Source of the DNA: Lysobacter sp. yr284
GTDB taxonomy: Bacteria > Pseudomonadota > Gammaproteobacteria > Xanthomonadales > Xanthomonadaceae
Reading direction: 5' to 3'
Length of the DNA: 64,000 bases
Assembly: GCF_900107375.1 (NCBI RefSeq)
Contig: NZ_FNPT01000017.1
Location: forward strand, 16,506 to 80,505
This document shows, piece after piece, positions 1 to 64,000 of this stretch (the first letter of the stretch is position 1; every line of letters begins with the position of its first letter). Position numbers and translations under genes: made by a program. Under the pieces are notes generated by a model, which was not told the DNA's origin, did no database searches, and saw only the letters and a list, made by a program, of their open reading frames with translations.

Positions 1-79
1 CTGTAGGAGCTGCGCAAGCTGCGACCGCGAACACGCAACTGCGAGGAAACCGCCGGCGCAAGCGCGCGCCAGCCGCCCC
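1..79. repeat. REP-like palindrome fragment
   Basis: The first bases contain GTAGGAGCTGCGCAAGCTGCG followed by ACCGCGA, the same core seen as inverted arms at 30781-30862 and in the tandem repeat at 61698-61940. This is one half of a Xanthomonadaceae-type GC-rich extragenic palindrome; its partner may lie left of the window. Confidence 0.5.
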
Positions 80-526
80 TCACCGAATCTCGATCTTCAA
101 CGAATACTTCGACACCGTGCCGCGGCGCGCGATGGCGCGGAACTGGTACACCTGGATGCGGTAGGTGCCGTTGGCCGGCAGCACCGCGCTTTCGCTCGAA
201 CGCCCGTTCCGGTAGGCGGCGCTCAGTTCCAGCCCGCTCGCGTCGGGGTCGGGCGTTCCGTCGGCGCGCGGCGGGAAGACGTTGACGTTGGCATTGGCGC
301 TGCCGGCAATCGCCAGGCGCAAGGTCTGGCCGGCGCGGGCGACGACGAGGTATTCCACCGAGTCGTAGCCCTTGATCGCGCCCTTCACCGTGGCACCGGT
401 GGTTCCCTTGGCGAACTTCACCGGCACGGTGACGACTTTGTCGGCCGCGCCGACCGCACCGGCGGCAGCAGCGAGCGCCAGCGCGAGGATCGCGATGCGG
501 GCGAAACGGGCAGGAAACCAAGGCAT
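80..526 (-). CDS. PliG-like periplasmic inhibitor of g-type lysozyme
   Basis: A 148-residue protein with an N-terminal signal peptide (hydrophobic run at about residues 10-27, small residues ahead of ADK). The mature part carries GYDSVEYLVVARAGQ, a central acidic/Asn segment, and LPANGTYRIQVYQFRAIARR followed by KYSLKIEIR. These match, from memory, the E. coli YcgK/PliG pattern (KGYD...Y...A.KGQ; LPASGKYELRV...ARK...KYNVDIQI) in order and in total length. PliG proteins bind goose-type lysozyme in the periplasm and block it. No lysozyme gene is adjacent and the gene appears monocistronic. The family assignment rests on motif memory and not on an alignment. Confidence 0.62.
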   Translation of the reverse strand: MPWFPARFARIAILALALAAAAGAVGAADKVVTVPVKFAKGTTGATVKGAIKGYDSVEYLVVARAGQTLRLAIAGSANANVNVFPPRADGTPDPDASGLELSAAYRNGRSSESAVLPANGTYRIQVYQFRAIARRGTVSKYSLKIEIR

Positions 527-706
527 GCGGGGCTCGTCGGCGACAGGAAGGAAGCGCGGAATCTACCGCACGCCCCTGAGCGCGGGTTGAACATTTTCCG
601 CCGCGTTGCGAACGCGCGTACGCACCGCGCCGAATCGGCAGTTCGCATGCACTTCCAGTGCGGACGAGATGCGCAACGCACGCGCGCGACAACCGCCGCG
701 GCGCGA

Positions 707-1534
707 TCAGCCCTTGTCGGCCTTGCCCTTGGCCTTGGGCTTCGCCGCGCCCGCGCCGTCCTGGCCCGCCGGCTCCTTCGCCGCGTCCTTGGCCTTGCCC
801 TTGGGCTTGTCGCGGATCCACACGATCTGGTTGTCGCGCCGGGTCTCGAACAAACCCGCCGCTTCGATCAGGTCGCTGAGCTTGCGATAGCCGTAGTTGC
901 GCGAATCGAACGAAGCCTGGTTGGCGATCTGGTGCCCGACCGCGCCCAGGTGCGACCAACCGTCGTCGCCGCTGGCCGCCTCCACCGCGCGCCGCAGCAT
1001 CCGCACCAGCCGGGTGTCGCTGCGCAGGTCCTGCGGGCTGCGCAGCGCCACCGTGGCCACGGTCTCGTCGGCCTGCACCTCCGCCGCCGGCTGGCCCAAC
1101 CCTTCGACGTAGGTGAACTTGGAGCAGGCGTTGACGAAGGGCTCGGGCGTCTTCTTCTCGCCGAAGCCGTAGACCCTGACCCCGTCGGTCAGCAGCCGCA
1201 TCACCAACGGGGTGAAGTCGGCATCGCTGGAAACGATCGCGAAGGCGTCGAGGTTGCGCGCGTACAGCAGGTCCATGGCGTCGATCACCATCGCCATGTC
1301 CGAGGCGTTCTTGCCCTTGGAGTACGCGAATTGCTGGATCGGGCGGATCGCGTACTCGTGCAGCACCGCTTCCCAGCTTTTCAGGTTCGGGCTTTTCCAG
1401 TTGCCGTAGGCGCGGCGCACGTTGGCCGCGCCGTAGCGGGCCACCTCGGCCAGGATCACCTCGATCTTGGCGGCCGGCGCGTTGTCGGCGTCGATCAGCA
1501 GGGCGATGCGTTTTTCTTCCGTGGCCACGGCCAT
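707..1534 (-). CDS. NYN-domain (LabA-like) protein with C-terminal OST-HTH/LOTUS domain
   Basis: A 275-residue protein. The N-terminal NYN (PIN-like nuclease) domain shows the expected acidic residues: LLIDADN near residue 14, DMAMVIDAMDL near 77 and SSDADFTPLV near 95, which together would bind a metal. Residues about 155-235 (WSHLGAVGHQI, then YGYRKLSDLIEAAGLFE) look like the OST-HTH/LOTUS winged-helix module often paired with NYN. The tail is Lys/Ala-rich and low complexity. I start at the ATG at 1534 because GGAG lies just upstream and homology begins there; a longer in-frame extension to 1642 is Arg-rich and unconvincing. It is divergent from tal. RNA binding or cleavage is inferred from the families; no substrate can be read from the sequence. 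Confidence 0.82.
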   Translation of the reverse strand: MAVATEEKRIALLIDADNAPAAKIEVILAEVARYGAANVRRAYGNWKSPNLKSWEAVLHEYAIRPIQQFAYSKGKNASDMAMVIDAMDLLYARNLDAFAIVSSDADFTPLVMRLLTDGVRVYGFGEKKTPEPFVNACSKFTYVEGLGQPAAEVQADETVATVALRSPQDLRSDTRLVRMLRRAVEAASGDDGWSHLGAVGHQIANQASFDSRNYGYRKLSDLIEAAGLFETRRDNQIVWIRDKPKGKAKDAAKEPAGQDGAGAAKPKAKGKADKG

Positions 1535-1702
1535 GGTCGGAGCTCCGGGGCCGCGGCGCGGCCGTCCGCGCCAGCCTAGCGCAAGGCGGCGCGGCCGGCG
1601 ACGCGCGCGCGGCCGCCAGGCAGAAGATAGCGCCGGCTTCATGACGGGCTAACCGCAATGGGCGAAAATGGCGCGGATACCTAACGACAGAACCCATTCC
1701 CC

Positions 1703-2656
1703 ATGAGCAACCGCCTGCAACAGCTGCGCCAACTCTCCGCCGTGGTCGCCGACACCGGCGACATCGAGGCCATCGCCCGCTTCCAACCGCTCGACGCCAC
1801 CACCAATCCCTCGCTGCTGCTCAAGGCCGCCGGCCTGCCCGCCTACGCGCCGCTGATCGACGCCGCCGTCGCGAAGGCCCAGGGCGCCGACGCGCAGGCG
1901 CGCGTGGCCGACGCCGGCCTGCGCCTGGCCGTGGCCATCGGCGGCGAGATCCTCAAGCTGATCCCCGGCCGCGTCTCCACCGAGGTCGACGCGCGGCTGA
2001 GCTTCGACACCCAGGCCAGCCTGGCGCAGGCGCGGCGCATCGTCGAACTCTACGAGGCCGCGGGCATCGGCCGCGACCGCCTGCTGATCAAGGTCGCCTC
2101 GACCTGGGAAGGCATCCGCGCCGCCGAGCAGTTGGAGAAGGAAGGCATCCACTGCAACCTGACCCTGCTGTTCTCCTTCGCCCAGGCGGTGGCCTGCGCC
2201 GAAGCCGGGGTGTACCTGATCTCGCCCTTCGTCGGCCGCATCCTCGACTGGCACCTGGCCAGCGGCGCGGCCACGCCGGCCACGCCGCAGGACGACCCGG
2301 GCGTGCAGTCGGTCGCGCGCATCTGGAACTACTACAAGCGCCACGGCTACCAGACCGTGGTGATGGGCGCCAGCTTCCGCAACGTCGGCCAGGTGCTGGC
2401 GCTGGCCGGCTGCGACCGCCTGACCATCTCGCCGGAACTGCTCGGCGAACTGGAAGCCAGCGACGGCGAGGTGCCGCGCGCGCTCAACGACGACGGCGAA
2501 CGCGCCGCCGCGGGCGAGCGCCTGGGCGAGGCCGGGTTCCGCTGGCAGCACAACGAGGACGCGATGGCGACCGACAAGCTCGCCGACGGCATCCGCCGCT
2601 TCGCCGCCGACCAGCGCAAGCTCGAAGCGCTGCTGGCGCAACGCGCGAACGGATGA
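1703..2656 (+). CDS. tal: transaldolase (TalA/TalB type)
   Basis: A 317-residue protein, the usual length for the classical class-I transaldolase subfamily. It moves a dihydroxyacetone unit between sedoheptulose-7-phosphate and glyceraldehyde-3-phosphate in the non-oxidative pentose phosphate pathway. Diagnostic segments are [13 protein letters not shown] near residue 33, the Schiff-base lysine in [12 protein letters not shown] near residue 131, [12 protein letters not shown] near 152 and [10 protein letters not shown] near 175. It is cytosolic. The stop lies 10 bases before ndh on the same strand, so the two are probably co-transcribed. Confidence 0.97.
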
Positions 2657-2666
2657 GGAGCCGGCT

Positions 2667-3950
2667 ATGTCCGATACCCGCAAGCATGTCGTCATCGTAG
2701 GCGGCGGCTTCGGCGGACTGTGGGCGACCCGCGCACTGGCGTCCGCGCCGGTGCGCATCACCCTGATCGACCGCCGCAACCACCACCTGTTCCAACCGCT
2801 GCTGTACCAGGTCGCCACCGCCGGCCTATCCTCGCCGGACATCGCCGCGCCGCTGCGCCACATCCTGCGCAAGCAGGCCAACGTCGAAGTGCGCCTGGGC
2901 GAAGTCGTCGGCATGGACGCCGACGCGCGCAGCGTCGTCCTCGCCGACGGCGAGCGCATCGGCTACGACTTCCTGCTGCTCGCCAGCGGCGCCACCCACG
3001 CCTACTTCGGCCACGACGAGTGGTCGGCGCACGCGCCGGGCCTGAAGACCCTCGACGACGCCCTGCACATCCGCCGCCGCGTGCTGCTCGCGTTCGAGCG
3101 CGCCGAGGCCGCGCAGATCGAGCAGGAACGCGCCGCGTGGCTGCACTTCGCCGTGGTCGGCGGCGGCCCGACCGGGGTCGAGCTGGCCGGCACCCTGGCC
3201 GAGATCGCGCGCAAGACCCTGCGCCGCGAGTTCCGCCGGATCGATCCGGCGCAGGCGCGGGTGCGCCTGATCGAAGCCGGGCCGCGGGTGCTGGCGAGCT
3301 TTCCCGAGTCGCTGTCGGAAAAGGCCCGCGCGCAGTTGCAGCGGCTCGGCGTGGAAGTCTCCACCGGCACCCCGGTCGGTTCGATCGACGCCAACGGCTA
3401 CACCCTGGGCGCCGAATTCGTCCCCGCGCGCACGGTGCTGTGGGCCGCCGGCGTGGCGGCCTCGCCGCTGGGCGCGCTGCTCGACGTCCCGCGCGACCGC
3501 GCCGGCCGCGTGCAGGTGTTGCCCGATCTCAGCGTGCCCGGCCGGCCGGAGATCTTCGTCGCCGGCGACCTCGCCAGCCTGCAGCAGGACGACGGCAAGC
3601 CGGTACCCGGCGTGGCGCCGGCGGCCAAGCAGATGGGCAGCCACGTCGCCGGCAGCATCCGCGCGCGCCTGGCCGGCCAGCCGGCGCCGCCGCCGTTCCG
3701 CTACGTCGACTTCGGCAACCTCGCCACCATCGGCCGCCGCGCCGCGGTGGTGGACCTGCACGGCTGGCATTTCTCCGGCGTGCTGGCGTGGACGTTCTGG
3801 CTGGCCGCGCACGTGTTCTTCCTGATCGGCTTCCGCAACCGCCTGATCGTGATGCTCAACTGGTCGTGGGCGTACTACACCTACCAGCGCCACGCCCGCA
3901 TCATCCTCGGCGGCGCGGGCGACAAGTCCGCCAACGACGACGAGGACTGA
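2667..3950 (+). CDS. ndh: type II NADH dehydrogenase (FAD-dependent NADH:quinone oxidoreductase)
   Basis: A 427-residue flavoprotein. The FAD-binding Rossmann motif VIVGGGFGGLWATRAL is at residues 9-24, a second dinucleotide-binding motif (FAVVGGGPTGVELAGTLAE) is near 160 for NADH, and FVAGDLASLQQDDG near 295 is the conserved flavin-contacting segment. The C-terminal Trp/Phe-rich hydrophobic stretch (residues about 365-410) fits peripheral membrane attachment. It would transfer electrons from NADH to quinone without pumping protons. The upstream AGGAG gives a good ribosome site. An intrinsic terminator at 3985-4012 ends the tal-ndh unit. Confidence 0.93.
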   Translation: MSDTRKHVVIVGGGFGGLWATRALASAPVRITLIDRRNHHLFQPLLYQVATAGLSSPDIAAPLRHILRKQANVEVRLGEVVGMDADARSVVLADGERIGYDFLLLASGATHAYFGHDEWSAHAPGLKTLDDALHIRRRVLLAFERAEAAQIEQERAAWLHFAVVGGGPTGVELAGTLAEIARKTLRREFRRIDPAQARVRLIEAGPRVLASFPESLSEKARAQLQRLGVEVSTGTPVGSIDANGYTLGAEFVPARTVLWAAGVAASPLGALLDVPRDRAGRVQVLPDLSVPGRPEIFVAGDLASLQQDDGKPVPGVAPAAKQMGSHVAGSIRARLAGQPAPPPFRYVDFGNLATIGRRAAVVDLHGWHFSGVLAWTFWLAAHVFFLIGFRNRLIVMLNWSWAYYTYQRHARIILGGAGDKSANDDED

Positions 3951-3982
3951 GTCCGGCCCGCGCGGCGACGCAGGCCGCGGTA

Positions 3983-4012
3983 AAAAAAGGGCGCCCGAGG
4001 GCGCCCTTTTTC
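3983..4012. terminator. bidirectional intrinsic terminator
   Basis: An 11-bp perfect stem (AAAAGGGCGCC at 3985-3995 with GGCGCCCTTTT at 4000-4010) and a 4-nt loop. A-run and T-run flank it on either strand, so it can terminate both ndh (+) and the converging secreted-protein gene (-). Confidence 0.9.
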
Positions 4013-4032
4013 GTTCGCGGCCATGCGCTCGC

Positions 4033-4461
4033 TCAGGTGTATCCGTCGTAGTAGTACGCCGTCGCCTGCACCTGCCGGCTCGCGCCGGTGTCCAGGTCGG
4101 TCACGGTGGCCTGCACGATCGCCACGCCGTCGCCGGCCAGGTCGGTCGTGATCGGCACCGCGCAGGCGTTCTGGTTGGCGCAGGACGCGACGATCGCATT
4201 GGTCTCCAGATCGCGCCAGACGAAACCGTAGTTGCCGGCCGGCAGGCCGGTCACGCTGAACACCGCCACCGACGTGTGGTGCGCGCCATTGGGCACCCAC
4301 CACGAACTGCAGGTGTCGGGCGTGGGGATGTCGTAACGGAAGGTGTCGACGTAACACACCATGCCGGCGTCGGTGACGTTGCCGGCCTGCACTGGCGCGG
4401 CATGGCCCATGGCCAGCGCCAGCGCGACCGCGCTCAGGCCGATGCTTGTATTGATGCGCAT
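4033..4461 (-). CDS. small secreted protein of unknown function (tandem paralogue A)
   Basis: 142 residues with a clear signal peptide (hydrophobic 7-20, AQA-like end at residue 26). I do not recognise the family. The mature part has CYVDTFRYDIP, then a Cys-x-Ser-Trp-Trp, VAVFSVTGLPAGNYGFVW, DLET, two further Cys in ASCANQNACAVPI, VTDLDTGASR and a C-terminal YYDGYT. Spacing of the four Cys suggests two disulfides. The length is identical to the next gene and about half the positions are shared, so they arose by tandem duplication. AAGGAGAG ahead of the ATG supports the start. It lacks a membrane anchor, so it is probably periplasmic or extracellular, with a compact beta-sandwich look (inference). 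Confidence 0.85.
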   Translation of the reverse strand: MRINTSIGLSAVALALAMGHAAPVQAGNVTDAGMVCYVDTFRYDIPTPDTCSSWWVPNGAHHTSVAVFSVTGLPAGNYGFVWRDLETNAIVASCANQNACAVPITTDLAGDGVAIVQATVTDLDTGASRQVQATAYYYDGYT

Positions 4462-4542
4462 GAAACTCTCCTTGTCCGATGTGCGTGATTCGATGAACCA
4501 CCGCGCGCCGCGGCGTTCGCCGCCGGCGCGCGGCGGCCGCGA

Positions 4543-4971
4543 TCAGTTGTAGCCGTCCCAGTACCACGCCGTGGCATCGAGCGAGCGCTGCGCGCCGGTG
4601 GCCGTGTCGGTCACCACCACCCGCGCGCGCGCCTCGCCGTCGCCGCGGGTCTCGGTGGCGATGGGCACGATGCAGTACTGCGCGTTGCCGCAGCCGGCCG
4701 GCGCCTGCCCGGTTTCCAGGTCGGTCCAGGCGAAGCTGTAGCTGCCGGCCGCCAGGCCGGTCACCTCGAACATCGCCACCGACGGATTGGTCGCCGTGCC
4801 CGGCGTCCAGGTGCTGTGGCACCACTGCGCCTGCGGCACGTCGAAGGCAAAGGTATCGACATAGCACGTCAGTTGCGCGCCGCTCAGATCGCCCGCGCGC
4901 GCGGGCGCGACCGCGGCCAACGACAACGCCGCGGCGAAGCCCGCCGCGATCAGCATCTTGCTCACTTCCAT
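4543..4971 (-). CDS. small secreted protein of unknown function (tandem paralogue B)
   Basis: 142 residues, again with a signal peptide ending near PARA at residues 23-26. It shares with paralogue A the blocks CYVDTFAFDVP, SVAMFEVTGLAAGSY, FAW-DLETG, Cys...YCIVPI, GDGEA, VVTDTATGAQR and a final WYWDGYN. The start ATG is preceded by AAGGAGGGG, so MEVSK is preferred over the internal Met. It lies 81 bases upstream of paralogue A on the same strand; the two could be one transcript, though A has its own strong ribosome site. Function unknown. Confidence 0.85.
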   Translation of the reverse strand: MEVSKMLIAAGFAAALSLAAVAPARAGDLSGAQLTCYVDTFAFDVPQAQWCHSTWTPGTATNPSVAMFEVTGLAAGSYSFAWTDLETGQAPAGCGNAQYCIVPIATETRGDGEARARVVVTDTATGAQRSLDATAWYWDGYN

Positions 4972-5152
4972 GACCCCCTCCTTTTGGTTTTAGACCGGCG
5001 CATGGCGCGGCCGGCGCCGCAGTCTTGGGCCGGCGCGCGGGCGCCGGCAAGCAGGAGGCCGCATTGCTGCGACGCGGCTTGCAGTTCTCAGCCGCCCGCG
5101 CGGCGCCGCGGCGGCGAAGTTGGGTGCGGTCGCAACCGCGAATGGCGCCGGC

Positions 5153-5635
5153 TCAGCCCTGCGCCGGCTCGCGGTCGATCGCGCACAGGAAGCAACCGTA
5201 GCGCGCGTTGTGGGCATGGATGCGGGCGGTGCGCGGATCGTCGAACAGTTCCTGCATCGCCGCCTCGGCATCGCGCCCTTCCAGCGCGCGCGCCTGCAGC
5301 ATCCAGCCGTCCGCATCGTAGGCGCGCAACGACAGATGGCGGGTGCCCAGGATCGAAGGCAGCCGATTGCGCAGCGTCGGCGCACGCATCGCGTCCTCGC
5401 GCACGAAGATCGGACCGCTGGCGCGATACGGGCCGTCGCAATCGTGATGCGCGAAGGTCAACAGCAACAGCCGCTCGCCCGGCGCCGCCTCGGCCAGCGA
5501 CACCCGGCACGGATAGCCGGTCGGCGAATCCGCCACGACCCGGCGCATACCGTGCGCGCGCAACGCCGCATCGTCGAGCGCGAACAACGGCGCAAAGGTT
5601 TCCGGGGCGAGACCGTCGATTCGGTAGGCGTGCAT
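5153..5635 (-). CDS. DUF1203 domain protein
   Basis: 160 residues, matching the compact DUF1203 family: N-terminal FAPLFALDDAALRAHG, GYPCRVSLAEAAPGERLLLLTF, then the His/Pro segment HHDCDGPYRASGPIFVRE and C-terminal HAHNARYGCFLCAIDR. A much longer open frame extends upstream but only by antisense of the neighbouring gene; the ATG at 5635 is where recognisable family sequence begins. It is divergent from the gene at 5774. The biochemical role of the family is not known to me. Confidence 0.85.
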   Translation of the reverse strand: MHAYRIDGLAPETFAPLFALDDAALRAHGMRRVVADSPTGYPCRVSLAEAAPGERLLLLTFAHHDCDGPYRASGPIFVREDAMRAPTLRNRLPSILGTRHLSLRAYDADGWMLQARALEGRDAEAAMQELFDDPRTARIHAHNARYGCFLCAIDREPAQG

Positions 5636-5773
5636 GGCGCGGGTTCCGGTGGGTGGGGACGGCGCCACGTTAGGCCGGTTGGGCTGGGGGCGATATCCGC
5701 GTCTTGCGCAGCGCCCGCATTGGTTTAGGCTGAGCGCCCGCGCGCACGTCGCGATTCGCCGATGAAGGACCGC

Positions 5774-7270
5774 ATGAGCGCGCAGCGCAGCTCGACCCCG
5801 CATACATCCCGACGTTCGCGCCGCCCCGCACTGCAGACGATGCTGTTCGCTTTGGCTGTGGCGATGAGTTTCGGCGCGAGTGCGATTCCGCGCGGACTCG
5901 ATGCTTCCGCGCCCGCCGCGGCGAAAACGACGGCGCGCGTGCCGGCCGGGAACTTCATCGATCAAGTCCAAGCCGAATCGCAGGCCGCCGAGGATTTCGG
6001 CCGGCGCCACCTGCCGTTGCAGTTCTCCGGCCGTCTCGACCAAGCCGTGGCCGAACTGGTCGCCTACGCCGAACAAGGCGGCGCCGCACGCCGGTTCGCC
6101 ATCGGCAACATGCTGTGGTCGATGGCGCCCGAGGCCTCGTTGCGCCTGCACCGCAGCGCGGACGCCCTGCAGCCGGAGCAACCGGAAATCCTGTTCGAGT
6201 TGGCCCTGCACTACACCCGCAAGGACGACTGCGGCGCCGCGTTGCCGCTGTGGACGCGTCTGCGCGCCAGTCCCATCGGCATTGCGGATACGGCTACCTA
6301 CGTCGCTGCGTATTGTTACCTGGCCCTCGGCGACCTGCGCGGCGCGGCGGCGATCGTGCGCGACTCCAACGTCGATTCGCGCCACGTCGGCGCCGAGAAG
6401 ATGTCGTACGAAGTCTTCGGCGGCCCCAGCGAACTGAGCCGCTTCGGCCAGGACTACCGCCAGGCCTCGCGCGGCGACCGGGCCGCGCTCGAACGCCTGC
6501 TCGCGCGCTCGTTCGATTGGCACGGGGATTGGTGGAACGCCGCGCCGCAAGCCTCGGCGCAGGACGCGGCGATCGCGCTGGCGCGCGCGCAGTGGAGCCC
6601 GCAGCAGCGCGAGCGCCAGGAGTGGGACTGCCTGTGGCCCAAGCTGCGCGATCGCGAGCAAGGCCTCGGCTACGACGATCTGGAGCGCTGCCGGGTGATC
6701 GTCGGCAACCACCCGTACCCGGCCAGTTCGGCGCTGGGCCGGGTGGCGCTGGGCCGTGCAGCGGCGCGCGCGACGCAGCCGCCGGACTTCGTCGCCCTGC
6801 TCGCCCGTCATGGCGATACATTGCGCGAACGCGCCCGCAGCGAGAGCGGCGACCTGGAAGCGCTGCGGGTGTTGGCCTATCTGCAGCAGAACGCTGCAGA
6901 CGCCGCCGGCCTGGCCGAAAGCGATGAGCTGGGCTGGAAACGCTATCGCGACGAACGCTTCGCGCTCAGCCGCATCCGGCACGCCGAACCCGCCCCGGAC
7001 ACGGTGCCGGACCCGGCCTACCGAGCGATGCTCGCGCAGGCGGCGCAGGATTTCCCGCACGCGCCGCTGTATCCGATGCTGGAAGCGGTCTACCGCGCCG
7101 GCGACGGCGATCTGCCGGCTGCCGATGTCGCCCGCATATTGCAGGCCGAGACCCGAACGTTGGATCTGAGCATCCGCAGCGGCGGCCTGCGCTCGCATTC
7201 GCAGCTCAAGGCGCTGTACCGGCACTTGGACGCGATGCTGGAAAAAGAGGGCGCCAAGCCAGGCGGCTGA
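5774..7270 (+). CDS. exported helical-repeat protein, unrecognised
   Basis: 498 residues. The N-terminus is basic (SRRSRRP) followed by a hydrophobic run MLFALAVAMSFGASA, a signal peptide or anchor. The rest is Ala/Leu/Arg-rich and helical, with several TPR/Sel1-like stretches, for example PEILFELALHYTRKDDCGAALPLWTRL and YVAAYCYLALGDLRGAAAI at about residues 140-195. I do not recognise a family. GAAGGA four bases before 5774 supports this start over the ATG 12 bases upstream. It ends before the rpoH terminator and converges with rpoH. Confidence 0.78.
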   Translation: MSAQRSSTPHTSRRSRRPALQTMLFALAVAMSFGASAIPRGLDASAPAAAKTTARVPAGNFIDQVQAESQAAEDFGRRHLPLQFSGRLDQAVAELVAYAEQGGAARRFAIGNMLWSMAPEASLRLHRSADALQPEQPEILFELALHYTRKDDCGAALPLWTRLRASPIGIADTATYVAAYCYLALGDLRGAAAIVRDSNVDSRHVGAEKMSYEVFGGPSELSRFGQDYRQASRGDRAALERLLARSFDWHGDWWNAAPQASAQDAAIALARAQWSPQQRERQEWDCLWPKLRDREQGLGYDDLERCRVIVGNHPYPASSALGRVALGRAAARATQPPDFVALLARHGDTLRERARSESGDLEALRVLAYLQQNAADAAGLAESDELGWKRYRDERFALSRIRHAEPAPDTVPDPAYRAMLAQAAQDFPHAPLYPMLEAVYRAGDGDLPAADVARILQAETRTLDLSIRSGGLRSHSQLKALYRHLDAMLEKEGAKPGG

Positions 7271-7349
7271 GCGCCTGCCGCCTGGACGCGGGCTACGGCA
7301 CGCGTTGCGGGCGAAGCCGCATCCGACGAGGCCCAGTCCGGCGGCGCAA

Positions 7350-7383
7350 AAACAAGAACGGCCCGGGTCGCCCCGGGCCGTTC
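7350..7383 (-). terminator. rpoH intrinsic terminator
   Basis: A 12-bp perfect stem, GAACGGCCCGGG at 7356-7367 and CCCGGGCCGTTC at 7372-7383. Read on the minus strand it is followed by TTGTTTTTG, so it terminates rpoH; it may also stop the converging plus-strand gene. Confidence 0.85.
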
Positions 7384-7405
7384 GTGGTTTCGATCCGCTG
7401 CGCGC

Positions 7406-8284
7406 TTACGCCGCGAACAGGCCGCGCATCTTCTTCAGCGCGTTGGCCTCGATCTGGCGGATGCGCTCGGCGCTGACGCCGTACTCGTCGGCCAGTTCCT
7501 GCAGCGTGACCTTGCTGTCGGCGTCCAGCCAGCGACGCTTGACGATGTCGCGCGAGCGCGCATCCAGGCCGGCCAGGCCCTCGCGCAGCAGCGCGAGTTG
7601 GTTGTCTTCCTCGTCCTCGCGCTCGTAGCTCTGCGAGGGGTCTTCGTCGGCGGTGCGCAGGTACGCGGCCGGCGACGGCGGCGCGTGGTCGTCGTCCTCG
7701 TCGCTGGGCGCGTCGAAGCCGATGTCGCGGCCGGACAGGCGCGACTCCATCTCCATCACTTCGCGCTCGGAGACGTTGAGGTCCAGGGCCACCTGACGCA
7801 CTTCCTCGGCGTTCATCCAGCCCAGGCGGGTCTTGGACTTGCGCAGGTTGAAGAACAGCTTGCGCTGGGCCTTGGTCGTGGCGACCTTGACGATGCGCCA
7901 GTTCTTGAGGATGAACTCGTGCATCTCGGCGCGGATCCAGTGCACCGCGAAGGAGACCAGGCGCACGCCCTGTTCGGGGTCGAAGCGCTTGACCGCCTTC
8001 ATCAGGCCGATGTTGCCTTCCTGGATGAGGTCGCCGATCTGCAGGCCATAGCCGTTGTAGCCGCGGGCCACGTGGACCACGAAGCGCAGATGGGAATGGA
8101 CGAGTTCGCGGGCCGCGTCGAGGTCTTCCTCGTCGCGGAAACGGCGGGCCAACGCCTGCTCGTCTTCGGCGGTCAGCACCGGGATCTGGTGCACCGCGCC
8201 GATGTACGCGTCCAGCGAACCGAGCGCGCTGGGCACAGGCAGGTTGTTGGCGACAAGAGCGGAGGATTGGGCGATAGAGGTCAT
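7406..8284 (-). CDS. rpoH: RNA polymerase heat-shock sigma factor sigma-32
   Basis: 292 residues, normal for RpoH. Region 2 is recognisable by DLIQEGNIGLMKAVKRFDPEQGVRLVSFAVHWIRAEMHEFIL, and the RpoH box appears as QRKLFFNLRK near residue 138, the hallmark that separates it from other sigma-70 members. Region 4 closes with VTLQELADEYGVSAERIRQIEANALKKMRGLF. It directs polymerase to chaperone and protease promoters. A linker rich in acidic residues (DEDDDHAPP) lies between regions 3 and 4. The 5' leader contains a CIRCE-like dyad 10 nt before the ATG and no good Shine-Dalgarno sequence. Confidence 0.98.
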   Translation of the reverse strand: MTSIAQSSALVANNLPVPSALGSLDAYIGAVHQIPVLTAEDEQALARRFRDEEDLDAARELVHSHLRFVVHVARGYNGYGLQIGDLIQEGNIGLMKAVKRFDPEQGVRLVSFAVHWIRAEMHEFILKNWRIVKVATTKAQRKLFFNLRKSKTRLGWMNAEEVRQVALDLNVSEREVMEMESRLSGRDIGFDAPSDEDDDHAPPSPAAYLRTADEDPSQSYEREDEEDNQLALLREGLAGLDARSRDIVKRRWLDADSKVTLQELADEYGVSAERIRQIEANALKKMRGLFAA

Positions 8285-8294
8285 GTCGGCGATC

Positions 8295-8321
8295 TTAGCA
8301 GTCGGCCTATCGGACTGCTAA
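8295..8321 (-). promoter_or_regulatory. CIRCE-like operator (HrcA site) in the rpoH leader
   Basis: TTAGCAGTC, exactly 9 intervening bases, GACTGCTAA. The canonical CIRCE element bound by HrcA is TTAGCACTC-N9-GAGTGCTAA. This site matches 8 of 9 positions in each arm and the single change is mirrored, so the dyad stays perfect. It sits 10 bases before the rpoH start codon, the usual place for CIRCE. HrcA binding is inferred. Confidence 0.75.
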
Positions 8322-8845
8322 AGGGTGGGGAAGTTCCGCAGTGTTGCGGGATTGGAACGGCCGGGAGGGCCGAAAAACGGCTGGCGTTCAGGCTCGCGGG
8401 AGTGTCGCGGACCGGGCGTGGCCGCAGCGTCGTCTAACGATGACGGCGCCGCAAAAACGGCCTTTGCGATCAGCGACTTGGCTCGGGCGGATGGCTGGGG
8501 CCGCGCTGCCCGAAGCGGTTCCGACCAGATTTCGCGAGCCTTTGTGAGACAGCCGCACGGCGTGGAAAGTTCCCGGGGACGCGCCGGGGCGGCGGAGGCG
8601 TCGAGGGGTTCGGCGCACCCGTACCACTAGGTTCGTCAGCAGCGGCCACTGCACCCGCAGGCACGCGCGAAACGGCTGAACAGGCGCGCAGTTGACACCT
8701 TTTGGCTGAAACAGCACGTAACAGCAAGCATTCCATCACGGTTTCGCAATGATTCCGGTCGCTTTCGCGCTTGCGACCGCTTTGCCGGATTAGGCGTACT
8801 GGCAATGCGCCGGCCCCCTGCGCCGGCCCGACCCGGGGAACCTAC
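8322..8845. other. 524-base non-coding gap between rpoH and the TonB receptor
   Basis: The divergent promoter region of rpoH and the receptor. Open frames here are short and Arg/Ser-rich without family signal. I could not identify convincing -35/-10 pairs. The last 10 bases carry GGGGAA, the receptor's ribosome site. Confidence 0.6.
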
Positions 8846-11800
8846 ATGATCAGCACGTCCTCCCGCCGCATCCTGCGGCGCCGCCCGCTTTTGACCGCTC
8901 TGGCCGTGGCCCTGGCCGCGCCGGCCTTCGCTCCCGCCGCGCTCGCCCAGGACGCCGCCACGCCGGCACCGGCGCCGGCCGAGCGCAAGGCGACCGAACT
9001 GGAAGGGATCAAGGTCACCGCCTCGCGCATCCCGCGCTCGGGCTTCGACACCCTGGAACCGGCCACCGTGGTTTCCAGCGAATCGGTGCGCGAGCGCGGC
9101 ATGACCAATGTCGCCGACGCGCTCAACCAGACCGTCGGCTTCGGCATCGGCCAGACCCCGGAAGGCGGCCAGGCCAACTACGCCGGCGGCGTCAATTTCG
9201 TCAACCGCTTCGGCCTGGGCAGCAACCGCACCCTGACCCTGGTCAACGGCCGGCGCGTGGTGACCTCGCGCGCGCTGACCAACTTCGGCGCGTCCGCCGG
9301 CGCCCAGGTCGACCTCAACGCGATCCCGGTGCAGATGATCGACCGGGTCGAGAACGTCGCCATCGGCGGCGCGCCGACCTACGGCTCCGACGCGATCGCC
9401 GGCGTGGTCAACGTGATCCTCAAGGACCGCTTCCAGGGCGTGGAGGCCAACTTCAACTACGGCATCAGCGACCACGGCGACAACGAGCGCCTGGGCTACA
9501 GCTTCCTCGCCGGCGCCGACTTCGCCGACGGCCGCGGCAACCTCATGGTCGGCGGCTCCTACGACGACAGCCAGGGCCTGCTGCGCTCGGACCGCACCGA
9601 CTTCGCCCGCGCCTACGCGTTCCCGGCCAACCCGAACGCGGCGCAGATGCGCGCCAACCAGCCCGGCCGCAATCCCGAGACCGACGGCCGCGTGCACGGC
9701 AACGTGCCGTTCGACACCGGCCCGAACGACGGCATCCCCGGCACCGTGCTGATCCGCGACGCGCGCACCTTCACCAACACCTTCGGCGGCCTGGTCCTGC
9801 CGGTCAGCGGCGCGGTCACCCTGCCCGGCGGCGCGCTGCGCGGCTTCGGCCCGGGCGAGCGCACCTACCTGCAGTTCGCGCCCAACGGCAACCTGGTGCC
9901 GTTCGATCCGGGCGTGAACTTCGGCACCAGCACCGCCTCCGGCGGGCAAGGCCTCAACACCGCCGACATCACCGCGCTGCTGACCAGCCTCAAGCGCCAG
10001 ACGGTCAACGTGATCGGCCACTACGACGTGGCCGACAACGCGCGCCTGTTCGTCGAGGCCATGCACTACCACGCCGACGCCTATTCGCCGAGCGACATCG
10101 GCACCACCGGCAACACCACCGCCGGCACCCGCCTCAACAGCGCGCTGATCGTGCAGTCGACCCATCCGCTGCTCAACGACCAGGCGCGCCAGCAACTATC
10201 GGCGCTGGGCATCCGCAGCTTCCGCCTGGCCCGCACCTCGGCCGACCTGGGCCTGACCCCGGACCGCACCGAAACCGACATCGACCGCATCGTGGTCGGC
10301 GCGCGCGGCGACTTCGAGCTGTGGTCGCGGCCGTTCGACTGGGAAGTCTCGGCCAACTACGGCCGCATGCAGGCGACCACCTCGTCGACGGCGCTGAACC
10401 AGCAGAACTTCATCAACGCGATCAACGTCCGCAACGTCGGCGGCCGCCTGGTGTGCGATCCGACCGCGGGCAACGCGCTGTACGCGGCCAGCGCCGGCGC
10501 CAACTCCAATCCCATCGCCGATCCCAACTGCGTGCCGCTGGACCTGTTCGGCCAGGGCCGGCCCTCGGCCGAGGCGATCCGCTACGTCACCGGCACCGCG
10601 CGCACCGACTTCGAGCAGAAGCAGAAGGTGTTCAGCGCCTTCGTCAGCGGCCCGGTCGCCGAGCTGTGGAGCGGCCCGCTGAACGTCGCGCTGGGCTACG
10701 AGCACCGGATCGAGGAAGGCGGCTTCAGCCCCAACGACTTCACCCGCCGCGGCCTCGGCCGCGCGGTCGCGATCCCGCCGCTCAACGGCAAGTACCACAC
10801 CAACGAGTACTACGTCGAAACGATGCTGCCGCTGGTCTCGCCCGACGCCGGCATTCCCGGCCTGCACCGGTTCGACATCACCGGCAAGTTCCGCCGCGTC
10901 GACAACAGCGTCAACGGCGGCTTCAACGCCTACACCTACGGCCTGCAGTGGGAGCCGATCGAGGGCCTGCAGATCCGCGGCAACAAGACCCGCTCGCTGC
11001 GCGCGCCGGTGATCACCGAGCTGTACCTGCCGCAGGTGGAGTTGTTCCAGGCCACCTCCGACCCCTGCGACCGGCGCAACGTCACCGGCGGCCCCAACCC
11101 GGCCGCGCGCGCGCGCAACTGCGCGGCGTTCTACCAGCAGTACGGGCTCAACCCGGTCGACTTCCAGCAGAACAGCGCCAACTCGCGCGCCGCGCGCCAG
11201 GGCGAGCCGAACCTGCGCAACGAGGCGGCCGATTCGTGGACCGCCGGTTTCGTGTGGCAGCCGGAGTTCGTCAAGGGCCTGCGCCTGGCGGTGGACTACA
11301 ACGAGGTCAAGCTCAAGGACCAGATCTTCGCCCAGAGCGTCAACGACGTACTCTCGGCCTGCTACGACAATCCCGACTTCAACGCCGGCAACGTCAATAC
11401 CGCCAACTACTACTGCCAGCAGATCCAGCGCCGGCCCGACGGCCAGTTCGACATCGTCGCGGTGCGCTACCGCAACGGCGATTTCATCCATTTCCAGGGC
11501 ATCACCGGCGAGCTGGCCTACCGTTGGGACGTCGGCGACTGGGGCCGCTTCGACTTCAGCGCCAACGCGCTGTGGGTCAAGCGCTTCGAAAGCTCGACCA
11601 CCGGGGTGAGCGTCGACGACGACGTCGGCGAGATCGGCATGGCCGAGCGCCAGTACCAGTTCGGCCTGGACTACCAGAAGAACAAGCTCGGCCTGAACTT
11701 GAACGCGCGCTACCTGAGCGCGTCGGTGTTCAACAACGAGAACACCGTGGAGACCTCCGACGTGCTGCGGGCGCCGTCGTACTGGTTGCTCGGCGCCGGG

Positions 11801-11962
11801 GTGAACTACCGCTTCACCGACAACGTGCGGGTCAACTTCGCGGTGCAGAACCTGCTCGACAAGGACCCGCCGCTGGGTACCACGCCGAGCGAGCTGGGCA
11901 TCGGCACCTACGACATCCTCGGCCGGCGCTACAGCATGAGCGTGAGCTACCGGTTCGATTGA
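8846..11962 (+). CDS. TonB-dependent outer-membrane receptor
   Basis: About 1038 residues. A twin-Arg-like basic start is followed by a signal peptide (LLTALAVALAAPAFAPAALAQ). The plug begins with ELEGIKVTASRIPRSGFDTLEPATVVSSE, contains the conserved VNGRRVV segment and ends with YGSDAIAGVVNVILK near residue 190. The remainder is a large beta-barrel with Asn/Asp-rich loops; GNKTRSLRAP and a terminal YSMSVSYRF are typical. Oddly, the chain ends in Asp after the usual terminal Phe. Paired Cys in loops (DPCDRRNV...RNCAAF) suggest loop disulfides. Start is the ATG at 8846 after GGGGAA. Substrate unknown: no Fur-like site or siderophore genes flank it, and the size and Asn-rich barrel resemble Xanthomonadaceae receptors for peptides or carbohydrates. 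Confidence 0.93.
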   Translation: MISTSSRRILRRRPLLTALAVALAAPAFAPAALAQDAATPAPAPAERKATELEGIKVTASRIPRSGFDTLEPATVVSSESVRERGMTNVADALNQTVGFGIGQTPEGGQANYAGGVNFVNRFGLGSNRTLTLVNGRRVVTSRALTNFGASAGAQVDLNAIPVQMIDRVENVAIGGAPTYGSDAIAGVVNVILKDRFQGVEANFNYGISDHGDNERLGYSFLAGADFADGRGNLMVGGSYDDSQGLLRSDRTDFARAYAFPANPNAAQMRANQPGRNPETDGRVHGNVPFDTGPNDGIPGTVLIRDARTFTNTFGGLVLPVSGAVTLPGGALRGFGPGERTYLQFAPNGNLVPFDPGVNFGTSTASGGQGLNTADITALLTSLKRQTVNVIGHYDVADNARLFVEAMHYHADAYSPSDIGTTGNTTAGTRLNSALIVQSTHPLLNDQARQQLSALGIRSFRLARTSADLGLTPDRTETDIDRIVVGARGDFELWSRPFDWEVSANYGRMQATTSSTALNQQNFINAINVRNVGGRLVCDPTAGNALYAASAGANSNPIADPNCVPLDLFGQGRPSAEAIRYVTGTARTDFEQKQKVFSAFVSGPVAELWSGPLNVALGYEHRIEEGGFSPNDFTRRGLGRAVAIPPLNGKYHTNEYYVETMLPLVSPDAGIPGLHRFDITGKFRRVDNSVNGGFNAYTYGLQWEPIEGLQIRGNKTRSLRAPVITELYLPQVELFQATSDPCDRRNVTGGPNPAARARNCAAFYQQYGLNPVDFQQNSANSRAARQGEPNLRNEAADSWTAGFVWQPEFVKGLRLAVDYNEVKLKDQIFAQSVNDVLSACYDNPDFNAGNVNTANYYCQQIQRRPDGQFDIVAVRYRNGDFIHFQGITGELAYRWDVGDWGRFDFSANALWVKRFESSTTGVSVDDDVGEIGMAERQYQFGLDYQKNKLGLNLNARYLSASVFNNENTVETSDVLRAPSYWLLGAGVNYRFTDNVRVNFAVQNLLDKDPPLGTTPSELGIGTYDILGRRYSMSVSYRFD

Positions 11963-11985
11963 ACCGCGCCGCGGGGCACCGCGGG

Positions 11986-12008
11986 ACCCGGGCGCGGCGC
12001 GCCCGGGT
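11986..12008. repeat. strong GC hairpin after the TonB receptor
   Basis: A perfect 10-bp stem (ACCCGGGCGC / GCGCCCGGGT) with a 3-base loop, 24 bases past the stop. There is no U-tract, so it is a possible mRNA 3' end protector rather than a clear intrinsic terminator. Confidence 0.55.
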
Positions 12009-12070
12009 CGGTTCGTGCAGTTCGGCGCGGCCGGCACGTCCGGCCGCGCGCGTGCGCGCGTGCGCCGGCC

Positions 12071-12448
12071 TCAGCCGCGCGGCAGGCTGGTGGCGAACAG
12101 ATAGCGGTGGATCTTCCACTGCCCGCCTTCGCGCCGGAACACGAACAGCTCGTTGTTGCCCTCGTCCACGTCGGTCCCGGCGGCGAGCAGGCGGGTGCGG
12201 CCGACGGTGCTGGTGCGCACCCAGGCCCAGTCGCCGGCCTCTTCGGCCTCGTGGATGCGGAACTTCACCGACAACCCGATCGCGGCGAACACCTGCTCGT
12301 AGCCGGCACGGACCGCGGCCCGGCCGACCAGGGCCGGGGCGTGCTGCGGCATGAACACCGGGTCGCTGCCGTACAGCGCGAGGACGGCGTCGGTATCGCT
12401 GGCGTTGAGCGCTTTTTCGTAGGTTTCGATCACGGACTGGAGGGACAT
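12071..12448 (-). CDS. SnoaL-like / DUF4440 (NTF2-fold) protein
   Basis: 125 residues with the NTF2-like layout: helical SVIETYEKALNASDTDAVLALYGSDPVFMPQH, then GRAAVRAGYEQVFAAIGLSVKFRIHEAEEAGDWAWVRTST and a C-terminal strand NELFVFRREGGQWKIHRYLF. These small cone-shaped domains bind or convert small hydrophobic molecules; no substrate can be inferred. AGGAG supports the ATG at 12448. It is divergent from the LysR gene at 12570 and is the likely regulated target. Confidence 0.85.
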   Translation of the reverse strand: MSLQSVIETYEKALNASDTDAVLALYGSDPVFMPQHAPALVGRAAVRAGYEQVFAAIGLSVKFRIHEAEEAGDWAWVRTSTVGRTRLLAAGTDVDEGNNELFVFRREGGQWKIHRYLFATSLPRG

Positions 12449-12569
12449 GGCGGGCTCCTGGGGGATGCAAACGCTGCGGCTTGCAGCGGGTGGAGCCACT
12501 GTCCCCCTTCCGGATTCGAAATATAATCCACACCGAAGACAGGCTTTCTCTCAAAATAGAGAGGACCCA
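12449..12569. promoter_or_regulatory. divergent promoter region, LysR / SnoaL-like
   Basis: A comparatively AT-rich island contains TATAAT at 12522-12527 as a possible -10 for the LysR gene, with no good -35. CTCTC-AAAATA-GAGAG (12548-12563) forms a small hairpin whose right arm is the LysR ribosome site, so it could mask or expose that site. Confidence 0.45.
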
Positions 12570-13484
12570 ATGGACCTCAATGCAGTGCGGATGTTCGTCA
12601 GCGTGGTTCAGGCCGGCAGCCTGTCGGCGGCGGCCGAGCGCGCGGGCGTGCCGTTGCCGACCCTGAGCCGGCGCATCCGCGAACTGGAGCGGCAGTTGAA
12701 CGTGCAACTGCTCGAACGCTCGGTGCGCGGCACCCGCCCGACCGACGCCGGCGCCCGCCTGTACGAACACGCCGGGCGCGGGATCGAGGCGCTGGCGGAG
12801 GCCGAGCAGGCGGTGGCCAGCGACCAGGCCCGGCTCAAGGGCCGCCTGCGCCTGTCGCTGCCGCCCGGCTACGAGCCGTGGTGGGAGCTGCTGTCGGCGT
12901 TCCAGCAGCGCTATCCCGACATCCGCCTGCACGTTTACACCAGCGAGCGCCGCATCGACCTGGTCGAGGACGGCATCGACGTCGCCCTGCGCGTGGGCGC
13001 GATCGCGCACGAGGCGATGGTGGCGCGGCGGTTGCTGTCGTATCGCCACGTGCTGGTGGCCGCGCCGTCGCTGCTGGCGCGGCTGGGCGCGCCGGAATCG
13101 GTCGCGGCGCTGGATCGCTTCCCGTGCGCGGCCTGGGCGCAGAGCGGCGGCTGGCAACTGGGCGCGCAAACCTTCCAGCCGCAGCCGCTGCTCTCGACCA
13201 ACGACTACGCGCACCTGCGCAGCCGCGCGCTGGCCGGCGAGGCGGTGACCGAGCTGCCGCCGTTCCTGGCCGCCGCGGCGATCCGCGCCGGGCATCTGGT
13301 CGCGCTGCTGCCGGAGCATCCGCTGCCGGAGCAGCACGTCCACCTGCTGTATCCCTCGCACCGCCACCCCTCGGCGATCGTGCGCACCTACCTGGCGTTC
13401 TGCCAGGAGCGGGTGGCGACGCTGGCCGCCGCCTGCGCCAGCGACGCGCCGGCGGCGCACGACCCGCGCGGGATCGCCCGATGA
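12570..13484 (+). CDS. LysR-family transcriptional regulator
   Basis: 304 residues. The N-terminal winged HTH is standard (MDLNAVRMFVSVVQAGSL, AAERAGVPLPTLSRRIRELE, then LLERSVRGTRPTDAG). The effector domain begins at about residue 92 (GRLRLSLPPGYEP). Subfamily signals (VEDGIDVALRVGAI; LPPFLAAAAIRAGHLVALLPEHPLPEQHVHLLYPSHR) match the CrgA/DmlR-like group that usually controls the divergent neighbour. The start follows GAGAGGACCCA. Its stop overlaps the next start (ATGA), so the C39-like protease is translationally coupled. Confidence 0.92.
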   Translation: MDLNAVRMFVSVVQAGSLSAAAERAGVPLPTLSRRIRELERQLNVQLLERSVRGTRPTDAGARLYEHAGRGIEALAEAEQAVASDQARLKGRLRLSLPPGYEPWWELLSAFQQRYPDIRLHVYTSERRIDLVEDGIDVALRVGAIAHEAMVARRLLSYRHVLVAAPSLLARLGAPESVAALDRFPCAAWAQSGGWQLGAQTFQPQPLLSTNDYAHLRSRALAGEAVTELPPFLAAAAIRAGHLVALLPEHPLPEQHVHLLYPSHRHPSAIVRTYLAFCQERVATLAAACASDAPAAHDPRGIAR

Positions 13485-13954
13485 GCCGCGCGCCGGTGCG
13501 GCGCTGCCTGCAGCACGACCGCAGCGGCTGCGGCCTGGCCTGCGTGGCGATGCTGGCCGGGATCGGCTATGCCCAGGCGCGCACCCTGGCGCGGGCGCTG
13601 GCGATCGGCCCGCGGCTGTCGCGCCATCGTGCCGGCGGCGGCGCCGCCGCGCGCGCGCCGCGCGAAAGCTGGCGGACCGATGCGGGGCAACTGCGGCGGA
13701 TGCTTGCGGTGCTGCGCATCGGCAGCGGCAGCGAGCGCGCGGTCGGCGACTGGCGCGACTGCGGCGGCGACGGGCTGGTCGCGATCAACCCGCGCGAGGA
13801 CGGCACCTGGCATTGGGTGGTGTACCTGCACGACCCGGTCGCGCCGCGCGTGCTCGATCCGAACCCGCGCGTGCGCCGCGACCCGCGCCGCGACTTCGGC
13901 CGGATGCGGCCGGTGCGGTTCGTGCCGGTGACGTTGCCCGAAGCCGCCGGGTAG
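13481..13954 (+). CDS. C39-like / papain-fold cysteine protease family protein
   Basis: 157 residues. CLQHDRSGCGLACVAMLAG at residues 9-27 has the C39-type catalytic Cys setting, TWHWVVYLHD near 107-116 supplies the His and DPNPRVRRD near 122 the Asp, so the triad seems complete. It has no signal peptide, transmembrane segment or ABC domain, so it is a free-standing cytosolic version rather than a bacteriocin exporter. The ATG overlaps the LysR stop by four bases. The coupling of a protease-like protein to a LysR regulator is unexplained; it might instead be a C39-like domain with transferase or deamidase activity. Confidence 0.72.
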   Translation: MSRAPVRRCLQHDRSGCGLACVAMLAGIGYAQARTLARALAIGPRLSRHRAGGGAAARAPRESWRTDAGQLRRMLAVLRIGSGSERAVGDWRDCGGDGLVAINPREDGTWHWVVYLHDPVAPRVLDPNPRVRRDPRRDFGRMRPVRFVPVTLPEAAG

Positions 13955-14071
13955 CCGCGGCGCGAACCGCGACCGCGGCAACGCAACCGCGACGATGCCT
14001 TCGACGCGGCCGGATCGGATGCGCTCGCGGCTTGCGCCGCCGCTAGCGGCTGCGAACCCGGGCTGCGCGGA

Positions 14072-15580
14072 TCAAGGCGCGCCCAATCCCGCCAGCGAAC
14101 GCGCGAACGCGCGCGTCGCCGGGCGGATCCGTTCGACGTCGATGACGCCGTAGCCGAAGGTGATCGCCGGCATCGCCGGCGCGCTCATCGCGTATTCGCC
14201 GATCGACTGCGCGCCGGGCATGTACCGCGGCAGCCGCGCCAGGATCGCCGGCGCCAGCGCCGGGTCACGGATGCGCGCGGCCAGGTGCATGCCGGCTTCG
14301 CACGGGATCGGCTGCAGCCACGGCGCCAGTTCCGCGTCCAGCGCCGCCAGCAGCGCCTCGCGCCGCGGCGCGTACACCGCGCGCATGCGCCGCACGTGGC
14401 GGGCCAGGTGGCCGTCGCGGATGAAGGCGGCGAGCACCGACTGGGTGATCGTGTCGCTGTGCGAGTCGGCGCAGTGCTTGACCGTCGCCAGCGCATCGCG
14501 CGCCCAGCGCGGGGCGACGATGAACCCCTTGCGCAGCGACGGGAACAGGCTCTTGGAGAAGGTGCCGATGTAGAACACCAGGCCGTCGCGGTCGAGCGTC
14601 TGCAGCGCGTCGAGCGGGCGCTGGCCGAAGCGGAACTCGCCGTCGTAGTCGTCCTCGATCACCAGCGCGTTGCGCTGGCGGGCGAAGTCGAGCAGCGCGC
14701 GGCGCCGGCGCAGCGACAGCGCCACCCCGGTCGGCGACTGGTGCGAGGGCGTCACGCTGATCACCCGCACCTGCTCGGGCAAGCGCTCCACGCACAGGCC
14801 CTCTTCGTCGACCGGTATCGGCAACAGCCGCGCGCCGGCCGCGGCGAAGGCGGCGCGCACCGGCGGGTAGCCGGGCTCTTCCACCGCCACGCAGGTGTCG
14901 CCCGGCGTCACCAGCAGGCGCGCCAGCAGGTCGAAGGCCTGCTGCGCGCCGGAGGTCACCACCACGTCCTCGCCGCTGCAGGCGACCGCGCGGGCGAAGG
15001 CCACGTGCTGGGCGATGGCCTCGCGCAGTTCGGCGATGCCTTCCGACGGCGGATAGCCGAAACCGGTGCGCGACCAGGCCCGCAGCGTCTGCGCCGACAG
15101 CCGCCGCCAGGTCTCGTGCGGGAAGTGGCGATGATCCGGGATGCCGAGGCGGAAGCAGCGCTCGGGCAGGTCGCGCGGCGGCTCCGGGCGCAGGAACGGG
15201 GTGCGCCAGAGCGGGTTCAGGCGCGGGTCTTCCGGCCCCGCGGACAGCCGCTGCGGCGCGCGCCGGTCGCGGCGCGCGGCGACGTCGGCGACCACCGCCT
15301 TGGCGCCGCGACGCGGCGCGACGTAGCCCTCGGCGATCAACAGGTCGTAGGCGGCGACCACGGTGTTGCGGGCGACGCCCAGGCCCGCGGCGACCCGGCG
15401 CGTGGCCGGCAGCGCCGCGCCCGCGGCGAAGCGGCCGTCGAGGATGGCCGCGCGCAGTTGCTGGTGCAGTTCGTGGGTCAGGTTGCCGCGGCCGCGCGCC
15501 GGCAGGTCCAGCGGGAACTCGAACACCGGGGCGTCCGGCTCGGCGCCCGTGGGCGCGGCGGCGGCGAAAACTGGTTCCAT
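14072..15580 (-). CDS. MocR-type (GntR-HTH + aminotransferase) regulator
   Basis: 502 residues. The N-terminal GntR winged HTH (LTHELHQQLRAAILDGRFAAGAALPATRRVAAGLGVARNTVVAAYDLLIAEGYV) is followed by a class I aminotransferase-fold domain. The PLP lysine is in FYIGTFSKSLFPSLRKGF at about residue 335; VTSGAQQAFDLLARLL and VIEDDYDGEFRF are the other fold markers. MocR proteins sense PLP or amino-compound adducts and typically act on the divergent gene, here the GST. ATG at 15580 is the natural start. Confidence 0.92.
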   Translation of the reverse strand: MEPVFAAAAPTGAEPDAPVFEFPLDLPARGRGNLTHELHQQLRAAILDGRFAAGAALPATRRVAAGLGVARNTVVAAYDLLIAEGYVAPRRGAKAVVADVAARRDRRAPQRLSAGPEDPRLNPLWRTPFLRPEPPRDLPERCFRLGIPDHRHFPHETWRRLSAQTLRAWSRTGFGYPPSEGIAELREAIAQHVAFARAVACSGEDVVVTSGAQQAFDLLARLLVTPGDTCVAVEEPGYPPVRAAFAAAGARLLPIPVDEEGLCVERLPEQVRVISVTPSHQSPTGVALSLRRRRALLDFARQRNALVIEDDYDGEFRFGQRPLDALQTLDRDGLVFYIGTFSKSLFPSLRKGFIVAPRWARDALATVKHCADSHSDTITQSVLAAFIRDGHLARHVRRMRAVYAPRREALLAALDAELAPWLQPIPCEAGMHLAARIRDPALAPAILARLPRYMPGAQSIGEYAMSAPAMPAITFGYGVIDVERIRPATRAFARSLAGLGAP

Positions 15581-15640
15581 GGATTCCGTCCGATTTGGAC
15601 CAACCGGGGCGCCAGCGTACTCCTAAGCTGGCTCCATGGA
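15571..15640. promoter_or_regulatory. MocR / GST divergent operator region
   Basis: Two direct repeats CTGGTTCCATGGA (15571-15583) and CTGGCTCCATGGA (15628-15640) differ at one base and bracket an odd-centred palindrome TTGGACCAA (15595-15603). TTGGAC could also serve as a -35 for the GST gene. MocR regulators often bind paired direct repeats, so this is a plausible operator; binding is inferred. Confidence 0.5.
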
Positions 15641-15671
15641 AGCGGCCCCTCGCCGCTGCGGACCCGCCGAG

Positions 15672-16367
15672 ATGATCGACCTCCACTACGCCGCCACCCC
15701 CAACGGCCTGAAGCTGCGCCTGTACCTGGAAGAGACCGGGCTGGCGCACCGGATCGTGCCGGTCAAGCTCTCCGCCGGCGAGCAGTTCGCTCCGGAGTTC
15801 CTGGCGATTTCGCCGAACAACAAGATCCCGGCGATCGTCGACCACGCGCCCGCCGACGGTGGCGCGCCGCTGCCGGTGTTCGAGTCCGGCGCGATCTTGC
15901 TCTATCTGGCGCGCAAGACCGGCCTGCTGTGGCCGCGCGCCGAGCGCGATCAACTGGAGGCCACGCAGTGGCTGTTCTGGCAGATGGCCGGGCTCGGCCC
16001 GATGGCCGGACAGGCCGGGCACTTCCGCGCGCACGCGCCCGAAGCGGTGCCGTATGCGATCGACCGCTACACCCGCGAGGCCGCGCGGCTGTACGGCGTG
16101 CTCGACCGGCGCCTGCAGGGGCGCGAGTTCATCGCCGGCGAGGAACTGTCCATCGCCGACATCGCCTGCTATCCGTGGGTGCTGCCGCACGCCGGGCTCG
16201 GCCACGACCTCGCCGCCACCCCGGACCTGCAGCGCTGGTTCGAACGCATCCGCGCGCGGCCGGCGACGCAGCGCGCGTATGCCGGCGTCGACGATCCGTA
16301 TGCGAAGCCGGCCAATTTCACCGCAGCCGAGCGGCAGGCGCTGTTCGGCCAGGGCGCGCAAGGCTGA
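15672..16367 (+). CDS. glutathione S-transferase family protein (YfcG/YghU-like)
   Basis: 231 residues. The N-terminal thioredoxin-like domain (MIDLHYAATPNGLKLRLYLEE) has the TPNG motif of Nu-class/YfcG-type GSTs, with SPNNKIPAIVD and the glutathione-binding FESGAILLYLA. The all-helical C-terminal domain includes SIADIACYPWV. Nu-class enzymes act as disulfide-bond oxidoreductases using glutathione. The preferred start is the ATG at 15672, where homology begins; an upstream in-frame ATG adds 12 residues and overlaps the proposed operator. It is divergent from and probably controlled by the MocR gene. Confidence 0.9.
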   Translation: MIDLHYAATPNGLKLRLYLEETGLAHRIVPVKLSAGEQFAPEFLAISPNNKIPAIVDHAPADGGAPLPVFESGAILLYLARKTGLLWPRAERDQLEATQWLFWQMAGLGPMAGQAGHFRAHAPEAVPYAIDRYTREAARLYGVLDRRLQGREFIAGEELSIADIACYPWVLPHAGLGHDLAATPDLQRWFERIRARPATQRAYAGVDDPYAKPANFTAAERQALFGQGAQG

Positions 16368-16370
16368 CCC

Positions 16371-16462
16371 GACGCGGTGGCGGGAGGGGCTTCGGCCCCG
16401 CCGCGCGGGTGCCCGATCGCGGCGACCGGACGCGTCGGGACTGGAGTCCCTCCCCCAAGCCG
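16371..16462. repeat. interspersed palindromic repeat, GTCGGG family
   Basis: Imperfect inverted copies: CGACGCGGTGGCGGGAGGGGC on the left and GCGTCGGGACTGGAGTCCCTCCC on the right. The core GTCGGGxCTGxAGxCCCTCCC is the same as in the perfect palindrome at 35762-35844, indicating a dispersed extragenic repeat family. Confidence 0.65.
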
Positions 16463-16518
16463 CCCCGCCCGCACTTGTTCGTCGCCACCCATCTCGCCAG
16501 CCACCGCCGAGGCCCGCC

Positions 16519-17325
16519 ATGCCCTGCCCGATCTGCGAAACCTGCGGCACCCAGTTCGCCGAATCCGCCGCCCCGCCCGCGCACTGCCCGGTGTGCGAGG
16601 ACGAGCGCCAGTACGTCGGCTGGAACGGCCAGCGCTGGACCACGATGGAATCGCTGGCCCAGCGCCACCGCCTGCGCATCGACGACGACGCCGGCGTACT
16701 CAGCCTGACCATGACGCCCGGCTTCGCCATCGACCAGCGCGCGATGTTCCTGCCCACCGGCGCCGGCAACATCCTGTGGGAGACCCTGTCGCTGGTCACC
16801 GACGAAGCGGTGCGCGCGCTGCAGGCGCTCGGCGGCGTCGACCTGATCGCGGTCTCGCACCCGCACTTCTACGCAGCGATGGTCGAATGGAGCCGCGCGC
16901 TCGGCGACGTGCCGATCTACCTGCACGAGGCCGACCGCGACTGGGTGCAGCGGCCGTCGCCGGCGATCCGCTGGTGGCGCGGCGACGAGCTGGCGCTGTC
17001 CGACGATGTCGCCCTGATCCGCTGCGGCGGCCACTTCGACGGCAGCACCGCGCTGCACTGGCGCCGCGACGGCGCGCGCGGCGCGGCGCTGTTCCCCGGC
17101 GACGCGCTGCAGGTGGTCTCCGACCGCCGCCACACCACCTTCATGTACAGCTACCCGAACTACATCCCGATGAAACCGGCCGACGTGCGCGCGATGCGCG
17201 AACGCATCGCCGGCTTCGAGTTCGAGGACGTCTACGGCTACAGCCTGGGCCGCAACATCCTCGGCGGCGGCCGCGCCGCGGTGGATGCCTCGTTCCAGCG
17301 CTATTTCGACGCGATCGCCGGCTGA
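16519..17325 (+). CDS. MBL-fold protein with N-terminal zinc ribbon
   Basis: 268 residues. The start, CPICETCGTQF...HCPVCEDE, holds two Cys-x2-Cys knuckles of a rubredoxin-like zinc ribbon. A metallo-beta-lactamase-type fold follows, but the canonical HxHxDH is replaced by SHPHFYAA: the two His stay while Asp and the last His are lost. Later family markers are GGHFDGSTALHW and LFPGDALQVVSDRR. The changed site suggests a non-standard metal centre or no hydrolase activity. No strong Shine-Dalgarno sequence precedes the ATG. The cupin gene follows 30 bases later, probably in the same transcript. Confidence 0.8.
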   Translation: MPCPICETCGTQFAESAAPPAHCPVCEDERQYVGWNGQRWTTMESLAQRHRLRIDDDAGVLSLTMTPGFAIDQRAMFLPTGAGNILWETLSLVTDEAVRALQALGGVDLIAVSHPHFYAAMVEWSRALGDVPIYLHEADRDWVQRPSPAIRWWRGDELALSDDVALIRCGGHFDGSTALHWRRDGARGAALFPGDALQVVSDRRHTTFMYSYPNYIPMKPADVRAMRERIAGFEFEDVYGYSLGRNILGGGRAAVDASFQRYFDAIAG

Positions 17326-17355
17326 GCCGGCACCCACGCCCCGCGAGGAACCATC

Positions 17356-17829
17356 ATGGCTTCCGGCTTCGACGCCCTGCACGACTACCTGCCCGCGCGC
17401 ATCGGCGCCAGCGCGCAACTGCCGTGGATCCCCGCCGACACGCCCGGCAAGTACTCCAAGCCGCTGCGTTTCTTCGCCGACGACCGCGGCTTCGTCGAAC
17501 TGCTGCGCATGGACCCGGGCCTGGCCATGCCGCTGCACCGTCACACCGGCGAGATCCACGCCTACAACCTCAGCGGCACCCGCCAGCTGTGTACCGGCGA
17601 GCTGATCGGGCCGGGCGACTACGTCTACGAACCGCCGGGCAACGTGGACTGGTGGAAGATCGTCGGCGACGAGCCGATGATCGCGCTGGTGGTGGTGATG
17701 GGCGCGGTCGAGTTCCTCGGCCCCGGCGGCAGCGTGCGCATGCGCGCCACCGCGCAGAGCCAACGCGCCGCGTACGAGCGCTATTGCCGCCAGCAGCGGC
17801 GGCCGGCGCTGGACCTCACCGACCGCTGA
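17356..17829 (+). CDS. cupin-family protein (acetylacetone-cleaving / DAD dioxygenase-like)
   Basis: 157 residues, a single cupin domain. Motif 1 appears as MPLHRHTGEIHAYNLSG near residue 57 (two His and a Glu as metal ligands), motif 2 as PGDYVYEPPGNVDWWKI near 90. The overall pattern, including KPLRFFADDRGFVELLRMDPG, resembles the diketone-cleaving Dke1 and 2,4'-dihydroxyacetophenone dioxygenase group, which uses a mononuclear iron. The substrate cannot be named. It pairs with the MBL-fold gene upstream and converges with arsR. Confidence 0.78.
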   Translation: MASGFDALHDYLPARIGASAQLPWIPADTPGKYSKPLRFFADDRGFVELLRMDPGLAMPLHRHTGEIHAYNLSGTRQLCTGELIGPGDYVYEPPGNVDWWKIVGDEPMIALVVVMGAVEFLGPGGSVRMRATAQSQRAAYERYCRQQRRPALDLTDR

Positions 17830-17842
17830 GCGCGAACCCGCC

Positions 17843-18205
17843 TCAGCCCTCGACGAACGCCTGCAACCGCAGCAACGCCTGGTCCCACTGCTCGGCGATG
17901 CGCTGCAGCGACTGCCGCGCCTGTTCCAGCTCGGCCGGCTCGAACTGCCACAAGCGTTCGCGCCCGGCCTTGAGGTCGCGCACCAGCCCGGCGCCGGCCA
18001 GCACCTGCAGGTGCTTGGTCACCGCCTGGCGGCTGATGTCGGTGCCGGCGGTGAGCTGGGCGATCGACAGCGCGCCGCCGGCGCACAGCGCCACCACCAG
18101 CCGCAGCCGGGTTTCGTCGCCGAGCGCGTCGAACACCCGCGCCGAGCGCCGCAGCGCCGGCGCCTTGAACGCGGCCGCCGGCCGGGCGGCGGGCTTACTC
18201 GACAT
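17843..18205 (-). CDS. ArsR-family winged-helix repressor
   Basis: 120 residues. ARVFDALGDETRLRLVVALCAGGALSIAQLTAGTDISRQAVTKHLQVLAGAGLVRDLKAGRERLW is a textbook ArsR HTH. No metal-binding Cys cluster is present, so this belongs to the metal-independent branch that accompanies SRPBCC proteins. The start overlaps the end of the SRPBCC gene by 11 bases, so the pair is translationally coupled, with the regulator second rather than first. Confidence 0.92.
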   Translation of the reverse strand: MSSKPAARPAAAFKAPALRRSARVFDALGDETRLRLVVALCAGGALSIAQLTAGTDISRQAVTKHLQVLAGAGLVRDLKAGRERLWQFEPAELEQARQSLQRIAEQWDQALLRLQAFVEG

Positions 18206-18650
18206 AGCGCGCGATGTTGCCGACCTGTTCGTCCCAGCCGCCGGAATTCATGCGGAAAGCTTCCTCGCGGCGCTCGGCCGGGACTTGGTCGAAGCCCGAC
18301 TCGGTCACCGTCAGCAGGGTGCCGCCGTCGGCGTCCTCGAGCGCGAACTCGACCAAGGTCGGCGGCTCGTGCGAGTAGTCGCGGCCCGGATCGACCGCGT
18401 AGGGATGCCAGTGGAACGAGAACAGCCGCTCGGGCTCCATCGCCTGCACCACCACCTGCATCAGCAGGTGCTCGTAGCCGGGATAGGTGATGTGGCCCTG
18501 CGCGCTCTGGCCGGGGGCGAAGCGCTGGCCCTGCAGCTTCACGCCGAACCACTGGCCGAAGGATTCGGCGTCGGCCAGCGCGCGCCAGACCTTGGCGCGC
18601 GGGGCCTTGAGCAGGATGCGGCGTTGGATGCGGTCGGTGGATGCGTTCAT
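18195..18650 (-). CDS. SRPBCC / AHSA1-domain protein
   Basis: 151 residues of the START-like, Aha1-C fold: RIQRRILLKAPRAKVWRALADAESFGQWFGVKL at the N-terminus, a central ITYPGYEHLLMQVVVQAMEPERLFSFHWHPY and C-terminal TLLTVTESGFDQVP, GGWDEQVGNIARYVE. Such proteins bind hydrophobic small ligands; the ligand is unknown. ATG at 18650 follows GAGG; an upstream extension is discarded. Operon with arsR. Confidence 0.9.
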   Translation of the reverse strand: MNASTDRIQRRILLKAPRAKVWRALADAESFGQWFGVKLQGQRFAPGQSAQGHITYPGYEHLLMQVVVQAMEPERLFSFHWHPYAVDPGRDYSHEPPTLVEFALEDADGGTLLTVTESGFDQVPAERREEAFRMNSGGWDEQVGNIARYVE

Positions 18651-18784
18651 GGGCAACCTCTTGGATGCATATCGCCGGGCCAGAGTGGACCGCAAATACG
18701 CAACCGTCAAGTTGCTTGTTCAGCCAACGGCGCGAAGCCGCCAACGTCCGCACCCGCGCCCGCGCCTGGCTCGCCTCGCCGCGC

Positions 18785-19396
18785 TCAGTACGCCACCGCG
18801 AGCGCCGTCCACACCAGCGCGATCGCCAGCGCGACCGCGGTCGCGATCCGTTCCACCGCGGCGTCGCGCCACCGGATTCGGCAAACCACCGCGGCCGCCA
18901 ACACCACGCACGGCACCGCCAAGGCTTCGATGCCGATCATTCCGCAACGCACCATCCGGTCGCCGACGTCGCACATGAAGCGATTCGGGTTCAGCGCGAG
19001 GGCGGTATCGGCGATGACGGTATACAGCGGCGGCACCAGGGCCAGGCAGAACAACGCGATCCACAGCAACGATTGCGCCGCGCGCGCCGGCCATGCGCGC
19101 GGCCAGCATCCCAGCGCCAGGCAGCACGCGCAGGCCGCGGCCGCGATCGCGGGCAAGCCCCAGGCGACGCTGCCGCGGTTGATCCAGACGGTGCACGCCA
19201 GCCCCGCGACCCACACCGCGGCGACTGCGATAGCATTCCTGCGCGCGGCCGCGCCGGCGCCCGCCGCGCTCATCGCGCCCGCTTCCGCGGCGACCGGGCC
19301 GCCTTCGCGCTGGGTCCGCCCGCCGCCGCGCGCGCGTGGCACCGCAACCGTCCGCGTCCGCACCGCATCGTTTCCTTGATTGCGCTTCGCATCCAT
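18785..19396 (-). CDS. multi-pass membrane protein of unknown function
   Basis: About 203 residues if started at 19396. Five hydrophobic segments are visible (AIAVAAVWVAGLACTVW; GLPAIAAAACACCLALG; LLWIALFCLALVPPLYTVIA; ALAVPCVVLAAAVVC; ATAVALAIALVWTALAVAY). Cys residues in CDVGDRMVRCGMIG lie in a loop. No family recognised. AAAGGAGG precedes the chosen ATG but only two bases away, so the start could instead be the Met at 19273. Confidence 0.6.
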   Translation of the reverse strand: MDAKRNQGNDAVRTRTVAVPRARGGGRTQREGGPVAAEAGAMSAAGAGAAARRNAIAVAAVWVAGLACTVWINRGSVAWGLPAIAAAACACCLALGCWPRAWPARAAQSLLWIALFCLALVPPLYTVIADTALALNPNRFMCDVGDRMVRCGMIGIEALAVPCVVLAAAVVCRIRWRDAAVERIATAVALAIALVWTALAVAY

Positions 19397-19529
19397 CGCC
19401 TCCTTTCGTGCCCCATGTTCACACACGCGAACCCGGCTGACGCTAGCCTCAACGGCAGATGTGTTTATTTGTATCGTCTCCACGGCCCACACCGCCCGGC
19501 GCTACCATGCCGGCTCGCATGAGGTGGCC

Positions 19530-20228
19530 ATGAATAAAGTCCTGCTGATCGAGGACGACGCCCGTCTGGCCGGGCTGATCTCCGAGTACCTGCAACGCTA
19601 CGACTTCCAGACCTCGGTGGTGCTGCGCGGCGACCTCGCGCTGCCCGCGATCGAGAACGATCCGCCCGACGTGATCGTGCTCGACCTGATGCTGCCCGGC
19701 ATGGACGGCTTCGACGTGTGCCGGCAGATCCGCAAGCAGTCGAGCCTGCCGATCGTGATGCTGACCGCGCGCGCGGACCTGTTCGACCAGGTCACCGGCC
19801 TGGAAGTCGGCGCCGACGACTACGTGCTCAAGCCGGTGGAACCGCGCCTGCTGCTGGCGCGGCTGCGCGCGGTGCTGCGCCGCAGCCAGGCCCAGCCGCA
19901 GGCGGCGGGGCCCTCGATCCTGAGCTACGGCGGCCTGCAGATCGACCTCACCGCGCGCCAGGTGCGCTGGAAGGGCGATGAGATCGACCTCAAGACCGCC
20001 GACTACAACCTGTTCGTGATCCTGGCCCAGGCCGCCGGCCGCGTGCTCAGCCGCGACGAACTGCTGCGGCGCTGGCGCGGCATCGGTTTCGACGGCGTCG
20101 ACCGCACCGTCGACGTCAGCATTTCGCGCCTGCGCCGCCACTTCGCCGACGACGCGCACGAGCCGCGCAAGATCAAGACCGTGTGGGGACGGGGCTATCT
20201 GTTCAGCCCGATCGCCTGGGAGGACTGA
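19530..20228 (+). CDS. OmpR-family response regulator (RstA-like)
   Basis: 232 residues. Receiver domain: acidic pair in LLIEDDARL, phospho-acceptor Asp in VIVLDLMLPGMDG at about residue 52, Thr in MLTARAD, Lys in YVLKPVEPRLLLARL. C-terminal winged helix: AGRVLSRDELLRRWRGIGFDGVDRTVDVSISRLRRHF...KIKTVWGRGYLFSP. LKPVEPR instead of the common TKPF is typical of the RstA group. GAGG supports the ATG at 19530. The stop touches the kinase start with no spacing. Confidence 0.93.
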   Translation: MNKVLLIEDDARLAGLISEYLQRYDFQTSVVLRGDLALPAIENDPPDVIVLDLMLPGMDGFDVCRQIRKQSSLPIVMLTARADLFDQVTGLEVGADDYVLKPVEPRLLLARLRAVLRRSQAQPQAAGPSILSYGGLQIDLTARQVRWKGDEIDLKTADYNLFVILAQAAGRVLSRDELLRRWRGIGFDGVDRTVDVSISRLRRHFADDAHEPRKIKTVWGRGYLFSPIAWED

Positions 20229-21605
20229 ATGCTCTCGATGCTGGTGCGGTTGTACCTCACCGTCGCGGGGCTGCTGTTGTGTTCGATCCTGCTGGTGCAG
20301 CAGGTGTTTCCCTATCTGTTCCCGGACCAGTACTCGGCCTCGGTCCGGCACGAGTTCGTCGGCGAGCTGACCCTGCTGCGCGAGCGCCTGGGCGATACCG
20401 CCGGCGCCGAGCTCGACCGCCGCCTGGCCGAACTCAACCGGCGCACGCCCGAGCGCTACAGCCGGGTGCCGGCGCAGGAGCTGCGCGCCCTGCCCAAGCG
20501 CACCCGCGCCGAACTGGCGCGGCTGGGCAGCGCCAGCACCCACCTGGGCAACGAGCGCCACCACCTGTTCCTGCGCCTGCCGGGCGGCGACACGGTGCAG
20601 ATCGTCTACACCGAGAACGACTTCCCGATCCGCTACGTCGCCTACCTCACCGTGTTCGCGATGGTGCTGCTGGGGCTGATGATCTGGCTGCAGCCGCACT
20701 GGCGCGACCTGGAACGGCTGCGCGTCACCGCCGCGCAGTTCGGCGACGGCGACCTGGGCGCGCGCGCGCGCCTGCGCGGCGGCTCCTCGATCCGCCAGCT
20801 GGCGGCCTACTTCAACAACATGGCCGACCAGATCGGCCGCCTGATCCAGTCCCAGCGCGACATGGTCAACGCCGCCTCGCACGAGCTGCGCACGCCGATC
20901 ACGCGGCTGGAGTTCGGCCTGGCCAACCTCGCCGACACCCTCGACGACCGGGTCGCGCGCGCCCGCGTGCACGCGCTGCGCTGCGACGTGGAGGAACTCG
21001 ACCTGCTGGTCGGCGAACTGTTGACCCTGGGCATGCTCGAACGCAGCGGCCCGCGCCCGAGCCTGGAGCCGGTGCACCTGGAAGGCTTCCTGCGCGCCTC
21101 CACCGGCGTATCGGCGGAGGAACTGCGCATGCGCGCCACCCAGGTCGAATGGGCGATCTCGCCGGAGCTGGGGGAAGTGGCGGTGGAACCGCGCAGCCTG
21201 CGCCGCGCGTTCTCCAACCTGATGCGCAACGCGGTGCGCTACGCCGACAGCGCGATCCGCGTCGCCGCCGAGCCGGCCGGCAACGACTGGCTGCTGATCG
21301 TCGAGGACGACGGCGTCGGCATCCCGGCCGAGGACCGGCGCCGGGTGTTCGAGCCGTTCTACCGCCTCGACCGCAGCCGCGACCGCGCCACCGGCGGCTA
21401 CGGCCTGGGCCTGAGCATCGTGCGCCAGGTGATCGAGCGCCACGGCGGCACCGTCCACGTCGAGCCCTCGCCGCTGGGCGGCGCGCGCTTCGTCGCGCGG
21501 CTGCCGCAGCACCCGCAGCTGTGGTCCGGGCGCGAGGGCGCCGCCGCCGGCGAGGACGAGGCCGGCGAAGCCGACGCGCAGGAGCGCCCGTTCCACCTGC
21601 AGTGA
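20229..21605 (+). CDS. sensor histidine kinase (RstB-like)
   Basis: 458 residues. TM1 is at about residues 4-27, a periplasmic sensor of roughly 110 residues, TM2 at about 137-155 (VAYLTVFAMVLLGLMIWL), then a HAMP-like linker, the H-box MVNAASHELRTPITRLEF near 218, N-box NLMRNAVRYA and G-boxes EDDGVGIPAEDRRRVFEPFYR, GGYGLGLSIVRQV. QPHWRDLERL after TM2 recalls RstB. The periplasmic domain has charged repeats (RRLAELNRRTPERY) and no known ligand motif. Immediately follows its regulator. The C-terminal 30 residues are acidic low complexity. Confidence 0.93.
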   Translation: MLSMLVRLYLTVAGLLLCSILLVQQVFPYLFPDQYSASVRHEFVGELTLLRERLGDTAGAELDRRLAELNRRTPERYSRVPAQELRALPKRTRAELARLGSASTHLGNERHHLFLRLPGGDTVQIVYTENDFPIRYVAYLTVFAMVLLGLMIWLQPHWRDLERLRVTAAQFGDGDLGARARLRGGSSIRQLAAYFNNMADQIGRLIQSQRDMVNAASHELRTPITRLEFGLANLADTLDDRVARARVHALRCDVEELDLLVGELLTLGMLERSGPRPSLEPVHLEGFLRASTGVSAEELRMRATQVEWAISPELGEVAVEPRSLRRAFSNLMRNAVRYADSAIRVAAEPAGNDWLLIVEDDGVGIPAEDRRRVFEPFYRLDRSRDRATGGYGLGLSIVRQVIERHGGTVHVEPSPLGGARFVARLPQHPQLWSGREGAAAGEDEAGEADAQERPFHLQ

Positions 21606-21739
21606 GCGGCCGCTGCCGCGGCCATGACCCCTTTGGCTCCCGCACCGCGTTGGCAACAGCGCGGGCGACGTTTTCACGCACCATTGCAAGCACGCTCGTT
21701 CACACTGCGACCGGCTCCAGGATAGGAACCCCGACCCAT

Positions 21740-22180
21740 ATGGACATGAACGCCCTGCCCGACGACCTCGAGTCGCGGGTGCTCGACCTGGCCAACCAGG
21801 CCATCGCCCACCAGACCGCCGGCGAGCACCGCCAGGCCGCCAAGCACTGGGGCCGCGCCATCGCCCTGGCCGACAGCGGCCTGGGCAGCGACGAGATCCG
21901 CCACTGGCTCAGCGCCGGCGCGGCCGAGGCGCTGTACCGGCTCGGCGACTACGCCGCCTGCATCGTCGCCGCGCGCGCGGCGCAGGACTGGAGCCGGCAA
22001 CAGCACGCGCCGCTGGCCGCGCTGCTGCTCGGCCAGGCGCAATTGCGCCTGGGCGGGCGCGAGGCGGCGCTGCTGGCCTTGCGCGAGGCGCGCGCGCTCG
22101 GCGGCGAAGCGATCTGGGACGCGATCGATCTCGACCTGCGCGCGGCGGCGGCGCGGCTGCTGCGCAGCCACGCGGCCTGA
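21740..22180 (+). CDS. small TPR-like helical protein
   Basis: 146 residues, all helical with a repeat rhythm: ANQAIAHQTAGEHRQAAKHWGRAIALA, then SAGAAEALYRLGDYAACIVAARAAQDW and AALLLGQAQLRLGGREAALLALREARAL. This looks like three degenerate TPR hairpins. It has no signal peptide. The start could be the ATG at 21740 or 21746; neither has a strong ribosome site. It follows the kinase by 134 bases and may or may not share its transcript. Function unknown. Confidence 0.75.
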   Translation: MDMNALPDDLESRVLDLANQAIAHQTAGEHRQAAKHWGRAIALADSGLGSDEIRHWLSAGAAEALYRLGDYAACIVAARAAQDWSRQQHAPLAALLLGQAQLRLGGREAALLALREARALGGEAIWDAIDLDLRAAAARLLRSHAA

Positions 22181-22205
22181 GCGCGGCGCCCGGCGGTGGC
22201 GCGGC

Positions 22206-22877
22206 TCAGAACCGCGACCACCACTGCACGTTGCGCTCGAAATGGCCGACCAGGGTCTGGACCAGACGATGCCGGGTCTCGGCCGGGCGCGCCTGCGCGT
22301 CGCCGCAGGCGATGGCGCGGTCGACCGCGCCGTGCATGGCGCTGAAGAAGATCACCGCGGTCATGCGCGGGTCCGGCGCCGCCCACACCCGCGCGGCGAT
22401 GCCGCCTTCGAGCAGTTCCACCAACTGGTCGATCACCGGATTGTCCTGCCAGGCCTGGCGGTCGTAGCCCTTGCTGTGCGCGTGCGCCTCGTGGAACAGC
22501 GCGTCGTGCAGCGCCACCTGCTCCAGGTACGCGCTCACCGCCGTTTGCACCCAGGCGCGCAGGCGCCCGCCCCAGTCGCCGTCGCGGCAGCGGTCCATGG
22601 CCTGGCGCACGCGCGCGACGAAGCCGTCGGCGAAGCGTTGCTCCAGCGCCGCGCGCAGGCTCTGTTCGCAGCCGAAACGCGCGCGCAGCTGCGCTTCGTC
22701 CAGGCCCGCCGCCGCGGCGATCCGCTCCAGCCGCAGCGCGGCGCCGCCGTACGCGGCGACCAGGCGCGCGGCCGCGTCCAGCGCCGGGTCCGGCGCCAGG
22801 GCGAGGAACGCCGACGCGGCAGCGGCGGCGCGCGCATCCGCCTCGCCCGCCGCCGCGGGCTGCAGGGTGACGGTCAT
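22206..22877 (-). CDS. TetR-family transcriptional regulator
   Basis: 223 residues. The HTH is somewhat divergent: DAAARLVAAYGGAALRLERIAAAAGLDEAQLRARFGCEQSLRAALEQRF at about residues 34-82, preceded by an unusual Ala-rich N-terminal extension. The C-terminal ligand domain includes QDNPVIDQLVELLEGGI and MTAVIFFSAMHGAVDRAIACGD. GGAGA gives the start at 22877. A perfect dyad (22893-22909) abuts the ribosome site. It has no divergent or operonic target, so autoregulation or regulation by Fur is the most that can be said. Confidence 0.85.
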   Translation of the reverse strand: MTVTLQPAAAGEADARAAAAASAFLALAPDPALDAAARLVAAYGGAALRLERIAAAAGLDEAQLRARFGCEQSLRAALEQRFADGFVARVRQAMDRCRDGDWGGRLRAWVQTAVSAYLEQVALHDALFHEAHAHSKGYDRQAWQDNPVIDQLVELLEGGIAARVWAAPDPRMTAVIFFSAMHGAVDRAIACGDAQARPAETRHRLVQTLVGHFERNVQWWSRF

Positions 22878-22892
22878 AGGGCGAATCTCCAA

Positions 22893-22909
22893 ATGAGAAC
22901 CGTTCTCAT
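22893..22909 (-). promoter_or_regulatory. Fur-box-like perfect palindrome at the TetR start
   Basis: ATGAGAAC-C-GTTCTCAT, an 8+1+8 dyad. The Fur 7-1-7 core TGATAAT-N-ATTATCA agrees at 5 of 7 positions per arm, and TGAGAA..TTCTCA variants are common in GC-rich proteobacterial Fur boxes. It ends 16 bases before the start codon and touches the Shine-Dalgarno sequence. It could equally be the TetR protein's own operator. Confidence 0.6.
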
Positions 22910-22919
22910 CATATCCCAT

Positions 22920-23772
22920 CAGACGCCTGCCGGGCGGCGACGCCCAACCCTCGTTGGCCGCCGCGGAGACCCAGCCCAGATCGAACGCCGGGGCGGACGC
23001 CGGGCAGGCGCGACCGGCGAGAACGCGGCCGCCGCATCGGCATCGCGCGTTTCTGTGCTGGATAATTTTTCACCAATCCTCACCCGCGCTTGCGACCGCG
23101 ATCGACATTCGCATGCGAACCAATCCATTGCCGTGGCTGAAAACGCGTTCGCGCTCAGCGGAAACGAATCGGACACGATCACAACTCGCGCGTGATTGAA
23201 CGCGAGTCCGAGACAACGCGCGACATGGGCTTTTTTCCGGGGAATTTCGCGTTTTTCGCAAACCGATACGAACGCGGCGACAAGGCCCGCCGCTGTAGAA
23301 AAACCTTCACATATCCGTCTTGTGATAAGTCTCTCACCGTCGCCCCCGTAAATATTCGACTTGTGATAAGCCTCTCACCCACCTTGATGGACATGACTTG
23401 AGCGCTCGGGGATATTGACCCCGAAGGCGCCGTCCAACGCATTGCGCAACGTCGCCTTTCGATGCGTTCGCGTCCGCCCGCCGCGGCGGGATGCCGCATC
23501 GTTTGTTCCGTCCCCCCTTTGCGACACCGATAAGAACTAAGGCCCACCGTCCGCCGCTCGCGCCGGATGTACACGGATAGAGGCCCTGCCCAAGCGCGCT
23601 GCGCTGCGGCCGTGCTGGTACTTTTTTTGCATTCGCTGACACACGGAGAGGGGGCCACTCGTAAGAACGAGTCGGCCGCAGGCTCGCGCGCACCCCGCTT
23701 GGCGCGCCGACGGACACCGCGTCCGCCGGCCGGCGGGCGCGCGCGTCCCGGCACCGGCTCAGAGGAAGCGCC
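22920..23772. other. 850-base non-coding leader of the NRPS locus
   Basis: Noticeably richer in A+T than its surroundings around 23060-23400. It holds a small inverted repeat (ACTCGCG / CGCGAGT, 23184-23207) and the two CRP/Clp-like repeats listed separately. Open frames are short and show no family signal. A TTGACC at 23415 has no good -10 at the right distance. Confidence 0.6.
23319..23379 (+). promoter_or_regulatory. two direct repeats, CRP/Clp-like half-sites, upstream of the NRPS
   Basis: CTTGTGATAAG-T-CTCTCACC at 23319-23338 and CTTGTGATAAG-C-CTCTCACC at 23360-23379: 20 bases, one mismatch, 41 bases apart (about four helical turns). Each contains TGTGA-N6-TCTCA, one base off the CRP/Clp consensus TGTGA-N6-TCACA. 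In Lysobacter and Xanthomonas Clp is a global regulator of secondary metabolism; its action here is inferred. Confidence 0.6.
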
Positions 23773-26700
23773 ATGAACGAACTCCATGCCCCCGGCCTGC
23801 CGCTCACCACCGCCCAGCGCGGATTGTGGGTCGGGCAAAAGCTCGCCTCGGCCGAAGCGACCTTGAACATCGCCGAGGCGGTGGAGATCCACGGACCGGT
23901 CGAGCCGGCGCTGTTCCAGCGCGCGCTGCGTCAATTCGCCGACGAGGCCGAAGCCGTGCGCGCGCGCATCGTCGAACACAACGGCCTGCCGTACCAGATC
24001 GTGCGCGAGCGCTACGAGTTCGAAACGCCGTACATCGATTTCAGCGCCGAGCCCGACCCGCGCGCCGCCGCCGACGTGTGGATGCAGGCCGAGATCAACC
24101 GCCCGGTCGACATGGCCCACGACCCGCTGTGGGTCGGCGCGATCTTCAAGTTCGCCGACGACCTGTACTGCTGGTACCAGCGCGCGCACCACACCGTCTA
24201 CGACGGCTACAGCGGCGGCATGGCGGCCAAGCGGCTCAACGAGCTGTACTGCGCCTACCGCGACGGCGTCGAGCCCGAGCCCTGCGGCTACGGCACGCTG
24301 GCGTCGCTGATCGAGGCCGAAGCGTCGTACCGCGATTCCGACCGCTACCGCCGCGATCGCGAGTACTGGCTGGAACAGCTCGCCGGCCTGCCCGAGGCGG
24401 TGACCCTGGCGCGCCGGCGGGTGCGCAACAACGGCGGCCTGCGCCGCTCCAGCGGCCACGTGTCCGAAGCCGGGCGCACCCGCCTGGCCGAGATCGCCCG
24501 CGACAACGCGGTGAGCCTGCCGCAGGTGCTGATCGCGTTGATAGCGGCCTATTACCACCGCGCCAGCGGCGCCCACGACCTGGTGTTCGGCATGCCGGTC
24601 ACCGGCCGCGCCAGCCACGCGCTGCGCAGCACTCCGGGCATGGTCGCCAACGTCGTCGCCATCCGCCTGCAGATGCGCGCGGACATGAGCATGAGCGAGC
24701 TGTTCCAGCAGACCTCGCGCACGGTCAAGTCGGCGCTGCGCCACCAGCAGTACCGCTTCGAGGAACTGCGCCGCGACCTGGGCCTGGTCAACCCCGACCA
24801 GCACATGGCCTGGCTCGGCATCAACATCGAGCCGTACGACTACAACAACTTCCTCGGCCACCGCGGCAGCGCGCGCAACCTGCACAACGGCACCGCCGAG
24901 GACCTGACCGTGTTCGTGTTCGACCGTCTCGACGGCCAGGGCCTGCGCTTCGACTTCGACGCCAATCCCACCCTGTACCCGGCCGCCGAACTCGACGAGC
25001 ACAAGCGCCGGCTGATGCGCCTGATCGAGGCGGTGCTGGAAACGCCGGACATCGCCCTGGGCGCGATCGACGTGCTCGGCGCGGACGAACGCACCCGCCT
25101 GCTGTCGCAGTGGAACGACACCGACGCCGCGCTGCGCGACACCACCGCGCTGGCCGAGTTCCGGCGCCAGGCCGACGCCACCCCCGACGCGGTCGCGCTG
25201 ATCGCCGGGCAGACCCGGCTGAGCTATCGCGAACTCGACGAATCCAGCACCCGCCTGGCCCGGCGCCTAGTCGCGCGCGGCGTGCGCCTCGGCGACACCG
25301 TGGCGATCGCGCTGCCACGCGACGAAGTGCTGCTGTCGGCGCTGCTGGCGGTGTGGAAGGCCGGCGCGTCCTACCTGCCGCTGGACCCGGACGCGCCGAT
25401 GCAGCGCATCGCCGTGACCCTGGACGACGCCGCGCCGAGCCTGCTGCTGACCGCGCCGGCGTTCGCCGACGCCTTCGCCGGACGCGGCCTGCCGCTGCTG
25501 TTCGCGCACGCCCAGGACGAACGCTACGACGCGCAGACCGCGGAAGACGCGCCGCGGCTGCCCGAGGTCGGCGGCGACCACGGCGCCTATGTCATCTACA
25601 CCTCCGGCTCGACCGGCGTGCCCAAGGGCGTGGAAGTCGGCCAGCGCAGCTTCTGGAACTTCCTCCAGGCGATGCAGCGCGAACTGCGGCCCGAGCCCGG
25701 CCAGCGCTACCTGGCGCAGACCACGATCACCTTCGACATCGCCGGCCTGGAGCTGTTCCTGCCGCTGACCGTCGGCGCCACCGCGGTGCTCACCACCGCC
25801 GAGGTCGCGCGCAATCCGCTGGCGCTGGCGCGGTTGATCGACGAGCAGCGCATCGACGTGATGCAGGCCACGCCGTCGCTGTGGCGGATGCTGCTGGCCA
25901 ACTCCGACGTGCGCCTGCAGCGCGTGCATGCGCTGGTCGGCGGCGAAGCGCTGTTGCCGGAACTGGCCGAACAACTGGTGCGCCAGGCGCGCCGCCTGAC
26001 CAATCTGTACGGCCCGACCGAGACCACGGTGTGGTCCACCGCGATGGAGATCGACGCGCAGACCCTGGCCGCCGGCCACGGCGCGCCGCCGCCGATCGGC
26101 CGGCCACTGCTCAACACCCAGGTCTACGTGCTCGACGCCGCCGGCCAGCCGATGCCGTCCGGCAGCGCCGGCGAGCTGTACATCGGCGGCGCCGGCGTGT
26201 CGCGCGGCTATCGCAACCGCGACGCGCTCAACGCCGAACGTTTCCTGCCCGATCCGTTCCGCCCCGGCGGCCGCCTCTACCGCACCGGCGACCTGGCCCG
26301 CTGGCGCGACGACGGCACCCTGGAATACCTCGGCCGCGCCGACCAGCAAGTCAAGATCCGCGGCCACCGGGTCGAACTGGGCGAGATCGAGACCCAACTG
26401 CGCGGCTTCGACGAGGTCGCCGAGGCGGCGGTGGCGCTGCATCGCGACAGCGCCGGCAACGCCGTGCTGACCGCCTACGTGGTGGCCGCCGCCGGCGCCG
26501 CCGCCGCGCCCGAGGCGCTGCGCCGCGCGCTGGCCGCGCGCCTGCCCGACTACATGGTGCCGGCGGCGTGGATCGAACTGGACGCGCTGCCGATGACCGC
26601 GAGCGGCAAGCTCGACCGCAAGGCGCTGCGCCCGCCCGAGCGCAGCCGCCAGAGCGCGTACGTGGCGCCGCGCACCGAGGCCGAGCGCAAGCTGGCGACG

Positions 26701-27804
26701 ATCTGGCAGCGGATCTTCAAGCTCGAACGCGTCGGCATCCACGACAACTTCTTCGAGCTCGGCGGCGATTCGCTGACCGCCGCCGAGCTGGTCGCGGCGC
26801 TGCCGCGCCACTTCGGCTCGGAGCTGTCGATGGGCGCGCTGTTCGAAGGCTCGACCATCGCCGGCCTGGCCGCGGCGCTGGAACGCAGCGGCGGCGACAA
26901 CGACCCGCTCGGCGCGCTGCTGGCGCTGCGCGGCGGCGCGCAGGAGCGGACTGCTCAGGAGCGGCCGCTGTTCTGCATCCATCCGGTCACCGGCGTGGGC
27001 TGGGCCTTCACCGGCATGCTGCGCCAACTGGAGCTGCCGCTGTACGCGCTGCAGTCGCGCGGCCTGCGCGGCGGCGCGCTGCCGGGCAGCATCGAGGAAG
27101 TCGCGGCCGACTACATCGCGCAGATGCGCAAGGTCCAGGCGCACGGCCCGTATCGCCTGCTCGGCTGGTCGCTGGGCGGCCTGATCGGCCACGCGGTGGC
27201 GGCGCAGCTGCAGCGCGAAGGCGACAAGGTCGAACTGCTGGCGATGATGGATTCCTATCCCTTCGCCGCCGAGCCGGCGGCGCCGGACGAGGCCCAGCAG
27301 GCCCAGGCCGTGCTCAAGTTCCTCGGCTTCCACCACCGCCTGCGCGAAGCGCCGCAGGACATGCGCGCGCTGACCGAGCTGCTGTGCCAGGAATACGAGG
27401 TGTTCTCCAACCCGCTGGTGCAGCAGGTGCTCAAGGACGACGCCAAGCTGATCGAGCACGTCGCCGCGGTCACCCGCAACAACCTGACCCTGGCGCGCCG
27501 CTACGCGCCGCAGCGCATCGACGCCGACGTGCTGTTCTTCGACGCGCGGCGCAAGGAGCGGGTCGACCTGGACGGCCTGCTGCACTACCGCGCCAACGCC
27601 TGGCAGGCGCACGTGGCCGGACGGTTCGAGGTGCACGAAGTCGATTGCCACCACCAGACCATGCTCGAGCCGCGCGCCGCCGCGCACATCGGCCGGGTCC
27701 TGCGCGAGCGCCTGCACGGCGCGTCCGCGCAGCCCGCGCGCGCGGACGCGCTGCCGCCGGCCGCATTGACCGCGGCCGCGGCGCTGGTCGCCGCCTATTC
27801 GTAA
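23773..27804 (+). CDS. single-module NRPS, C-A-T-TE (EntF-like)
   Basis: 1343 residues. Condensation domain with intact HHTVYDG at 139-145. Adenylation domain with A3 YTSGSTGVPKG near 609, A4 TFDIAGLEL, A5 NLYGPTETT near 746, A7 YRTGDLARW, A8 KIRGHRVELGEIE and A10 ASGKLDRK near 945. Carrier domain GGDSL with the phosphopantetheine Ser at 1000. Thioesterase with GWSLGG (nucleophile Ser1133), MMDSYP Asp and a late His in HHQTML. Length and order equal EntF. My by-eye specificity code is D-I-L-S-V-G-L-V-W-(K), closest to textbook glycine (D-I-L-Q-L-G-L-I-W-K), with three differences. A first-position active C domain implies an acyl or aryl donor supplied in trans. AGAGGAAG precedes the ATG. No MbtH or PPTase gene is adjacent. 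Confidence 0.95.
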   Translation: MNELHAPGLPLTTAQRGLWVGQKLASAEATLNIAEAVEIHGPVEPALFQRALRQFADEAEAVRARIVEHNGLPYQIVRERYEFETPYIDFSAEPDPRAAADVWMQAEINRPVDMAHDPLWVGAIFKFADDLYCWYQRAHHTVYDGYSGGMAAKRLNELYCAYRDGVEPEPCGYGTLASLIEAEASYRDSDRYRRDREYWLEQLAGLPEAVTLARRRVRNNGGLRRSSGHVSEAGRTRLAEIARDNAVSLPQVLIALIAAYYHRASGAHDLVFGMPVTGRASHALRSTPGMVANVVAIRLQMRADMSMSELFQQTSRTVKSALRHQQYRFEELRRDLGLVNPDQHMAWLGINIEPYDYNNFLGHRGSARNLHNGTAEDLTVFVFDRLDGQGLRFDFDANPTLYPAAELDEHKRRLMRLIEAVLETPDIALGAIDVLGADERTRLLSQWNDTDAALRDTTALAEFRRQADATPDAVALIAGQTRLSYRELDESSTRLARRLVARGVRLGDTVAIALPRDEVLLSALLAVWKAGASYLPLDPDAPMQRIAVTLDDAAPSLLLTAPAFADAFAGRGLPLLFAHAQDERYDAQTAEDAPRLPEVGGDHGAYVIYTSGSTGVPKGVEVGQRSFWNFLQAMQRELRPEPGQRYLAQTTITFDIAGLELFLPLTVGATAVLTTAEVARNPLALARLIDEQRIDVMQATPSLWRMLLANSDVRLQRVHALVGGEALLPELAEQLVRQARRLTNLYGPTETTVWSTAMEIDAQTLAAGHGAPPPIGRPLLNTQVYVLDAAGQPMPSGSAGELYIGGAGVSRGYRNRDALNAERFLPDPFRPGGRLYRTGDLARWRDDGTLEYLGRADQQVKIRGHRVELGEIETQLRGFDEVAEAAVALHRDSAGNAVLTAYVVAAAGAAAAPEALRRALAARLPDYMVPAAWIELDALPMTASGKLDRKALRPPERSRQSAYVAPRTEAERKLATIWQRIFKLERVGIHDNFFELGGDSLTAAELVAALPRHFGSELSMGALFEGSTIAGLAAALERSGGDNDPLGALLALRGGAQERTAQERPLFCIHPVTGVGWAFTGMLRQLELPLYALQSRGLRGGALPGSIEEVAADYIAQMRKVQAHGPYRLLGWSLGGLIGHAVAAQLQREGDKVELLAMMDSYPFAAEPAAPDEAQQAQAVLKFLGFHHRLREAPQDMRALTELLCQEYEVFSNPLVQQVLKDDAKLIEHVAAVTRNNLTLARRYAPQRIDADVLFFDARRKERVDLDGLLHYRANAWQAHVAGRFEVHEVDCHHQTMLEPRAAAHIGRVLRERLHGASAQPARADALPPAALTAAAALVAAYS

Positions 27805-27814
27805 GGAGACGCAC

Positions 27815-29203
27815 GTGTCCGCTTCCGCCCCTGCAACCGCAACCCTCGCGTCCGTCGCCGCTGCGGCCGCGGCCGATCCCACGCCCGGCGCGGTGGTGAT
27901 CTTCACCGTCGGCACCCAGGGCGACGCACGCCCGTGCATCGGCCTGGGCCAATCGCTCAAGCGCGCCGGCTATCCGGTGCGCATCGTCACCAGCGAGAAC
28001 TTCGCGCCGCTGGTGCGCGAGGCCGGGCTGGAGTTCGCCGCGATCAGCGCCGACTTCAGCGACCTGCTGACCAACAACCCCGAGACGGTCGACAAGGCGC
28101 TCAACCCCTGGTACCTGGTCCAGCACACCCGCGCCAAGTTCGCGCAGTGGGCGGCGACCTGGGCGCAGGAAGCGCGCCCGGCGTGCAAGGGCGCGGCGCT
28201 GCTGGTCGGCACCGGCATCGTCACCCAGTTGGCCAAGGCGATCGGCGAGGCCGACGGCATCCCCTTCATCCAGGCCCACCTGCAGCCGTTCACGCCTTCG
28301 CGCAAGCTCTCGCCGCTGTCGTTCTGGTCCGAGCGCGAGTTCCCCGGCGCGGTCAACATGGCGCTGTTCTCGGTGATGAAGCTGCTGGCCTGGTACACGC
28401 TCAAGCCGGCGGTCAACGGCGCGATCCGGCCGCAGCTCAAGCTGCCGCTGTTCCCGTGGTACGGGCCGTTCTTCGACAAGAACCCCGAGCGCATGCGGGT
28501 GCTGTACGGCTACAGCCGCCACATCCTGCCGCCGCCGGACGACTGGCCGGCCGAGGTCAAGGTCACCGGCAGCTGGTTCCTCGACCAGGCCGACGTGTGG
28601 CAACCGCCGCAAGCGCTGGCCGAGTTCCTCGCCGAAGGCGACAAGCCGGTCTACTTCGGCTTCGGCAGCATGCTGGCCAACAACGCCGAGGCGCTGACCC
28701 AGGTGGTGCTCGACGCGGTGCGCATCAGCGGCCGGCGCGCGGTGCTGGCGACCGGCTGGGGCGGCCTGCGTTGCGATCCGGGACGCTTGAACGACAAGGT
28801 CTACGTGATCGAGGCCGCGCCGCACGATTGGCTGTTCCCGCGCATGGCCGCGACCGTGCAGCACGGCGGCGCCGGCACCACGGTGGCGGCCGCGCGCGCC
28901 GGCGTGCCGTCGGTGTTCGTGCCGTTCTTCGGCGACCAGCCGTTTTGGGCGCGGCGCATGCACGCGCTCGGCGCGGCGCCGCCGGCGCTGGACCGGCGCA
29001 CGGTCACCGCCGAACAGATGGCGCAGGCGGTGGCGGCGGCGCTGCAACCCGAGCGGGTGCGCGCGGCGGCCGAGCTGGGCGAGAAGATCCGCGCCGAGAA
29101 CGGCGGCGCCGCCGCGGTCCGCGCGCTGACCGAATGGGGCCTGTTGCCGCCGCCGCGGCTCGCCCGCGACGACGCCGCGCCGGCGCTGGAGCGGGTGGCC
29201 TGA
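27815..29203 (+). CDS. UGT/GT1-type glycosyltransferase
   Basis: 462 residues, starting at GTG 27815 ten bases after the NRPS stop, with AAGGAGA. The N-terminal acceptor domain opens with VVIFTVGTQGDARPCIGLGQSLKRAGYPVRIVT, the C-terminal nucleotide-sugar domain has GFGSM and HGGAGTTVAAARAGVPSVFVPFFGDQPFWARRMHALGAAP at about residues 350-390, the signature of the UGT superfamily (sterol/macrolide/rhamnosyl-type branch). It would transfer a sugar from NDP-sugar to a hydrophobic acceptor. Tight coupling to the NRPS argues that the acceptor is the NRPS product or its precursor. No NDP-sugar pathway genes are nearby, so a housekeeping donor is likely. Confidence 0.92.
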   Translation: MSASAPATATLASVAAAAAADPTPGAVVIFTVGTQGDARPCIGLGQSLKRAGYPVRIVTSENFAPLVREAGLEFAAISADFSDLLTNNPETVDKALNPWYLVQHTRAKFAQWAATWAQEARPACKGAALLVGTGIVTQLAKAIGEADGIPFIQAHLQPFTPSRKLSPLSFWSEREFPGAVNMALFSVMKLLAWYTLKPAVNGAIRPQLKLPLFPWYGPFFDKNPERMRVLYGYSRHILPPPDDWPAEVKVTGSWFLDQADVWQPPQALAEFLAEGDKPVYFGFGSMLANNAEALTQVVLDAVRISGRRAVLATGWGGLRCDPGRLNDKVYVIEAAPHDWLFPRMAATVQHGGAGTTVAAARAGVPSVFVPFFGDQPFWARRMHALGAAPPALDRRTVTAEQMAQAVAAALQPERVRAAAELGEKIRAENGGAAAVRALTEWGLLPPPRLARDDAAPALERVA

Positions 29204-29221
29204 ATTCCGTCTTCGGATAGG

Positions 29222-29316
29222 GGATCGCGCGGGCGCCCCGGCCCTGGCTCCCACGGGCGAGGGCCGGGGTGCGGCGCGCAAGCGCCGCGCGGCCGGACGC
29301 GACGCCCGCGCGATCC
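29222..29316. repeat. nested perfect inverted repeats between glycosyltransferase and patatin genes
   Basis: Outer arms GGATCGCGCGGGCG (29222-29235) and CGCCCGCGCGATCC (29303-29316), 14 bp perfect. Inner arms CCCCGGCCCT (29236-29245) and AGGGCCGGGG (29260-29269), 10 bp perfect. A large cruciform or RNA cloverleaf could form; no U-tract, so a Rho-independent stop is unlikely. It probably separates the NRPS operon from the lipase. Confidence 0.7.
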
Positions 29317-29421
29317 GGCGCGGCCGCGGCGGGTCCGGTCACAGCCTGGGAGACGCGCCGCGCGCACAATGGCGGACTGCCCCGCGGCGCCTGCGCGCGC
29401 TGCCGCCACCGAGGCGTCCCC

Positions 29422-30687
29422 ATGCAAAGCACCGATGTCGAACTCGAGCGCCTGCGCGTGCGCCGCGAGGCGCACCGCGCCGAACTGGCCGCGCGCAGCG
29501 GGATCAACCCGCGCGAGGGACGCGCCCTGTGCCTGTCCGGCGGCGGCTATCGCGCCGCGCTGTTCCACCTGGGCAGCCTGCTGCGCCTGCACGAGGCCGG
29601 CCTGCTCGCCGGCCTGAGCCTGATCAGTTCGGTCTCCGGCGGCAGCATCGTCTCGGCCTGGCTGGCCTGCCGCTACCTCGACACCCGCCGCGACGGCGAA
29701 GAGAGCTTCGCCGCGTGGAGCGACCGCATCGACTTTCGCGCGCAAGTGGTCGAGCCCTTCCGCGCGGTCGCCGCGCGCGACATCCGCACCGTGCCGGTGC
29801 TGGCGACGCTGCCGTTCAACTGGCTCAAGCCGTCGTGGCGCATCGGCCTGCTCGAACGCGGCTACATCCGCGCCTTCGGCGAACGCCGCCTCGACGACCT
29901 GCCGCAATCGCCCTCGTTCGTGTTCTGCGCCACCGACCTGAGCTTCGGCGTGAACTGGGAATTCTCGCGCCGCCGCGTCGGCGACTACCTCGCCGGCTAC
30001 CTGCGCGACGGCGCGCAGCGGGTGCGGCTGAGCTGCGCGGTCGCCGCCTCTTCGTGCTTCCCGCCGGTGTTCGGCCCGGTCCGCTTCGAGGCCCCGCCGG
30101 GCGACTACCAGCGCGGCGACTATCGCGGCGACGACGGCGACGCGCTGCGCGCGCGGATCGAACTCAGCGACGGCGGCGTCTACGACAACCTCGCCACCGA
30201 ACCCAGCCTGCGCCGTTATCGCGAAGTGCTGGTGTCCGACGCCGGCGGCCCGTTCGTGTTCGAAAGCAAGCGCTGGTGGCTGTCGCGGCTGATGCGCTAC
30301 ACCCAGGTCATGGGCAACCAGGCCGAAGCGCTGCGCAAGCGCCTGTTCTTCGGCCAGGCCGAGAGCGGCTCCTTCAGCGGCGTGTACTGGAGCCTGACCG
30401 GTTACCGCGACGAAGGCGCCGACGGCTACAGCCCCGCGCTGGTGCGCGACGTGCTCGGCCGCCTACGCACCGACCTGGACCGCTTCCTCGACGTCGAGTT
30501 CGAAGTGCTGGTCAACCACGGCTACTTCGCCGCGCACGATGCGCTGTGGCGGCAAAACGGCTGGCTGCCGGACGCCGCGCCCGCCGCCTGGCCCTATCCC
30601 GAGCGCGCCGACGAGCGCCAGGTCCGGCAATGGCTGCGGCGCAGCCATGCGCGGGTGCTGCACCGGCGCTGGTGGGGGGCGATTTGA
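29422..30687 (+). CDS. patatin-like phospholipase
   Basis: 421 residues. Oxyanion motif CLSGGGYRAALFHLGSLLRLHEAG near residue 36, nucleophile elbow SSVSGGSIVSAWLAC (G-x-S-x-G variant SGGS) near 72, and the catalytic Asp in the DGG of IELSDGGVYDN near 250. There is no signal peptide; cytosolic or injected. Patatins cleave acyl chains from glycerophospholipids. It lies 218 bases after the glycosyltransferase on the same strand, across a nested palindrome, so shared regulation is uncertain. It might supply fatty acids, but that is speculation. Confidence 0.92.
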   Translation: MQSTDVELERLRVRREAHRAELAARSGINPREGRALCLSGGGYRAALFHLGSLLRLHEAGLLAGLSLISSVSGGSIVSAWLACRYLDTRRDGEESFAAWSDRIDFRAQVVEPFRAVAARDIRTVPVLATLPFNWLKPSWRIGLLERGYIRAFGERRLDDLPQSPSFVFCATDLSFGVNWEFSRRRVGDYLAGYLRDGAQRVRLSCAVAASSCFPPVFGPVRFEAPPGDYQRGDYRGDDGDALRARIELSDGGVYDNLATEPSLRRYREVLVSDAGGPFVFESKRWWLSRLMRYTQVMGNQAEALRKRLFFGQAESGSFSGVYWSLTGYRDEGADGYSPALVRDVLGRLRTDLDRFLDVEFEVLVNHGYFAAHDALWRQNGWLPDAAPAAWPYPERADERQVRQWLRRSHARVLHRRWWGAI

Positions 30688-30780
30688 GCGTGGGCGGGTG
30701 ACGACGCAGCATTGCTCCGCCGCCGCTCATCGAAGATTCGCCGGAACGACGGCGGGCAAGGGACGACGCAGTTGCGTTGA

Positions 30781-30862
30781 CGCGGTCGCGGCTTGCGCCG
30801 CTCCTACAGTCGGATACGAACCAGCCGAAGTCCCTGTAGCAGCGGCGCAAGCCGCGACCGCG
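30781..30862. repeat. REP/BIME-like inverted repeat
   Basis: Arms of 29 bases at 30781-30809 and 30834-30862 with a single mismatch and a 24-base loop; core GCGGCGCAAGCCGCGACCGCG. It lies in the gap between converging lipase and eptA genes (30688-30933), which otherwise holds nothing recognisable. Confidence 0.85.
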
Positions 30863-30933
30863 ACGACCCAACTACGAGGCCGCCCTCAACGCGGCCGCAA
30901 TCCGCACGAACCGCACACCCATCATCGAAGCCC

Positions 30934-32601
30934 TCAAACCGCCTTGCGCACGCACGGCGCGAACAGATCCATCCGCTTCTCGTACACGCTGGTCTCCACC
31001 TGCATCAACCCCAGCACCGAGTGGAACAGGTTGTCCTGGCTCGCAGGCTTGGCCGATTCCGCGCGCAAGCACTGCAGGTCCAACCCGCGCGACGCGGCGA
31101 AGCCCGGCGAGAACCACATCGCCATCGGCACCTTGGTCTGGGTCTTCGGCGCGATCGCATACGGCACGCCGTGCAGGTACAGCCCGTTCTCGCCCAGCGA
31201 CTCGCCGTGGTCGGACAGGTAGATCATCGCGGTATCGCGCGAGGTGTCCTGGGCCAGGTAGCGGATGGTCCGGGCCAGGAATTCGTCGGTCGCCAGCACC
31301 GCGTTGTCGTAGGCGTTGACGATCTGCTGCTGGTCGCACTTGCCCAGTTCGTTGGTGTCGCAGGTCGGCGTCCAGCGCCGCAGGCGGTCGGGATAGCGGC
31401 GGAAATAGGCCGGGCCGTGGTTGCCGAGCTGGTGCAGCACCACCACCGCGTCGCCCGGCTTGGCGCCGATGCGCTCGCGCAGGCCGCGCAGCATCACTTC
31501 GTCGAAGCAGCGCTCGCTGTCGCAGTAGTTCGGGTCGGTGTCGTGCTCGAAGGTCTCGAACGCCAGGCCCTTGCACACGTTCTTGCAGCCGGTCTGGTTG
31601 TCGCGCCACAGGGTCTGGATGCCGGCGTACTCGAGCACGTTGAGCAGCGACTCCGAACCCTGGATGCGGTCCTTGTCGTAGTTGGCGCGGCCGAACGGCG
31701 AGAACATGCACGGCACCGAGACCTCGGTGCTGCTGCCGCACGCGGTCACGTCGGGGAAGTTGATCGGGCCGATCCGCGCCAGTTCCGGCGTGGTCTGGCG
31801 CTGGTAGCCGTTGAGGCCCCAGTTCTGCGCGCGCACCGTTTCGCCGACCACCAGCACCAGCAGGCGCGGCTTGGCGCCGGACGCGCGGCCGGCGGCCACG
31901 CGCGCATCGGTGCCGATCGGGGTGCGGCCGCGCACGCGCGAGGCCGAATCGTCCAGCGCCACCCGCGCCAGCGACACCAGGTAATTGGCCGGCGTCACCA
32001 GGTGGCGCACTTCCTTGTGGTTGCGCATCAGCGCCGAGATGTCCTGGAACGAGCCCATCAGCGCCAGCCCGGCCAGCGTCAGCGACGCGACCAGCAGCCC
32101 CAGCCGCACCAGCAGCGCGCGGCCCAGCGGCCGCGGCTTCAACCGCACCCGCCACAGCAACAGCGCCGGCAGCACGCCGTACAGCAGCAGCGGCAGCACC
32201 AGCCCGGCGGTGAACAGCTCCGCCGACTCCTTGCCGTCGGACTGCAGCACGTTGCGGACCATCCCGGTGTCCAGGTAGATCCCGTACTGGCTCATGAAAT
32301 GCGCCGCGCCGGCGGTGACCAGCAGCAGCACCGTCAGCAGCGGCTTCACCGTCCAGCGGTTCAACAACACGCCCAGCAACAGCGCAGTGATCGCGACGAT
32401 GGCCACGAACACGCACGTCGCCACCCACGCGCCGCCGCCGTTGGCGAACGCGCCGGCGGCCGAGGCCGCGCGCCAGAACGCGTTGTTGGCGAACGCGGCG
32501 AAGAACACGCTCGCGATCAGGACGATCGCTTCGACGCTGAGCTCGGGGCGGTAGGACAGCCACGCCGGCCAGCGCAGCTGCGGACGGGCGATGGCGTTCA
32601 T
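30934..32601 (-). CDS. eptA: lipid A phosphoethanolamine transferase (EptA family)
   Basis: 555 residues: about five N-terminal transmembrane helices (within residues 20-175) then a periplasmic sulfatase-fold domain. VVGETVRAQNWGLNGYQRQTTPEL, the catalytic Thr in CGSSTEVSVPCMFSPFGR near residue 290, SDHGESLGENGLYLHG and several disulfide Cys (GCKNVCK, YCDSERCF) are all conserved in EptA/MCR enzymes. It moves phosphoethanolamine from phosphatidylethanolamine to lipid A and lowers affinity for cationic peptides. The start overlaps the PAP2 stop (ATGA), so the two are coupled; the divergent PmrAB-like system is the likely controller. EptB or another PEtN transferase specificity cannot be excluded. 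Confidence 0.92.
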   Translation of the reverse strand: MNAIARPQLRWPAWLSYRPELSVEAIVLIASVFFAAFANNAFWRAASAAGAFANGGGAWVATCVFVAIVAITALLLGVLLNRWTVKPLLTVLLLVTAGAAHFMSQYGIYLDTGMVRNVLQSDGKESAELFTAGLVLPLLLYGVLPALLLWRVRLKPRPLGRALLVRLGLLVASLTLAGLALMGSFQDISALMRNHKEVRHLVTPANYLVSLARVALDDSASRVRGRTPIGTDARVAAGRASGAKPRLLVLVVGETVRAQNWGLNGYQRQTTPELARIGPINFPDVTACGSSTEVSVPCMFSPFGRANYDKDRIQGSESLLNVLEYAGIQTLWRDNQTGCKNVCKGLAFETFEHDTDPNYCDSERCFDEVMLRGLRERIGAKPGDAVVVLHQLGNHGPAYFRRYPDRLRRWTPTCDTNELGKCDQQQIVNAYDNAVLATDEFLARTIRYLAQDTSRDTAMIYLSDHGESLGENGLYLHGVPYAIAPKTQTKVPMAMWFSPGFAASRGLDLQCLRAESAKPASQDNLFHSVLGLMQVETSVYEKRMDLFAPCVRKAV

Positions 32602-33401
32602 CGGCCCGCCCCTTCCAGCGCGGCGCGTTCGGCCGGCGCCGGTCGCGGCGCCTCGCGCCGCGCCATCGCCAGGTACAGCGCCAACGCCACGAACCAGCTG
32701 ATCGCCAGCGTCCACACGTCGTGCGAGAGGAAGTGCGCGCCGCGCAACTGTTGCGAGAAGCCGAACAGCAGCCCCACCGCCAGCCCGGTCGCCAGGCCCG
32801 CCCAGCGCAGGCGCGGGCGCACCTGCAGGAAGAAGAAGTACAACGCGATCCAGGCGTAGCCGCCGCTGGCGTGGCCGGCGGGGAAACACACGCCGCGCTC
32901 GAGCCCCGGCGGACGCCGGTCGAACAGGCCGAAGAAGGCGACCTCGCCGCCGTAGCGGGTCAGGTCCCAGGGGCAGTCCATGTTGGTCAGCGACTTCAGG
33001 CCCGAGGCCAGCGCCACCGCCAGCAGCGTGGCCAGCAACAGATAGGCCAGCGGCCGCCGCCACGGCGCCAGCGCCGGGCGCGAGTTCGCGTACAGCCAGA
33101 ACGCGAACGCGCCCAGCCAGGCCGCGGTGCTGGCGTCGCGGCCGAAGCGGTGGATCAGGTGCTCGGTCAGGTAGGCGTTCTGCAGCGCCCAGCGCCCGCC
33201 TTCCAGCGCGTAGAAGCGGTCGGCCAGCCAGAAATCGCCGCCCAGGCCCATCGTCAACGCCGACAGCGCCGCCAGCGTTAGCAGGGGCCACAGCGCATGC
33301 AGGAGCAGGAACCGGCGCGGCGACATGCCGGCGGAGACGCCGGGCAGGACGGCGGGACGCGGGACGGCCGGCAGCAGCGGCCTGGTAGCGGAACGGATCA
33401 T
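32598..33401 (-). CDS. PAP2-family membrane phosphatase (LpxT/PgpB-like)
   Basis: 267 residues with about six transmembrane helices. The three PAP2 signatures are present in degenerate spacing: KSLTNMDCPWDLTRYGG, then CFPAGHASGGYAWIALY (the PSGH-like box with catalytic His) and SQQLRGAHFLSHDVWTLAISW (SR..GxHxxxD). Proteins of this type dephosphorylate undecaprenyl or phosphatidylglycerol pyrophosphates or transfer phosphate to lipid A. Upstream gene of the eptA operon. The start is uncertain (33401 or Met at 33326); neither has a clear ribosome site. Confidence 0.88.
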   Translation of the reverse strand: MIRSATRPLLPAVPRPAVLPGVSAGMSPRRFLLLHALWPLLTLAALSALTMGLGGDFWLADRFYALEGGRWALQNAYLTEHLIHRFGRDASTAAWLGAFAFWLYANSRPALAPWRRPLAYLLLATLLAVALASGLKSLTNMDCPWDLTRYGGEVAFFGLFDRRPPGLERGVCFPAGHASGGYAWIALYFFFLQVRPRLRWAGLATGLAVGLLFGFSQQLRGAHFLSHDVWTLAISWFVALALYLAMARREAPRPAPAERAALEGAGR

Positions 33402-33739
33402 CGACGGCAGCGGGCTCGGAGACGGGCGTGGAAGACCCGTGCGAACACGCGTCGGGCTGCGGGGATGATCGAAACGGCGCTGTCGGAGAGCGGTCGGAAC
33501 CGGGTTGGCGGCTCGTTAAACAGGCCAAAAAAGCCTCGGAACCGGGCAAAAGGCCGGTCTTGCGTTCAGATTCGGCCGGCGTTGCGCCGGCCCGGCGCTT
33601 GTTCCGACCGCGTTCCGACGCCACCGTATCCACACTGCCCGCCTGCGCCGGGACCGGGGACGTCCGCGCGCCCCATCCTCGACGCCCCGGCAATGGGGCA
33701 CACTCGTTCACGCCGCCCCCGCGGCAGGAGACCCGGCGC
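33402..33739. promoter_or_regulatory. divergent promoter region, PAP2-eptA / response regulator
   Basis: 338 bases without a gene. A local AT-rich spot around 33505-33560 (GTTAAACAGGCCAAAAAAGCCT) includes a small AGGC/GCCT hairpin with an A-loop and could carry a promoter. AGGAG for the regulator is at 33727-33731. I could not find two PmrA-type half-sites. Confidence 0.4.
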
Positions 33740-34459
33740 ATGCGCCTGTTGGTAGTGGAAGACAACCGCAACCTGGTCGCCAACCTCTTCGATTACTTCG
33801 AAGCGCGCGGCTACACCCTCGACGCCGCGCCCGACGGCCCGACCGGCCTGCACCTGGCGGTGACCCAGCGCTACGACGCGATCGTGCTCGACTGGATGCT
33901 GCCGCGCCTGGACGGCCGCGAAGTGCTGCGCAGCCTGCGCGAGGAGGCCGGCTCCGACGTGCCGGTGCTGATGCTGACCGCGCGCGACGAACTGCCCGAC
34001 AAGATCGCCGGCTTCCGCGCCGGCGCCGACGACTACCTGACCAAGCCCTTCGCCCTGCCCGAACTGGAAGTGCGGCTGGAGGCGCTGGCCGCGCGCGCCG
34101 CCGGCCGCGGCCGCAGCAAGGTGCTGCAGGTCGCCGACCTCAAGCTCGACCTGACCACGCTGGAAGTCAGCCGCGGCGGCCGCTCGCTGCACCTGTACCC
34201 GGCCTGCCGCAAGCTGCTGGAAGTGCTGCTGCAGTCCAGCCCCGGCGCGGTCACGCGCGAGCGCCTGGAGCACGCGCTGTGGGGCGACAGCCCGCCCGAC
34301 GGCGACATGCTGCGCTCGCATATCTACGAACTGCGCCGCGCGGTCGACGGCCCCTATCCGGTCAAGCTGATCCAGACCCTGCCGCGCGTGGGCTATCGCC
34401 TCGCGGCGCCGGCCGCAGCGGCCGACGCGGCAGACCCCGAGGCCGATGGCGACGCCTGA
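33740..34459 (+). CDS. OmpR-family response regulator (PmrA-like position)
   Basis: 239 residues. Receiver: LLVVEDNRNL, acceptor Asp in AIVLDWMLPRLDG near residue 52, LMLTARDE, DYLTKPFALPELEVRL. DNA-binding winged helix: SPGAVTRERLEHALWGDSPPDGDMLRSHIYELRRAV...KLIQTLPRVGYRL. Starts at ATG 33740 after AGGAG. It overlaps the kinase start by 14 bases and is divergent from the PAP2-eptA operon, the arrangement expected for a lipid A modification switch. Confidence 0.93.
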   Translation: MRLLVVEDNRNLVANLFDYFEARGYTLDAAPDGPTGLHLAVTQRYDAIVLDWMLPRLDGREVLRSLREEAGSDVPVLMLTARDELPDKIAGFRAGADDYLTKPFALPELEVRLEALAARAAGRGRSKVLQVADLKLDLTTLEVSRGGRSLHLYPACRKLLEVLLQSSPGAVTRERLEHALWGDSPPDGDMLRSHIYELRRAVDGPYPVKLIQTLPRVGYRLAAPAAAADAADPEADGDA

Positions 34460-35741
34460 CCGCAGCGCCGAACCGGCCCGTCCGCGCTCGAGCCTGCGCC
34501 AGCGGATCCTGCTCGGCCTGTTCGGCTACACCGCGCTGCTGTCGATCGCGGTGGTGGTGCAGGGGTTCTTCGTCAACGAGCACGCCGAGCACCTGGTGTG
34601 GACCTCGCTGATGAACACCGAGATGGACTACTTCGTCGAACGCAGCCGCGGCGACTCGGACTATCGCTGGAGCGACACCCAGGCGCTGTCGCTGTACGAC
34701 AGCGCCACCCGCCCGCCGCCGCGCGAACTGGCGGCGTTGCCGCCGGGCGTGCACGACGAGGTCGTCGTCGCCGGCGTCGAGTACGTGACCCTGGTGCGCG
34801 ACGTCGATGGCCGCCGCCTGACCCTGGCGCTGGACATCGACGACATGGAGCACCGCGAGTTCGACCTCGCGCTGACCATCGCCGGTTCGGCCGTCACCAC
34901 CTTGCTGCTGCTGGGCCTGGTGATCGGCTGGGGCGTGCGCCGGCTGGTGCGGCCGCTGACCAACATGGCCCAGCGCATCGGCGGCCTGCGCCCGGACCGC
35001 TCGGGCCAGCGCGTGGAAGTGCCCGAATCGGCCAGTTCGGAACTGGTGGTGATCGCCGATGCGGTCAACGACTACCTGCAGCGCAACGACCGCTTCGTCG
35101 AACGCGAGCGCGCCTTCATCGACAGCGCCAGCCATGAGTTGCGCACGCCGATCTCGGTGATCGCCGGCGCCGCCGAGATCGCGCTGGAGCAGAGCGAACT
35201 GCCGGCCGGCGCGCGCCACCAGATCAACCGCATCCGCCGCACCTCGCGCGACGTCGAGCAGCTGATCTCACTGTTGCTGGTGCTGGCCAAGGACCCCAAG
35301 CGGCTGAGCGCCAGCAGCGACCGCGTCGCCCTCGACCACCTGCTGCCGGAGATCGTCGAGGACCACCGCCACCTCACCCGCGACAAGGACCTGACCCTGG
35401 CGGTGGCGCCGCTGCCGCCGTGCGAGATCCTGGCGCCGCTGCCGATCGTGCAGGCCGCGATCGGCAACCTGCTGCGCAACGCGATCGAGAACAGCGACCG
35501 CGGCGAGATCGCGATCCGGCTGCAGCCCGATGCCACCGTGACGATCGAAGACCCGGGCCACGGCATGACCCCGGAAGAGATCAGCGCGATCTACGCCCGC
35601 GTCGCCCGCGGCGGCCGCGAAGGCGGCGGCATCGGCCTGGACCTGATCTCGCGCCTGTGCGAACACCTGGGCTGGACCCTGCGTTTCGACAAGGCCGAAC
35701 GCGGGACGCGCACGACGCTGGTGTTGAAGGCGTCCGAGTGA
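34446..35741 (+). CDS. sensor histidine kinase (PmrB-like position)
   Basis: 431 residues. TM1 at about 22-42, a periplasmic domain of about 100 residues rich in acid residues (TEMDYFVERSRGDSDYRW; HDEVVVAGVEY), TM2 at about 148-168, HAMP, then FIDSASHELRTPISVIAGAAEIAL (His near 224), NLLRNAIENS and EDPGHGMTPEE. The G2 box is GGREGGGIGLDLISRL. An acidic periplasmic domain fits sensing of metal or cationic peptides, as in PmrB (inference). Confidence 0.92.
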   Translation: MATPDRSAEPARPRSSLRQRILLGLFGYTALLSIAVVVQGFFVNEHAEHLVWTSLMNTEMDYFVERSRGDSDYRWSDTQALSLYDSATRPPPRELAALPPGVHDEVVVAGVEYVTLVRDVDGRRLTLALDIDDMEHREFDLALTIAGSAVTTLLLLGLVIGWGVRRLVRPLTNMAQRIGGLRPDRSGQRVEVPESASSELVVIADAVNDYLQRNDRFVERERAFIDSASHELRTPISVIAGAAEIALEQSELPAGARHQINRIRRTSRDVEQLISLLLVLAKDPKRLSASSDRVALDHLLPEIVEDHRHLTRDKDLTLAVAPLPPCEILAPLPIVQAAIGNLLRNAIENSDRGEIAIRLQPDATVTIEDPGHGMTPEEISAIYARVARGGREGGGIGLDLISRLCEHLGWTLRFDKAERGTRTTLVLKASE

Positions 35742-35761
35742 ACTTCGCCAGCTGAAAGAAA

Positions 35762-35844
35762 AGCGTCGGGCCTGAAGGCCCTCCCACAACAGCGGCAGGC
35801 CTAGACCGCCCTGCGGTTGTGGGAGGGCCTTCAGGCCCGACGCT
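35762..35844. repeat. perfect 29-bp palindromic repeat, GTCGGGCC family
   Basis: Arms at 35762-35790 and 35816-35844 are exact reverse complements over 29 bases (core CGTCGGGCCTGAAGGCCC), with a further GCAGG/CCTGC pair in the loop. It sits between the converging kinase and ecsC-like genes and could act as a bidirectional transcript end or RNA stabiliser. It is related to elements at 16371-16462 and 46249-46354. Confidence 0.92.
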
Positions 35845-35865
35845 CTGGTTCCAGCCCGCCGCGCC

Positions 35866-36741
35866 CTACCCCCCGGCGCGCTCCGGCAGCGCCAACGCCT
35901 CGCCCGCCTTCACCCGCCGATACGCCTGCTCCACTGCCTGCGCGCCGTACTTCAGCTCCAGCCGCTTGACGATGAAATGCCCGCGCGCCATGTCCTGGTA
36001 GTGGTTGGTGAACAGCACGTTCATCGTCGCCGCGGTCGCCGCGCCGATCACCGGCACGATCTGCGCCGCGGTCTTCTCGGTGATCACGATCCCGAAGCGC
36101 GTGGCCACCGTGTCGATCAGCTTGGCCATCCACGCCGCCGTCTGCTTCTTGGCGTAGGCCTGGGTCAGCTCGTGCGCGCCGCGATGGCCGGCCAGGTGCA
36201 CCAGCTCGCGGGTCGCGCCCTTGGTCAGCTCCGACAGCATCCCGCGCGAGGCGTAATACCCCGACTCGGCCGCATCGTCGCTCTTGCTGTTGCCGCCGAA
36301 CGCGAACACCTCCACGCAGGCCGCGCGCACCCACGGCTCGGACACCGAGAACCCCTCGCTGCGCGCGATGTCGGCGACCGAGCGCATCATGATCACCGTG
36401 GTCACCGGCAGCTCCACCGCCAGCCCGGCCATGCCGAACAAACCGCCGGCCGCGCCGGACAGCGCCGCGGCCAGCTTGTGGGTCTTGGTCGAGGCGCCCT
36501 TGCTAGGCGCATCGCCGACCGTGCGCAGCGCCGCCGACGCGGCCCGGTGCAAGGCCGCGTGCACGATCTTATGGATGCGCTCGTGCGCGAACTTGGGCAG
36601 CTTGGACATGCCGAACTCGATCGGCGCGCCGGCCAGCGCCGCCATGCGCGCGGTGACCGACGGCGTCTCCAGCAACGCTACCGCGCGCTTGAGATCGGCC
36701 GCATCGGCCGGGTGCTGCAACGGATCGCTGTCTGGGGTCAT
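35866..36741 (-). CDS. EcsC-family protein
   Basis: 291 residues. Recognisable EcsC stretches: SKLPKFAHERIHKIVHAALHRAASAAL, a glycine-rich membrane-active segment (HKLAAALSGAAGGLFGMAGLAVELPVTTVIMMRSVADIARSEG) and the C-terminal GIVITEKTAAQIVPVIGAATAATMNVLFTNHYQDMARGHFIVKRLE. The family is named after an accessory gene of a Bacillus ABC exporter locus, but its biochemical function is unknown. Start at 36741 after GAGAGG; the upstream in-frame extension is Arg-rich and rejected. Confidence 0.88.
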   Translation of the reverse strand: MTPDSDPLQHPADAADLKRAVALLETPSVTARMAALAGAPIEFGMSKLPKFAHERIHKIVHAALHRAASAALRTVGDAPSKGASTKTHKLAAALSGAAGGLFGMAGLAVELPVTTVIMMRSVADIARSEGFSVSEPWVRAACVEVFAFGGNSKSDDAAESGYYASRGMLSELTKGATRELVHLAGHRGAHELTQAYAKKQTAAWMAKLIDTVATRFGIVITEKTAAQIVPVIGAATAATMNVLFTNHYQDMARGHFIVKRLELKYGAQAVEQAYRRVKAGEALALPERAGG

Positions 36742-36875
36742 CGCCTCTCGCCTGGTCGCGCCGGAATGGCGGCTCGCCGCGAAACGCGTTCGCGACCTTG
36801 CGAAGGTAGGGGCCGCCGGCGGCCCCGACAAGCCCGCGGCGGCCACCGCCGTTCAGCCGCGGGGCCGCCTCGGGA

Positions 36876-37036
36876 GCGGCGCGCGCCGCGACCGCGCCAA
36901 CCCAACCACGAGCAAACGTCGAGGACGCCACCGCGCGCGCCGCGCCTGCATTCGCCGACGCGCGAGCGCGTGGCGAGACCTCGCACGAAAACCAGATCCG
37001 CAATCGTCGCGTTGGCGCGGTCGCGGCGCGCGCCGC
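36876..37036. repeat. 26-bp perfect inverted repeat flanking 109 bases
   Basis: Arms 36876-36901 and 37011-37036 are exact reverse complements (core GCGCGCCGCGACCGCGCC). The gap 36742-37058 between ecsC-like and azoR genes, both on the minus strand, holds nothing else I can identify. It is a REP-related pair in an outward arrangement. Confidence 0.8.
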
Positions 37037-37058
37037 GCCTACAGGCAGCTTCGCCGCC

Positions 37059-37751
37059 TCACGCGGCTTCGCGCAACGCCCGTCCGGCCACGAGCCGCCG
37101 CACCAGCGCATCGACCTCGCCTTCGGCGCGCTCGATCGATGCGCGCAGACGCTCGTCGCCGAATTCGTCGTATTCCACCGCCAGCGAATGCGCGTCGTCG
37201 ATGCCGATGTAGCGCAGCGGAGTGAGCACGCCGGGTTCGACGTGGTTGATCGCCTCCAGCCGCTCGCCGCGGCCGTAACCGTAATCGCCGCGCGAGCTCA
37301 GCAGCACCAGCTGCCGGCCCTGGCCGGCCAGCATCGGCCAGTACGGCTCGCCGGCGCGGGCGCGGTCGAAGCCGAACGTGCGGCCCACGCGCACGATGTT
37401 GTCGATCCAGGCCTTGAGCTGGGCCGGCATGCCGAAGTTGTACATCGGCACGCCGATGACGACCAAGTCGGCGGCGAGCAGTTCGTCGACCAGCGCGTCG
37501 CTCTCGGCCAGCGCTTCGCGCATCCACGGCTCGCGCTGCGCCGGCGGGGTGAAGGCGGCATGGATCCAGCCGCCGGTGACCGGCGCCGGCGGCTGCAGGC
37601 CGACGTCGCGCACGGTCACCTCGTCGCCGGGGCGCAGCTCGCGCCAGCGGCGCACGAAGCGCGCGCTCAGGCGCCGGCTGTGCGAGCCGTGGGCCTGGGT
37701 GTCGGAGCCGCCGAAGCGGGCGCTGGAGTCGATGTGGAGCAGTCGGGTCAT
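37059..37751 (-). CDS. azoR: FMN-dependent NADH-azoreductase / quinone reductase
   Basis: 230 residues of the flavodoxin-like AzoR family. MTRLLHIDSSARFGGSDTQAHGSHSRRLSARFV at the start binds the FMN phosphate, VVIGVPMYNFGMPAQLKAWIDNIVRVGRTF near residue 95 is the family signature, and VLLSSRGDYGYGRG near 150 contacts the flavin. It reduces quinones and azo bonds by two-electron transfer. Divergent from a GcvA-like LysR gene (136 bases apart), the likely regulator. Confidence 0.94.
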   Translation of the reverse strand: MTRLLHIDSSARFGGSDTQAHGSHSRRLSARFVRRWRELRPGDEVTVRDVGLQPPAPVTGGWIHAAFTPPAQREPWMREALAESDALVDELLAADLVVIGVPMYNFGMPAQLKAWIDNIVRVGRTFGFDRARAGEPYWPMLAGQGRQLVLLSSRGDYGYGRGERLEAINHVEPGVLTPLRYIGIDDAHSLAVEYDEFGDERLRASIERAEGEVDALVRRLVAGRALREAA

Positions 37752-37886
37752 GGCGGGGCTCGCTGAGTCATGGATGAGTCCGGCTGCGCCACTGCGGCGC
37801 GGCGCCGGGATGGAAGCCATATTGAAAGCGGCCCGATTGGGCGACAAACTCCGATTTCTCAACCGACGGATGAATCGATCTCAGCC

Positions 37887-38789
37887 ATGTCCAGCCGCCG
37901 CCTGCCCCCGCTGGGCGCCTTGCGCGCGTTCGAGGCCGCCGCGCGGCTGCGCAGCTTCAAGCGCGCCGCGCAGGAGCTGTCGGTGACGCCGACCGCGATC
38001 AGCCACCAGATCCGCAGCCTGGAGGAACACATCGGCGTGCGCCTGTTCGAGCGCCAGACCCGCCGGGTCGTCCCCACCGCCGCCGCCGAGCGCCTGTTCC
38101 CGGTGCTGCGCGACGGCTTCGACGCCTTCGCCGTCGCGGTCGAGGCGTTGCGCGCGCAGCCGCAGCGGCGCGCGCTGACCCTGTCGGCGACGCTGTCGTT
38201 CACCGCCAAGTGGCTGGTGCCGCGCATGGCCTCGTTCCGCCAGGCCTGTCCCGACCTCGACCTGCGCCTGCACGCCTCCGACGATCCGGTCGACCTGCAC
38301 GCCGGCCTCGCCGACGCGGCGATCCGCTACGGCCGCGGCCCCTGGCCCGGGCTCGACGCGGAACCGCTGGTCGAGAACCGCTTCGCGCCGGTGTGCAGCC
38401 CGCACCTGGGCCTGCGCGGCCCGCACGAGCTCCGGCGGCACGCGCTGCTGCATTCGGAATGGCGCCACCCCAGCGCCGACACGCCGACCTGGCAGCGCTG
38501 GCGCGAGCGCGCGAACGCCGATGGGCTCGGACTCGACGATCTCGACCTCGACGCCGGCCTGCGCTTCACCGACGAGAGCCACGCCATCCAGGCCGCCATC
38601 GCCGGCCACGGCGTGGCCCTGCTGAGCCTGGCCCTGGTCGCCGACGACCTCGCCGCCGGCGCGCTGGTGCAGCCGTTCGGGCCGGTGCTGGACGGCCATC
38701 CGCATTGGTGGGTGCAGGCGCCCGGCGCGCAGCGCGCCGACCTCGCGGCGCTGCGCGCGTGGTTGCGCGCGCAGGCCGGCGCGGGCTGA
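37887..38789 (+). CDS. LysR-family regulator (GcvA-like)
   Basis: 300 residues. LPPLGALRAFEAAARLRSFKRAAQELSVTPTAISHQIRSLEEHIGVRLFERQTRRVVPTAA is the GcvA-type HTH. The effector domain has DDPVDLHAGLADAAIRYGRGPWPGL and GHGVALLSLALVADDLAAGALVQPF, both typical of that subgroup. The ATG at 37887 is where the family begins. Divergent from azoR, so control of azoR in response to a quinone-like signal is a reasonable guess. Confidence 0.92.
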   Translation: MSSRRLPPLGALRAFEAAARLRSFKRAAQELSVTPTAISHQIRSLEEHIGVRLFERQTRRVVPTAAAERLFPVLRDGFDAFAVAVEALRAQPQRRALTLSATLSFTAKWLVPRMASFRQACPDLDLRLHASDDPVDLHAGLADAAIRYGRGPWPGLDAEPLVENRFAPVCSPHLGLRGPHELRRHALLHSEWRHPSADTPTWQRWRERANADGLGLDDLDLDAGLRFTDESHAIQAAIAGHGVALLSLALVADDLAAGALVQPFGPVLDGHPHWWVQAPGAQRADLAALRAWLRAQAGAG

Positions 38790-38864
38790 ACGCGGCCGCG
38801 CGCGCGGGCCCGCTTCGCCCGCGCGCGCACCGGCCTGCCCCGACGGCGCGGCGGCGCGGCAGGC

Positions 38865-39275
38865 TCAGCGCGGCGGGTCGAGGCGCGCGGCCTGGTAACG
38901 GCGTTCCTGGGTCGAACCGCCGTAGCCGTAGGCGGCAGCGCGCGCGTCGACGACGTGGATATACGACACCTCGTGGACGTCGCCGATCAAGGCCGACAGC
39001 TGCGCATAGGCGCGCTCGATGAAGCGCGCCTTCTCGTCCTTGGTGTTGGTCTCGTCGGTGATGCTGATATCGAGGAAGAACGAATTTCGCCCGAGTTCTT
39101 CCAGGCTGCGGCCGCCGACGAACCACAGCGCGCGCTCGACGAAGCGCACTTCGATCGCGATCAGTTCGCGTTGCTTGCCCAACGCGTCGACGGTGAGGTC
39201 GGCGACCAGGGCGCTGGCGCGGCGCGCCAGCGCGGGATCGGCGGGGCCGGAAATCTGCAGGTTCAGGTGCGGCAT
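38865..39275 (-). CDS. tautomerase-superfamily protein
   Basis: 136 residues. After removal of Met the N-terminus is Pro (MPHLNLQISG), the catalytic base of the 4-oxalocrotonate tautomerase superfamily. RFVERALWFVGGRSLEELGRNSFFLDISITDETNTKDEKARFIERAYAQLSALIG follows the beta-alpha-beta plan. The length (about twice a 4-OT subunit) suggests a fused or MIF-like two-unit fold. An in-frame extension to 39377 is rejected because it would bury the Pro. Divergent from a LysR gene. Confidence 0.85.
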   Translation of the reverse strand: MPHLNLQISGPADPALARRASALVADLTVDALGKQRELIAIEVRFVERALWFVGGRSLEELGRNSFFLDISITDETNTKDEKARFIERAYAQLSALIGDVHEVSYIHVVDARAAAYGYGGSTQERRYQAARLDPPR

Positions 39276-39403
39276 GGCGGCGGTTCTCTGCGGCGGGCCG
39301 GCACGACTCGGCCCCGGGGTGCAGGTACAGGCTAGGCTTGCCGCATCCATCGGAATAGCGGGAAGATCGGCGCTCATCCATCGGCTATCCCGGTAACGGC
39401 GCC

Positions 39404-40258
39404 ATGCGCAGCCTCGACCTCGACCAGCTCCGCGCCTTCGTCGCGGTCGCCGAAGCCGGCAGCATCTCCGCCGGCGCCGGCCGCGTGTTCCGCTCGCAAT
39501 CGGCGGTCAGCGAACAACTGCAGAAGCTCGAATCCGCCGCCGGCGCCGCCCTGCTGCTGCGCTCGCGCCAGGGCGTCGGCCTGACTGCGGCCGGACAGCG
39601 CCTGATCGGCCATGCCCGCCAGTTGCTGGCGCTGGGCGAGTTGGCCTTGCACGACGTGCGCAACGAAGTGCGCCGAACCCAGGCGCGGCTGGCGATCAGC
39701 GACTACTTCCGCAACGACGAGATCGCCGGCCTGCTGGCGCAGCTGGGCCGGCGCTGCCCGCAGCTGCGGCTGCAGGTCGAGGTCGGGCTCAGCGCGGCGC
39801 TGGCCCAGGGCCACGCCGAAGGCCGCCACGACCTGGCCGTGGTCATGCGCACCGGCGCCGCGCGCGAACGCGCCGCGGGACTGCCGCTGCGGCGCGAAGC
39901 GCTGCAGTGGGTGGCCGCGCCGGGCCTGGACCTGCGCGAGGAAAACGAGTTGCCGCTGGTGTTGCTGCCGCCGGATTGCAGCCTGCACGGCCTGGCCGTG
40001 CAACGCCTGCGGCGGCACCGCAGCGCCCATCGCATCGCCCATCAGGCCAGCGGCGTGGCCGGGCTGCAGGCGGCGCTGCGCGCGGGATTGGGCGTGGGCT
40101 GTCTCAATGCCTCGGCGATCGGGCCGGGCCTGGCGATCGCGCGATCGCCGCGGCTGGCCGCCTTGCCGGACTGCGCGTTCGCGTTGCTCGCGCCGCCGGC
40201 CGATGCGCCCGCGGACCTGCACGAGGCGGCATCGATCGTGCGCGCGTTCTTCGCCTGA
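39404..40258 (+). CDS. LysR-family transcriptional regulator
   Basis: 284 residues. HTH: LDLDQLRAFVAVAEAGSISAGAGRVFRSQSAVSEQLQKLESAAGAALLLRSRQGVGLTAAG. The effector domain is slightly shorter than usual and begins near residue 90 (ARLAISDYFRNDEIAGLLAQLGRRCPQL). AGLQAALRAGLGVGCLNASAIGPGL near 225 is the typical ligand-pocket loop. Divergent from the tautomerase gene, its presumed target. Confidence 0.92.
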   Translation: MRSLDLDQLRAFVAVAEAGSISAGAGRVFRSQSAVSEQLQKLESAAGAALLLRSRQGVGLTAAGQRLIGHARQLLALGELALHDVRNEVRRTQARLAISDYFRNDEIAGLLAQLGRRCPQLRLQVEVGLSAALAQGHAEGRHDLAVVMRTGAARERAAGLPLRREALQWVAAPGLDLREENELPLVLLPPDCSLHGLAVQRLRRHRSAHRIAHQASGVAGLQAALRAGLGVGCLNASAIGPGLAIARSPRLAALPDCAFALLAPPADAPADLHEAASIVRAFFA

Positions 40259-40456
40259 AAGTCGGCCTGGGGTTCGCGGACGAGATCCGCGCAGAAAACC
40301 TGCGGCCGGGAATCCGCCCATCGCGGCGGACCCAGCGCTTACGCGATAACTGCAACTACGCCGGCCCCAAGGCGCGGCGCATGGCATCGGTGCGGACGGT
40401 CGCCCGCCGCAGCCCGGGCGTGCGGCGGATCGGCGCTCCCGCGAACGACGCGAGGG

Positions 40457-40672
40457 TCAGAGCAGCATCAGCTCCGAACGCTCCTTGGTGCTGTTGTCGA
40501 CGAAGAACATCTTCTTGCCCTTGTCGGCTCGGTCCTCGACCACCTGGTACAGGCGCAGGGCCTGGCGGATCGCGGCGGTCTTGCTGACGCCCTTGCGGAC
40601 GCACAACTCTTCGAGGAACTGCATCTCGCTGCCGGCCAGGTTGAGGGTCATACGGCGCCGGGTCTCTTTCAT
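40457..40672 (-). CDS. ribbon-helix-helix (CopG-like) DNA-binding protein
   Basis: 71 residues. RRRMTLNLAGSEMQFLEELCVRKGVSKTAAIRQALRLYQVVEDR is a ribbon-helix-helix fold: basic strand, then two helices separated by GVSKT. The tail KGKKMFFVDNSTKERSELMLL is a short strand-rich extension. AAGGTGATTTC precedes the ATG. No toxin gene is adjacent, so this is a solitary regulator rather than a clear antitoxin. It begins the 980-base gap and could act there. Confidence 0.85.
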   Translation of the reverse strand: MKETRRRMTLNLAGSEMQFLEELCVRKGVSKTAAIRQALRLYQVVEDRADKGKKMFFVDNSTKERSELMLL

Positions 40673-41652
40673 GAAATCACCTTACGTTGTGGCTGGGAGG
40701 GTTCGCACTGATGCCAGTCGCTACGGATCGCCGGCGCCGCAAGCGGCGACGGCCCGATCGCGCACCGCCGCACCGGCCGGCGCGAGCCGGCGCAGCGACC
40801 GCGGCGCGCTGGAGCCGCACCGGCGGACCGGTGCGACGGACGGACGGCGGCAGGGCCGCGCGCGGCAGCGGCCGAGAGCCGCACCTCCATGCGACGCCGG
40901 CCGCATCCGGGCCGGCGGGATGGAGGCCGAATCACGCTCCAGGGCACGCCATTGAGACCGGCAGGCACATGGAGCGTGAGTTCGGCTACCGGGTCGAGCA
41001 CACCCAGGGCAGAAAGCCAGACACGTTGGATGGATGAATTGATCACTTCGTCTGCCCCCTGTGGCCGATGCGGACGCGTTATCGCCGCCGTCCGGCACCT
41101 TTCGACTTCCGACACCTGTCCCAATCGGAGAAACCCGGGGACCGAGGACATCGGCGGATTTACCGTGCACCGCTTTTGCGGCAGCAGAAAAGCGCAGCGC
41201 ACGGCGGCAGGCGAAGTTTTTTCGCGATTTTTCGACGGGCCAGGTCGATGAGTGACCTGTTAGGTCAAAATAAATGTGAACATCATCACTTTATTTGACC
41301 ACTCGCACGGTGGAAGGCCATGCATATTTTCAGACAAGTCCGAGCCGTTTTTCTTCACTGGAAAAGCCACCTAAGTGCCAGCAGGCACACCGATGGCCTC
41401 GCCCGGCCCGATCCTGCGTCTCTAGATCGGTTGCGACCCATTCCCTGCCGGCGCCCGTCCTCCCACGGCCTGCACACTGGGCCTGGCCTTGGCGCGACGC
41501 GAACGTGTCGGCCGTCACCCGGGTTTCCGAGGTTGGCGCACAAAAAACTTGACTAAAGGATGCCGGGTCCGATGCTTGGCAGTTTTGGCGCCTCGGCCTG
41601 CCCGCGCCTCCGGCACGGCCACCCGCCCCGATCGCAGTGCGGAGACAAAGGA
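40673..41652. other. 980-base gap with little coding signal
   Basis: The left two thirds is GC-rich with only Arg-rich, unrecognisable short frames. From about 41200 the composition shifts to A+T, with the CRP/Clp-type palindrome at 41263-41300. A TTGACT at 41549-41554 could be a -35 for the XRE-cupin gene but lacks a good -10. A small RNA driven by the Clp-type site is possible but not shown. Confidence 0.55.
41263..41300. promoter_or_regulatory. CRP/Clp-type binding site inside a larger palindrome
   Basis: The core is AAATGTGA-ACATCA-TCACTTTA (41272-41293), 9 of 10 positions of TGTGA-N6-TCACA and also matching the flanking A/T preference of CRP sites. It is nested in GGTCAAAATAAA...TTTATTTGACC, an imperfect dyad of about 38 bases. 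It is the most AT-rich short stretch in the window. Confidence 0.7.
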
Positions 41653-42267
41653 ATGAAATCGCCACACCCGCCGACCCTCGGCGGCCTGTTGCGCGCGCTG
41701 CGCGCCCGCAATCAATGGACTCTGAAGCAGTTGAGCGAGCTGTCCGGCATTCCGCTGTCCACGCTGTCCAAGATCGAACACGACCGCCTGTCGCTGAACT
41801 ACGAGCGGCTGGTGCAGCTGAGCCAGCGGCTGAACCTGAGCATGGGCGAGCTGTTCTCGGCGCCGCTGCCGACCGAACGCGGGGTGACGGCGCGCCGCAG
41901 CATCGGCCGGCTGCGCGATGCGCCGCACGTCGGCGGCCGCAACTACGACGCTTACCTGCTGTGCGCCGAACTGCGGCGCAAGCGGATGATCCCCGTCCTG
42001 ACCCGGATCCACGCGCGCAGCCTGCAGGAGTTCGGCGAACTGGTGCGCACGCCCGGCGAGGAATTCGTCTACGTGCTCGACGGCGCGGTGGCGCTGCACA
42101 CCGAGTTCTACGATCCGACCGTGCTGCGCGCCGGCGAGAGCAGCTACATCGACTCGGATATGGGCCACGCCTATGTGCTGGCCGAAGGCTGCGATTCGGC
42201 CACGGTGCTGGCGGTGGCGGCCTGCGACGACGAACAGCCGCTGTTGGACGCGCTGGCGGCGCAGTGA
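41653..42267 (+). CDS. XRE-family regulator with C-terminal cupin domain
   Basis: 204 residues. The HTH_3 domain is LGGLLRALRARNQWTLKQLSELSGIPLSTLSKIEHDRLSLNYERLVQLSQRLNLSMGELF (residues 9-68). The cupin part starts near 110 with RIHARSLQEFGELVRTPGEEFVYVLDGAVALHTEFYDPTVLRAGESSYIDSDMGHAYVLA. This class senses small molecules, often amino acids or polyamines. GGAGACAAAGGA lies before the ATG. Single gene; target unknown. Confidence 0.92.
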   Translation: MKSPHPPTLGGLLRALRARNQWTLKQLSELSGIPLSTLSKIEHDRLSLNYERLVQLSQRLNLSMGELFSAPLPTERGVTARRSIGRLRDAPHVGGRNYDAYLLCAELRRKRMIPVLTRIHARSLQEFGELVRTPGEEFVYVLDGAVALHTEFYDPTVLRAGESSYIDSDMGHAYVLAEGCDSATVLAVAACDDEQPLLDALAAQ

Positions 42268-42385
42268 GCCGAAGCCGCGGGGCGGATCGGCAATTCGCGG
42301 CCCGGGCCGCGCGCCGGCGGCGGCGAGGGGCGATCGCCGGGTTGCGGACCGCGTCCGCAGGCCGAACCCCGGCGAGCGCTGCGCG

Positions 42386-43090
42386 CTACAGCGCGCTGCG
42401 CGGCGGCAACGCCCAGTCGATCGGCGCCTGGCCGTTGCGCTGCAGGTACTCGTTGGCGGCGGAGAAATGGCCGCAGCCCATGAAGCCGCGGTGCGCCGAC
42501 AGCGGCGAGGGATGCGGCGCCTTGAGCACGCGGTGCCGGCGCGGGTCGATCACCTTGCCCTTGGCCTGGGCGTAGCTGCCCCACAGCAGGAACACCAGGC
42601 CTTCGCGCTCGCGGTTGAGCACGTCGACGGCGTGGTCGGTGAAGCCCTCCCAGCCCTTGCCCTGGTGCGCGCCGGCACGGCCTTCCTCGACCGTCAGCAC
42701 CGCGTTGAGCAGCAGCACGCCCTGCTTCGCCCACGGCAGCAGGCAGCCGTGATCGGGCCGGGCGATGCCGAGGTCGCGGTGGATTTCCTTGAAGATGTTG
42801 TCCAGCGACGGCGGCACCGCCACGCCGGGCTGCACCGAGAAGCACAAACCGTGGGCCTGGCCCTGGCCGTGGTACGGGTCCTGGCCGAGGATCACTACCT
42901 TGACCTGCTCGAACGCCGTGGCGTCGAAGGCCGAGAATATCTGCGGGCCGGGCGGGAAGATCCGCGCGCCGGCGGCCTTGCGCTCGCGCAGGAAGCGCGA
43001 CAGCGACTGCATGTCCTCGCGTTCGAACCAGTCGCCGATGCGCGACTTCCACGACGGGTCGAGCTTGATGTCGCGATCGCCGTCGCTCAT
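42386..43090 (-). CDS. ung: uracil-DNA glycosylase, family 1
   Basis: 234 residues, the standard UDG length. The water-activating motif [18 protein letters not shown] is near residue 71, [19 protein letters not shown] near 130, and [18 protein letters not shown] near 195 carries the catalytic His and the DNA-intercalating loop. It removes uracil from DNA to start base-excision repair. The ATG overlaps the stop of the upstream response regulator by four bases, an unusual coupling for ung. Confidence 0.97.
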
Positions 43091-43941
43091 GCCGGCACCG
43101 CCGCGGGCGCGCCGAGCCGCGACAGGCGCAGTTGGAACAAGGTCTTGGTCACCAGCAGCCGCTCCTCGATCGGTTTGAGCACCAGGTCGTTGGCGCCGGC
43201 GCGCAGCAGTTCGCTCTGGTTGTCGCGGTTGGCATCGCCGGTCATCACCAGCACCGGCAGGCGGCGCTTGCCGTACGCGAAGTCGTTGCGCAGCCTGGCG
43301 AGCAGGTCCTTGCCGCCCAACTCGCCCTTCAGGTAGACGTCGGTCAGCACCAGGTCGGCGCCGGCGTCGCCGCCGTCGCGGCCGCTGGCGCGGTGCGCTT
43401 CCAGGTGTTCGAGCGCTTCTTCCACGCCGATGAAATGCAGCACCTGCAGCGAATGGCGTTCGAGCATGCGCTTGGTCGCCACCGCCACCACCCGGCTGTC
43501 CTCGACGTAGAGCACGCGCGCGCCGGGGATCGGCTGCGGCTGCACGTAGCCGCGGATGAACGCGGCCAGCGCGCTCTGGCCCAGCGACTTGTCGAAGTAG
43601 TCGGTGACGTCCTCGGTGAAGCGGCGCGCTTCCAGGTGGGCCTGGGCGTCGCCGGAGACCACGATCACCGGCACGTAGGCCTGGCCCGCGGCCTCGCGCA
43701 CCGCGCGCGCCAGGGCGATGCCGTCGCCGTCGGGCAGCACCAGCGAGGTGGTGACCAGATCGACTTCGCCGTGGTCGAGCGCGAGCTTGGCCTCGATGAT
43801 GTTGCCGCACTGGACGATGCGCGCGTTCGGCAGCTCGCGCGCGAGCACGTCGGCGATGAGCTTGCGCACCAGCCTGGAGCCGTCCACCACCATCACCCGC
43901 GGCGCGGTGTTGTCGAAATGTCGCAGGTTCTGGCTTTGCAT
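43087..43941 (-). CDS. double-receiver response regulator, first receiver degenerate
   Basis: 284 residues made of two REC domains and no output domain. REC1 (about 14-130): the first acidic pair is reduced to VVDGSR and the phospho-acceptor position in [14 protein letters not shown] is Ser instead of Asp; the Lys in YFDKSL remains. REC2 (about 145-275): YVEDSRV, acceptor Asp in [21 protein letters not shown] and LKPIEERLL are intact. So only REC2 should be phosphorylated. Dimerisation or partner binding by REC1 is inferred. Start at 43941; coupled to ung downstream. No kinase gene is near. Confidence 0.88.
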
Positions 43942-44206
43942 GCGGGGCGGTACCGTCTCCGGACGCGCGTCCGGCGGCGCGGGCGCCGGGGCGGAAGGAG
44001 CGCAGGTCGTGCGGGGGGAGTCCGATTCTAGGCGCAAGCGGGGTCGGATTCCGAGTCTTGCGCGGCACGAATGCAGATTGGCCCGGATCGGGCGGTGGCC
44101 GCCGCCCTGCGCAGGAGCCGCGAGCGCGCGGCCGCGGATGCGGCGCGAGCGGCTACCCCGCGGTCGCGACTCGCATCGCGCCCACAGGGGCACGCCGGGG
44201 ATTCGC

Positions 44207-45271
44207 TCAGTCCTGCCCGCCGCGGGTCTGGCGCAGGTAATGCCCGGTCACCACGCCGGCGCCGAGCCAGCCCAGCGCGGCGGCGCCGGCGAGGATGCCC
44301 AGCGCCTGCACGGGGTCGAAACCCTGCAGGGCGAAGCGGCTGCCGTAGCTGCGCGCCAGCGCGCCGAGCGGTTCGCGCAGGCTGTGGTCGGCCGCGGTCA
44401 GCAGCGCCAGCGCGACCGCGCCGGCGGCCAGGCCGTAGCAGGCGCCCAGGTACAGGAACGGCCGGCGGATGAAGCCGTCGGTGGCGCCGAGCTGCTGCAG
44501 CACGCCGATTTCCTCGCGCCGCGACTGGATGTCCAGGCGCACGGTGTTGCCGACCACCAGCAGCGCGCCCAAGCCGAGCATCGCCGCCAGCACCCAGGCC
44601 AGGCGGGTGCCGAAGCGCAGCCAGCCGTCCAGGCGCTGGCGCCAGCCGGCGTCGTGCTGGACCACGTCGGCTTCGCCCAGTTGTTCCAGCGATTGCGCCA
44701 GGGCCAGTTCGTCGCCGCCGGGCGTGACCACCAGCAGGCTCGGCAACGGGTTGTTCTCGACCGCGGCCAGCGCTTCGGCCAGGCCGCTCTTCTCGCGCAA
44801 TTCGGCCAGACCCTGCTCGGGCGTGCGCACATCGACCGCGCCCACGTCGGGCCGCGCGCGCAGTTCTTCGGCCAGCGCGCGCGCGCGCTCGACCTTGACC
44901 TGCGGCTTGAGGAACACGCTGATCTGGCGCGAACGCTGGACGTCGCCGGCGAAGCGCTCGATGTTGCTCAGCGCCGCCCACAGCCCCAGCGGCAGCGCCA
45001 GCGCCACCGCCATCACGCCGATGGTCAGCAGCGCCGCCCACGGCTTGCGCAGCAGGCGGCCGAGGCTGGCGACCAGGCTGTAGAGGTGGTGGTCCAGCCA
45101 CATGCCCAGGCGCGATTGCGCCGAGGCCTCGACCGCGGGCTCGGCGCGTTCGGCGCGCAGCTCGGACGGGCGCAGGTCGGCGCGGCCTTCCGCGGCGCGA
45201 CCGGGGTCGGCGCGCGTGTCGGCCGCGCGTTCGCTCGCCTCGTCGTCCGGGCGGATGTCTTGCTCGCTCAT
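44207..45271 (-). CDS. ftsX: cell-division protein FtsX
   Basis: 354 residues. A long cytoplasmic N-terminal tail (about 55 charged residues, RRADxR-rich) precedes TM1 (ALLTIGVMAVALALPLGLWAAL, about 80-101). The large periplasmic domain (about 103-220) includes QISVFLKPQVKVERARALAEELRARPDV, then VLAAMLGLGALLVVGNTVRLDIQSRREEIGVLQQLGATDGFIRRPFLYLGACYGL, the FtsX-type TM2 to TM3 signature. With FtsE it forms a complex that activates periplasmic peptidoglycan hydrolases at the septum. ATGA overlap with ftsE. Confidence 0.95.
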   Translation of the reverse strand: MSEQDIRPDDEASERAADTRADPGRAAEGRADLRPSELRAERAEPAVEASAQSRLGMWLDHHLYSLVASLGRLLRKPWAALLTIGVMAVALALPLGLWAALSNIERFAGDVQRSRQISVFLKPQVKVERARALAEELRARPDVGAVDVRTPEQGLAELREKSGLAEALAAVENNPLPSLLVVTPGGDELALAQSLEQLGEADVVQHDAGWRQRLDGWLRFGTRLAWVLAAMLGLGALLVVGNTVRLDIQSRREEIGVLQQLGATDGFIRRPFLYLGACYGLAAGAVALALLTAADHSLREPLGALARSYGSRFALQGFDPVQALGILAGAAALGWLGAGVVTGHYLRQTRGGQD

Positions 45272-45954
45272 TCGGCCAGGTCCTCCGGGGCGATGTCGTC
45301 GACCAGGCGGCCGTGGTTGAGCACCAGCACGCGCTTCTTCATGCGCTTGACCAGGGCCAGGTCGTGGCTGGCGACCAGCACGCTGGTGCCGCGCTCGGGC
45401 AGCGACTGGAACAGGGCCATGATCTCGGCCGACAGGGTCGGGTCGAGGTTGCCGGTGGGTTCGTCGGCGACCAGCAGGCGCGGCTCGCCGATGATCGCGC
45501 GGGCGATGCCGACGCGCTGCTGCTCGCCGGCCGAGAGTTCGCCCGGCAGCGCCGTCGCGCGCGCGCCGAGGCCGACCTTCTCCAGCGCCGAGCGCACCCG
45601 CCGGCCGATGTCGCCGCGGCGCAGGCCGCGCAGCAGCAGCGGCAAGGCGACGTTGTCGGCGACGCTGCGGTCGGCGAGCAGGCGGTGGTCCTGGAACACC
45701 ACGCCGACGTCGCGCCGGTGCAGGGCGATGCGGCGGCCGCGCACCTTGAGCAGGTTCTTGTCGCCGAACACCACCGCGCCGCGGCTGGGCCGCTCGCTGA
45801 GGTGGATGAGCTTGAGCAGGGTGCTCTTGCCGGCGCCGGAATGGCCGGTGACGAACAGCATCTCGCCGGCCGCGACCTCGAAGCTGACTTCGCTGAGTGC
45901 CTCGTGGCCGCTGCTGTAGCGTTTGCTGACGTTGTCGAAGCGCAGGACGGTCAT
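45268..45954 (-). CDS. ftsE: cell-division ATP-binding protein FtsE
   Basis: 228 residues, one ABC ATPase domain. Walker A GHSGAGKST near residue 37, Q-loop VVFQDHRLLADRSVADNVALPL, signature LSAGEQQRVGIARA, Walker B LLVADEPTGNLD and switch His in VASHDLAL. The start at 45954 is where FtsE sequence begins; frames extending to 46342 are composition artefacts. First gene of the ftsE-ftsX pair. Confidence 0.96.
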   Translation of the reverse strand: MTVLRFDNVSKRYSSGHEALSEVSFEVAAGEMLFVTGHSGAGKSTLLKLIHLSERPSRGAVVFGDKNLLKVRGRRIALHRRDVGVVFQDHRLLADRSVADNVALPLLLRGLRRGDIGRRVRSALEKVGLGARATALPGELSAGEQQRVGIARAIIGEPRLLVADEPTGNLDPTLSAEIMALFQSLPERGTSVLVASHDLALVKRMKKRVLVLNHGRLVDDIAPEDLAE

Positions 45955-46411
45955 GGCGGAAGTATCGCAGAGCGAATCGCCGGAAAACATCACGTTGCGG
46001 CGCGGCGGTTCGGCCTGCGTTGGCGCCGCGGCCCGCGCCGCCCCATCCGACACCGGCCGCCAGCCGCGCCGGACTGCGGCAACCGGCATCGGTCGCCGCA
46101 CATCGACGGCGGCCCTGACGCATCCCGGCCGTCGCAAACCGCGACCGACACCTGCCCGGCGTTCTACCGCCGCACGCAGCGAGCGCGGGCGCGGGCGCGG
46201 GCGCGAGGCGAGGATCTCGTTTGCGGTCGAATCGGAGCGCCGTGGCGGAAAGCGTCGGGCCTGCGACCCTCCCGCAAAAACATGAAGCCCCTGCCGCCAC
46301 AGCCCCCGACGCATCCGGGAGCTGTGGCGGCAGGGGCTTCATCCGCGACGCTTTACCACCGCGTCGCCCGCAACCGCGGCGAAGCGGCGCGCGCCGCTTC
46401 GCCGGTCGGCC
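45955..46411. other. 456-base gap between ftsE and rhlB
   Basis: It should contain the ftsE promoter and the 3' end of rhlB. Besides the palindromic repeat at 46249-46354 I see only GC-rich sequence without gene signals. Confidence 0.6.
46249..46354. repeat. palindromic repeat cluster (GTCGGG family)
   Basis: Inner arms ATGAAGCCCCTGCCGCCACAGC (46282-46303) pair exactly over 22 bases with 46321-46342. Outer arms AAAGCGTCG (46249-46257) and CGACGCTTT (46346-46354) also match. It lies between two minus-strand genes and may end or stabilise the rhlB transcript. Confidence 0.85.
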
Positions 46412-48220
46412 TCAGTGCTGGGTACGCGGCGGACGCGCCACCAACGACTTCAGCTTGCGGCCGAGGCGGCTCAGCAGCGAGGGCTGGCCCTGCGGCTGCG
46501 CCGGCTGCGCGGCGGCGGCCGGCTTATGCGCGGGCACCGCCTTGGGCGTCGAGCCGGCCGCCGGCTGCGCGGTTTGCGCGGCCTGCGGCGCGTTGGCCGA
46601 ACCCTCGGCGCCGTCGATGCGGCGACCGCCGCGACGGCGACGGCGCTTGCGCGGCGCGCGCTCGCCTTCCGCGGCCGGGCTGGCGCCCGCACCCGCGACC
46701 GCAGGCGCGGCGGCCTGGGCCGCATCCTGCACCGGTGCGTCTTCGGCGCGCGGCTTGCGCGGCGGACGCGGCGCGCCGGCTTCGGCGCCGGCCGTCGCGG
46801 CCGCGCCTTCTTCGCTGCGCGGCTTGCGCGGCGCGCCGTCGCGACGGCCTTCGCTGCGGCCGCCGGGACCGCCGCTGCGACCGCCGCCGCTGCTGCGGCC
46901 GCGACCGCCGCTGCCGCTGCCGCCGCCGCGGCGCTGTTCGTCGGCCGCGCGCTGCTCGCGCGCTTCCTTGAAGATCGCGCCGATGCTCTCGTTCTCTTCC
47001 TCGCCGTCCTCGACCGCCGGCAGCTCGCGCTGCGGACGCGGCAACGCGACCAGCAGCTCGGCGTCGACCGGCGAGGTCGGCAGCTTCTGCTCGATGTAGG
47101 CCTCGATGTCCGGCAGGCTCATCGCGTAGCGCTCGCAGGCGAAGCTGATCGCGTCGCCCTCGGCGCCCAGGCGCGCGGTGCGGCCGATGCGGTGGACGTA
47201 GTCTTCCGCGTCGAACGGCAGGTCGTAGTTGTAGACGTGGCTGACGCCGTCGATGTGCAGGCCGCGCGCGGCCACGTCGGTGGCGACCAGGATCTCCAGC
47301 TGGCCCTTCTGGAACTTGTTGAGCAGCGACTCGCGCTTCTTCTGCGGCACGTCGCCCGACAGCACGCCCACGCGGTAGCCGCCGCGCTCCAGCGAACGCG
47401 CCACGCGCTCGACGAAGGCCTTGGTGTTGACGAACACCATCGTGCGCGCGCCCTCGCTGCGCGACAGCAGGCCCAGCAGCAGCGGGATCTTCTCGTCGTC
47501 GGCCGGGAAGTAGACCTTCTGCCGGACCTTGGCCGCGGTGATGAACTCGGTCTCGACCACGACCTTCTCGGGCTCGTTCATGTGCTCGTAGGCCAGCTCG
47601 AGCACGCGATGGCTCAGGGTCGCCGAGAACAGCAAGGTCTGGCGCTCGGTGCGGATCGGCATGCGCCGCAGCAGGAAGCGGATGTCCTTGATGAAGCCCA
47701 GGTCGAACATGCGGTCGGCTTCGTCGAGCACGCACACTTCGCAGGCGTGCAGCGAGACCACCTTGTGCTGCTTGACGTAGTCGATCAGGCGGCCGGGCGT
47801 GGCGATGATGACGTCGGCGCCCTTCTGCAACAGCTCGCGCTGCTTGTCGTAGTCGACGCCGCCGTAGACCAGGGCGAACTTCAGGCCCAGGTCGGAGCCG
47901 AACTTGACCGCGTCCTTGTGGATCTGGATCGCCAGCTCGCGGGTCGGCGCCAGGATCAGGGCGCGCGGGTCCTCGGGCTTGCGCTCGGCCAGGGCCGGGC
48001 GGGTCAGCAGGCGGTTCATCACCGCGACCAGGAAGGCCAGGGTCTTGCCGGTGCCGGTCTGGGCCTGGCCGGCGACGTCGCGGCCGGTCAGGGCGATCGG
48101 CAGGGTCAGCGCCTGGATCGGGGTGCAGCGGGAGAACCCGGCCGCTTCCAGACCCGCGAGCAGGCTCGGATGCAGGTCGAAGGAGGAGAACGTTATATCG
48201 GTTAAAGGCTTGTCGCTCAT
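46412..48220 (-). CDS. rhlB: ATP-dependent RNA helicase RhlB (DEAD box)
   Basis: 602 residues. Q motif [32 protein letters not shown] (Walker A near residue 56), Ia PTRELA, Ib TPGRL, motif [14 protein letters not shown], motif III SATLS, motif [14 protein letters not shown] and [12 protein letters not shown] are all present. [17 protein letters not shown] at the N-terminus is RhlB-like. The last 190 residues form a long tail of Arg/Gly/Ser blocks ([21 protein letters not shown]...) then Ala/Pro/Lys; it probably binds RNA or RNase E. Divergent from trxA, as in the rhlB-trxA-rho arrangement. Confidence 0.96.
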
Positions 48221-48509
48221 GCGTTTCCGGAATCCGCGCCGGTTCGGCGCCGTAGGGTGTCGCTTGCGTGGGTGGCGTCGGCGAAGCAGACTGCCGGGGC
48301 CGAGCCGGCCCCCGTTTTATGTGTCGGGACAACCGGTTCGATGAGGCCGTGGCGCGACGCGATACGCTGTGTCCCAGCCCCTGGAAGGGCCTTGAAGGCG
48401 CCACGAAACGCCCCAGTTTAGCGTAAGCCCCCGCCCGGCATGGCCCGCTCGGGCATTCCGTTCCAAATTCGCCCGATCCGTATGGTCCGGGCACCCGTAG
48501 GAGACCCCC
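48221..48509. promoter_or_regulatory. divergent promoter region, rhlB / trxA
   Basis: 289 bases between the two start codons. It includes a moderately AT-rich stretch just before trxA (TTCCAAATTCGCCCGATCCG) and GGAGACCCCC as the trxA ribosome site. I could not place firm -35/-10 hexamers. Confidence 0.4.
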
Positions 48510-48842
48510 GTGAGCGAAAAAGTTCTGCATGTTGGCGATACCGATTTCGACGCCACCGTGCTGCAGTCGTCCGAACCCGTCCTGGTCGACTTCTGGGCGC
48601 CGTGGTGCGGCCCGTGCAAGGCCATCGGCCCGATCGTCGAGCAGCTCGCCGACCAGTACGACGGCCGCGCCAAGGTGGTCAAGGTCGACGTGCAGGAACA
48701 TCCCGGGCTCGGCGTGCGCTACAACATCCGCAGCATCCCGATGCTGATGATGTTCAAGGACGGCCAGATCCACTCGACCCAGCTCGGCGCGCCGCCGAAC
48801 ATCAAGACCCTGCTGACCCAGATGATCGACAAGGCCATCTGA
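48510..48842 (+). CDS. trxA: thioredoxin 1
   Basis: 110 residues. The redox motif is VLVDFWAPWCGPCKAIGP near residue 34, and the cis-Pro is in IRSIPMLMMFKDG near 76. It reduces cytosolic protein disulfides with electrons from thioredoxin reductase and is positioned between rhlB and rho. Confidence 0.98.
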   Translation: MSEKVLHVGDTDFDATVLQSSEPVLVDFWAPWCGPCKAIGPIVEQLADQYDGRAKVVKVDVQEHPGLGVRYNIRSIPMLMMFKDGQIHSTQLGAPPNIKTLLTQMIDKAI

Positions 48843-49105
48843 ACCGGCCGACCTGAGCAGCACCCGGTTCGCGCCCGCCACGGGCGCGGACCCTCCCCGA
48901 CCGGCCGGCGCGCCGCCCCGGTCAGGTGAACGGCAGGATGGGGGAATCTTGCCGCAGCCCCGCAGCAGTGCTAGTTTCGCAGTACCCGGCGTCGGACTCC
49001 GCGTCCCCGCGCCGCACCCCGTCTAGCTCCTCATCACATCCACCCACGTCCCTGACGTCCCGCTCGCCCGATGCGAGCGCTCGCCGCTTAGCGAGGAACC
49101 TCCGC
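48843..49105 (+). promoter_or_regulatory. rho leader with C-rich, G-poor (rut-like) segment
   Basis: Within 49021-49070 I count 25 C and 8 G in 50 bases, a sharp departure from the G=C bias elsewhere, with TCATCACATCCACCCACGTC at the centre. That is the composition expected of a Rho-loading (rut) site and would allow Rho to attenuate its own transcript. The region ends in GAGGAACC, the ribosome site. Confidence 0.6.
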
Positions 49106-50884
49106 TTGTCCGATAAGACCCCCGACGCTGGCGAAACCGCCGAGAAGCGCGTGCGCAAGCCGCGCGCCAGCAAGGCCGCCGAAGCCGCTCCGGCCGTCGT
49201 CGCCGATGCCAGCCCCCTGATTCCCGCGCCGATGCCCGCGAGCGATCCCGCTCCGGCGCCGACGCCTCGCGCGGCCAAGGCCGCCGCCCCGGCCGCCAGC
49301 GCCGGCGAGTCCGCTCCGGCCGCCTCCGGCGCCGCCGAGACCGCCGCGCCGCAGCACTCCGCCAACGGCAACCCCGCCGGCGAAGGCGGCGCAGCCAACA
49401 ATCCGCAGCAGCAAGGCCAGCAGAACCAGGGCGGCCAGCAGCGCGACGGAGGATTCGACAACCGCGGCGGCAACAACCGCCGCGACCGCTTCCGCAACCG
49501 CCGCGACCGCGAGCGCAACAACCGCCAGCAGCCGCGCGGCGGCAACGGCGGCGAGGACTTCGGCGACAACGGCGAGAACTTCGTCCCGCGCCCGCACCCG
49601 CAGGTGCCCGAGGGCTTCCCGCAGTACTCGCTCGGCGACCTCAAGCGCATGCCGGCGCCGAAGCTGCTCGACCTGGCCGACCAGCTCAGCATCCAGGAAG
49701 GCGTGGCGCGCGCGCGCAAGCAGGACGTGATCTTCGCCCTGCTCAAGGTGCTGACCCGCCACGGCGAAGGCGTCGCCGCCGACGGCGTGCTGGAAATCCT
49801 GCCCGACGGCTTCGGCTTCCTGCGCGCGGCCGAGGCCAGCTACCTGGCCGGCCCGGACGACACCTACATCTCGCCCAGCCAGATCCGCCGCTTCAACCTG
49901 CGCACCGGCGACCACCTCTCCGGCCGCATCCGCTTCCCCAAGGACGGCGAGCGCTACTTCGCCCTGTCGGTGGTCGACAGCATCAACGGCGAGCCGCTGG
50001 AAGCGTCGAAGAACAAGGTCCTGTTCGAGAACCTGACCCCGCTGTTCCCGCGCCGCAAGTTCAGGCTCGAGCGCGGCGACGGTTCGACCGAAGACATCAC
50101 CGGCCGCATCCTCGACCTGATGGCCCCGCAGGGCAAAGGCCAGCGCGCGCTGATCGTCTCGCCGCCGAAGGCCGGCAAGACCATGATGATGCAGCAGGTC
50201 GCCACCGCGATCACCCATAACCATCCCGACGTGCACCTGATCGTGCTGCTGGTCGACGAGCGCCCGGAAGAAGTGACCGAAATGCAGCGTACCGTGCGCG
50301 GCGAAGTGGTCTCCTCGACCTTCGACGAACCCGCCGCGCGCCACGTGCAGGTCGCCGAGATGGTGATCGAGCGCGCCAAGCGCCTGGTCGAACACAAGAA
50401 GGACGTGGTGATCCTGCTCGACTCGATCACCCGCCTGGCCCGCGCCTACAACAACGTCGTGCCGTCTTCGGGCAAGGTGCTGTCGGGCGGCGTCGACGCC
50501 AACGCCCTGCACCGTCCCAAGCGCTTCTTCGGCGCGGCGCGCAACGTCGAGGAAGGCGGCTCGCTGACGATCATCGCCACCGCCCTGATCGACACCGGCA
50601 GCAAGATGGACGAGGTGATCTACGAAGAGTTCAAGGGCACCGGCAACTCGGAAGTCCACCTGAACCGCCGCATCGCCGAAAAGCGCGTGTACCCGGCGAT
50701 CGACATCAACCGTTCGGGCACCCGCCGCGAAGACCTGCTGATCGAGCCGGAGCTGCTGCAGAAGATCTGGATCCTGCGCAAGCTGCTGCACGGCATGGAC
50801 GAAATCGGCGCGATGGAGTTCCTGCTGGACAAGATGAAGACGACCAAGTCGAACGACGAGTTCTTCAGTTCGATGAAGCGCTGA
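49106..50884 (+). CDS. rho: transcription termination factor Rho, with long low-complexity insertion
   Basis: 592 residues from a TTG start at 49106 (LSDKTPD...), chosen because GAGG is six bases upstream and the SDK-type opening is typical; an ATG at 48926 would add 60 unrelated residues and overlap the C-rich leader. Residues about 15-155 are a Pro/Ala then Asn/Gln/Gly/Arg-rich spacer ([34 protein letters not shown]). The rest is normal: [16 protein letters not shown], cold-shock-like RNA domain ([11 protein letters not shown]), Walker [14 protein letters not shown], Walker [20 protein letters not shown]-driven RNA helicase that ends transcription. An intrinsic terminator follows. Confidence 0.95.
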
Positions 50885-50903
50885 GCCGGTCCGGCTCGCC
50901 ACG

Positions 50904-50938
50904 AAAAGCCCCCGCCCGTGCGGGGGCTTTTTCGTTTT
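50904..50938 (+). terminator. rho intrinsic terminator
   Basis: AAAAGCCCCCGC (50904-50915) pairs exactly with GCGGGGGCTTTT (50920-50931), four-base loop, followed by TCGTTTT. So the rho gene itself ends Rho-independently. Confidence 0.93.
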
Positions 50939-51099
50939 GGGGCCATGGGGTTGCGGGGCGACCGCCGAGGCGATGGCGTTTCGAGGCGCCCGGCGAATCG
51001 GCTGCCGCCAAGCCGACCGCAACGGCAGCGCGACGGCCGGGTTCTTCACGCGCCCGCCAAGCCGTCATTCCCGCGTTCGCGGGAACGACGGCCGCCCAC

Positions 51100-51591
51100 T
51101 CATTCCAGCGCCACCGCATGCTCGATGCCGTCGCGGAACATCTTCGCGTACGGACACACCCGCTCGGTATTGCGCACCAACTCGGCGGCGAGCGCGCGCT
51201 CCACGCCGGGCAGGCCGACGCGGATCTGCGCGGACAACACGAACAGACCATCGACCGGGTCGCGCGCGAACGTCACCGCGGCCTGCACCGACACCCCGGA
51301 CAGGGCGATGCCGGCGCGCTGCGCCAGCAGCGCCAGCGCGCCGTGGAAGCAGGCGGCGTAGCCGGCGGCGAGCAGTTGTTCGGGATTGCTGCCGCCGCCG
51401 GGGCCGCCGAGCTCCGGCGGCAGGCGCAGTTGCGCGGTCAGCGCGCCGTCGTCGGAGCGCACCACACCGGACGCGCGCGCGTGCCCGGCTTCGCCGCCGT
51501 CCACGCGCACGCATGCGGTGTACAGCGCGACCGGCGCGTCGCCGCGGTACTTGTCCAGCAGGCTCGTCGGCGGCGGTTGCAGCGAGGGCAT
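51100..51591 (-). CDS. ohr: organic hydroperoxide reductase Ohr / OsmC family
   Basis: 163 residues. The two catalytic Cys lie in LLAAGYAACFHGALALLA and RNTERVCPYAKMFRDGIE, with GGPGGGSNPEQLLAAG as the standard Ohr block and VTFARDPVDGLFVLSAQIRVGLPGVE in between. Ohr reduces organic peroxides using lipoyl-type thiols. No OhrR (MarR) regulator is adjacent, which is unusual. The start at 51591 gives MPSLQPPP, slightly longer than most Ohr; downstream starts are possible. Confidence 0.88.
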   Translation of the reverse strand: MPSLQPPPTSLLDKYRGDAPVALYTACVRVDGGEAGHARASGVVRSDDGALTAQLRLPPELGGPGGGSNPEQLLAAGYAACFHGALALLAQRAGIALSGVSVQAAVTFARDPVDGLFVLSAQIRVGLPGVERALAAELVRNTERVCPYAKMFRDGIEHAVALE

Positions 51592-51671
51592 GGCCGCGAT
51601 CCCGGGGCGGGCGGTGCGGACGCGGCCGGTGCGCGGATGCGGTGCGCGCCGGGGCGGCGGCGAGCGGCGGC

Positions 51672-52442
51672 TCAAGCCCGCGGCGCGGGGCGCGCGGGTC
51701 CGGATTGCGCCAGCCAAGCGTCGAAATCCATTGCGCCGAGCCAGGCCTCGCCGTCGGGCACCAGGGTGGCGTCGTCGAGTTCGGCGCCGAAGTAGCGCGC
51801 GTGCGGGTCGGCGACGGCCACGCGCGGGTCGTCGACGGCGCGCAGGTAGCGCTGCGCCAGGCTCGCCAGCGGCAGGCGCTCGGGGCCGGCGATCTCGACG
51901 ATGCCGTTGGCCGGCGCCTGCTGGGCCAGGCGCGCCACCGCGGCGGCGACGTCCTCGGCGGCGATCGGCTGGATCAGCGCCTGCGGCAGGCGCACGCGCT
52001 CGCCGTCGGCGCCGGACTGGACGATGCCGGGCAGGAACTCGAAGAACTGGGTCGAGTGGACGATGGTGTAGGGCCGGCCGGATTCGCGGATCAGCCGCTC
52101 CTGTTCGATCTTGGCGCGGAAGTAGCCGCTCTGCGCGAGCTTGTGCGTGCCGACCACCGACAGCGCGAGGTGGTGGCCGACGCCGGCGCGCGCTTCGGCG
52201 GCCAGGATGGTGCGCCCGGCGGTGGCGAAGAATTCGAGCACCGCCGCGTCCTCGAACGAGGGCGAATTGGACAGGTCGATCACGCAGTCGGCGCCGGCCA
52301 TCGCCGCGTCGAGGCCTGCGCCGGTGAGGATGTCCACGCCGGTCGAGGGCGCGGCGGCCAAGGCTTCGTGCCCGGCCGCGCGCAGCCGCGCCACCGCTTT
52401 GCCGCCGATCAGTCCGGTGCCGCCGATGACCAGGAATTTCAT
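51672..52442 (-). CDS. NmrA-like NAD(P)-binding oxidoreductase
   Basis: 256 residues, atypical short-chain fold. FLVIGGTGLIGGKAVARLRAAGHE (GxxGxxG, residues 3-26), VDILTGAGLDAAMAGADCVIDLS, LSVVGTHKLAQSGYFRAKIEQERLIRESGRPYTIVHSTQFFEF (atypical YxxxK site) and AAEDVAAAVARLAQ. These proteins often sense redox state or act on quinones or small ketones. GGAGG precedes the ATG. It follows a LysR gene on the same strand (52586-53665) and may be its target. Confidence 0.9.
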   Translation of the reverse strand: MKFLVIGGTGLIGGKAVARLRAAGHEALAAAPSTGVDILTGAGLDAAMAGADCVIDLSNSPSFEDAAVLEFFATAGRTILAAEARAGVGHHLALSVVGTHKLAQSGYFRAKIEQERLIRESGRPYTIVHSTQFFEFLPGIVQSGADGERVRLPQALIQPIAAEDVAAAVARLAQQAPANGIVEIAGPERLPLASLAQRYLRAVDDPRVAVADPHARYFGAELDDATLVPDGEAWLGAMDFDAWLAQSGPARPAPRA

Positions 52443-52585
52443 GGATCGCCTCCGCAGGTTCGATGAGGGCGTGCGGCGCGTGGCGCCGTCCGCCGGTTGC
52501 GAACGATGCTAGGAAGCCGGCCGCGCCGGCAGTAGCCCTCGCCGCGGCCGCGCGGTGTTGCCCTGCGCGCACCAATCGCCGCGGC

Positions 52586-53665
52586 TCAGCCGGCGGCGGC
52601 CAGCGGCGCGGACGGCTCGGCGCAGGCGCAGCCGGGATCGAGCGCGCAATCCAGGTCCAGCGCGCGCACCCGCGCGGTGGCGAAGTCGATGAAGGCGCGC
52701 ACGCGCTTGGGCAGTTGTTCGCGGCTGAGGTAGCACAGGTAATGGCCGCCGTCGTCGGGCGCGTAGCCGCCGAGGCAGCGCAGCAGCGCGCCGGAACGCA
52801 GCGCGTCGCAGGCCAAATAGGCCGGCAGCTGCGCCAGGCCCTGGCCGTCGATGGCCGCGTGCAGCAGCAGTTCGTCGTCGTTGAACGCCAGTTCCGCCGC
52901 GGGCGCGAGCGCCTGCGCGCAGCCGTCGACCTTGAACTCCCAGGCGCGCAGGCGGCCGCCGCTGAGGCGGCGGTTGAGGCAGGCATGGCGCGCCAGTTCC
53001 GCCGGCGAACGCGGCAGGCCGTGGCGGCGCGCGTAGTCGGGCGCGGCGCACACCAGCCACTGCATCGGGACCAGTCGCTTGGCGATGACCTGGCTGTCGT
53101 CGAGGCGGCCGTCGCGGAAGGCCAGGTCGAGCCGGTCCACGGCCAGGTCGGGCGTGCGTTCGTCCAGCACCAGTTCGATCGCGATGCCGGGATGCCGGCG
53201 GCGGAATTCGCCCAGCAGCGGCGCCAGCACCTTGCGGCCGAAGCCGGGCGCGGCGCCGATGCGCAGTTGCCCGCGCGGCGGGCCGTCGCGCAGGTCGCGC
53301 AGGTCTTCCAGCGCCTGCACGATGCGCTCCATGCCGGGGCGGCAGTTGTCGAAGAACAGCTCGCCTTCGGGGGTGAGCGAGGTCGAGCGGGTGGTGCGCG
53401 AGAACAGCCGCGCGCCGACCTGCCCTTCCAGCTTCTGCACGCTGCGGCTCACCGCCGAGCGGCCGATGCCGAGGCGGTCGGCGGCGCGGGCGAAGCTGCC
53501 TTCGGTGGCCACGGCGATGAAGGCGACCACGCCGGCGTAGCTGGCGGAGAACGCCGGCGACAGCGACGGCAACGACGGCGGCGACAGCGCGGCGTGCGGC
53601 GACGGCGACGCCTGCACTGCGCGGACGTGGCCGCGCGCGGCCGGCAGAACTGCGGACAGGCTCAC
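52586..53665 (-). CDS. LysR-family regulator
   Basis: 359 residues from a GTG at 53665 with GAGGAGAG upstream. The HTH is unusually far in (residues about 45-105: GVVAFIAVATEGSFARAADRLGIGRSAVSRSVQKLEGQVGARLFSRTTRSTSLT), after a Ser/Pro/Ala extension of about 40 residues that LysR proteins normally lack. The effector region has RTPDLAVDRLDLAFRDGRLDDSQVIAK and GQGLAQLPAYLACDALRSGAL. The C-terminus is Cys-rich (LDCALDPGCACAEP), which could sense redox or metal (inference). Confidence 0.9.
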   Translation of the reverse strand: MSLSAVLPAARGHVRAVQASPSPHAALSPPSLPSLSPAFSASYAGVVAFIAVATEGSFARAADRLGIGRSAVSRSVQKLEGQVGARLFSRTTRSTSLTPEGELFFDNCRPGMERIVQALEDLRDLRDGPPRGQLRIGAAPGFGRKVLAPLLGEFRRRHPGIAIELVLDERTPDLAVDRLDLAFRDGRLDDSQVIAKRLVPMQWLVCAAPDYARRHGLPRSPAELARHACLNRRLSGGRLRAWEFKVDGCAQALAPAAELAFNDDELLLHAAIDGQGLAQLPAYLACDALRSGALLRCLGGYAPDDGGHYLCYLSREQLPKRVRAFIDFATARVRALDLDCALDPGCACAEPSAPLAAAG

Positions 53666-54077
53666 GCTTCGCTCTCCTCATGCGCACGCGTCGCAGCCGG
53701 CGGCGTGTGCGTACCCAGCGCGAGGACGTGCGCGCGATCCGCCGGCGCGCCGGGCAGGCGGGCGAGGCCGCCGTCGCAGACCGCAGGCCGCGCGAGCGCT
53801 GCGCGCGCGAACCGTGGCAGCACGGCGAAGACAGCGGCGGATTCGCGCCATAGCCGCCCGGCGGCGCGGGCGCGGGGCGGACGGGACGGCAGGCAGGGAT
53901 GCGGGCTCATACCCCGTACGTCGAAGCAGCGACGGGCTTTGTGACATCGCGGCCATTGGTGCGTCGCGCTCAACACCGCGCGTCCGCGCGGCGGCCTAGC
54001 GGGGCGGCGGCGGCCGGCCTAGATTGCCCGCCAACCGCCGGCACTCCCGCCGCGCCGCACCTCACGGAGCTTGCGTC
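53666..54077. promoter_or_regulatory. divergent promoter region with a possible ECF41-type promoter
   Basis: 412 bases. TGTGACA (53940-53946), 15 bases, CGTC (53962-53965) is close to the ECF41 promoter I recall from the literature (TGTCACA-N16-CGTC): one mismatch and a one-base shorter spacer. It points toward the carboxymuconolactone decarboxylase gene. No gene is recognisable in the region. Confidence 0.4.
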
Positions 54078-54557
54078 ATGACCCAGCGCCTCGATTACCA
54101 GCAGCAGTCCCCGGAACTGTTCAAGAAGTTCGTCGACTTCAGCATGGCCACCAAGAAGCCTTCGCTCGGCCACACCCTGCTGGACCTGGTCAACATCCGC
54201 GCCTCGCAGCTCAACGGCTGCGCGTTCTGCCTGGACATGCACGTCAAGGAAGCCACCATCCGCGGCGAGCGCCCGCTGCGCCTGCACCATGTCGCGATCT
54301 GGCGCGAGTCGGACCTGTTCGCCCCGCGCGAGCGCGCCGCGCTGGCCTGGACCGAAGCGCTGACCCAGCTCTCGCCGCACGGCGTGGCGGACGAACTCTA
54401 CGACCGCGTGCGCACCCAGCTGTCGGAACAGGAGCTCGTCGAGCTGACCTATGCGGTGATGACGATCAATGCCTGGAACCGCATCAACGTCGCGTTCCGC
54501 GCGACTCCGGGCGCCCACGACAAGGCCTTCGGCCTGGACAAGGCCCAGCTCGCCTGA
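54078..54557 (+). CDS. carboxymuconolactone decarboxylase / AhpD-like protein
   Basis: 159 residues. The CMD core LLDLVNIRASQLNGCAFCLDMHVKEA has the redox-active Cys-x-x-Cys and His (peroxidase-type, AhpD-like). YDRVRTQLSEQELVELTYAVMTINAWNRINVAFR completes the helical fold. Start at 54078. Together with the downstream sigma factor it matches the known ECF41 gene neighbourhood, in which CMD-type genes are the main targets. Confidence 0.93.
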   Translation: MTQRLDYQQQSPELFKKFVDFSMATKKPSLGHTLLDLVNIRASQLNGCAFCLDMHVKEATIRGERPLRLHHVAIWRESDLFAPRERAALAWTEALTQLSPHGVADELYDRVRTQLSEQELVELTYAVMTINAWNRINVAFRATPGAHDKAFGLDKAQLA

Positions 54558-54691
54558 GCCCGTCCACGGCGGGCGCCGCGCGCGTCCGCCGTGCTGCGTT
54601 CGATGCGTCCGCCGCGGCGTTCGCCAGCGCGCGCGCACCGCATCCCCAATCGCGCGCCACCCGCCCGCAACGGCCGTCCCAGGAGCCGCCC

Positions 54692-55120
54692 ATGTCCCCT
54701 CGCCTGTCCGCTCTCGCCTTCTTCCTCGCCGCCGCGTGCCCGCTCGCGGCCGCGGCCCATGGCGCCGCGCCGGCCGCGGGCCACGCCGCGCCCGCTGCGG
54801 TCGTGACCGAGGTCATGCGCAAACCGCTGCCCGACTATCCCGGCAAGGAGGCGCTGATGCTGGCGGTCGAATACCCGCCCGGCGGCGCCGACCCGGTCCA
54901 CCGCCACGATGCGCACGCCTTCGTCTACGTGGTCGAAGGCGCGATCGTGATGGGCGTGGCTGGCGGCAAGGAGGTCGCGCTCAAGGCCGGCGAGAGCTTC
55001 TACGAAGCCCCCGGCGACCTGCACACGGTCGGCCGCAACGCCAGCGGCGAGCGGCCGGCCAAGTTCGTGGTGGTGCTGCTCAAGGACCCCGGCAAGCCGG
55101 CGTTGATGCCGGTGCCCTGA
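54692..55120 (+). CDS. exported cupin-domain protein
   Basis: 142 residues with a signal peptide (LSALAFFLAAACPLAAAAHGA). Cupin motif 1 is YPPGGADPVHRHDAHAFVYVVEGAIVMG (two His and a possible third) near residue 65, motif 2 is LKAGESFYEAPGDLHTVGRN near 100. The short HG-rich linker after the signal is Ala/Pro. AGGAG precedes the ATG. It is located between the CMD and ECF41 genes and is likely part of that stress group. Confidence 0.9.
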   Translation: MSPRLSALAFFLAAACPLAAAAHGAAPAAGHAAPAAVVTEVMRKPLPDYPGKEALMLAVEYPPGGADPVHRHDAHAFVYVVEGAIVMGVAGGKEVALKAGESFYEAPGDLHTVGRNASGERPAKFVVVLLKDPGKPALMPVP

Positions 55121-55166
55121 GCCGGCGGGTCGCGGACGCGCGCCACGGTCGGCGCGCGTCCGCCTG

Positions 55167-55193
55167 GGTCACAATCGCGCCTCCCGATCCGAC
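55167..55193 (+). promoter_or_regulatory. possible ECF41-type promoter before the sigma gene
   Basis: GGTCACA (55167-55173), exactly 16 bases, CGAC (55190-55193). The remembered ECF41 pattern is TGTCACA-N16-CGTC: 6/7 and 3/4 positions agree with the right spacer. Transcription would begin only a few bases before the ATG at 55204, giving a near-leaderless mRNA. Confidence 0.4.
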
Positions 55194-55203
55194 TCACCGG
55201 TGT

Positions 55204-56094
55204 ATGGACGGCGCGCTCGACTCCTTCACCCGCCTGCGCCCGCGCCTGCTCGGGCTGGCCTACCGCATGCTCGGTTCGCTGGCCGAGGCCGAGGACGTGG
55301 TCCAGGACGTGTGGCTGGGCTGGCACGACGCCGGCGCCGCGCAGGCCGACGACGCCGAGGCCTGGCTCGCGGTCGCCACCAGCCGCCGCGCGATCGACCG
55401 CTTGCGCCGCGCCCGCGCCGAACGCGCGCGCTACGTCGGCCTGTGGCTGCCCGAGCCGGTGCTCACCCAGGACGCGCCGGCCACGCCGGAAGACCTGCAC
55501 GAGGCCGCCAGCGACCTGTCGGTGGCGTTCCTGGCGGTGCTGGAGCGGCTCGCGCCGCAGGCGCGCGCGGCGTTCCTGCTGCGCGAAGTCTTCGACGCCG
55601 ACTACGCGCAGATCGCCCGCGTCCTCGACAAGAGCGAAGCCGCGTGCCGGCAGATCGTGCATCGCGCCAAGGCCCAGCTGCGCGAACAACAGCCGCGCTA
55701 CCGGGTGTCCGCGCAGGCGCACCGGCGGCTGATGCAGCGCTTCCTCGACGCCTGGAACGCCGGCGACCTGGGCGCGATGAGCGCGCTGATGGCCGACTCG
55801 GCGACGCTGATCGGCGACGGCGGCGGCATCGTCGCCACCTTCCCCGAGCCGATGCTCGGCGGGCCGCGCATCGCCCGCTTGCTGTTCGCCTCGACCTTGC
55901 GCCGCGAACGCGGCCTGCGCCTGCAGGCGGCGACGATCAACGGCCGCCTCGGCGTGCTGCGCTATTTCGGCGAAGCGCTGGAATCGGCGCAGGCCTACGA
56001 CAGCGACGGCGAGCGCATCGTCGGCGTGTACGTGCAGCGCAATCCGCACAAGCTGCGGCGGATCGCGCTGGGCGTGGCGGCGGGGTTGCGCTGA
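55204..56094 (+). CDS. ECF41-family extracytoplasmic-function sigma factor
   Basis: 296 residues. Sigma2: FTRLRPRLLGLAYRMLGSLAEAEDVVQDVWLGW; sigma4: LERLAPQARAAFLLREVFDADYAQIARVLDKSEAACRQIVHRAKAQL. After it comes a SnoaL-like C-terminal extension of about 110 residues with the ECF41 marks WLPEPV, DGGGI and NPHKL. The extension takes the place of an anti-sigma factor and modulates activity. Start at 55204. It lies beside CMD and cupin genes, as expected for this group. Confidence 0.93.
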   Translation: MDGALDSFTRLRPRLLGLAYRMLGSLAEAEDVVQDVWLGWHDAGAAQADDAEAWLAVATSRRAIDRLRRARAERARYVGLWLPEPVLTQDAPATPEDLHEAASDLSVAFLAVLERLAPQARAAFLLREVFDADYAQIARVLDKSEAACRQIVHRAKAQLREQQPRYRVSAQAHRRLMQRFLDAWNAGDLGAMSALMADSATLIGDGGGIVATFPEPMLGGPRIARLLFASTLRRERGLRLQAATINGRLGVLRYFGEALESAQAYDSDGERIVGVYVQRNPHKLRRIALGVAAGLR

Positions 56095-56316
56095 GGCGAG
56101 GCGGGAACGGCGCGGCGCGGGACGCATGCGTCGGGACCGAAGCACGATAGGCCGGCAGAGCCCGCCGGCCCGATGCTCTCCGATCGGACTCCGGTCGCAG
56201 GCGTCGCGACCGGAACGGAGAACATCGGGCCGGCGGGCCCTTGGCCGACGGCGTCGGCGCCGACGCCTGCGCCGGAGCCGCGAAGGCTCCGGCGCCGCGC
56301 CGCCGGACGCCGGCGA

Positions 56317-58119
56317 TTACAGCCCGCGGCCGCCCGCGACCTGGTTCTGCTGCGCGTTCTGGCCGTCGCCGCTGGCGGCGTGGTGCGCGGCCAGCTTGCT
56401 GCTGGTCTCGATGCTCTGGTCGGCGCCCTTGGCCACGTCGATGGCGACCATGCGCCGGCTCGGCGAATCCAGTTCGCCCTGCACCGCGAACACGCGGGTG
56501 CCGTCCTTGCTCGGCACCAGGTGGTCGACCTGGTTCAGGCCGGCCTCGCGCGCGGCCGGCACCAGCGCCGCGGCGAGGTTCTTCTGCTGCTGCTCGCCGA
56601 GCTTGTTCGGCAGGTCCACGCCCTTGACCTTGTCGAGCAGGTCGCGGTACTGGCCGTTGAGCGCGTTCGCGCCGCTGGTCAGGATGCCGGCGACGCGCAA
56701 GCCCTCTTCGACCGCGCCGCCGAGCTTGTTGGTGTTGCGGTTGGCGATCTCGCGCTGCGGATCGGGCAGCAGGTAGGTGCCGCGCTCGCGTTCGCCGTCG
56801 CGGTCCTTGACGTAGCGCTTGACGTCCTTGAGCTCGAGGTCGAGGAACTCCTTCGACGCGCCCTTGGCCGCCTGCGCCAGCAGCATCGCCTGCTGCGGGG
56901 TCAGCTTCTCCAGGCCCTGGCCGCTGGCCAGCGCCTCGACCAACGACTCGGGCTGCACCTTCTGCTTGAGGAAGGCGAGGAAGCGCTCGCGGGTCTCGGC
57001 GTTGCCGCCGAAGCCGTCGACGATGCGGGTGGCGGTGGACAGGGCGTTGCCGGCGTCGGTGGGCATGCCGGCGATCTGCCGCATCACCCCGCTGATGGCC
57101 TGCTTGGGTTCCATGCCCTCGGCGAACGGGAAGCGCTCACGGAACTCGTCCCACTGCGGCTTGAGGATGGCTTCGCGGATGTGCTTGATCAGGCTGTAGG
57201 CGCCGGCGGCGAAGGCGACCACGGCGATGCCGATCGGGGCGACGCCGATCAGGCCGGCGACCAGGCCGGAGTTGCTGGCGCCCATCAGCAGCGCGGTGCT
57301 GCCGAGGTTGCCGGCGAGCTTGAAGCCGCCGTTGAGCAGGTCGAACGCGGAGTTGACCCGGTCGTCGGTGGTCAGCGCCTTGCCGGTGACCGGATCGCGG
57401 CCGTTGAACACGCGGCCGGCGTTGTGGCTGATCTCGCGCGCGCCGCCGGTGATGCCCTTGACCGCGGTATAGCGCTCCAGCAGCTTGGCCGCCTCGCGCT
57501 CGTGGCCGCTGCGGGTGGCGAATTCCAGCACCGCGCTCAGCGCCACCGCGTCGAGCGGCTTGCCGGCCTGTTGCGCGGCGGAGCCGGCCTTGATCGCCGC
57601 GTCCAGCGCGTCAAGGGTTTCCAGCACGTCGGACTTGCCGGCGGCGGCGGCCAGGCCCTTGAGCTTGTGCAGCGGAGCGTCTTCGCTGCCGGGCGCGTGC
57701 GGGTCGTGCTGCGCGGCCCAGTCCTTGGCGTAGGCGGTCAGCGCGGTCTGCGCGGACGCCGGCACCTGCAGCGAGTAGCCCTGGAACGGCGGGGCCACGC
57801 GGCCTGGGCCGCGGCTTTCGCCGGGCTGCAGCCTCCAGGCGAAGCCGGCGTCGGCGAAGGCGCCGCCGGGCGCCGACGCGGCGGCGACGGTGGCGTCGAG
57901 GGTGTCCTCGTCCACCACCAGGCCGTTGCGTTGCAGGGCGTCGGCGACGAAGGCGCGCATCACCGTCGCGCGCGGCCACTCGCCGTCGGCGGGCAGCAAG
58001 GCGGTGTAGGCGGTGGCTTGGCTCAGCGGTGCGCCCTGGCCGGCGTACCAGCGCGGGGCGGCGGGGTCCCCGGCCGGGGCGACGCCGGCGGGGGTGAGTG
58101 AATCGACTGCGGCATTCAT
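56317..58119 (-). CDS. type IV secretion system effector with C-terminal XVIPCD domain
   Basis: About 600 residues. The C-terminal region (about residues 485-585) has the XVIPCD pattern: QQQKNLAAALVPAAREAGL, then NQVDHLVPSKDGTRVFAVQG, then LDSPSRRMVAIDVAKGADQSIETSS, and a Gln/Asn/Gly-rich tail (GDGQNAQQNQVAGG). XVIPCD is the signal recognised by VirD4 of the bacteria-killing type IV system of Xanthomonadales. The rest is Ala-rich and helical, with one hydrophobic hairpin (LLMGASNSGLVAGLIGVAPIGIAVVAFAAGAYSLI, about 287-321) that suggests membrane insertion; no lysozyme, lipase or nuclease motif is visible. Start at 58119 (GGAG nine bases before) rather than 58134. No T4SS gene and no clear immunity gene adjoins. 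Confidence 0.85.
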   Translation of the reverse strand: MNAAVDSLTPAGVAPAGDPAAPRWYAGQGAPLSQATAYTALLPADGEWPRATVMRAFVADALQRNGLVVDEDTLDATVAAASAPGGAFADAGFAWRLQPGESRGPGRVAPPFQGYSLQVPASAQTALTAYAKDWAAQHDPHAPGSEDAPLHKLKGLAAAAGKSDVLETLDALDAAIKAGSAAQQAGKPLDAVALSAVLEFATRSGHEREAAKLLERYTAVKGITGGAREISHNAGRVFNGRDPVTGKALTTDDRVNSAFDLLNGGFKLAGNLGSTALLMGASNSGLVAGLIGVAPIGIAVVAFAAGAYSLIKHIREAILKPQWDEFRERFPFAEGMEPKQAISGVMRQIAGMPTDAGNALSTATRIVDGFGGNAETRERFLAFLKQKVQPESLVEALASGQGLEKLTPQQAMLLAQAAKGASKEFLDLELKDVKRYVKDRDGERERGTYLLPDPQREIANRNTNKLGGAVEEGLRVAGILTSGANALNGQYRDLLDKVKGVDLPNKLGEQQQKNLAAALVPAAREAGLNQVDHLVPSKDGTRVFAVQGELDSPSRRMVAIDVAKGADQSIETSSKLAAHHAASGDGQNAQQNQVAGGRGL

Positions 58120-58134
58120 AGTCACTGGCTCCAT

Positions 58135-58406
58135 GTCGGTGCTATTTGCTTCACGAGTCGCCGAGCCCGACTAGGGATGAGGAGCTCCGGGATGGCGGGC
58201 GAACCCGCATCATGCCTTCGAAGCTGAACGACAGCAATTCGTCAGCGTACGTTGGCCTGCGGGCGTGGCCGCCATAGTGCCCGTTCAGCGTTACCGCCCG
58301 TCGGCTGAGGCGACGCGCGCCACGCGGGCCGGTCCGTCGCGGCCGGTCCCGCCTGCGCCGCGGCGACGCGATCGGCCGCCGCCCGCGCGGCGGCCGCGCC
58401 CGGCGC
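58135..58406. other. 272-base gap between T4SS effector and lipoprotein genes
   Basis: Upstream region of the effector, with an AT-leaning stretch at about 58200-58260 (CTGAACGACAGCAATTCGTCAGCG) that could hold a promoter. The right part is Arg/Pro-coding-like and GC-rich in all frames, without recognisable genes. Confidence 0.5.
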
Positions 58407-58568
58407 TCAACCGACCGCGCGCGCCTGCGCCGGTGCGCGCGGCGCCGCGATGCCCTGCTTGGCCTGGCCGGTGACAGCGCCGTCGGCCTGCAGCAGCGGC
58501 GGGCGGTCGAAGGTCGGATTGCACGCGCTCAGCAACAGCGCCGCGAACAGCAGGGTCAGTGTCTTCAT
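58407..58568 (-). CDS. small predicted lipoprotein
   Basis: 53 residues. MKTLTLLFAALLLSACNPTF has a lipoprotein signal peptide with lipobox LSAC (Cys at 16). The 38-residue mature part (NPTFDRPPLLQADGAVTGQAKQGIAAPRAPAQARAVG) is disordered-looking. GGAGA precedes the ATG. It is upstream of the T4SS effector on the same strand but separated by 287 bases. Immunity proteins of these effectors are often lipoproteins, but this seems too short. Confidence 0.75.
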   Translation of the reverse strand: MKTLTLLFAALLLSACNPTFDRPPLLQADGAVTGQAKQGIAAPRAPAQARAVG

Positions 58569-58716
58569 CGAAATCTCCATGTGGGTCGGCCGGATCGGCC
58601 GTGAGCGTCCTGCGCAAAACCGGCACATTTCGTGCGGCGGCCGCACGTAATTTTCGCTAACTGCGTTCGCAGCGATCGCGACGCTGGAAACGCCTTTTCG
58701 ACATCGCGACCGCCGC

Positions 58717-58746
58717 CAAAAAAAACGCCTCCGCGAGGGAGGCGCC
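58717..58746 (-). terminator. intrinsic terminator of the TonB-like gene
   Basis: On the minus strand a GCCTCC / GGAGGC stem with a five-base loop, followed by GTTTTTTTTGG. It ends the gene at 58776. Confidence 0.88.
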
Positions 58747-58775
58747 GGTTCGGCATCGCGGTGGACGCGAGGGTT

Positions 58776-59624
58776 TCAGCCGTTGTCGTCGAGCCCGCTG
58801 AGCAGGCGCCGGCCGCCGCCGAGCAGGCGCGGGCCGCTGCCGGCCATGGCGTCCACGCCGGCGTCGGCGGTCTGCCGCGCCCACGGCGCGCGCTGGCGCG
58901 GGCCGGGCACGTACACGTCCCAGTGCCCATAGGCCTTGCCGTGGTGGCCGGGCGGCATGAACGCCACCGGCACGCGCACCAGCCAGCCCTCGCGCGCCGC
59001 CTGCTCGCCCTGGTTCGGCGGCACGAAGCTCCAGCGCCGGACCGCGGCCAGGGTGGCCTCGGCGAAGGACGTGCGGAACCAGTCCATCTGCGCCTGGGTG
59101 CCGACCCGGTACAGGTTGACCTGCTCGACGAAGGACGCCTGGACCTTGCCGTCGCGGCCGAACCGCGCCACCACGTAGACCGTGGCCGGCACGCCCTGCA
59201 TCGCCGCGCGGGTCGGGTAGATCGGCGGCGGCGTGGAGCGCCCATACGGCGGCTCGGGCTCGCCGAAACTGGCGCTGACGATGCGCATGATGTACGCGTC
59301 CTGCTGCGCCTGCGGATCGCGGCGCACCGCCACGCGCAGCGTCATCGCGACATCGGCGGCCGGCGCCGCGGCGGCCAGCGGCTCGAAGCGCCAGCGCGGC
59401 ACCGCGCCGCCGATCAGCCCCAGCACGTCCTTGGGCACCTCGGCTTCGCGGTCGACGCTCACGCCTTCGACCCGGCCATCGGCAGCGACGCGCACCGTGC
59501 CGGTCACCACCATGCTCATCTCGGCCTGCTTGCGCACCTCGGCGCGCCCCTGCGCGGCGGCCGGCGCCGGCGCGGCCAGCGCGGCGATCAGCGCGAGCGC
59601 CGCGACTGTCTTCATTGCCTTCAT
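58776..59624 (-). CDS. exported protein with TonB C-terminal-like domains
   Basis: 282 residues with a signal peptide (VAALALIAALAAPAPAAAQG). Two TonB-C-like units seem present: VVTGTVRVAADGRVEGVSVDREAEVPKDVLGLIGGAVPRWRFEPL (about 35-85) and TPPPIYPTRAAMQGVPATVYVVARFGRDGKVQASFVEQVNLYRVG...TLAAVRRWSFVPP (about 125-215). The N-terminal anchor and Pro-rich spacer of true TonB are missing, so it is probably a free periplasmic relative, not an energy transducer. The ATG at 59624 is preferred because the signal peptide starts there. Confidence 0.82.
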   Translation of the reverse strand: MKAMKTVAALALIAALAAPAPAAAQGRAEVRKQAEMSMVVTGTVRVAADGRVEGVSVDREAEVPKDVLGLIGGAVPRWRFEPLAAAAPAADVAMTLRVAVRRDPQAQQDAYIMRIVSASFGEPEPPYGRSTPPPIYPTRAAMQGVPATVYVVARFGRDGKVQASFVEQVNLYRVGTQAQMDWFRTSFAEATLAAVRRWSFVPPNQGEQAAREGWLVRVPVAFMPPGHHGKAYGHWDVYVPGPRQRAPWARQTADAGVDAMAGSGPRLLGGGRRLLSGLDDNG

Positions 59625-59820
59625 GTGCCGCACGACCCCTTGTTCGACCAATACGAAAAACCGCGCTGCAACAACGACGATTGAAAATCGGCGAGCCGGC
59701 AACCATAGCAAAGCGGTTGCGTCATCCGCCGCCCCAGCGGGCCGTTGTCGGCGATGCAGCGTCCCATTGCGCTCCCCCATCCGACGCGCTCAGGCGCCAT
59801 AATCCCAGCCGGAGGTGCCT

Positions 59821-61662
59821 ATGCACGGTGGCGGTCTCGAACTTGCGTTGTTGTTCCTGCTGGCCGCGGTCATCGCCGTGCCGGTGTTCCGCAAGTTCGG
59901 ACTGGGCGCAGTGCTGGGCTACCTGGCCGCGGGCGTGGTGCTCGGCCCCTACGGCGTCAAGGTGATCGCCGACGCCGAGCCGGTGCTGGCCGCGTCGGAA
60001 ATCGGCGTGGTGATGATGCTGTTCGTGATCGGCCTGGAGCTGTCGCCCTCGCGCCTGCGGGTGATGCGCAAGCCGGTGTTCGGCGCCGGCGGCCTGCAGG
60101 TGATCCTCAGCGGCCTGGCGCTGGGCGCGCTGGCGATGTTCGGCGGCGGCCTGGGCTGGAAGGCGGCGACCGTGGTCGGCCTCGGCCTGGCCCTGTCCTC
60201 GACCGCGGTGTGCCTGCAGCTGCTGTCCGAACGCAAGGGCCTGACCGCCGACTACGGCAAGCTGGCGTTCGCGATCCTGCTGTTCCAGGACCTCGCCGCG
60301 ATCCCGCTGCTGGCGGCGATCCCGCTGCTGGGCAAGGCCGCGGGCGTGGAAGGCCTGAACTGGATCTCGGTGGCCAAGGCGGTCGGCGCGATCGCCGCGG
60401 TGGTGTTCGGCGGCCGGGTGCTGCTGCGCCAGGTGTTCCGGGTGGTCGCGCGCACGCAGATGCCGGAAGTGTTCACCGGCGCGGCGCTGCTGACGGTGCT
60501 GGGCTCGGCCTGGATCCTGCAGACCGCGGGCCTGTCGGCCGGCCTGGGCGCGTTCCTGGCCGGTGTGCTGCTGGCCGATTCGGAATTCCGCCACGAGCTC
60601 GAATCGCAGATCGAGCCGTTCAAGGGCTTGCTGCTGGGCCTGTTCTTCATGGCCGTGGGCATGAGCATCGACCTGCAGCGGGTGATGAATGAGCCGCTGA
60701 CCATCGGCGCGATCGTGCTGACCCTGCTGACGGTCAAGTTCGTCCTGCTGTTCGCGGTCGGCATCAGCGCCGGCGGCCTGGACAAGCGCGGCGCGTTCCA
60801 GCTGTCCACGGTGATGGCGCTGGGCGGCGAGTTCGCGTTCGTGGTGTTCAACGAAGCGTTCAAGGCCAAGCTGCTCGACGACCCGACCCGCGACCGCCTG
60901 ATCGCCGCGGTCGGCGTGTCGATGGCGCTGACCCCGCTGCTGATGATCGCCGCGCAGCGCGTGCTCGACGCCAAGCCCGCGCCCAAGCCCAAGCGGCCGT
61001 ACGACGAGATCACCGACGAGCACCACCCGCAGGTGCTGCTGGCCGGCATGGGCCGTTTCGGCCAGATCGTCGCGCGCCTGCTGGTGGCGCAGCGCACCCC
61101 GTTCATCGCGATCGAGAACAGCGCCGAGCAGGTCGACTTCATGCGCCGCTTCGGCAACATGATCTATTACGGCGACCCGGCCCGGCCGGAGCTGCTGCGC
61201 TCGGCCGGCGCGGCGCAGGTGAAGGTGTTCGTGATCGCCATCGACGACCGCGACGCCTGCATCCGCACCGTGCGCACGATCCGCCGGCTGTACCCGAAGG
61301 CCAAGGTGTTCGCCCGCGCGCGCGACCGCCGCCACGCCTGGGACCTGATGGACCTGGGCGCCGAACCGATGCGCGAGACCTTCCACTCCAGCCTCAAGCT
61401 CGGCGAAGAGGTGCTGGTGGAGCTCGGCGTCGCGCCGGCGACCGCGCGCGACCACGTCGAGCGCTTCCGCGAACTCGACGAACGCATGCTCAACGCCCAG
61501 TACCTGGTCCACGACGACGAAGACGCGCTGCTGCAGAGCGCGCGCGACGCGCGCAAGGAACTGGAAGAACTGTTCGACGCCGACCGCGGCGAAGGCTTGC
61601 TGGCGGGAATGGTGGACAAGCAGGCGACGACGGTGCCGAGCGAGAGCTCCACCCGGCATTGA
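59821..61662 (+). CDS. KefB/KefC-type cation:proton antiporter
   Basis: 613 residues. About 12 transmembrane helices of the CPA2 family (LELALLFLLAAVIAVPVFRKFGLGAVLGYLAAGVVLGPYG; AGLSAGLGAFLAGVLLADSEFRHELESQIEPFKGLLLGLFFMAVGMS), then a RCK/TrkA-N domain at about 402-520 (VLLAGMGRFGQIVARLLVAQ...NMIYYGDPARPELLRSAGAAQVKVFVIAIDD) for NAD(H) or glutathione-adduct control. It exchanges K+ (or Na+) for protons at the inner membrane. ATG at 59821 is preceded by GGAGG; the in-frame GTG six bases upstream overlaps that site. Confidence 0.95.
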   Translation: MHGGGLELALLFLLAAVIAVPVFRKFGLGAVLGYLAAGVVLGPYGVKVIADAEPVLAASEIGVVMMLFVIGLELSPSRLRVMRKPVFGAGGLQVILSGLALGALAMFGGGLGWKAATVVGLGLALSSTAVCLQLLSERKGLTADYGKLAFAILLFQDLAAIPLLAAIPLLGKAAGVEGLNWISVAKAVGAIAAVVFGGRVLLRQVFRVVARTQMPEVFTGAALLTVLGSAWILQTAGLSAGLGAFLAGVLLADSEFRHELESQIEPFKGLLLGLFFMAVGMSIDLQRVMNEPLTIGAIVLTLLTVKFVLLFAVGISAGGLDKRGAFQLSTVMALGGEFAFVVFNEAFKAKLLDDPTRDRLIAAVGVSMALTPLLMIAAQRVLDAKPAPKPKRPYDEITDEHHPQVLLAGMGRFGQIVARLLVAQRTPFIAIENSAEQVDFMRRFGNMIYYGDPARPELLRSAGAAQVKVFVIAIDDRDACIRTVRTIRRLYPKAKVFARARDRRHAWDLMDLGAEPMRETFHSSLKLGEEVLVELGVAPATARDHVERFRELDERMLNAQYLVHDDEDALLQSARDARKELEELFDADRGEGLLAGMVDKQATTVPSESSTRH

Positions 61663-61697
61663 GGCCGGCTCGCGATCGAGGTTGCGCTCGCGAAGTC

Positions 61698-61940
61698 GCG
61701 ACCGCGGGGCTTCAAGCTTGCGGCGCATGCGCCGTGTCGCGGTCGCGGCCTGCGCCGCTCCTACAAGAAGCGGCCGCGGTTTCGTTTCCGACCTGTAGGC
61801 GCTGCGACCGCGAGGCTTCCGGCTCGCGGCGCATGCGCAGTGTCGCGGTCGCGGCTTGCGCCGCTCCTACAAGAAGCGGCCGCGGTTTCGTTTCCGACCT
61901 GCAGGCGCTGCGGCCGCGAGGTTTCAGGCTCGCGGCGCAG
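61698..61940. repeat. 106-bp tandem repeat, about 2.3 copies
   Basis: Copies begin at 61698, 61804 and 61910 (partial), each opening with GCGACCGCG- or GCGGCCGCG-type sequence and containing GTCGCGGTCGCGG, CGCCGCTCCTACAAGAAGCGG and GGTTTCGTTTCCGACCTG. The unit contains the REP-like core found at 30781 and at the left edge. It lies between the antiporter and the ankyrin gene, both converging on it. Confidence 0.88.
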
Positions 61941-61949
61941 GTCCGCGGC

Positions 61950-64000
61950 TCAGCTGCCCGGCCCGCCGCGCAGGAACCGCGCCATCGATACGCCGCCGTT
62001 GTTGCCGTTGCCGGCCGTCGCCGGGGCGAATTCGGCGGCGATGTCGACGAAGCCGCGCATCACCGCGATCTCGCGCGGGGTGCGGTTGAGGGCGTCGCGC
62101 AGGTCCGGGTTGGCGCCGTGGCGCAGCAGGCGCTGGACCACCCGCAACAGGCCGTGCAGCGCGGCCAGATGCAGCGGGCCGAAGCCGCGCGGGTCCTGCA
62201 CGTCGAGCGAGGCTTCGTGGTCGAGCAGCAATTCCAGGCCGGCGATCAGCACGTCTTCGTCGGCGGCGGTGCCCGGCTCGGCGCGCGCGCCCAGCAGCAA
62301 CAGCAGCGGGGTGGCGCCGGCGGCGGATTGGTCGGCGTCGACGCCGGCCAGCAGCAGGGTGTCGAACAGCGCCACCAGGCGGCTGCGCTCGCGCGCGGTG
62401 AAGCCGTACATCGCCGCGCAGTGCAGGGCCATGCGGCCTTGCGCGTCGCGCGCCTGGACGTCGGCGCCGGCGGCGAGCAGGCGCGCGGCCAGGTCGGTCA
62501 GGCCGAGCGCGCAGGCCACCATCAGCACGGTCAGGTCGCCCGGCAGGCGCTGTTCCAGCGAGGCGCCGGCGGCGACCAGGCGGTCGACGATCTCGGCGTG
62601 GCGCATGCTCACCGCCGCCGACAGCGGGGTGGCGCCGGAGTTGGCCGCGCGGCCCGGGTCGGCGCCGCGCGCCAGCAGCAGGTCGACCACGGCGCGGTGG
62701 CCGCCGCCGGCCGCGCGCAGCAGCGCGGTGCAGCCCTGGCTGTCGGGCGCATCGACCGACAGGCCGAGGTCGAGCAGGCGCCGCACCGCGTCGGCGTCGC
62801 CGACGATGGCCGCGGCGGGCACGTCGCCGGCGCGCAGCGGACGCTTGGGCAGCGGCCAGCCGCGCCAGTCCAGCCAGTCGGCGAGGTCGCGCCGGCCGGA
62901 CGCCAGCGCCACGCCGAGCGGGGTCTGGCCGTCGGCGGCGAGCAGGTCCGGGGCGGCGCCGTGGGCGACCAGCCGCTTGAGCATGTTCTCGCGGCCCAGC
63001 GCCGCGGCCAGGTGCAGCGCGCTCATGCCGTGGCTGTCGCGGGCGTTGAGGTCGACGCCGGCGGCCAGCAGGCGGTCGAGCAGGCGCGCCCAGCCCAGCC
63101 GCACCGCGATCGCCAGCGGCGGGTCGCCGGCCGGGGTGCGCGCGAAGGCGTCGGCGCCGCGTTCGATCAAGTCCAGCGCGAACTGCTCCAGCCCGCGCGC
63201 GGCCTGTTCGCCGGCCGAGCAGGTGGCCAGGAACCGGCCCAGGCCGCCGCGCCCGGCCGGCGACACGCCGCGGCGCAGCAGCGCGTGCAGCGCCGGCAGC
63301 GAGCCGGGCGCACGGTCGAGCAGGGCGAACAGCACGGTGTCGCCGGCGGCGTTGCGCACGTTGGCGTCGGCGCCCTGCCCCAGCAGCCAGTCGATGCGCT
63401 CGGCGGTCGGCGCCTGGCCGTCCTCTTCGTGCAGCTGCGCGCCCAGTTCGGCCGGGCTCAGCAGCTTGGCCAGCCCGGTCAGTTCGGCCGAACGGCCCTC
63501 GCGCAGGCCGTCGCGCAGCAGCGCGGCGGGCATGCGGTCGACGATCACCCGCTCGCCGTCCGGCGCGTCCGCGTCGCCCTCGCCGCTGACCGCGGCCGGC
63601 AGCGGATAGGCGCGGTCGAGCGCGGCCACCAGCGACCAGCGTCCGGCCTCGGCGGCGCGGTCGACCGCGCGCTTGCCGTGACGGTCGCGCAGTTCCGGGT
63701 CCAGGCCCAGTTCGAGCAGGCGCAGCACCAGCGGCGGCGAGGCGGTCTCGGCCTGGCAGGCCAGGACCAGCGCGCTGGCGCCGTCGGCGTCGAGCGCCTT
63801 GGCGTGCTCGGCGCCGCCCTGCGGCAGGTGTTCGAGCAGCTTTTCCAGCACCGCCGGGCGGCCGCCGCGGGCGGCTTCCAGCACCGGCGTGCGCTGCTGG
63901 CTGTCGATCGCGGACGCGTCGGCGCCGGCGGCGAGCAGGGTCGCGACGATGTCCTGGTGGCCGGCGAAGGCCGCGGTGTGCAGGGCGCTGCGGCGCTGGC
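61950..64000 (-). CDS. long ankyrin-repeat protein (5' end outside window)
   Basis: At least 683 residues are coded here and the frame stays open to the right edge, where QRRSALHTAAFAGHQDIVATLLAAGADAS is itself an ankyrin unit, so the start lies beyond. Many further 33-residue repeats are visible, for example GMSALHLAAALGRENMLKRLVAHGAAPD and GFGPLHLAALHGLLRVVQRLLRHGANPD. It is interrupted by less regular stretches. Xanthomonadaceae carry such long ankyrin proteins, often cytosolic or exported as interaction scaffolds. No catalytic domain is seen in this part. Confidence 0.92.
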   Translation of the reverse strand, partial: QRRSALHTAAFAGHQDIVATLLAAGADASAIDSQQRTPVLEAARGGRPAVLEKLLEHLPQGGAEHAKALDADGASALVLACQAETASPPLVLRLLELGLDPELRDRHGKRAVDRAAEAGRWSLVAALDRAYPLPAAVSGEGDADAPDGERVIVDRMPAALLRDGLREGRSAELTGLAKLLSPAELGAQLHEEDGQAPTAERIDWLLGQGADANVRNAAGDTVLFALLDRAPGSLPALHALLRRGVSPAGRGGLGRFLATCSAGEQAARGLEQFALDLIERGADAFARTPAGDPPLAIAVRLGWARLLDRLLAAGVDLNARDSHGMSALHLAAALGRENMLKRLVAHGAAPDLLAADGQTPLGVALASGRRDLADWLDWRGWPLPKRPLRAGDVPAAAIVGDADAVRRLLDLGLSVDAPDSQGCTALLRAAGGGHRAVVDLLLARGADPGRAANSGATPLSAAVSMRHAEIVDRLVAAGASLEQRLPGDLTVLMVACALGLTDLAARLLAAGADVQARDAQGRMALHCAAMYGFTARERSRLVALFDTLLLAGVDADQSAAGATPLLLLLGARAEPGTAADEDVLIAGLELLLDHEASLDVQDPRGFGPLHLAALHGLLRVVQRLLRHGANPDLRDALNRTPREIAVMRGFVDIAAEFAPATAGNGNNGGVSMARFLRGGPGS

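Follow-up and report, generated by a model that had tools for sequence, protein, structure and literature searches.

Accounts of the heat-shock response in Proteobacteria usually keep two branches apart, one run by sigma-32 and the other by HrcA. In other bacteria, the activity of HrcA requires free GroEL, or HrcA itself senses heat. Promoters recognized by RpoE (sigma-E) follow the consensus GGAACTT, about 16 nt, and TCNNA; in E. coli, the consensus is of the GAACTT ... TC type. If an HrcA site in front of rpoH was described earlier for the beta- and gammaproteobacteria, this was most likely by Permina and Gelfand in 2003.

In Geobacter sulfurreducens, a CIRCE was predicted before rpoH, 51 nt from its start codon, according to the available text of PMC545781. 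That site is, like the one described here, a predicted HrcA site before rpoH. It differs in having the canonical sequence and in coming from one deltaproteobacterium, and the available text (PMC545781) mentions neither a sigma-E nor a -10 element as overlapping with it. The available part of PMC8103513 gives the P3 promoter of E. coli rpoH as RpoE-dependent. Our locus resembles P3 in the transcription of rpoH by RpoE, here predicted, and in a promoter of the GAACTT...TC type. At our locus, the predicted sigma-E -10 element lies within the probable HrcA operator, unlike at P3. A profile search of an E. coli control genome with PF01628 (HrcA family) gave no match, and CIRCE control is therefore not expected there. 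A link between HrcA and an rpoH promoter was not found in the accessible portions of PMC1978210, PMC11764788, PMC3224663, PMC3135505, and PMC10696704. In the accessible literature on Gammaproteobacteria, an HrcA site before rpoH was not found, and the Geobacter sulfurreducens prediction (PMC545781) is the single precedent found in print.

The locus studied here is a dyad in front of rpoH in the window (the whole 64,000-nt stretch of Lysobacter DNA that was analyzed). It resembles the CIRCE/HrcA operator in its arms, in its 9-nt spacer, in its location at a heat-shock gene, and in the presence of hrcA in the genome. It is unlike classical CIRCE in carrying one symmetrical change per arm, in having rpoH rather than a chaperone operon as its target, and in that its arms also form predicted promoter -10 elements.

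A CIRCE-type dyad in front of rpoH

The full dyad at 8295-8321 reads TTAGCAGTCGGCCTATCGGACTGCTAA. Eight of the nine bases in each arm match canonical CIRCE; the variant base is at position 7 of each arm, so that the change is symmetrical. Ten nucleotides (8285-8294) separate the dyad from the ATG of rpoH, a gene identified by its match to NCBIfam TIGR02392 RpoH (413.9 bits, cut-off 323.1). Among the 80 loci listed, the best relative of the encoded protein is that of Lysobacter antibioticus (96%). The leader, in rpoH sense, ends in ...GACTGCTAAGATCGCCGAC-ATG, and a Shine-Dalgarno-like tetramer was not found in it on reading the sequence. The original prediction had described the dyad, its symmetrical one-base changes, the N9 spacer, the distance of 10 bases to the rpoH start, and the absence of a Shine-Dalgarno sequence, all of which we confirmed. 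Across positions 8285-8845, rpoH diverges from a plus-strand gene with an ATG at about 8846; this neighbor looks like a TonB-dependent receptor.

Table 1. Features of the rpoH locus in the window (strand "." marks a symmetrical element)
Feature	Position	Strand	Basis
rpoH, RNA polymerase sigma-32, 292 aa	7406..8284, ATG 8284..8282	-	TIGR02392 RpoH profile
Gap of 7 nt from the -10 hexamer to the rpoH ATG, without Shine-Dalgarno	8285..8291	-	Leader reading
Predicted extended -10, TGC-TAAGAT (TGCTAAGAT)	8292..8300, hexamer 8297..8292	-	Six right-arm bases plus GAT
Predicted CIRCE-type HrcA operator, TTAGCAGTC-N9-GACTGCTAA	8295..8321	.	Pattern match and conservation
Predicted sigma-E (RpoE) -10, GTCCGA	8310..8315	-	Three bases closing the left arm (rpoH sense) plus first three of the spacer
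Predicted sigma-E (RpoE) -35, GGAACTT	8331..8337	-	GAAC offset conserved among rpoH dyads

A search with the pattern TTAGCASTC-N9-GASTGCTAA, tolerating up to three mismatches, returned 8295-8321 as the sole match within the window, and 100 dinucleotide shuffles of the window gave zero matches at the same tolerance. The whole 6.25-Mb genome contained two matches at up to three mismatches: the rpoH dyad with none and a site upstream of groES with one. The reversed control pattern matched once in the same genome at this tolerance. The genome carries an hrcA gene (PF01628, 218.5 bits against a cut-off of 22.2). Sites near groES and hrcA had been proposed as a check; the one at groES exists, while in front of hrcA no match with up to three mismatches was found. 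The groES site, TTGGCACTC-N9-GACTGCTAA, has one canonical and one variant arm, so the other CIRCE site of the genome is not uniformly canonical at this base, a point on which the original prediction could have failed.

Conservation among related rpoH loci

We compared 80 named rpoH loci, nearly all titled Lysobacter, Stenotrophomonas, Xanthomonas, Pseudoxanthomonas, or Luteimonas. The dyad was present at up to three mismatches in 76 of the 80, 35 of them without any mismatch, and its conservation in related leaders, also proposed as a check, is thus borne out. These dyads lie about 55 nt or less from the start of the RpoH match, and their spacers vary. The gene upstream of rpoH is not the same in the window, L005, and L025, which indicates that the dyad tracks rpoH. 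We therefore rejected the possibility that it is a site of the neighboring gene, since the neighbor changes while the dyad stays with rpoH.

Four loci (L013, L024, L054, and L078) lacked a dyad with up to three mismatches. The presence of hrcA was tested in 16 of the 80 named genomes, picked to include the deviating ones. The gene was not found in L013, L024, L054, and L017 and was found in the other 12, including L078. Eleven of these 12 genomes with hrcA had the dyad; in L078, the 7-nt arms are intact and the spacing is two bases short. L017 is a counter-example, having retained the dyad with three mismatches despite the absence of hrcA. The left arms have decayed and CTGCTAAGAT is intact in the hrcA-less L013, L024, L054, and L017, which are titled Stenotrophomonas, and in the hrcA-less genome G013. 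Together, these five represent a natural experiment in HrcA loss.

The left arm reads CCGGCAGTC in 17 of the 22 Xanthomonas-titled loci (L026, L035, L036, L038, L046, L048, L049, L051-L053, L055, L058, L059, L062, L065, L066, and L069). Two Xanthomonas-titled loci, L036 and L062, were tested for hrcA, and both were positive. Given that their left arms are degraded despite hrcA, HrcA binding may be weak there, and the control of rpoH by HrcA may be weakening in the Xanthomonas-titled loci with CCGGCAGTC.

Two further observations were made in this set. Four Luteimonas loci (L031, L032, L061, and L080) have the right arm CACTGCTAA, with an asymmetrical first base. The record of locus L075 (JAHREJ010000016.1, 22379-29260) carries the title Bacillus subtilis SK7B5, but rpoH and its leader belong there to the Stenotrophomonas type, and the assembly is probably mislabelled or contaminated.

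Co-occurrence of the dyad with hrcA

Within the order, hrcA was detected in 59 of 121 genomes. We scanned 250 nt upstream of rpoH and scored 89 leaders; G019 was dropped since its rpoH was unplaceable, and 31 genomes were unread. The dyad was present at up to three mismatches in 55 of the 57 leaders from hrcA-bearing genomes vs 0 of the 32 from hrcA-less genomes (Fisher p 3.6e-22, a value that ignores shared ancestry). The best hrcA-less leader had five mismatches. Both hrcA-bearing exceptions, G016 and G034, have intact arms and a spacer of 8 nt. Furthermore, hrcA and the dyad are both missing from single members of families that otherwise retain them, namely in f1, the family of the genome studied here (G013), f3 (G062, a genome 87% complete), f4 (G026), and f11 (G011 and G021).

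The operator itself varies across the order. The canonical form, TTAGCACTC-N9-GAGTGCTAA, stands in front of rpoH in several sister families, and one arm is changed in others. A second operator variant, TTAGCAGAC-N9-GAGTGCTAA, with an asymmetrical left arm, precedes rpoH in the f11 loci L168, L171, and L174.

The survey was also made across the class, in which 101 of 143 genomes contained hrcA. Leaders were read for 129 rpoH genes over 250 to about 420 nt upstream, those of G000 and G001 being carried over from the order survey, and 14 genomes were unread. The dyad was found in 86 of the 92 hrcA-bearing genomes vs 10 of the 37 hrcA-less ones (p 4.4e-14, with no correction for the tree), so that six hrcA-bearing genomes were without it. 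Several genomes with a dyad despite hrcA being scored absent are incomplete: G141 (62%), G234 (73%), G173 (81%), G239 (85%), and G168 (86%). The remaining exceptions, G270, G229, G263, G151, and G210, are rated 97-99%. As the HrcA reading is supported across the class, HrcA control of rpoH is probably widespread in Gammaproteobacteria. Conservation and co-occurrence with hrcA thus support, on sequence grounds, the earlier proposal that rpoH is placed under HrcA, and they extend the link beyond Lysobacter to the class. A further addition to that proposal is the overlap of the dyad with predicted promoter elements, one of the sigma-E type and one an extended -10.

Predicted promoter elements inside the dyad

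In rpoH sense, the dyad region contains a predicted promoter of the sigma-E type, GGAACTT (8337..8331)-N16-TCCGA (8314..8310). The 202 rpoH dyads used to describe its conservation comprise 135 dereplicated ones and 67 from the class, with one per genome. In 159 of the 202, GAAC begins 14-16 nt ahead of the dyad, and TC followed by NNA occupies the place of the sigma-E -10 in 161. GAAC was found at the sigma-E offset in none of 24 groES dyads, a set that was not dereplicated and that excludes the hrcA-bearing L143 (G052), whose groES locus is without a dyad (6 mismatches). In L168, L171, and L174, GAAC is displaced by two bases and the leaders are long.

The motif GAAC-N17-19-TCNNA occurred in 28 of the 32 hrcA-less leaders of the order (1.0 expected from mononucleotide shuffles) and in 48 of the 57 hrcA-bearing ones (1.7 expected). 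Because it is found in both groups, the sigma-E promoter looks like the invariable component, with the HrcA site superimposed where HrcA exists. The genome studied here encodes RpoE (TIGR02939, 340.4 bits, cut-off 236.15). In front of rpoE, GAACTT-N17-TCCCA was read by eye; a stricter pattern did not report this site.

With the three bases that follow it, the right arm makes up the predicted extended -10. A T is present at dyad+3 in 189 of the 202 rpoH dyads, and TGCTAANNT in 173. No such conservation is seen at the mirror-image position of the left flank, an argument against a symmetrical contact by HrcA. The T is not specific to rpoH, since it was also found in 15 of the 24 groES sites. The f1 members without hrcA (G013, L013, L024, L054, and L017) retain CTGCTAAGAT. 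Although the extended -10 element TGCTAAGAT is conserved, a standard sigma-70 scan here passed no -35/-10 pair, and a sigma-70 promoter with such a pair was rejected.

In 70 of the 71 unique f1 leaders, 6-8 nt lie between the hexamer and the first in-frame ATG past the dyad; this count took ATG alone as a start and included the dyad in the search. A Shine-Dalgarno-like tetramer was present in 9 of the 71 f1 leaders vs 32 of the 37 from the order's remaining families; it was also present in 20 of 27 class loci, two of these without a placed ATG. Given the short gap and the mostly absent Shine-Dalgarno sequence, the rpoH mRNA made from the extended -10 may be leaderless in this family. In the window, the start of such an mRNA would fall at about 8284-8286. 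A start at the sigma-E promoter would yield an rpoH leader of some 20-25 nt.

The symmetrical variant in family f1

Among the 71 unique rpoH dyads of f1, the left arm has G in 67 and the right arm has C in 63, with both in 61. Of the family's 18 groES dyads, 8 carry the left-arm G, and the symmetrical G/C pair occurs in one. Arms with half of the variant are present at groES in this genome and in its f1 relatives. We read the symmetrical variant of f1 as derived from canonical CIRCE. The G in the left arm creates GTCNNA, and a sigma-E -10 of this form may account for the change at base 7. Among the 28 sigma-E matches found in leaders without hrcA, 23 have G immediately ahead of TC. The change in the right arm often occurs alone in other families, and the sigma-E idea leaves the right-arm C unexplained.

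Discussion

The dyad, the promoter motifs, their conservation, and the co-occurrence with hrcA are read directly from the genomes. They point to the dyad before rpoH as very probably a docking site for HrcA, and we consider it highly likely that HrcA, with the dyad as its operator (CIRCE), represses rpoH transcription by covering the core promoter. The sigma-32 and HrcA systems of heat-shock control thus appear to be wired together.

The dyad could instead act in RNA, as a hairpin by the start codon that serves as a thermosensor or stability element. A 9-bp stem does form in the predicted rpoH mRNA leader, and a hairpin 10 nt before the ATG could block translation. The fold of the leader is, however, ordinary (z -0.73, with 45 of 200 shuffles as good), and Rfam gave no match up to E 1 in 8100-8800. 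The arms are conserved mainly as sequence, the pairing letters varying only at positions 1, 3, and 7 (and at 8 outside f1); of the 71 f1 leaders, 17 break stem pair 1 and 22 break pair 2. In addition, the presence of the dyad follows the hrcA gene, and a transcript from the predicted promoters would be without the left arm. With an unexceptional fold, no Rfam match, and pairs broken in part of f1, we rejected the hairpin as very improbable. We give slightly less credence still to a takeover of the f1 site by an unknown regulator, which would explain why the symmetrical variant is nearly fixed at rpoH in that family (61/71) and rare at groES (1/18). The canonical HrcA site lies at rpoH in several sister families, with mixed arms in between, and this decided us against another regulator; the half-variant arms at f1 groES also speak against it, as does the degradation of the dyad (6-8 mismatches) in the hrcA-less G013, L013, and L024.

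Control of sigma-32 in E. coli is largely post-transcriptional. It is similarly conceivable that the dyad is a weak site of low effect, the output of rpoH being set mainly by translation and protein stability. The degraded left arm in 17 of the 22 Xanthomonas-titled loci, two of which (L036 and L062) have hrcA, fits such a site. That the dyad is kept where hrcA persists and gone where it does not argues for selection, and we regard a low-effect site as unlikely, if less so than either the hairpin or the replacement regulator.

For the HrcA operator, we infer binding, repression of rpoH, and promoter usage, as well as the inducing signal, the last by analogy with other bacteria. HrcA would sit on the dyad and cover the sigma-E -10 in the left arm and spacer as well as the extended -10 in the right arm. 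The extended -10 TGCTAANNT would serve the housekeeping polymerase and GGAACTT-N16-TC would serve RpoE, and bound HrcA would block both promoters, repressing rpoH transcription. On heating, or once misfolded protein takes up GroE, HrcA would release the dyad, and groESL and rpoH would be derepressed together. The sigma-32 made after derepression would then drive the remaining heat-shock genes.

A broader proposal, which we offer tentatively and with somewhat more doubt than belief, is that a single 27-bp element combines the HrcA operator, the sigma-E -10, and the housekeeping extended -10, and that rpoH was ancestrally controlled in this way in those Gammaproteobacteria that carry hrcA. Envelope stress, acting through sigma-E, would then raise sigma-32 only after HrcA release. 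In f1, base 7 would have changed to G for a better sigma-E -10 (GTCNNA), and rpoH would have become leaderless.

Should HrcA gate the sigma-32 gene throughout the Gammaproteobacteria that carry hrcA, the two branches of heat-shock control would become a hierarchy, and transcription of rpoH would receive feedback from the state of HrcA. The textbook case of E. coli would then represent lineages without the HrcA layer. The existence of species with and without hrcA makes HrcA gating of rpoH directly testable.
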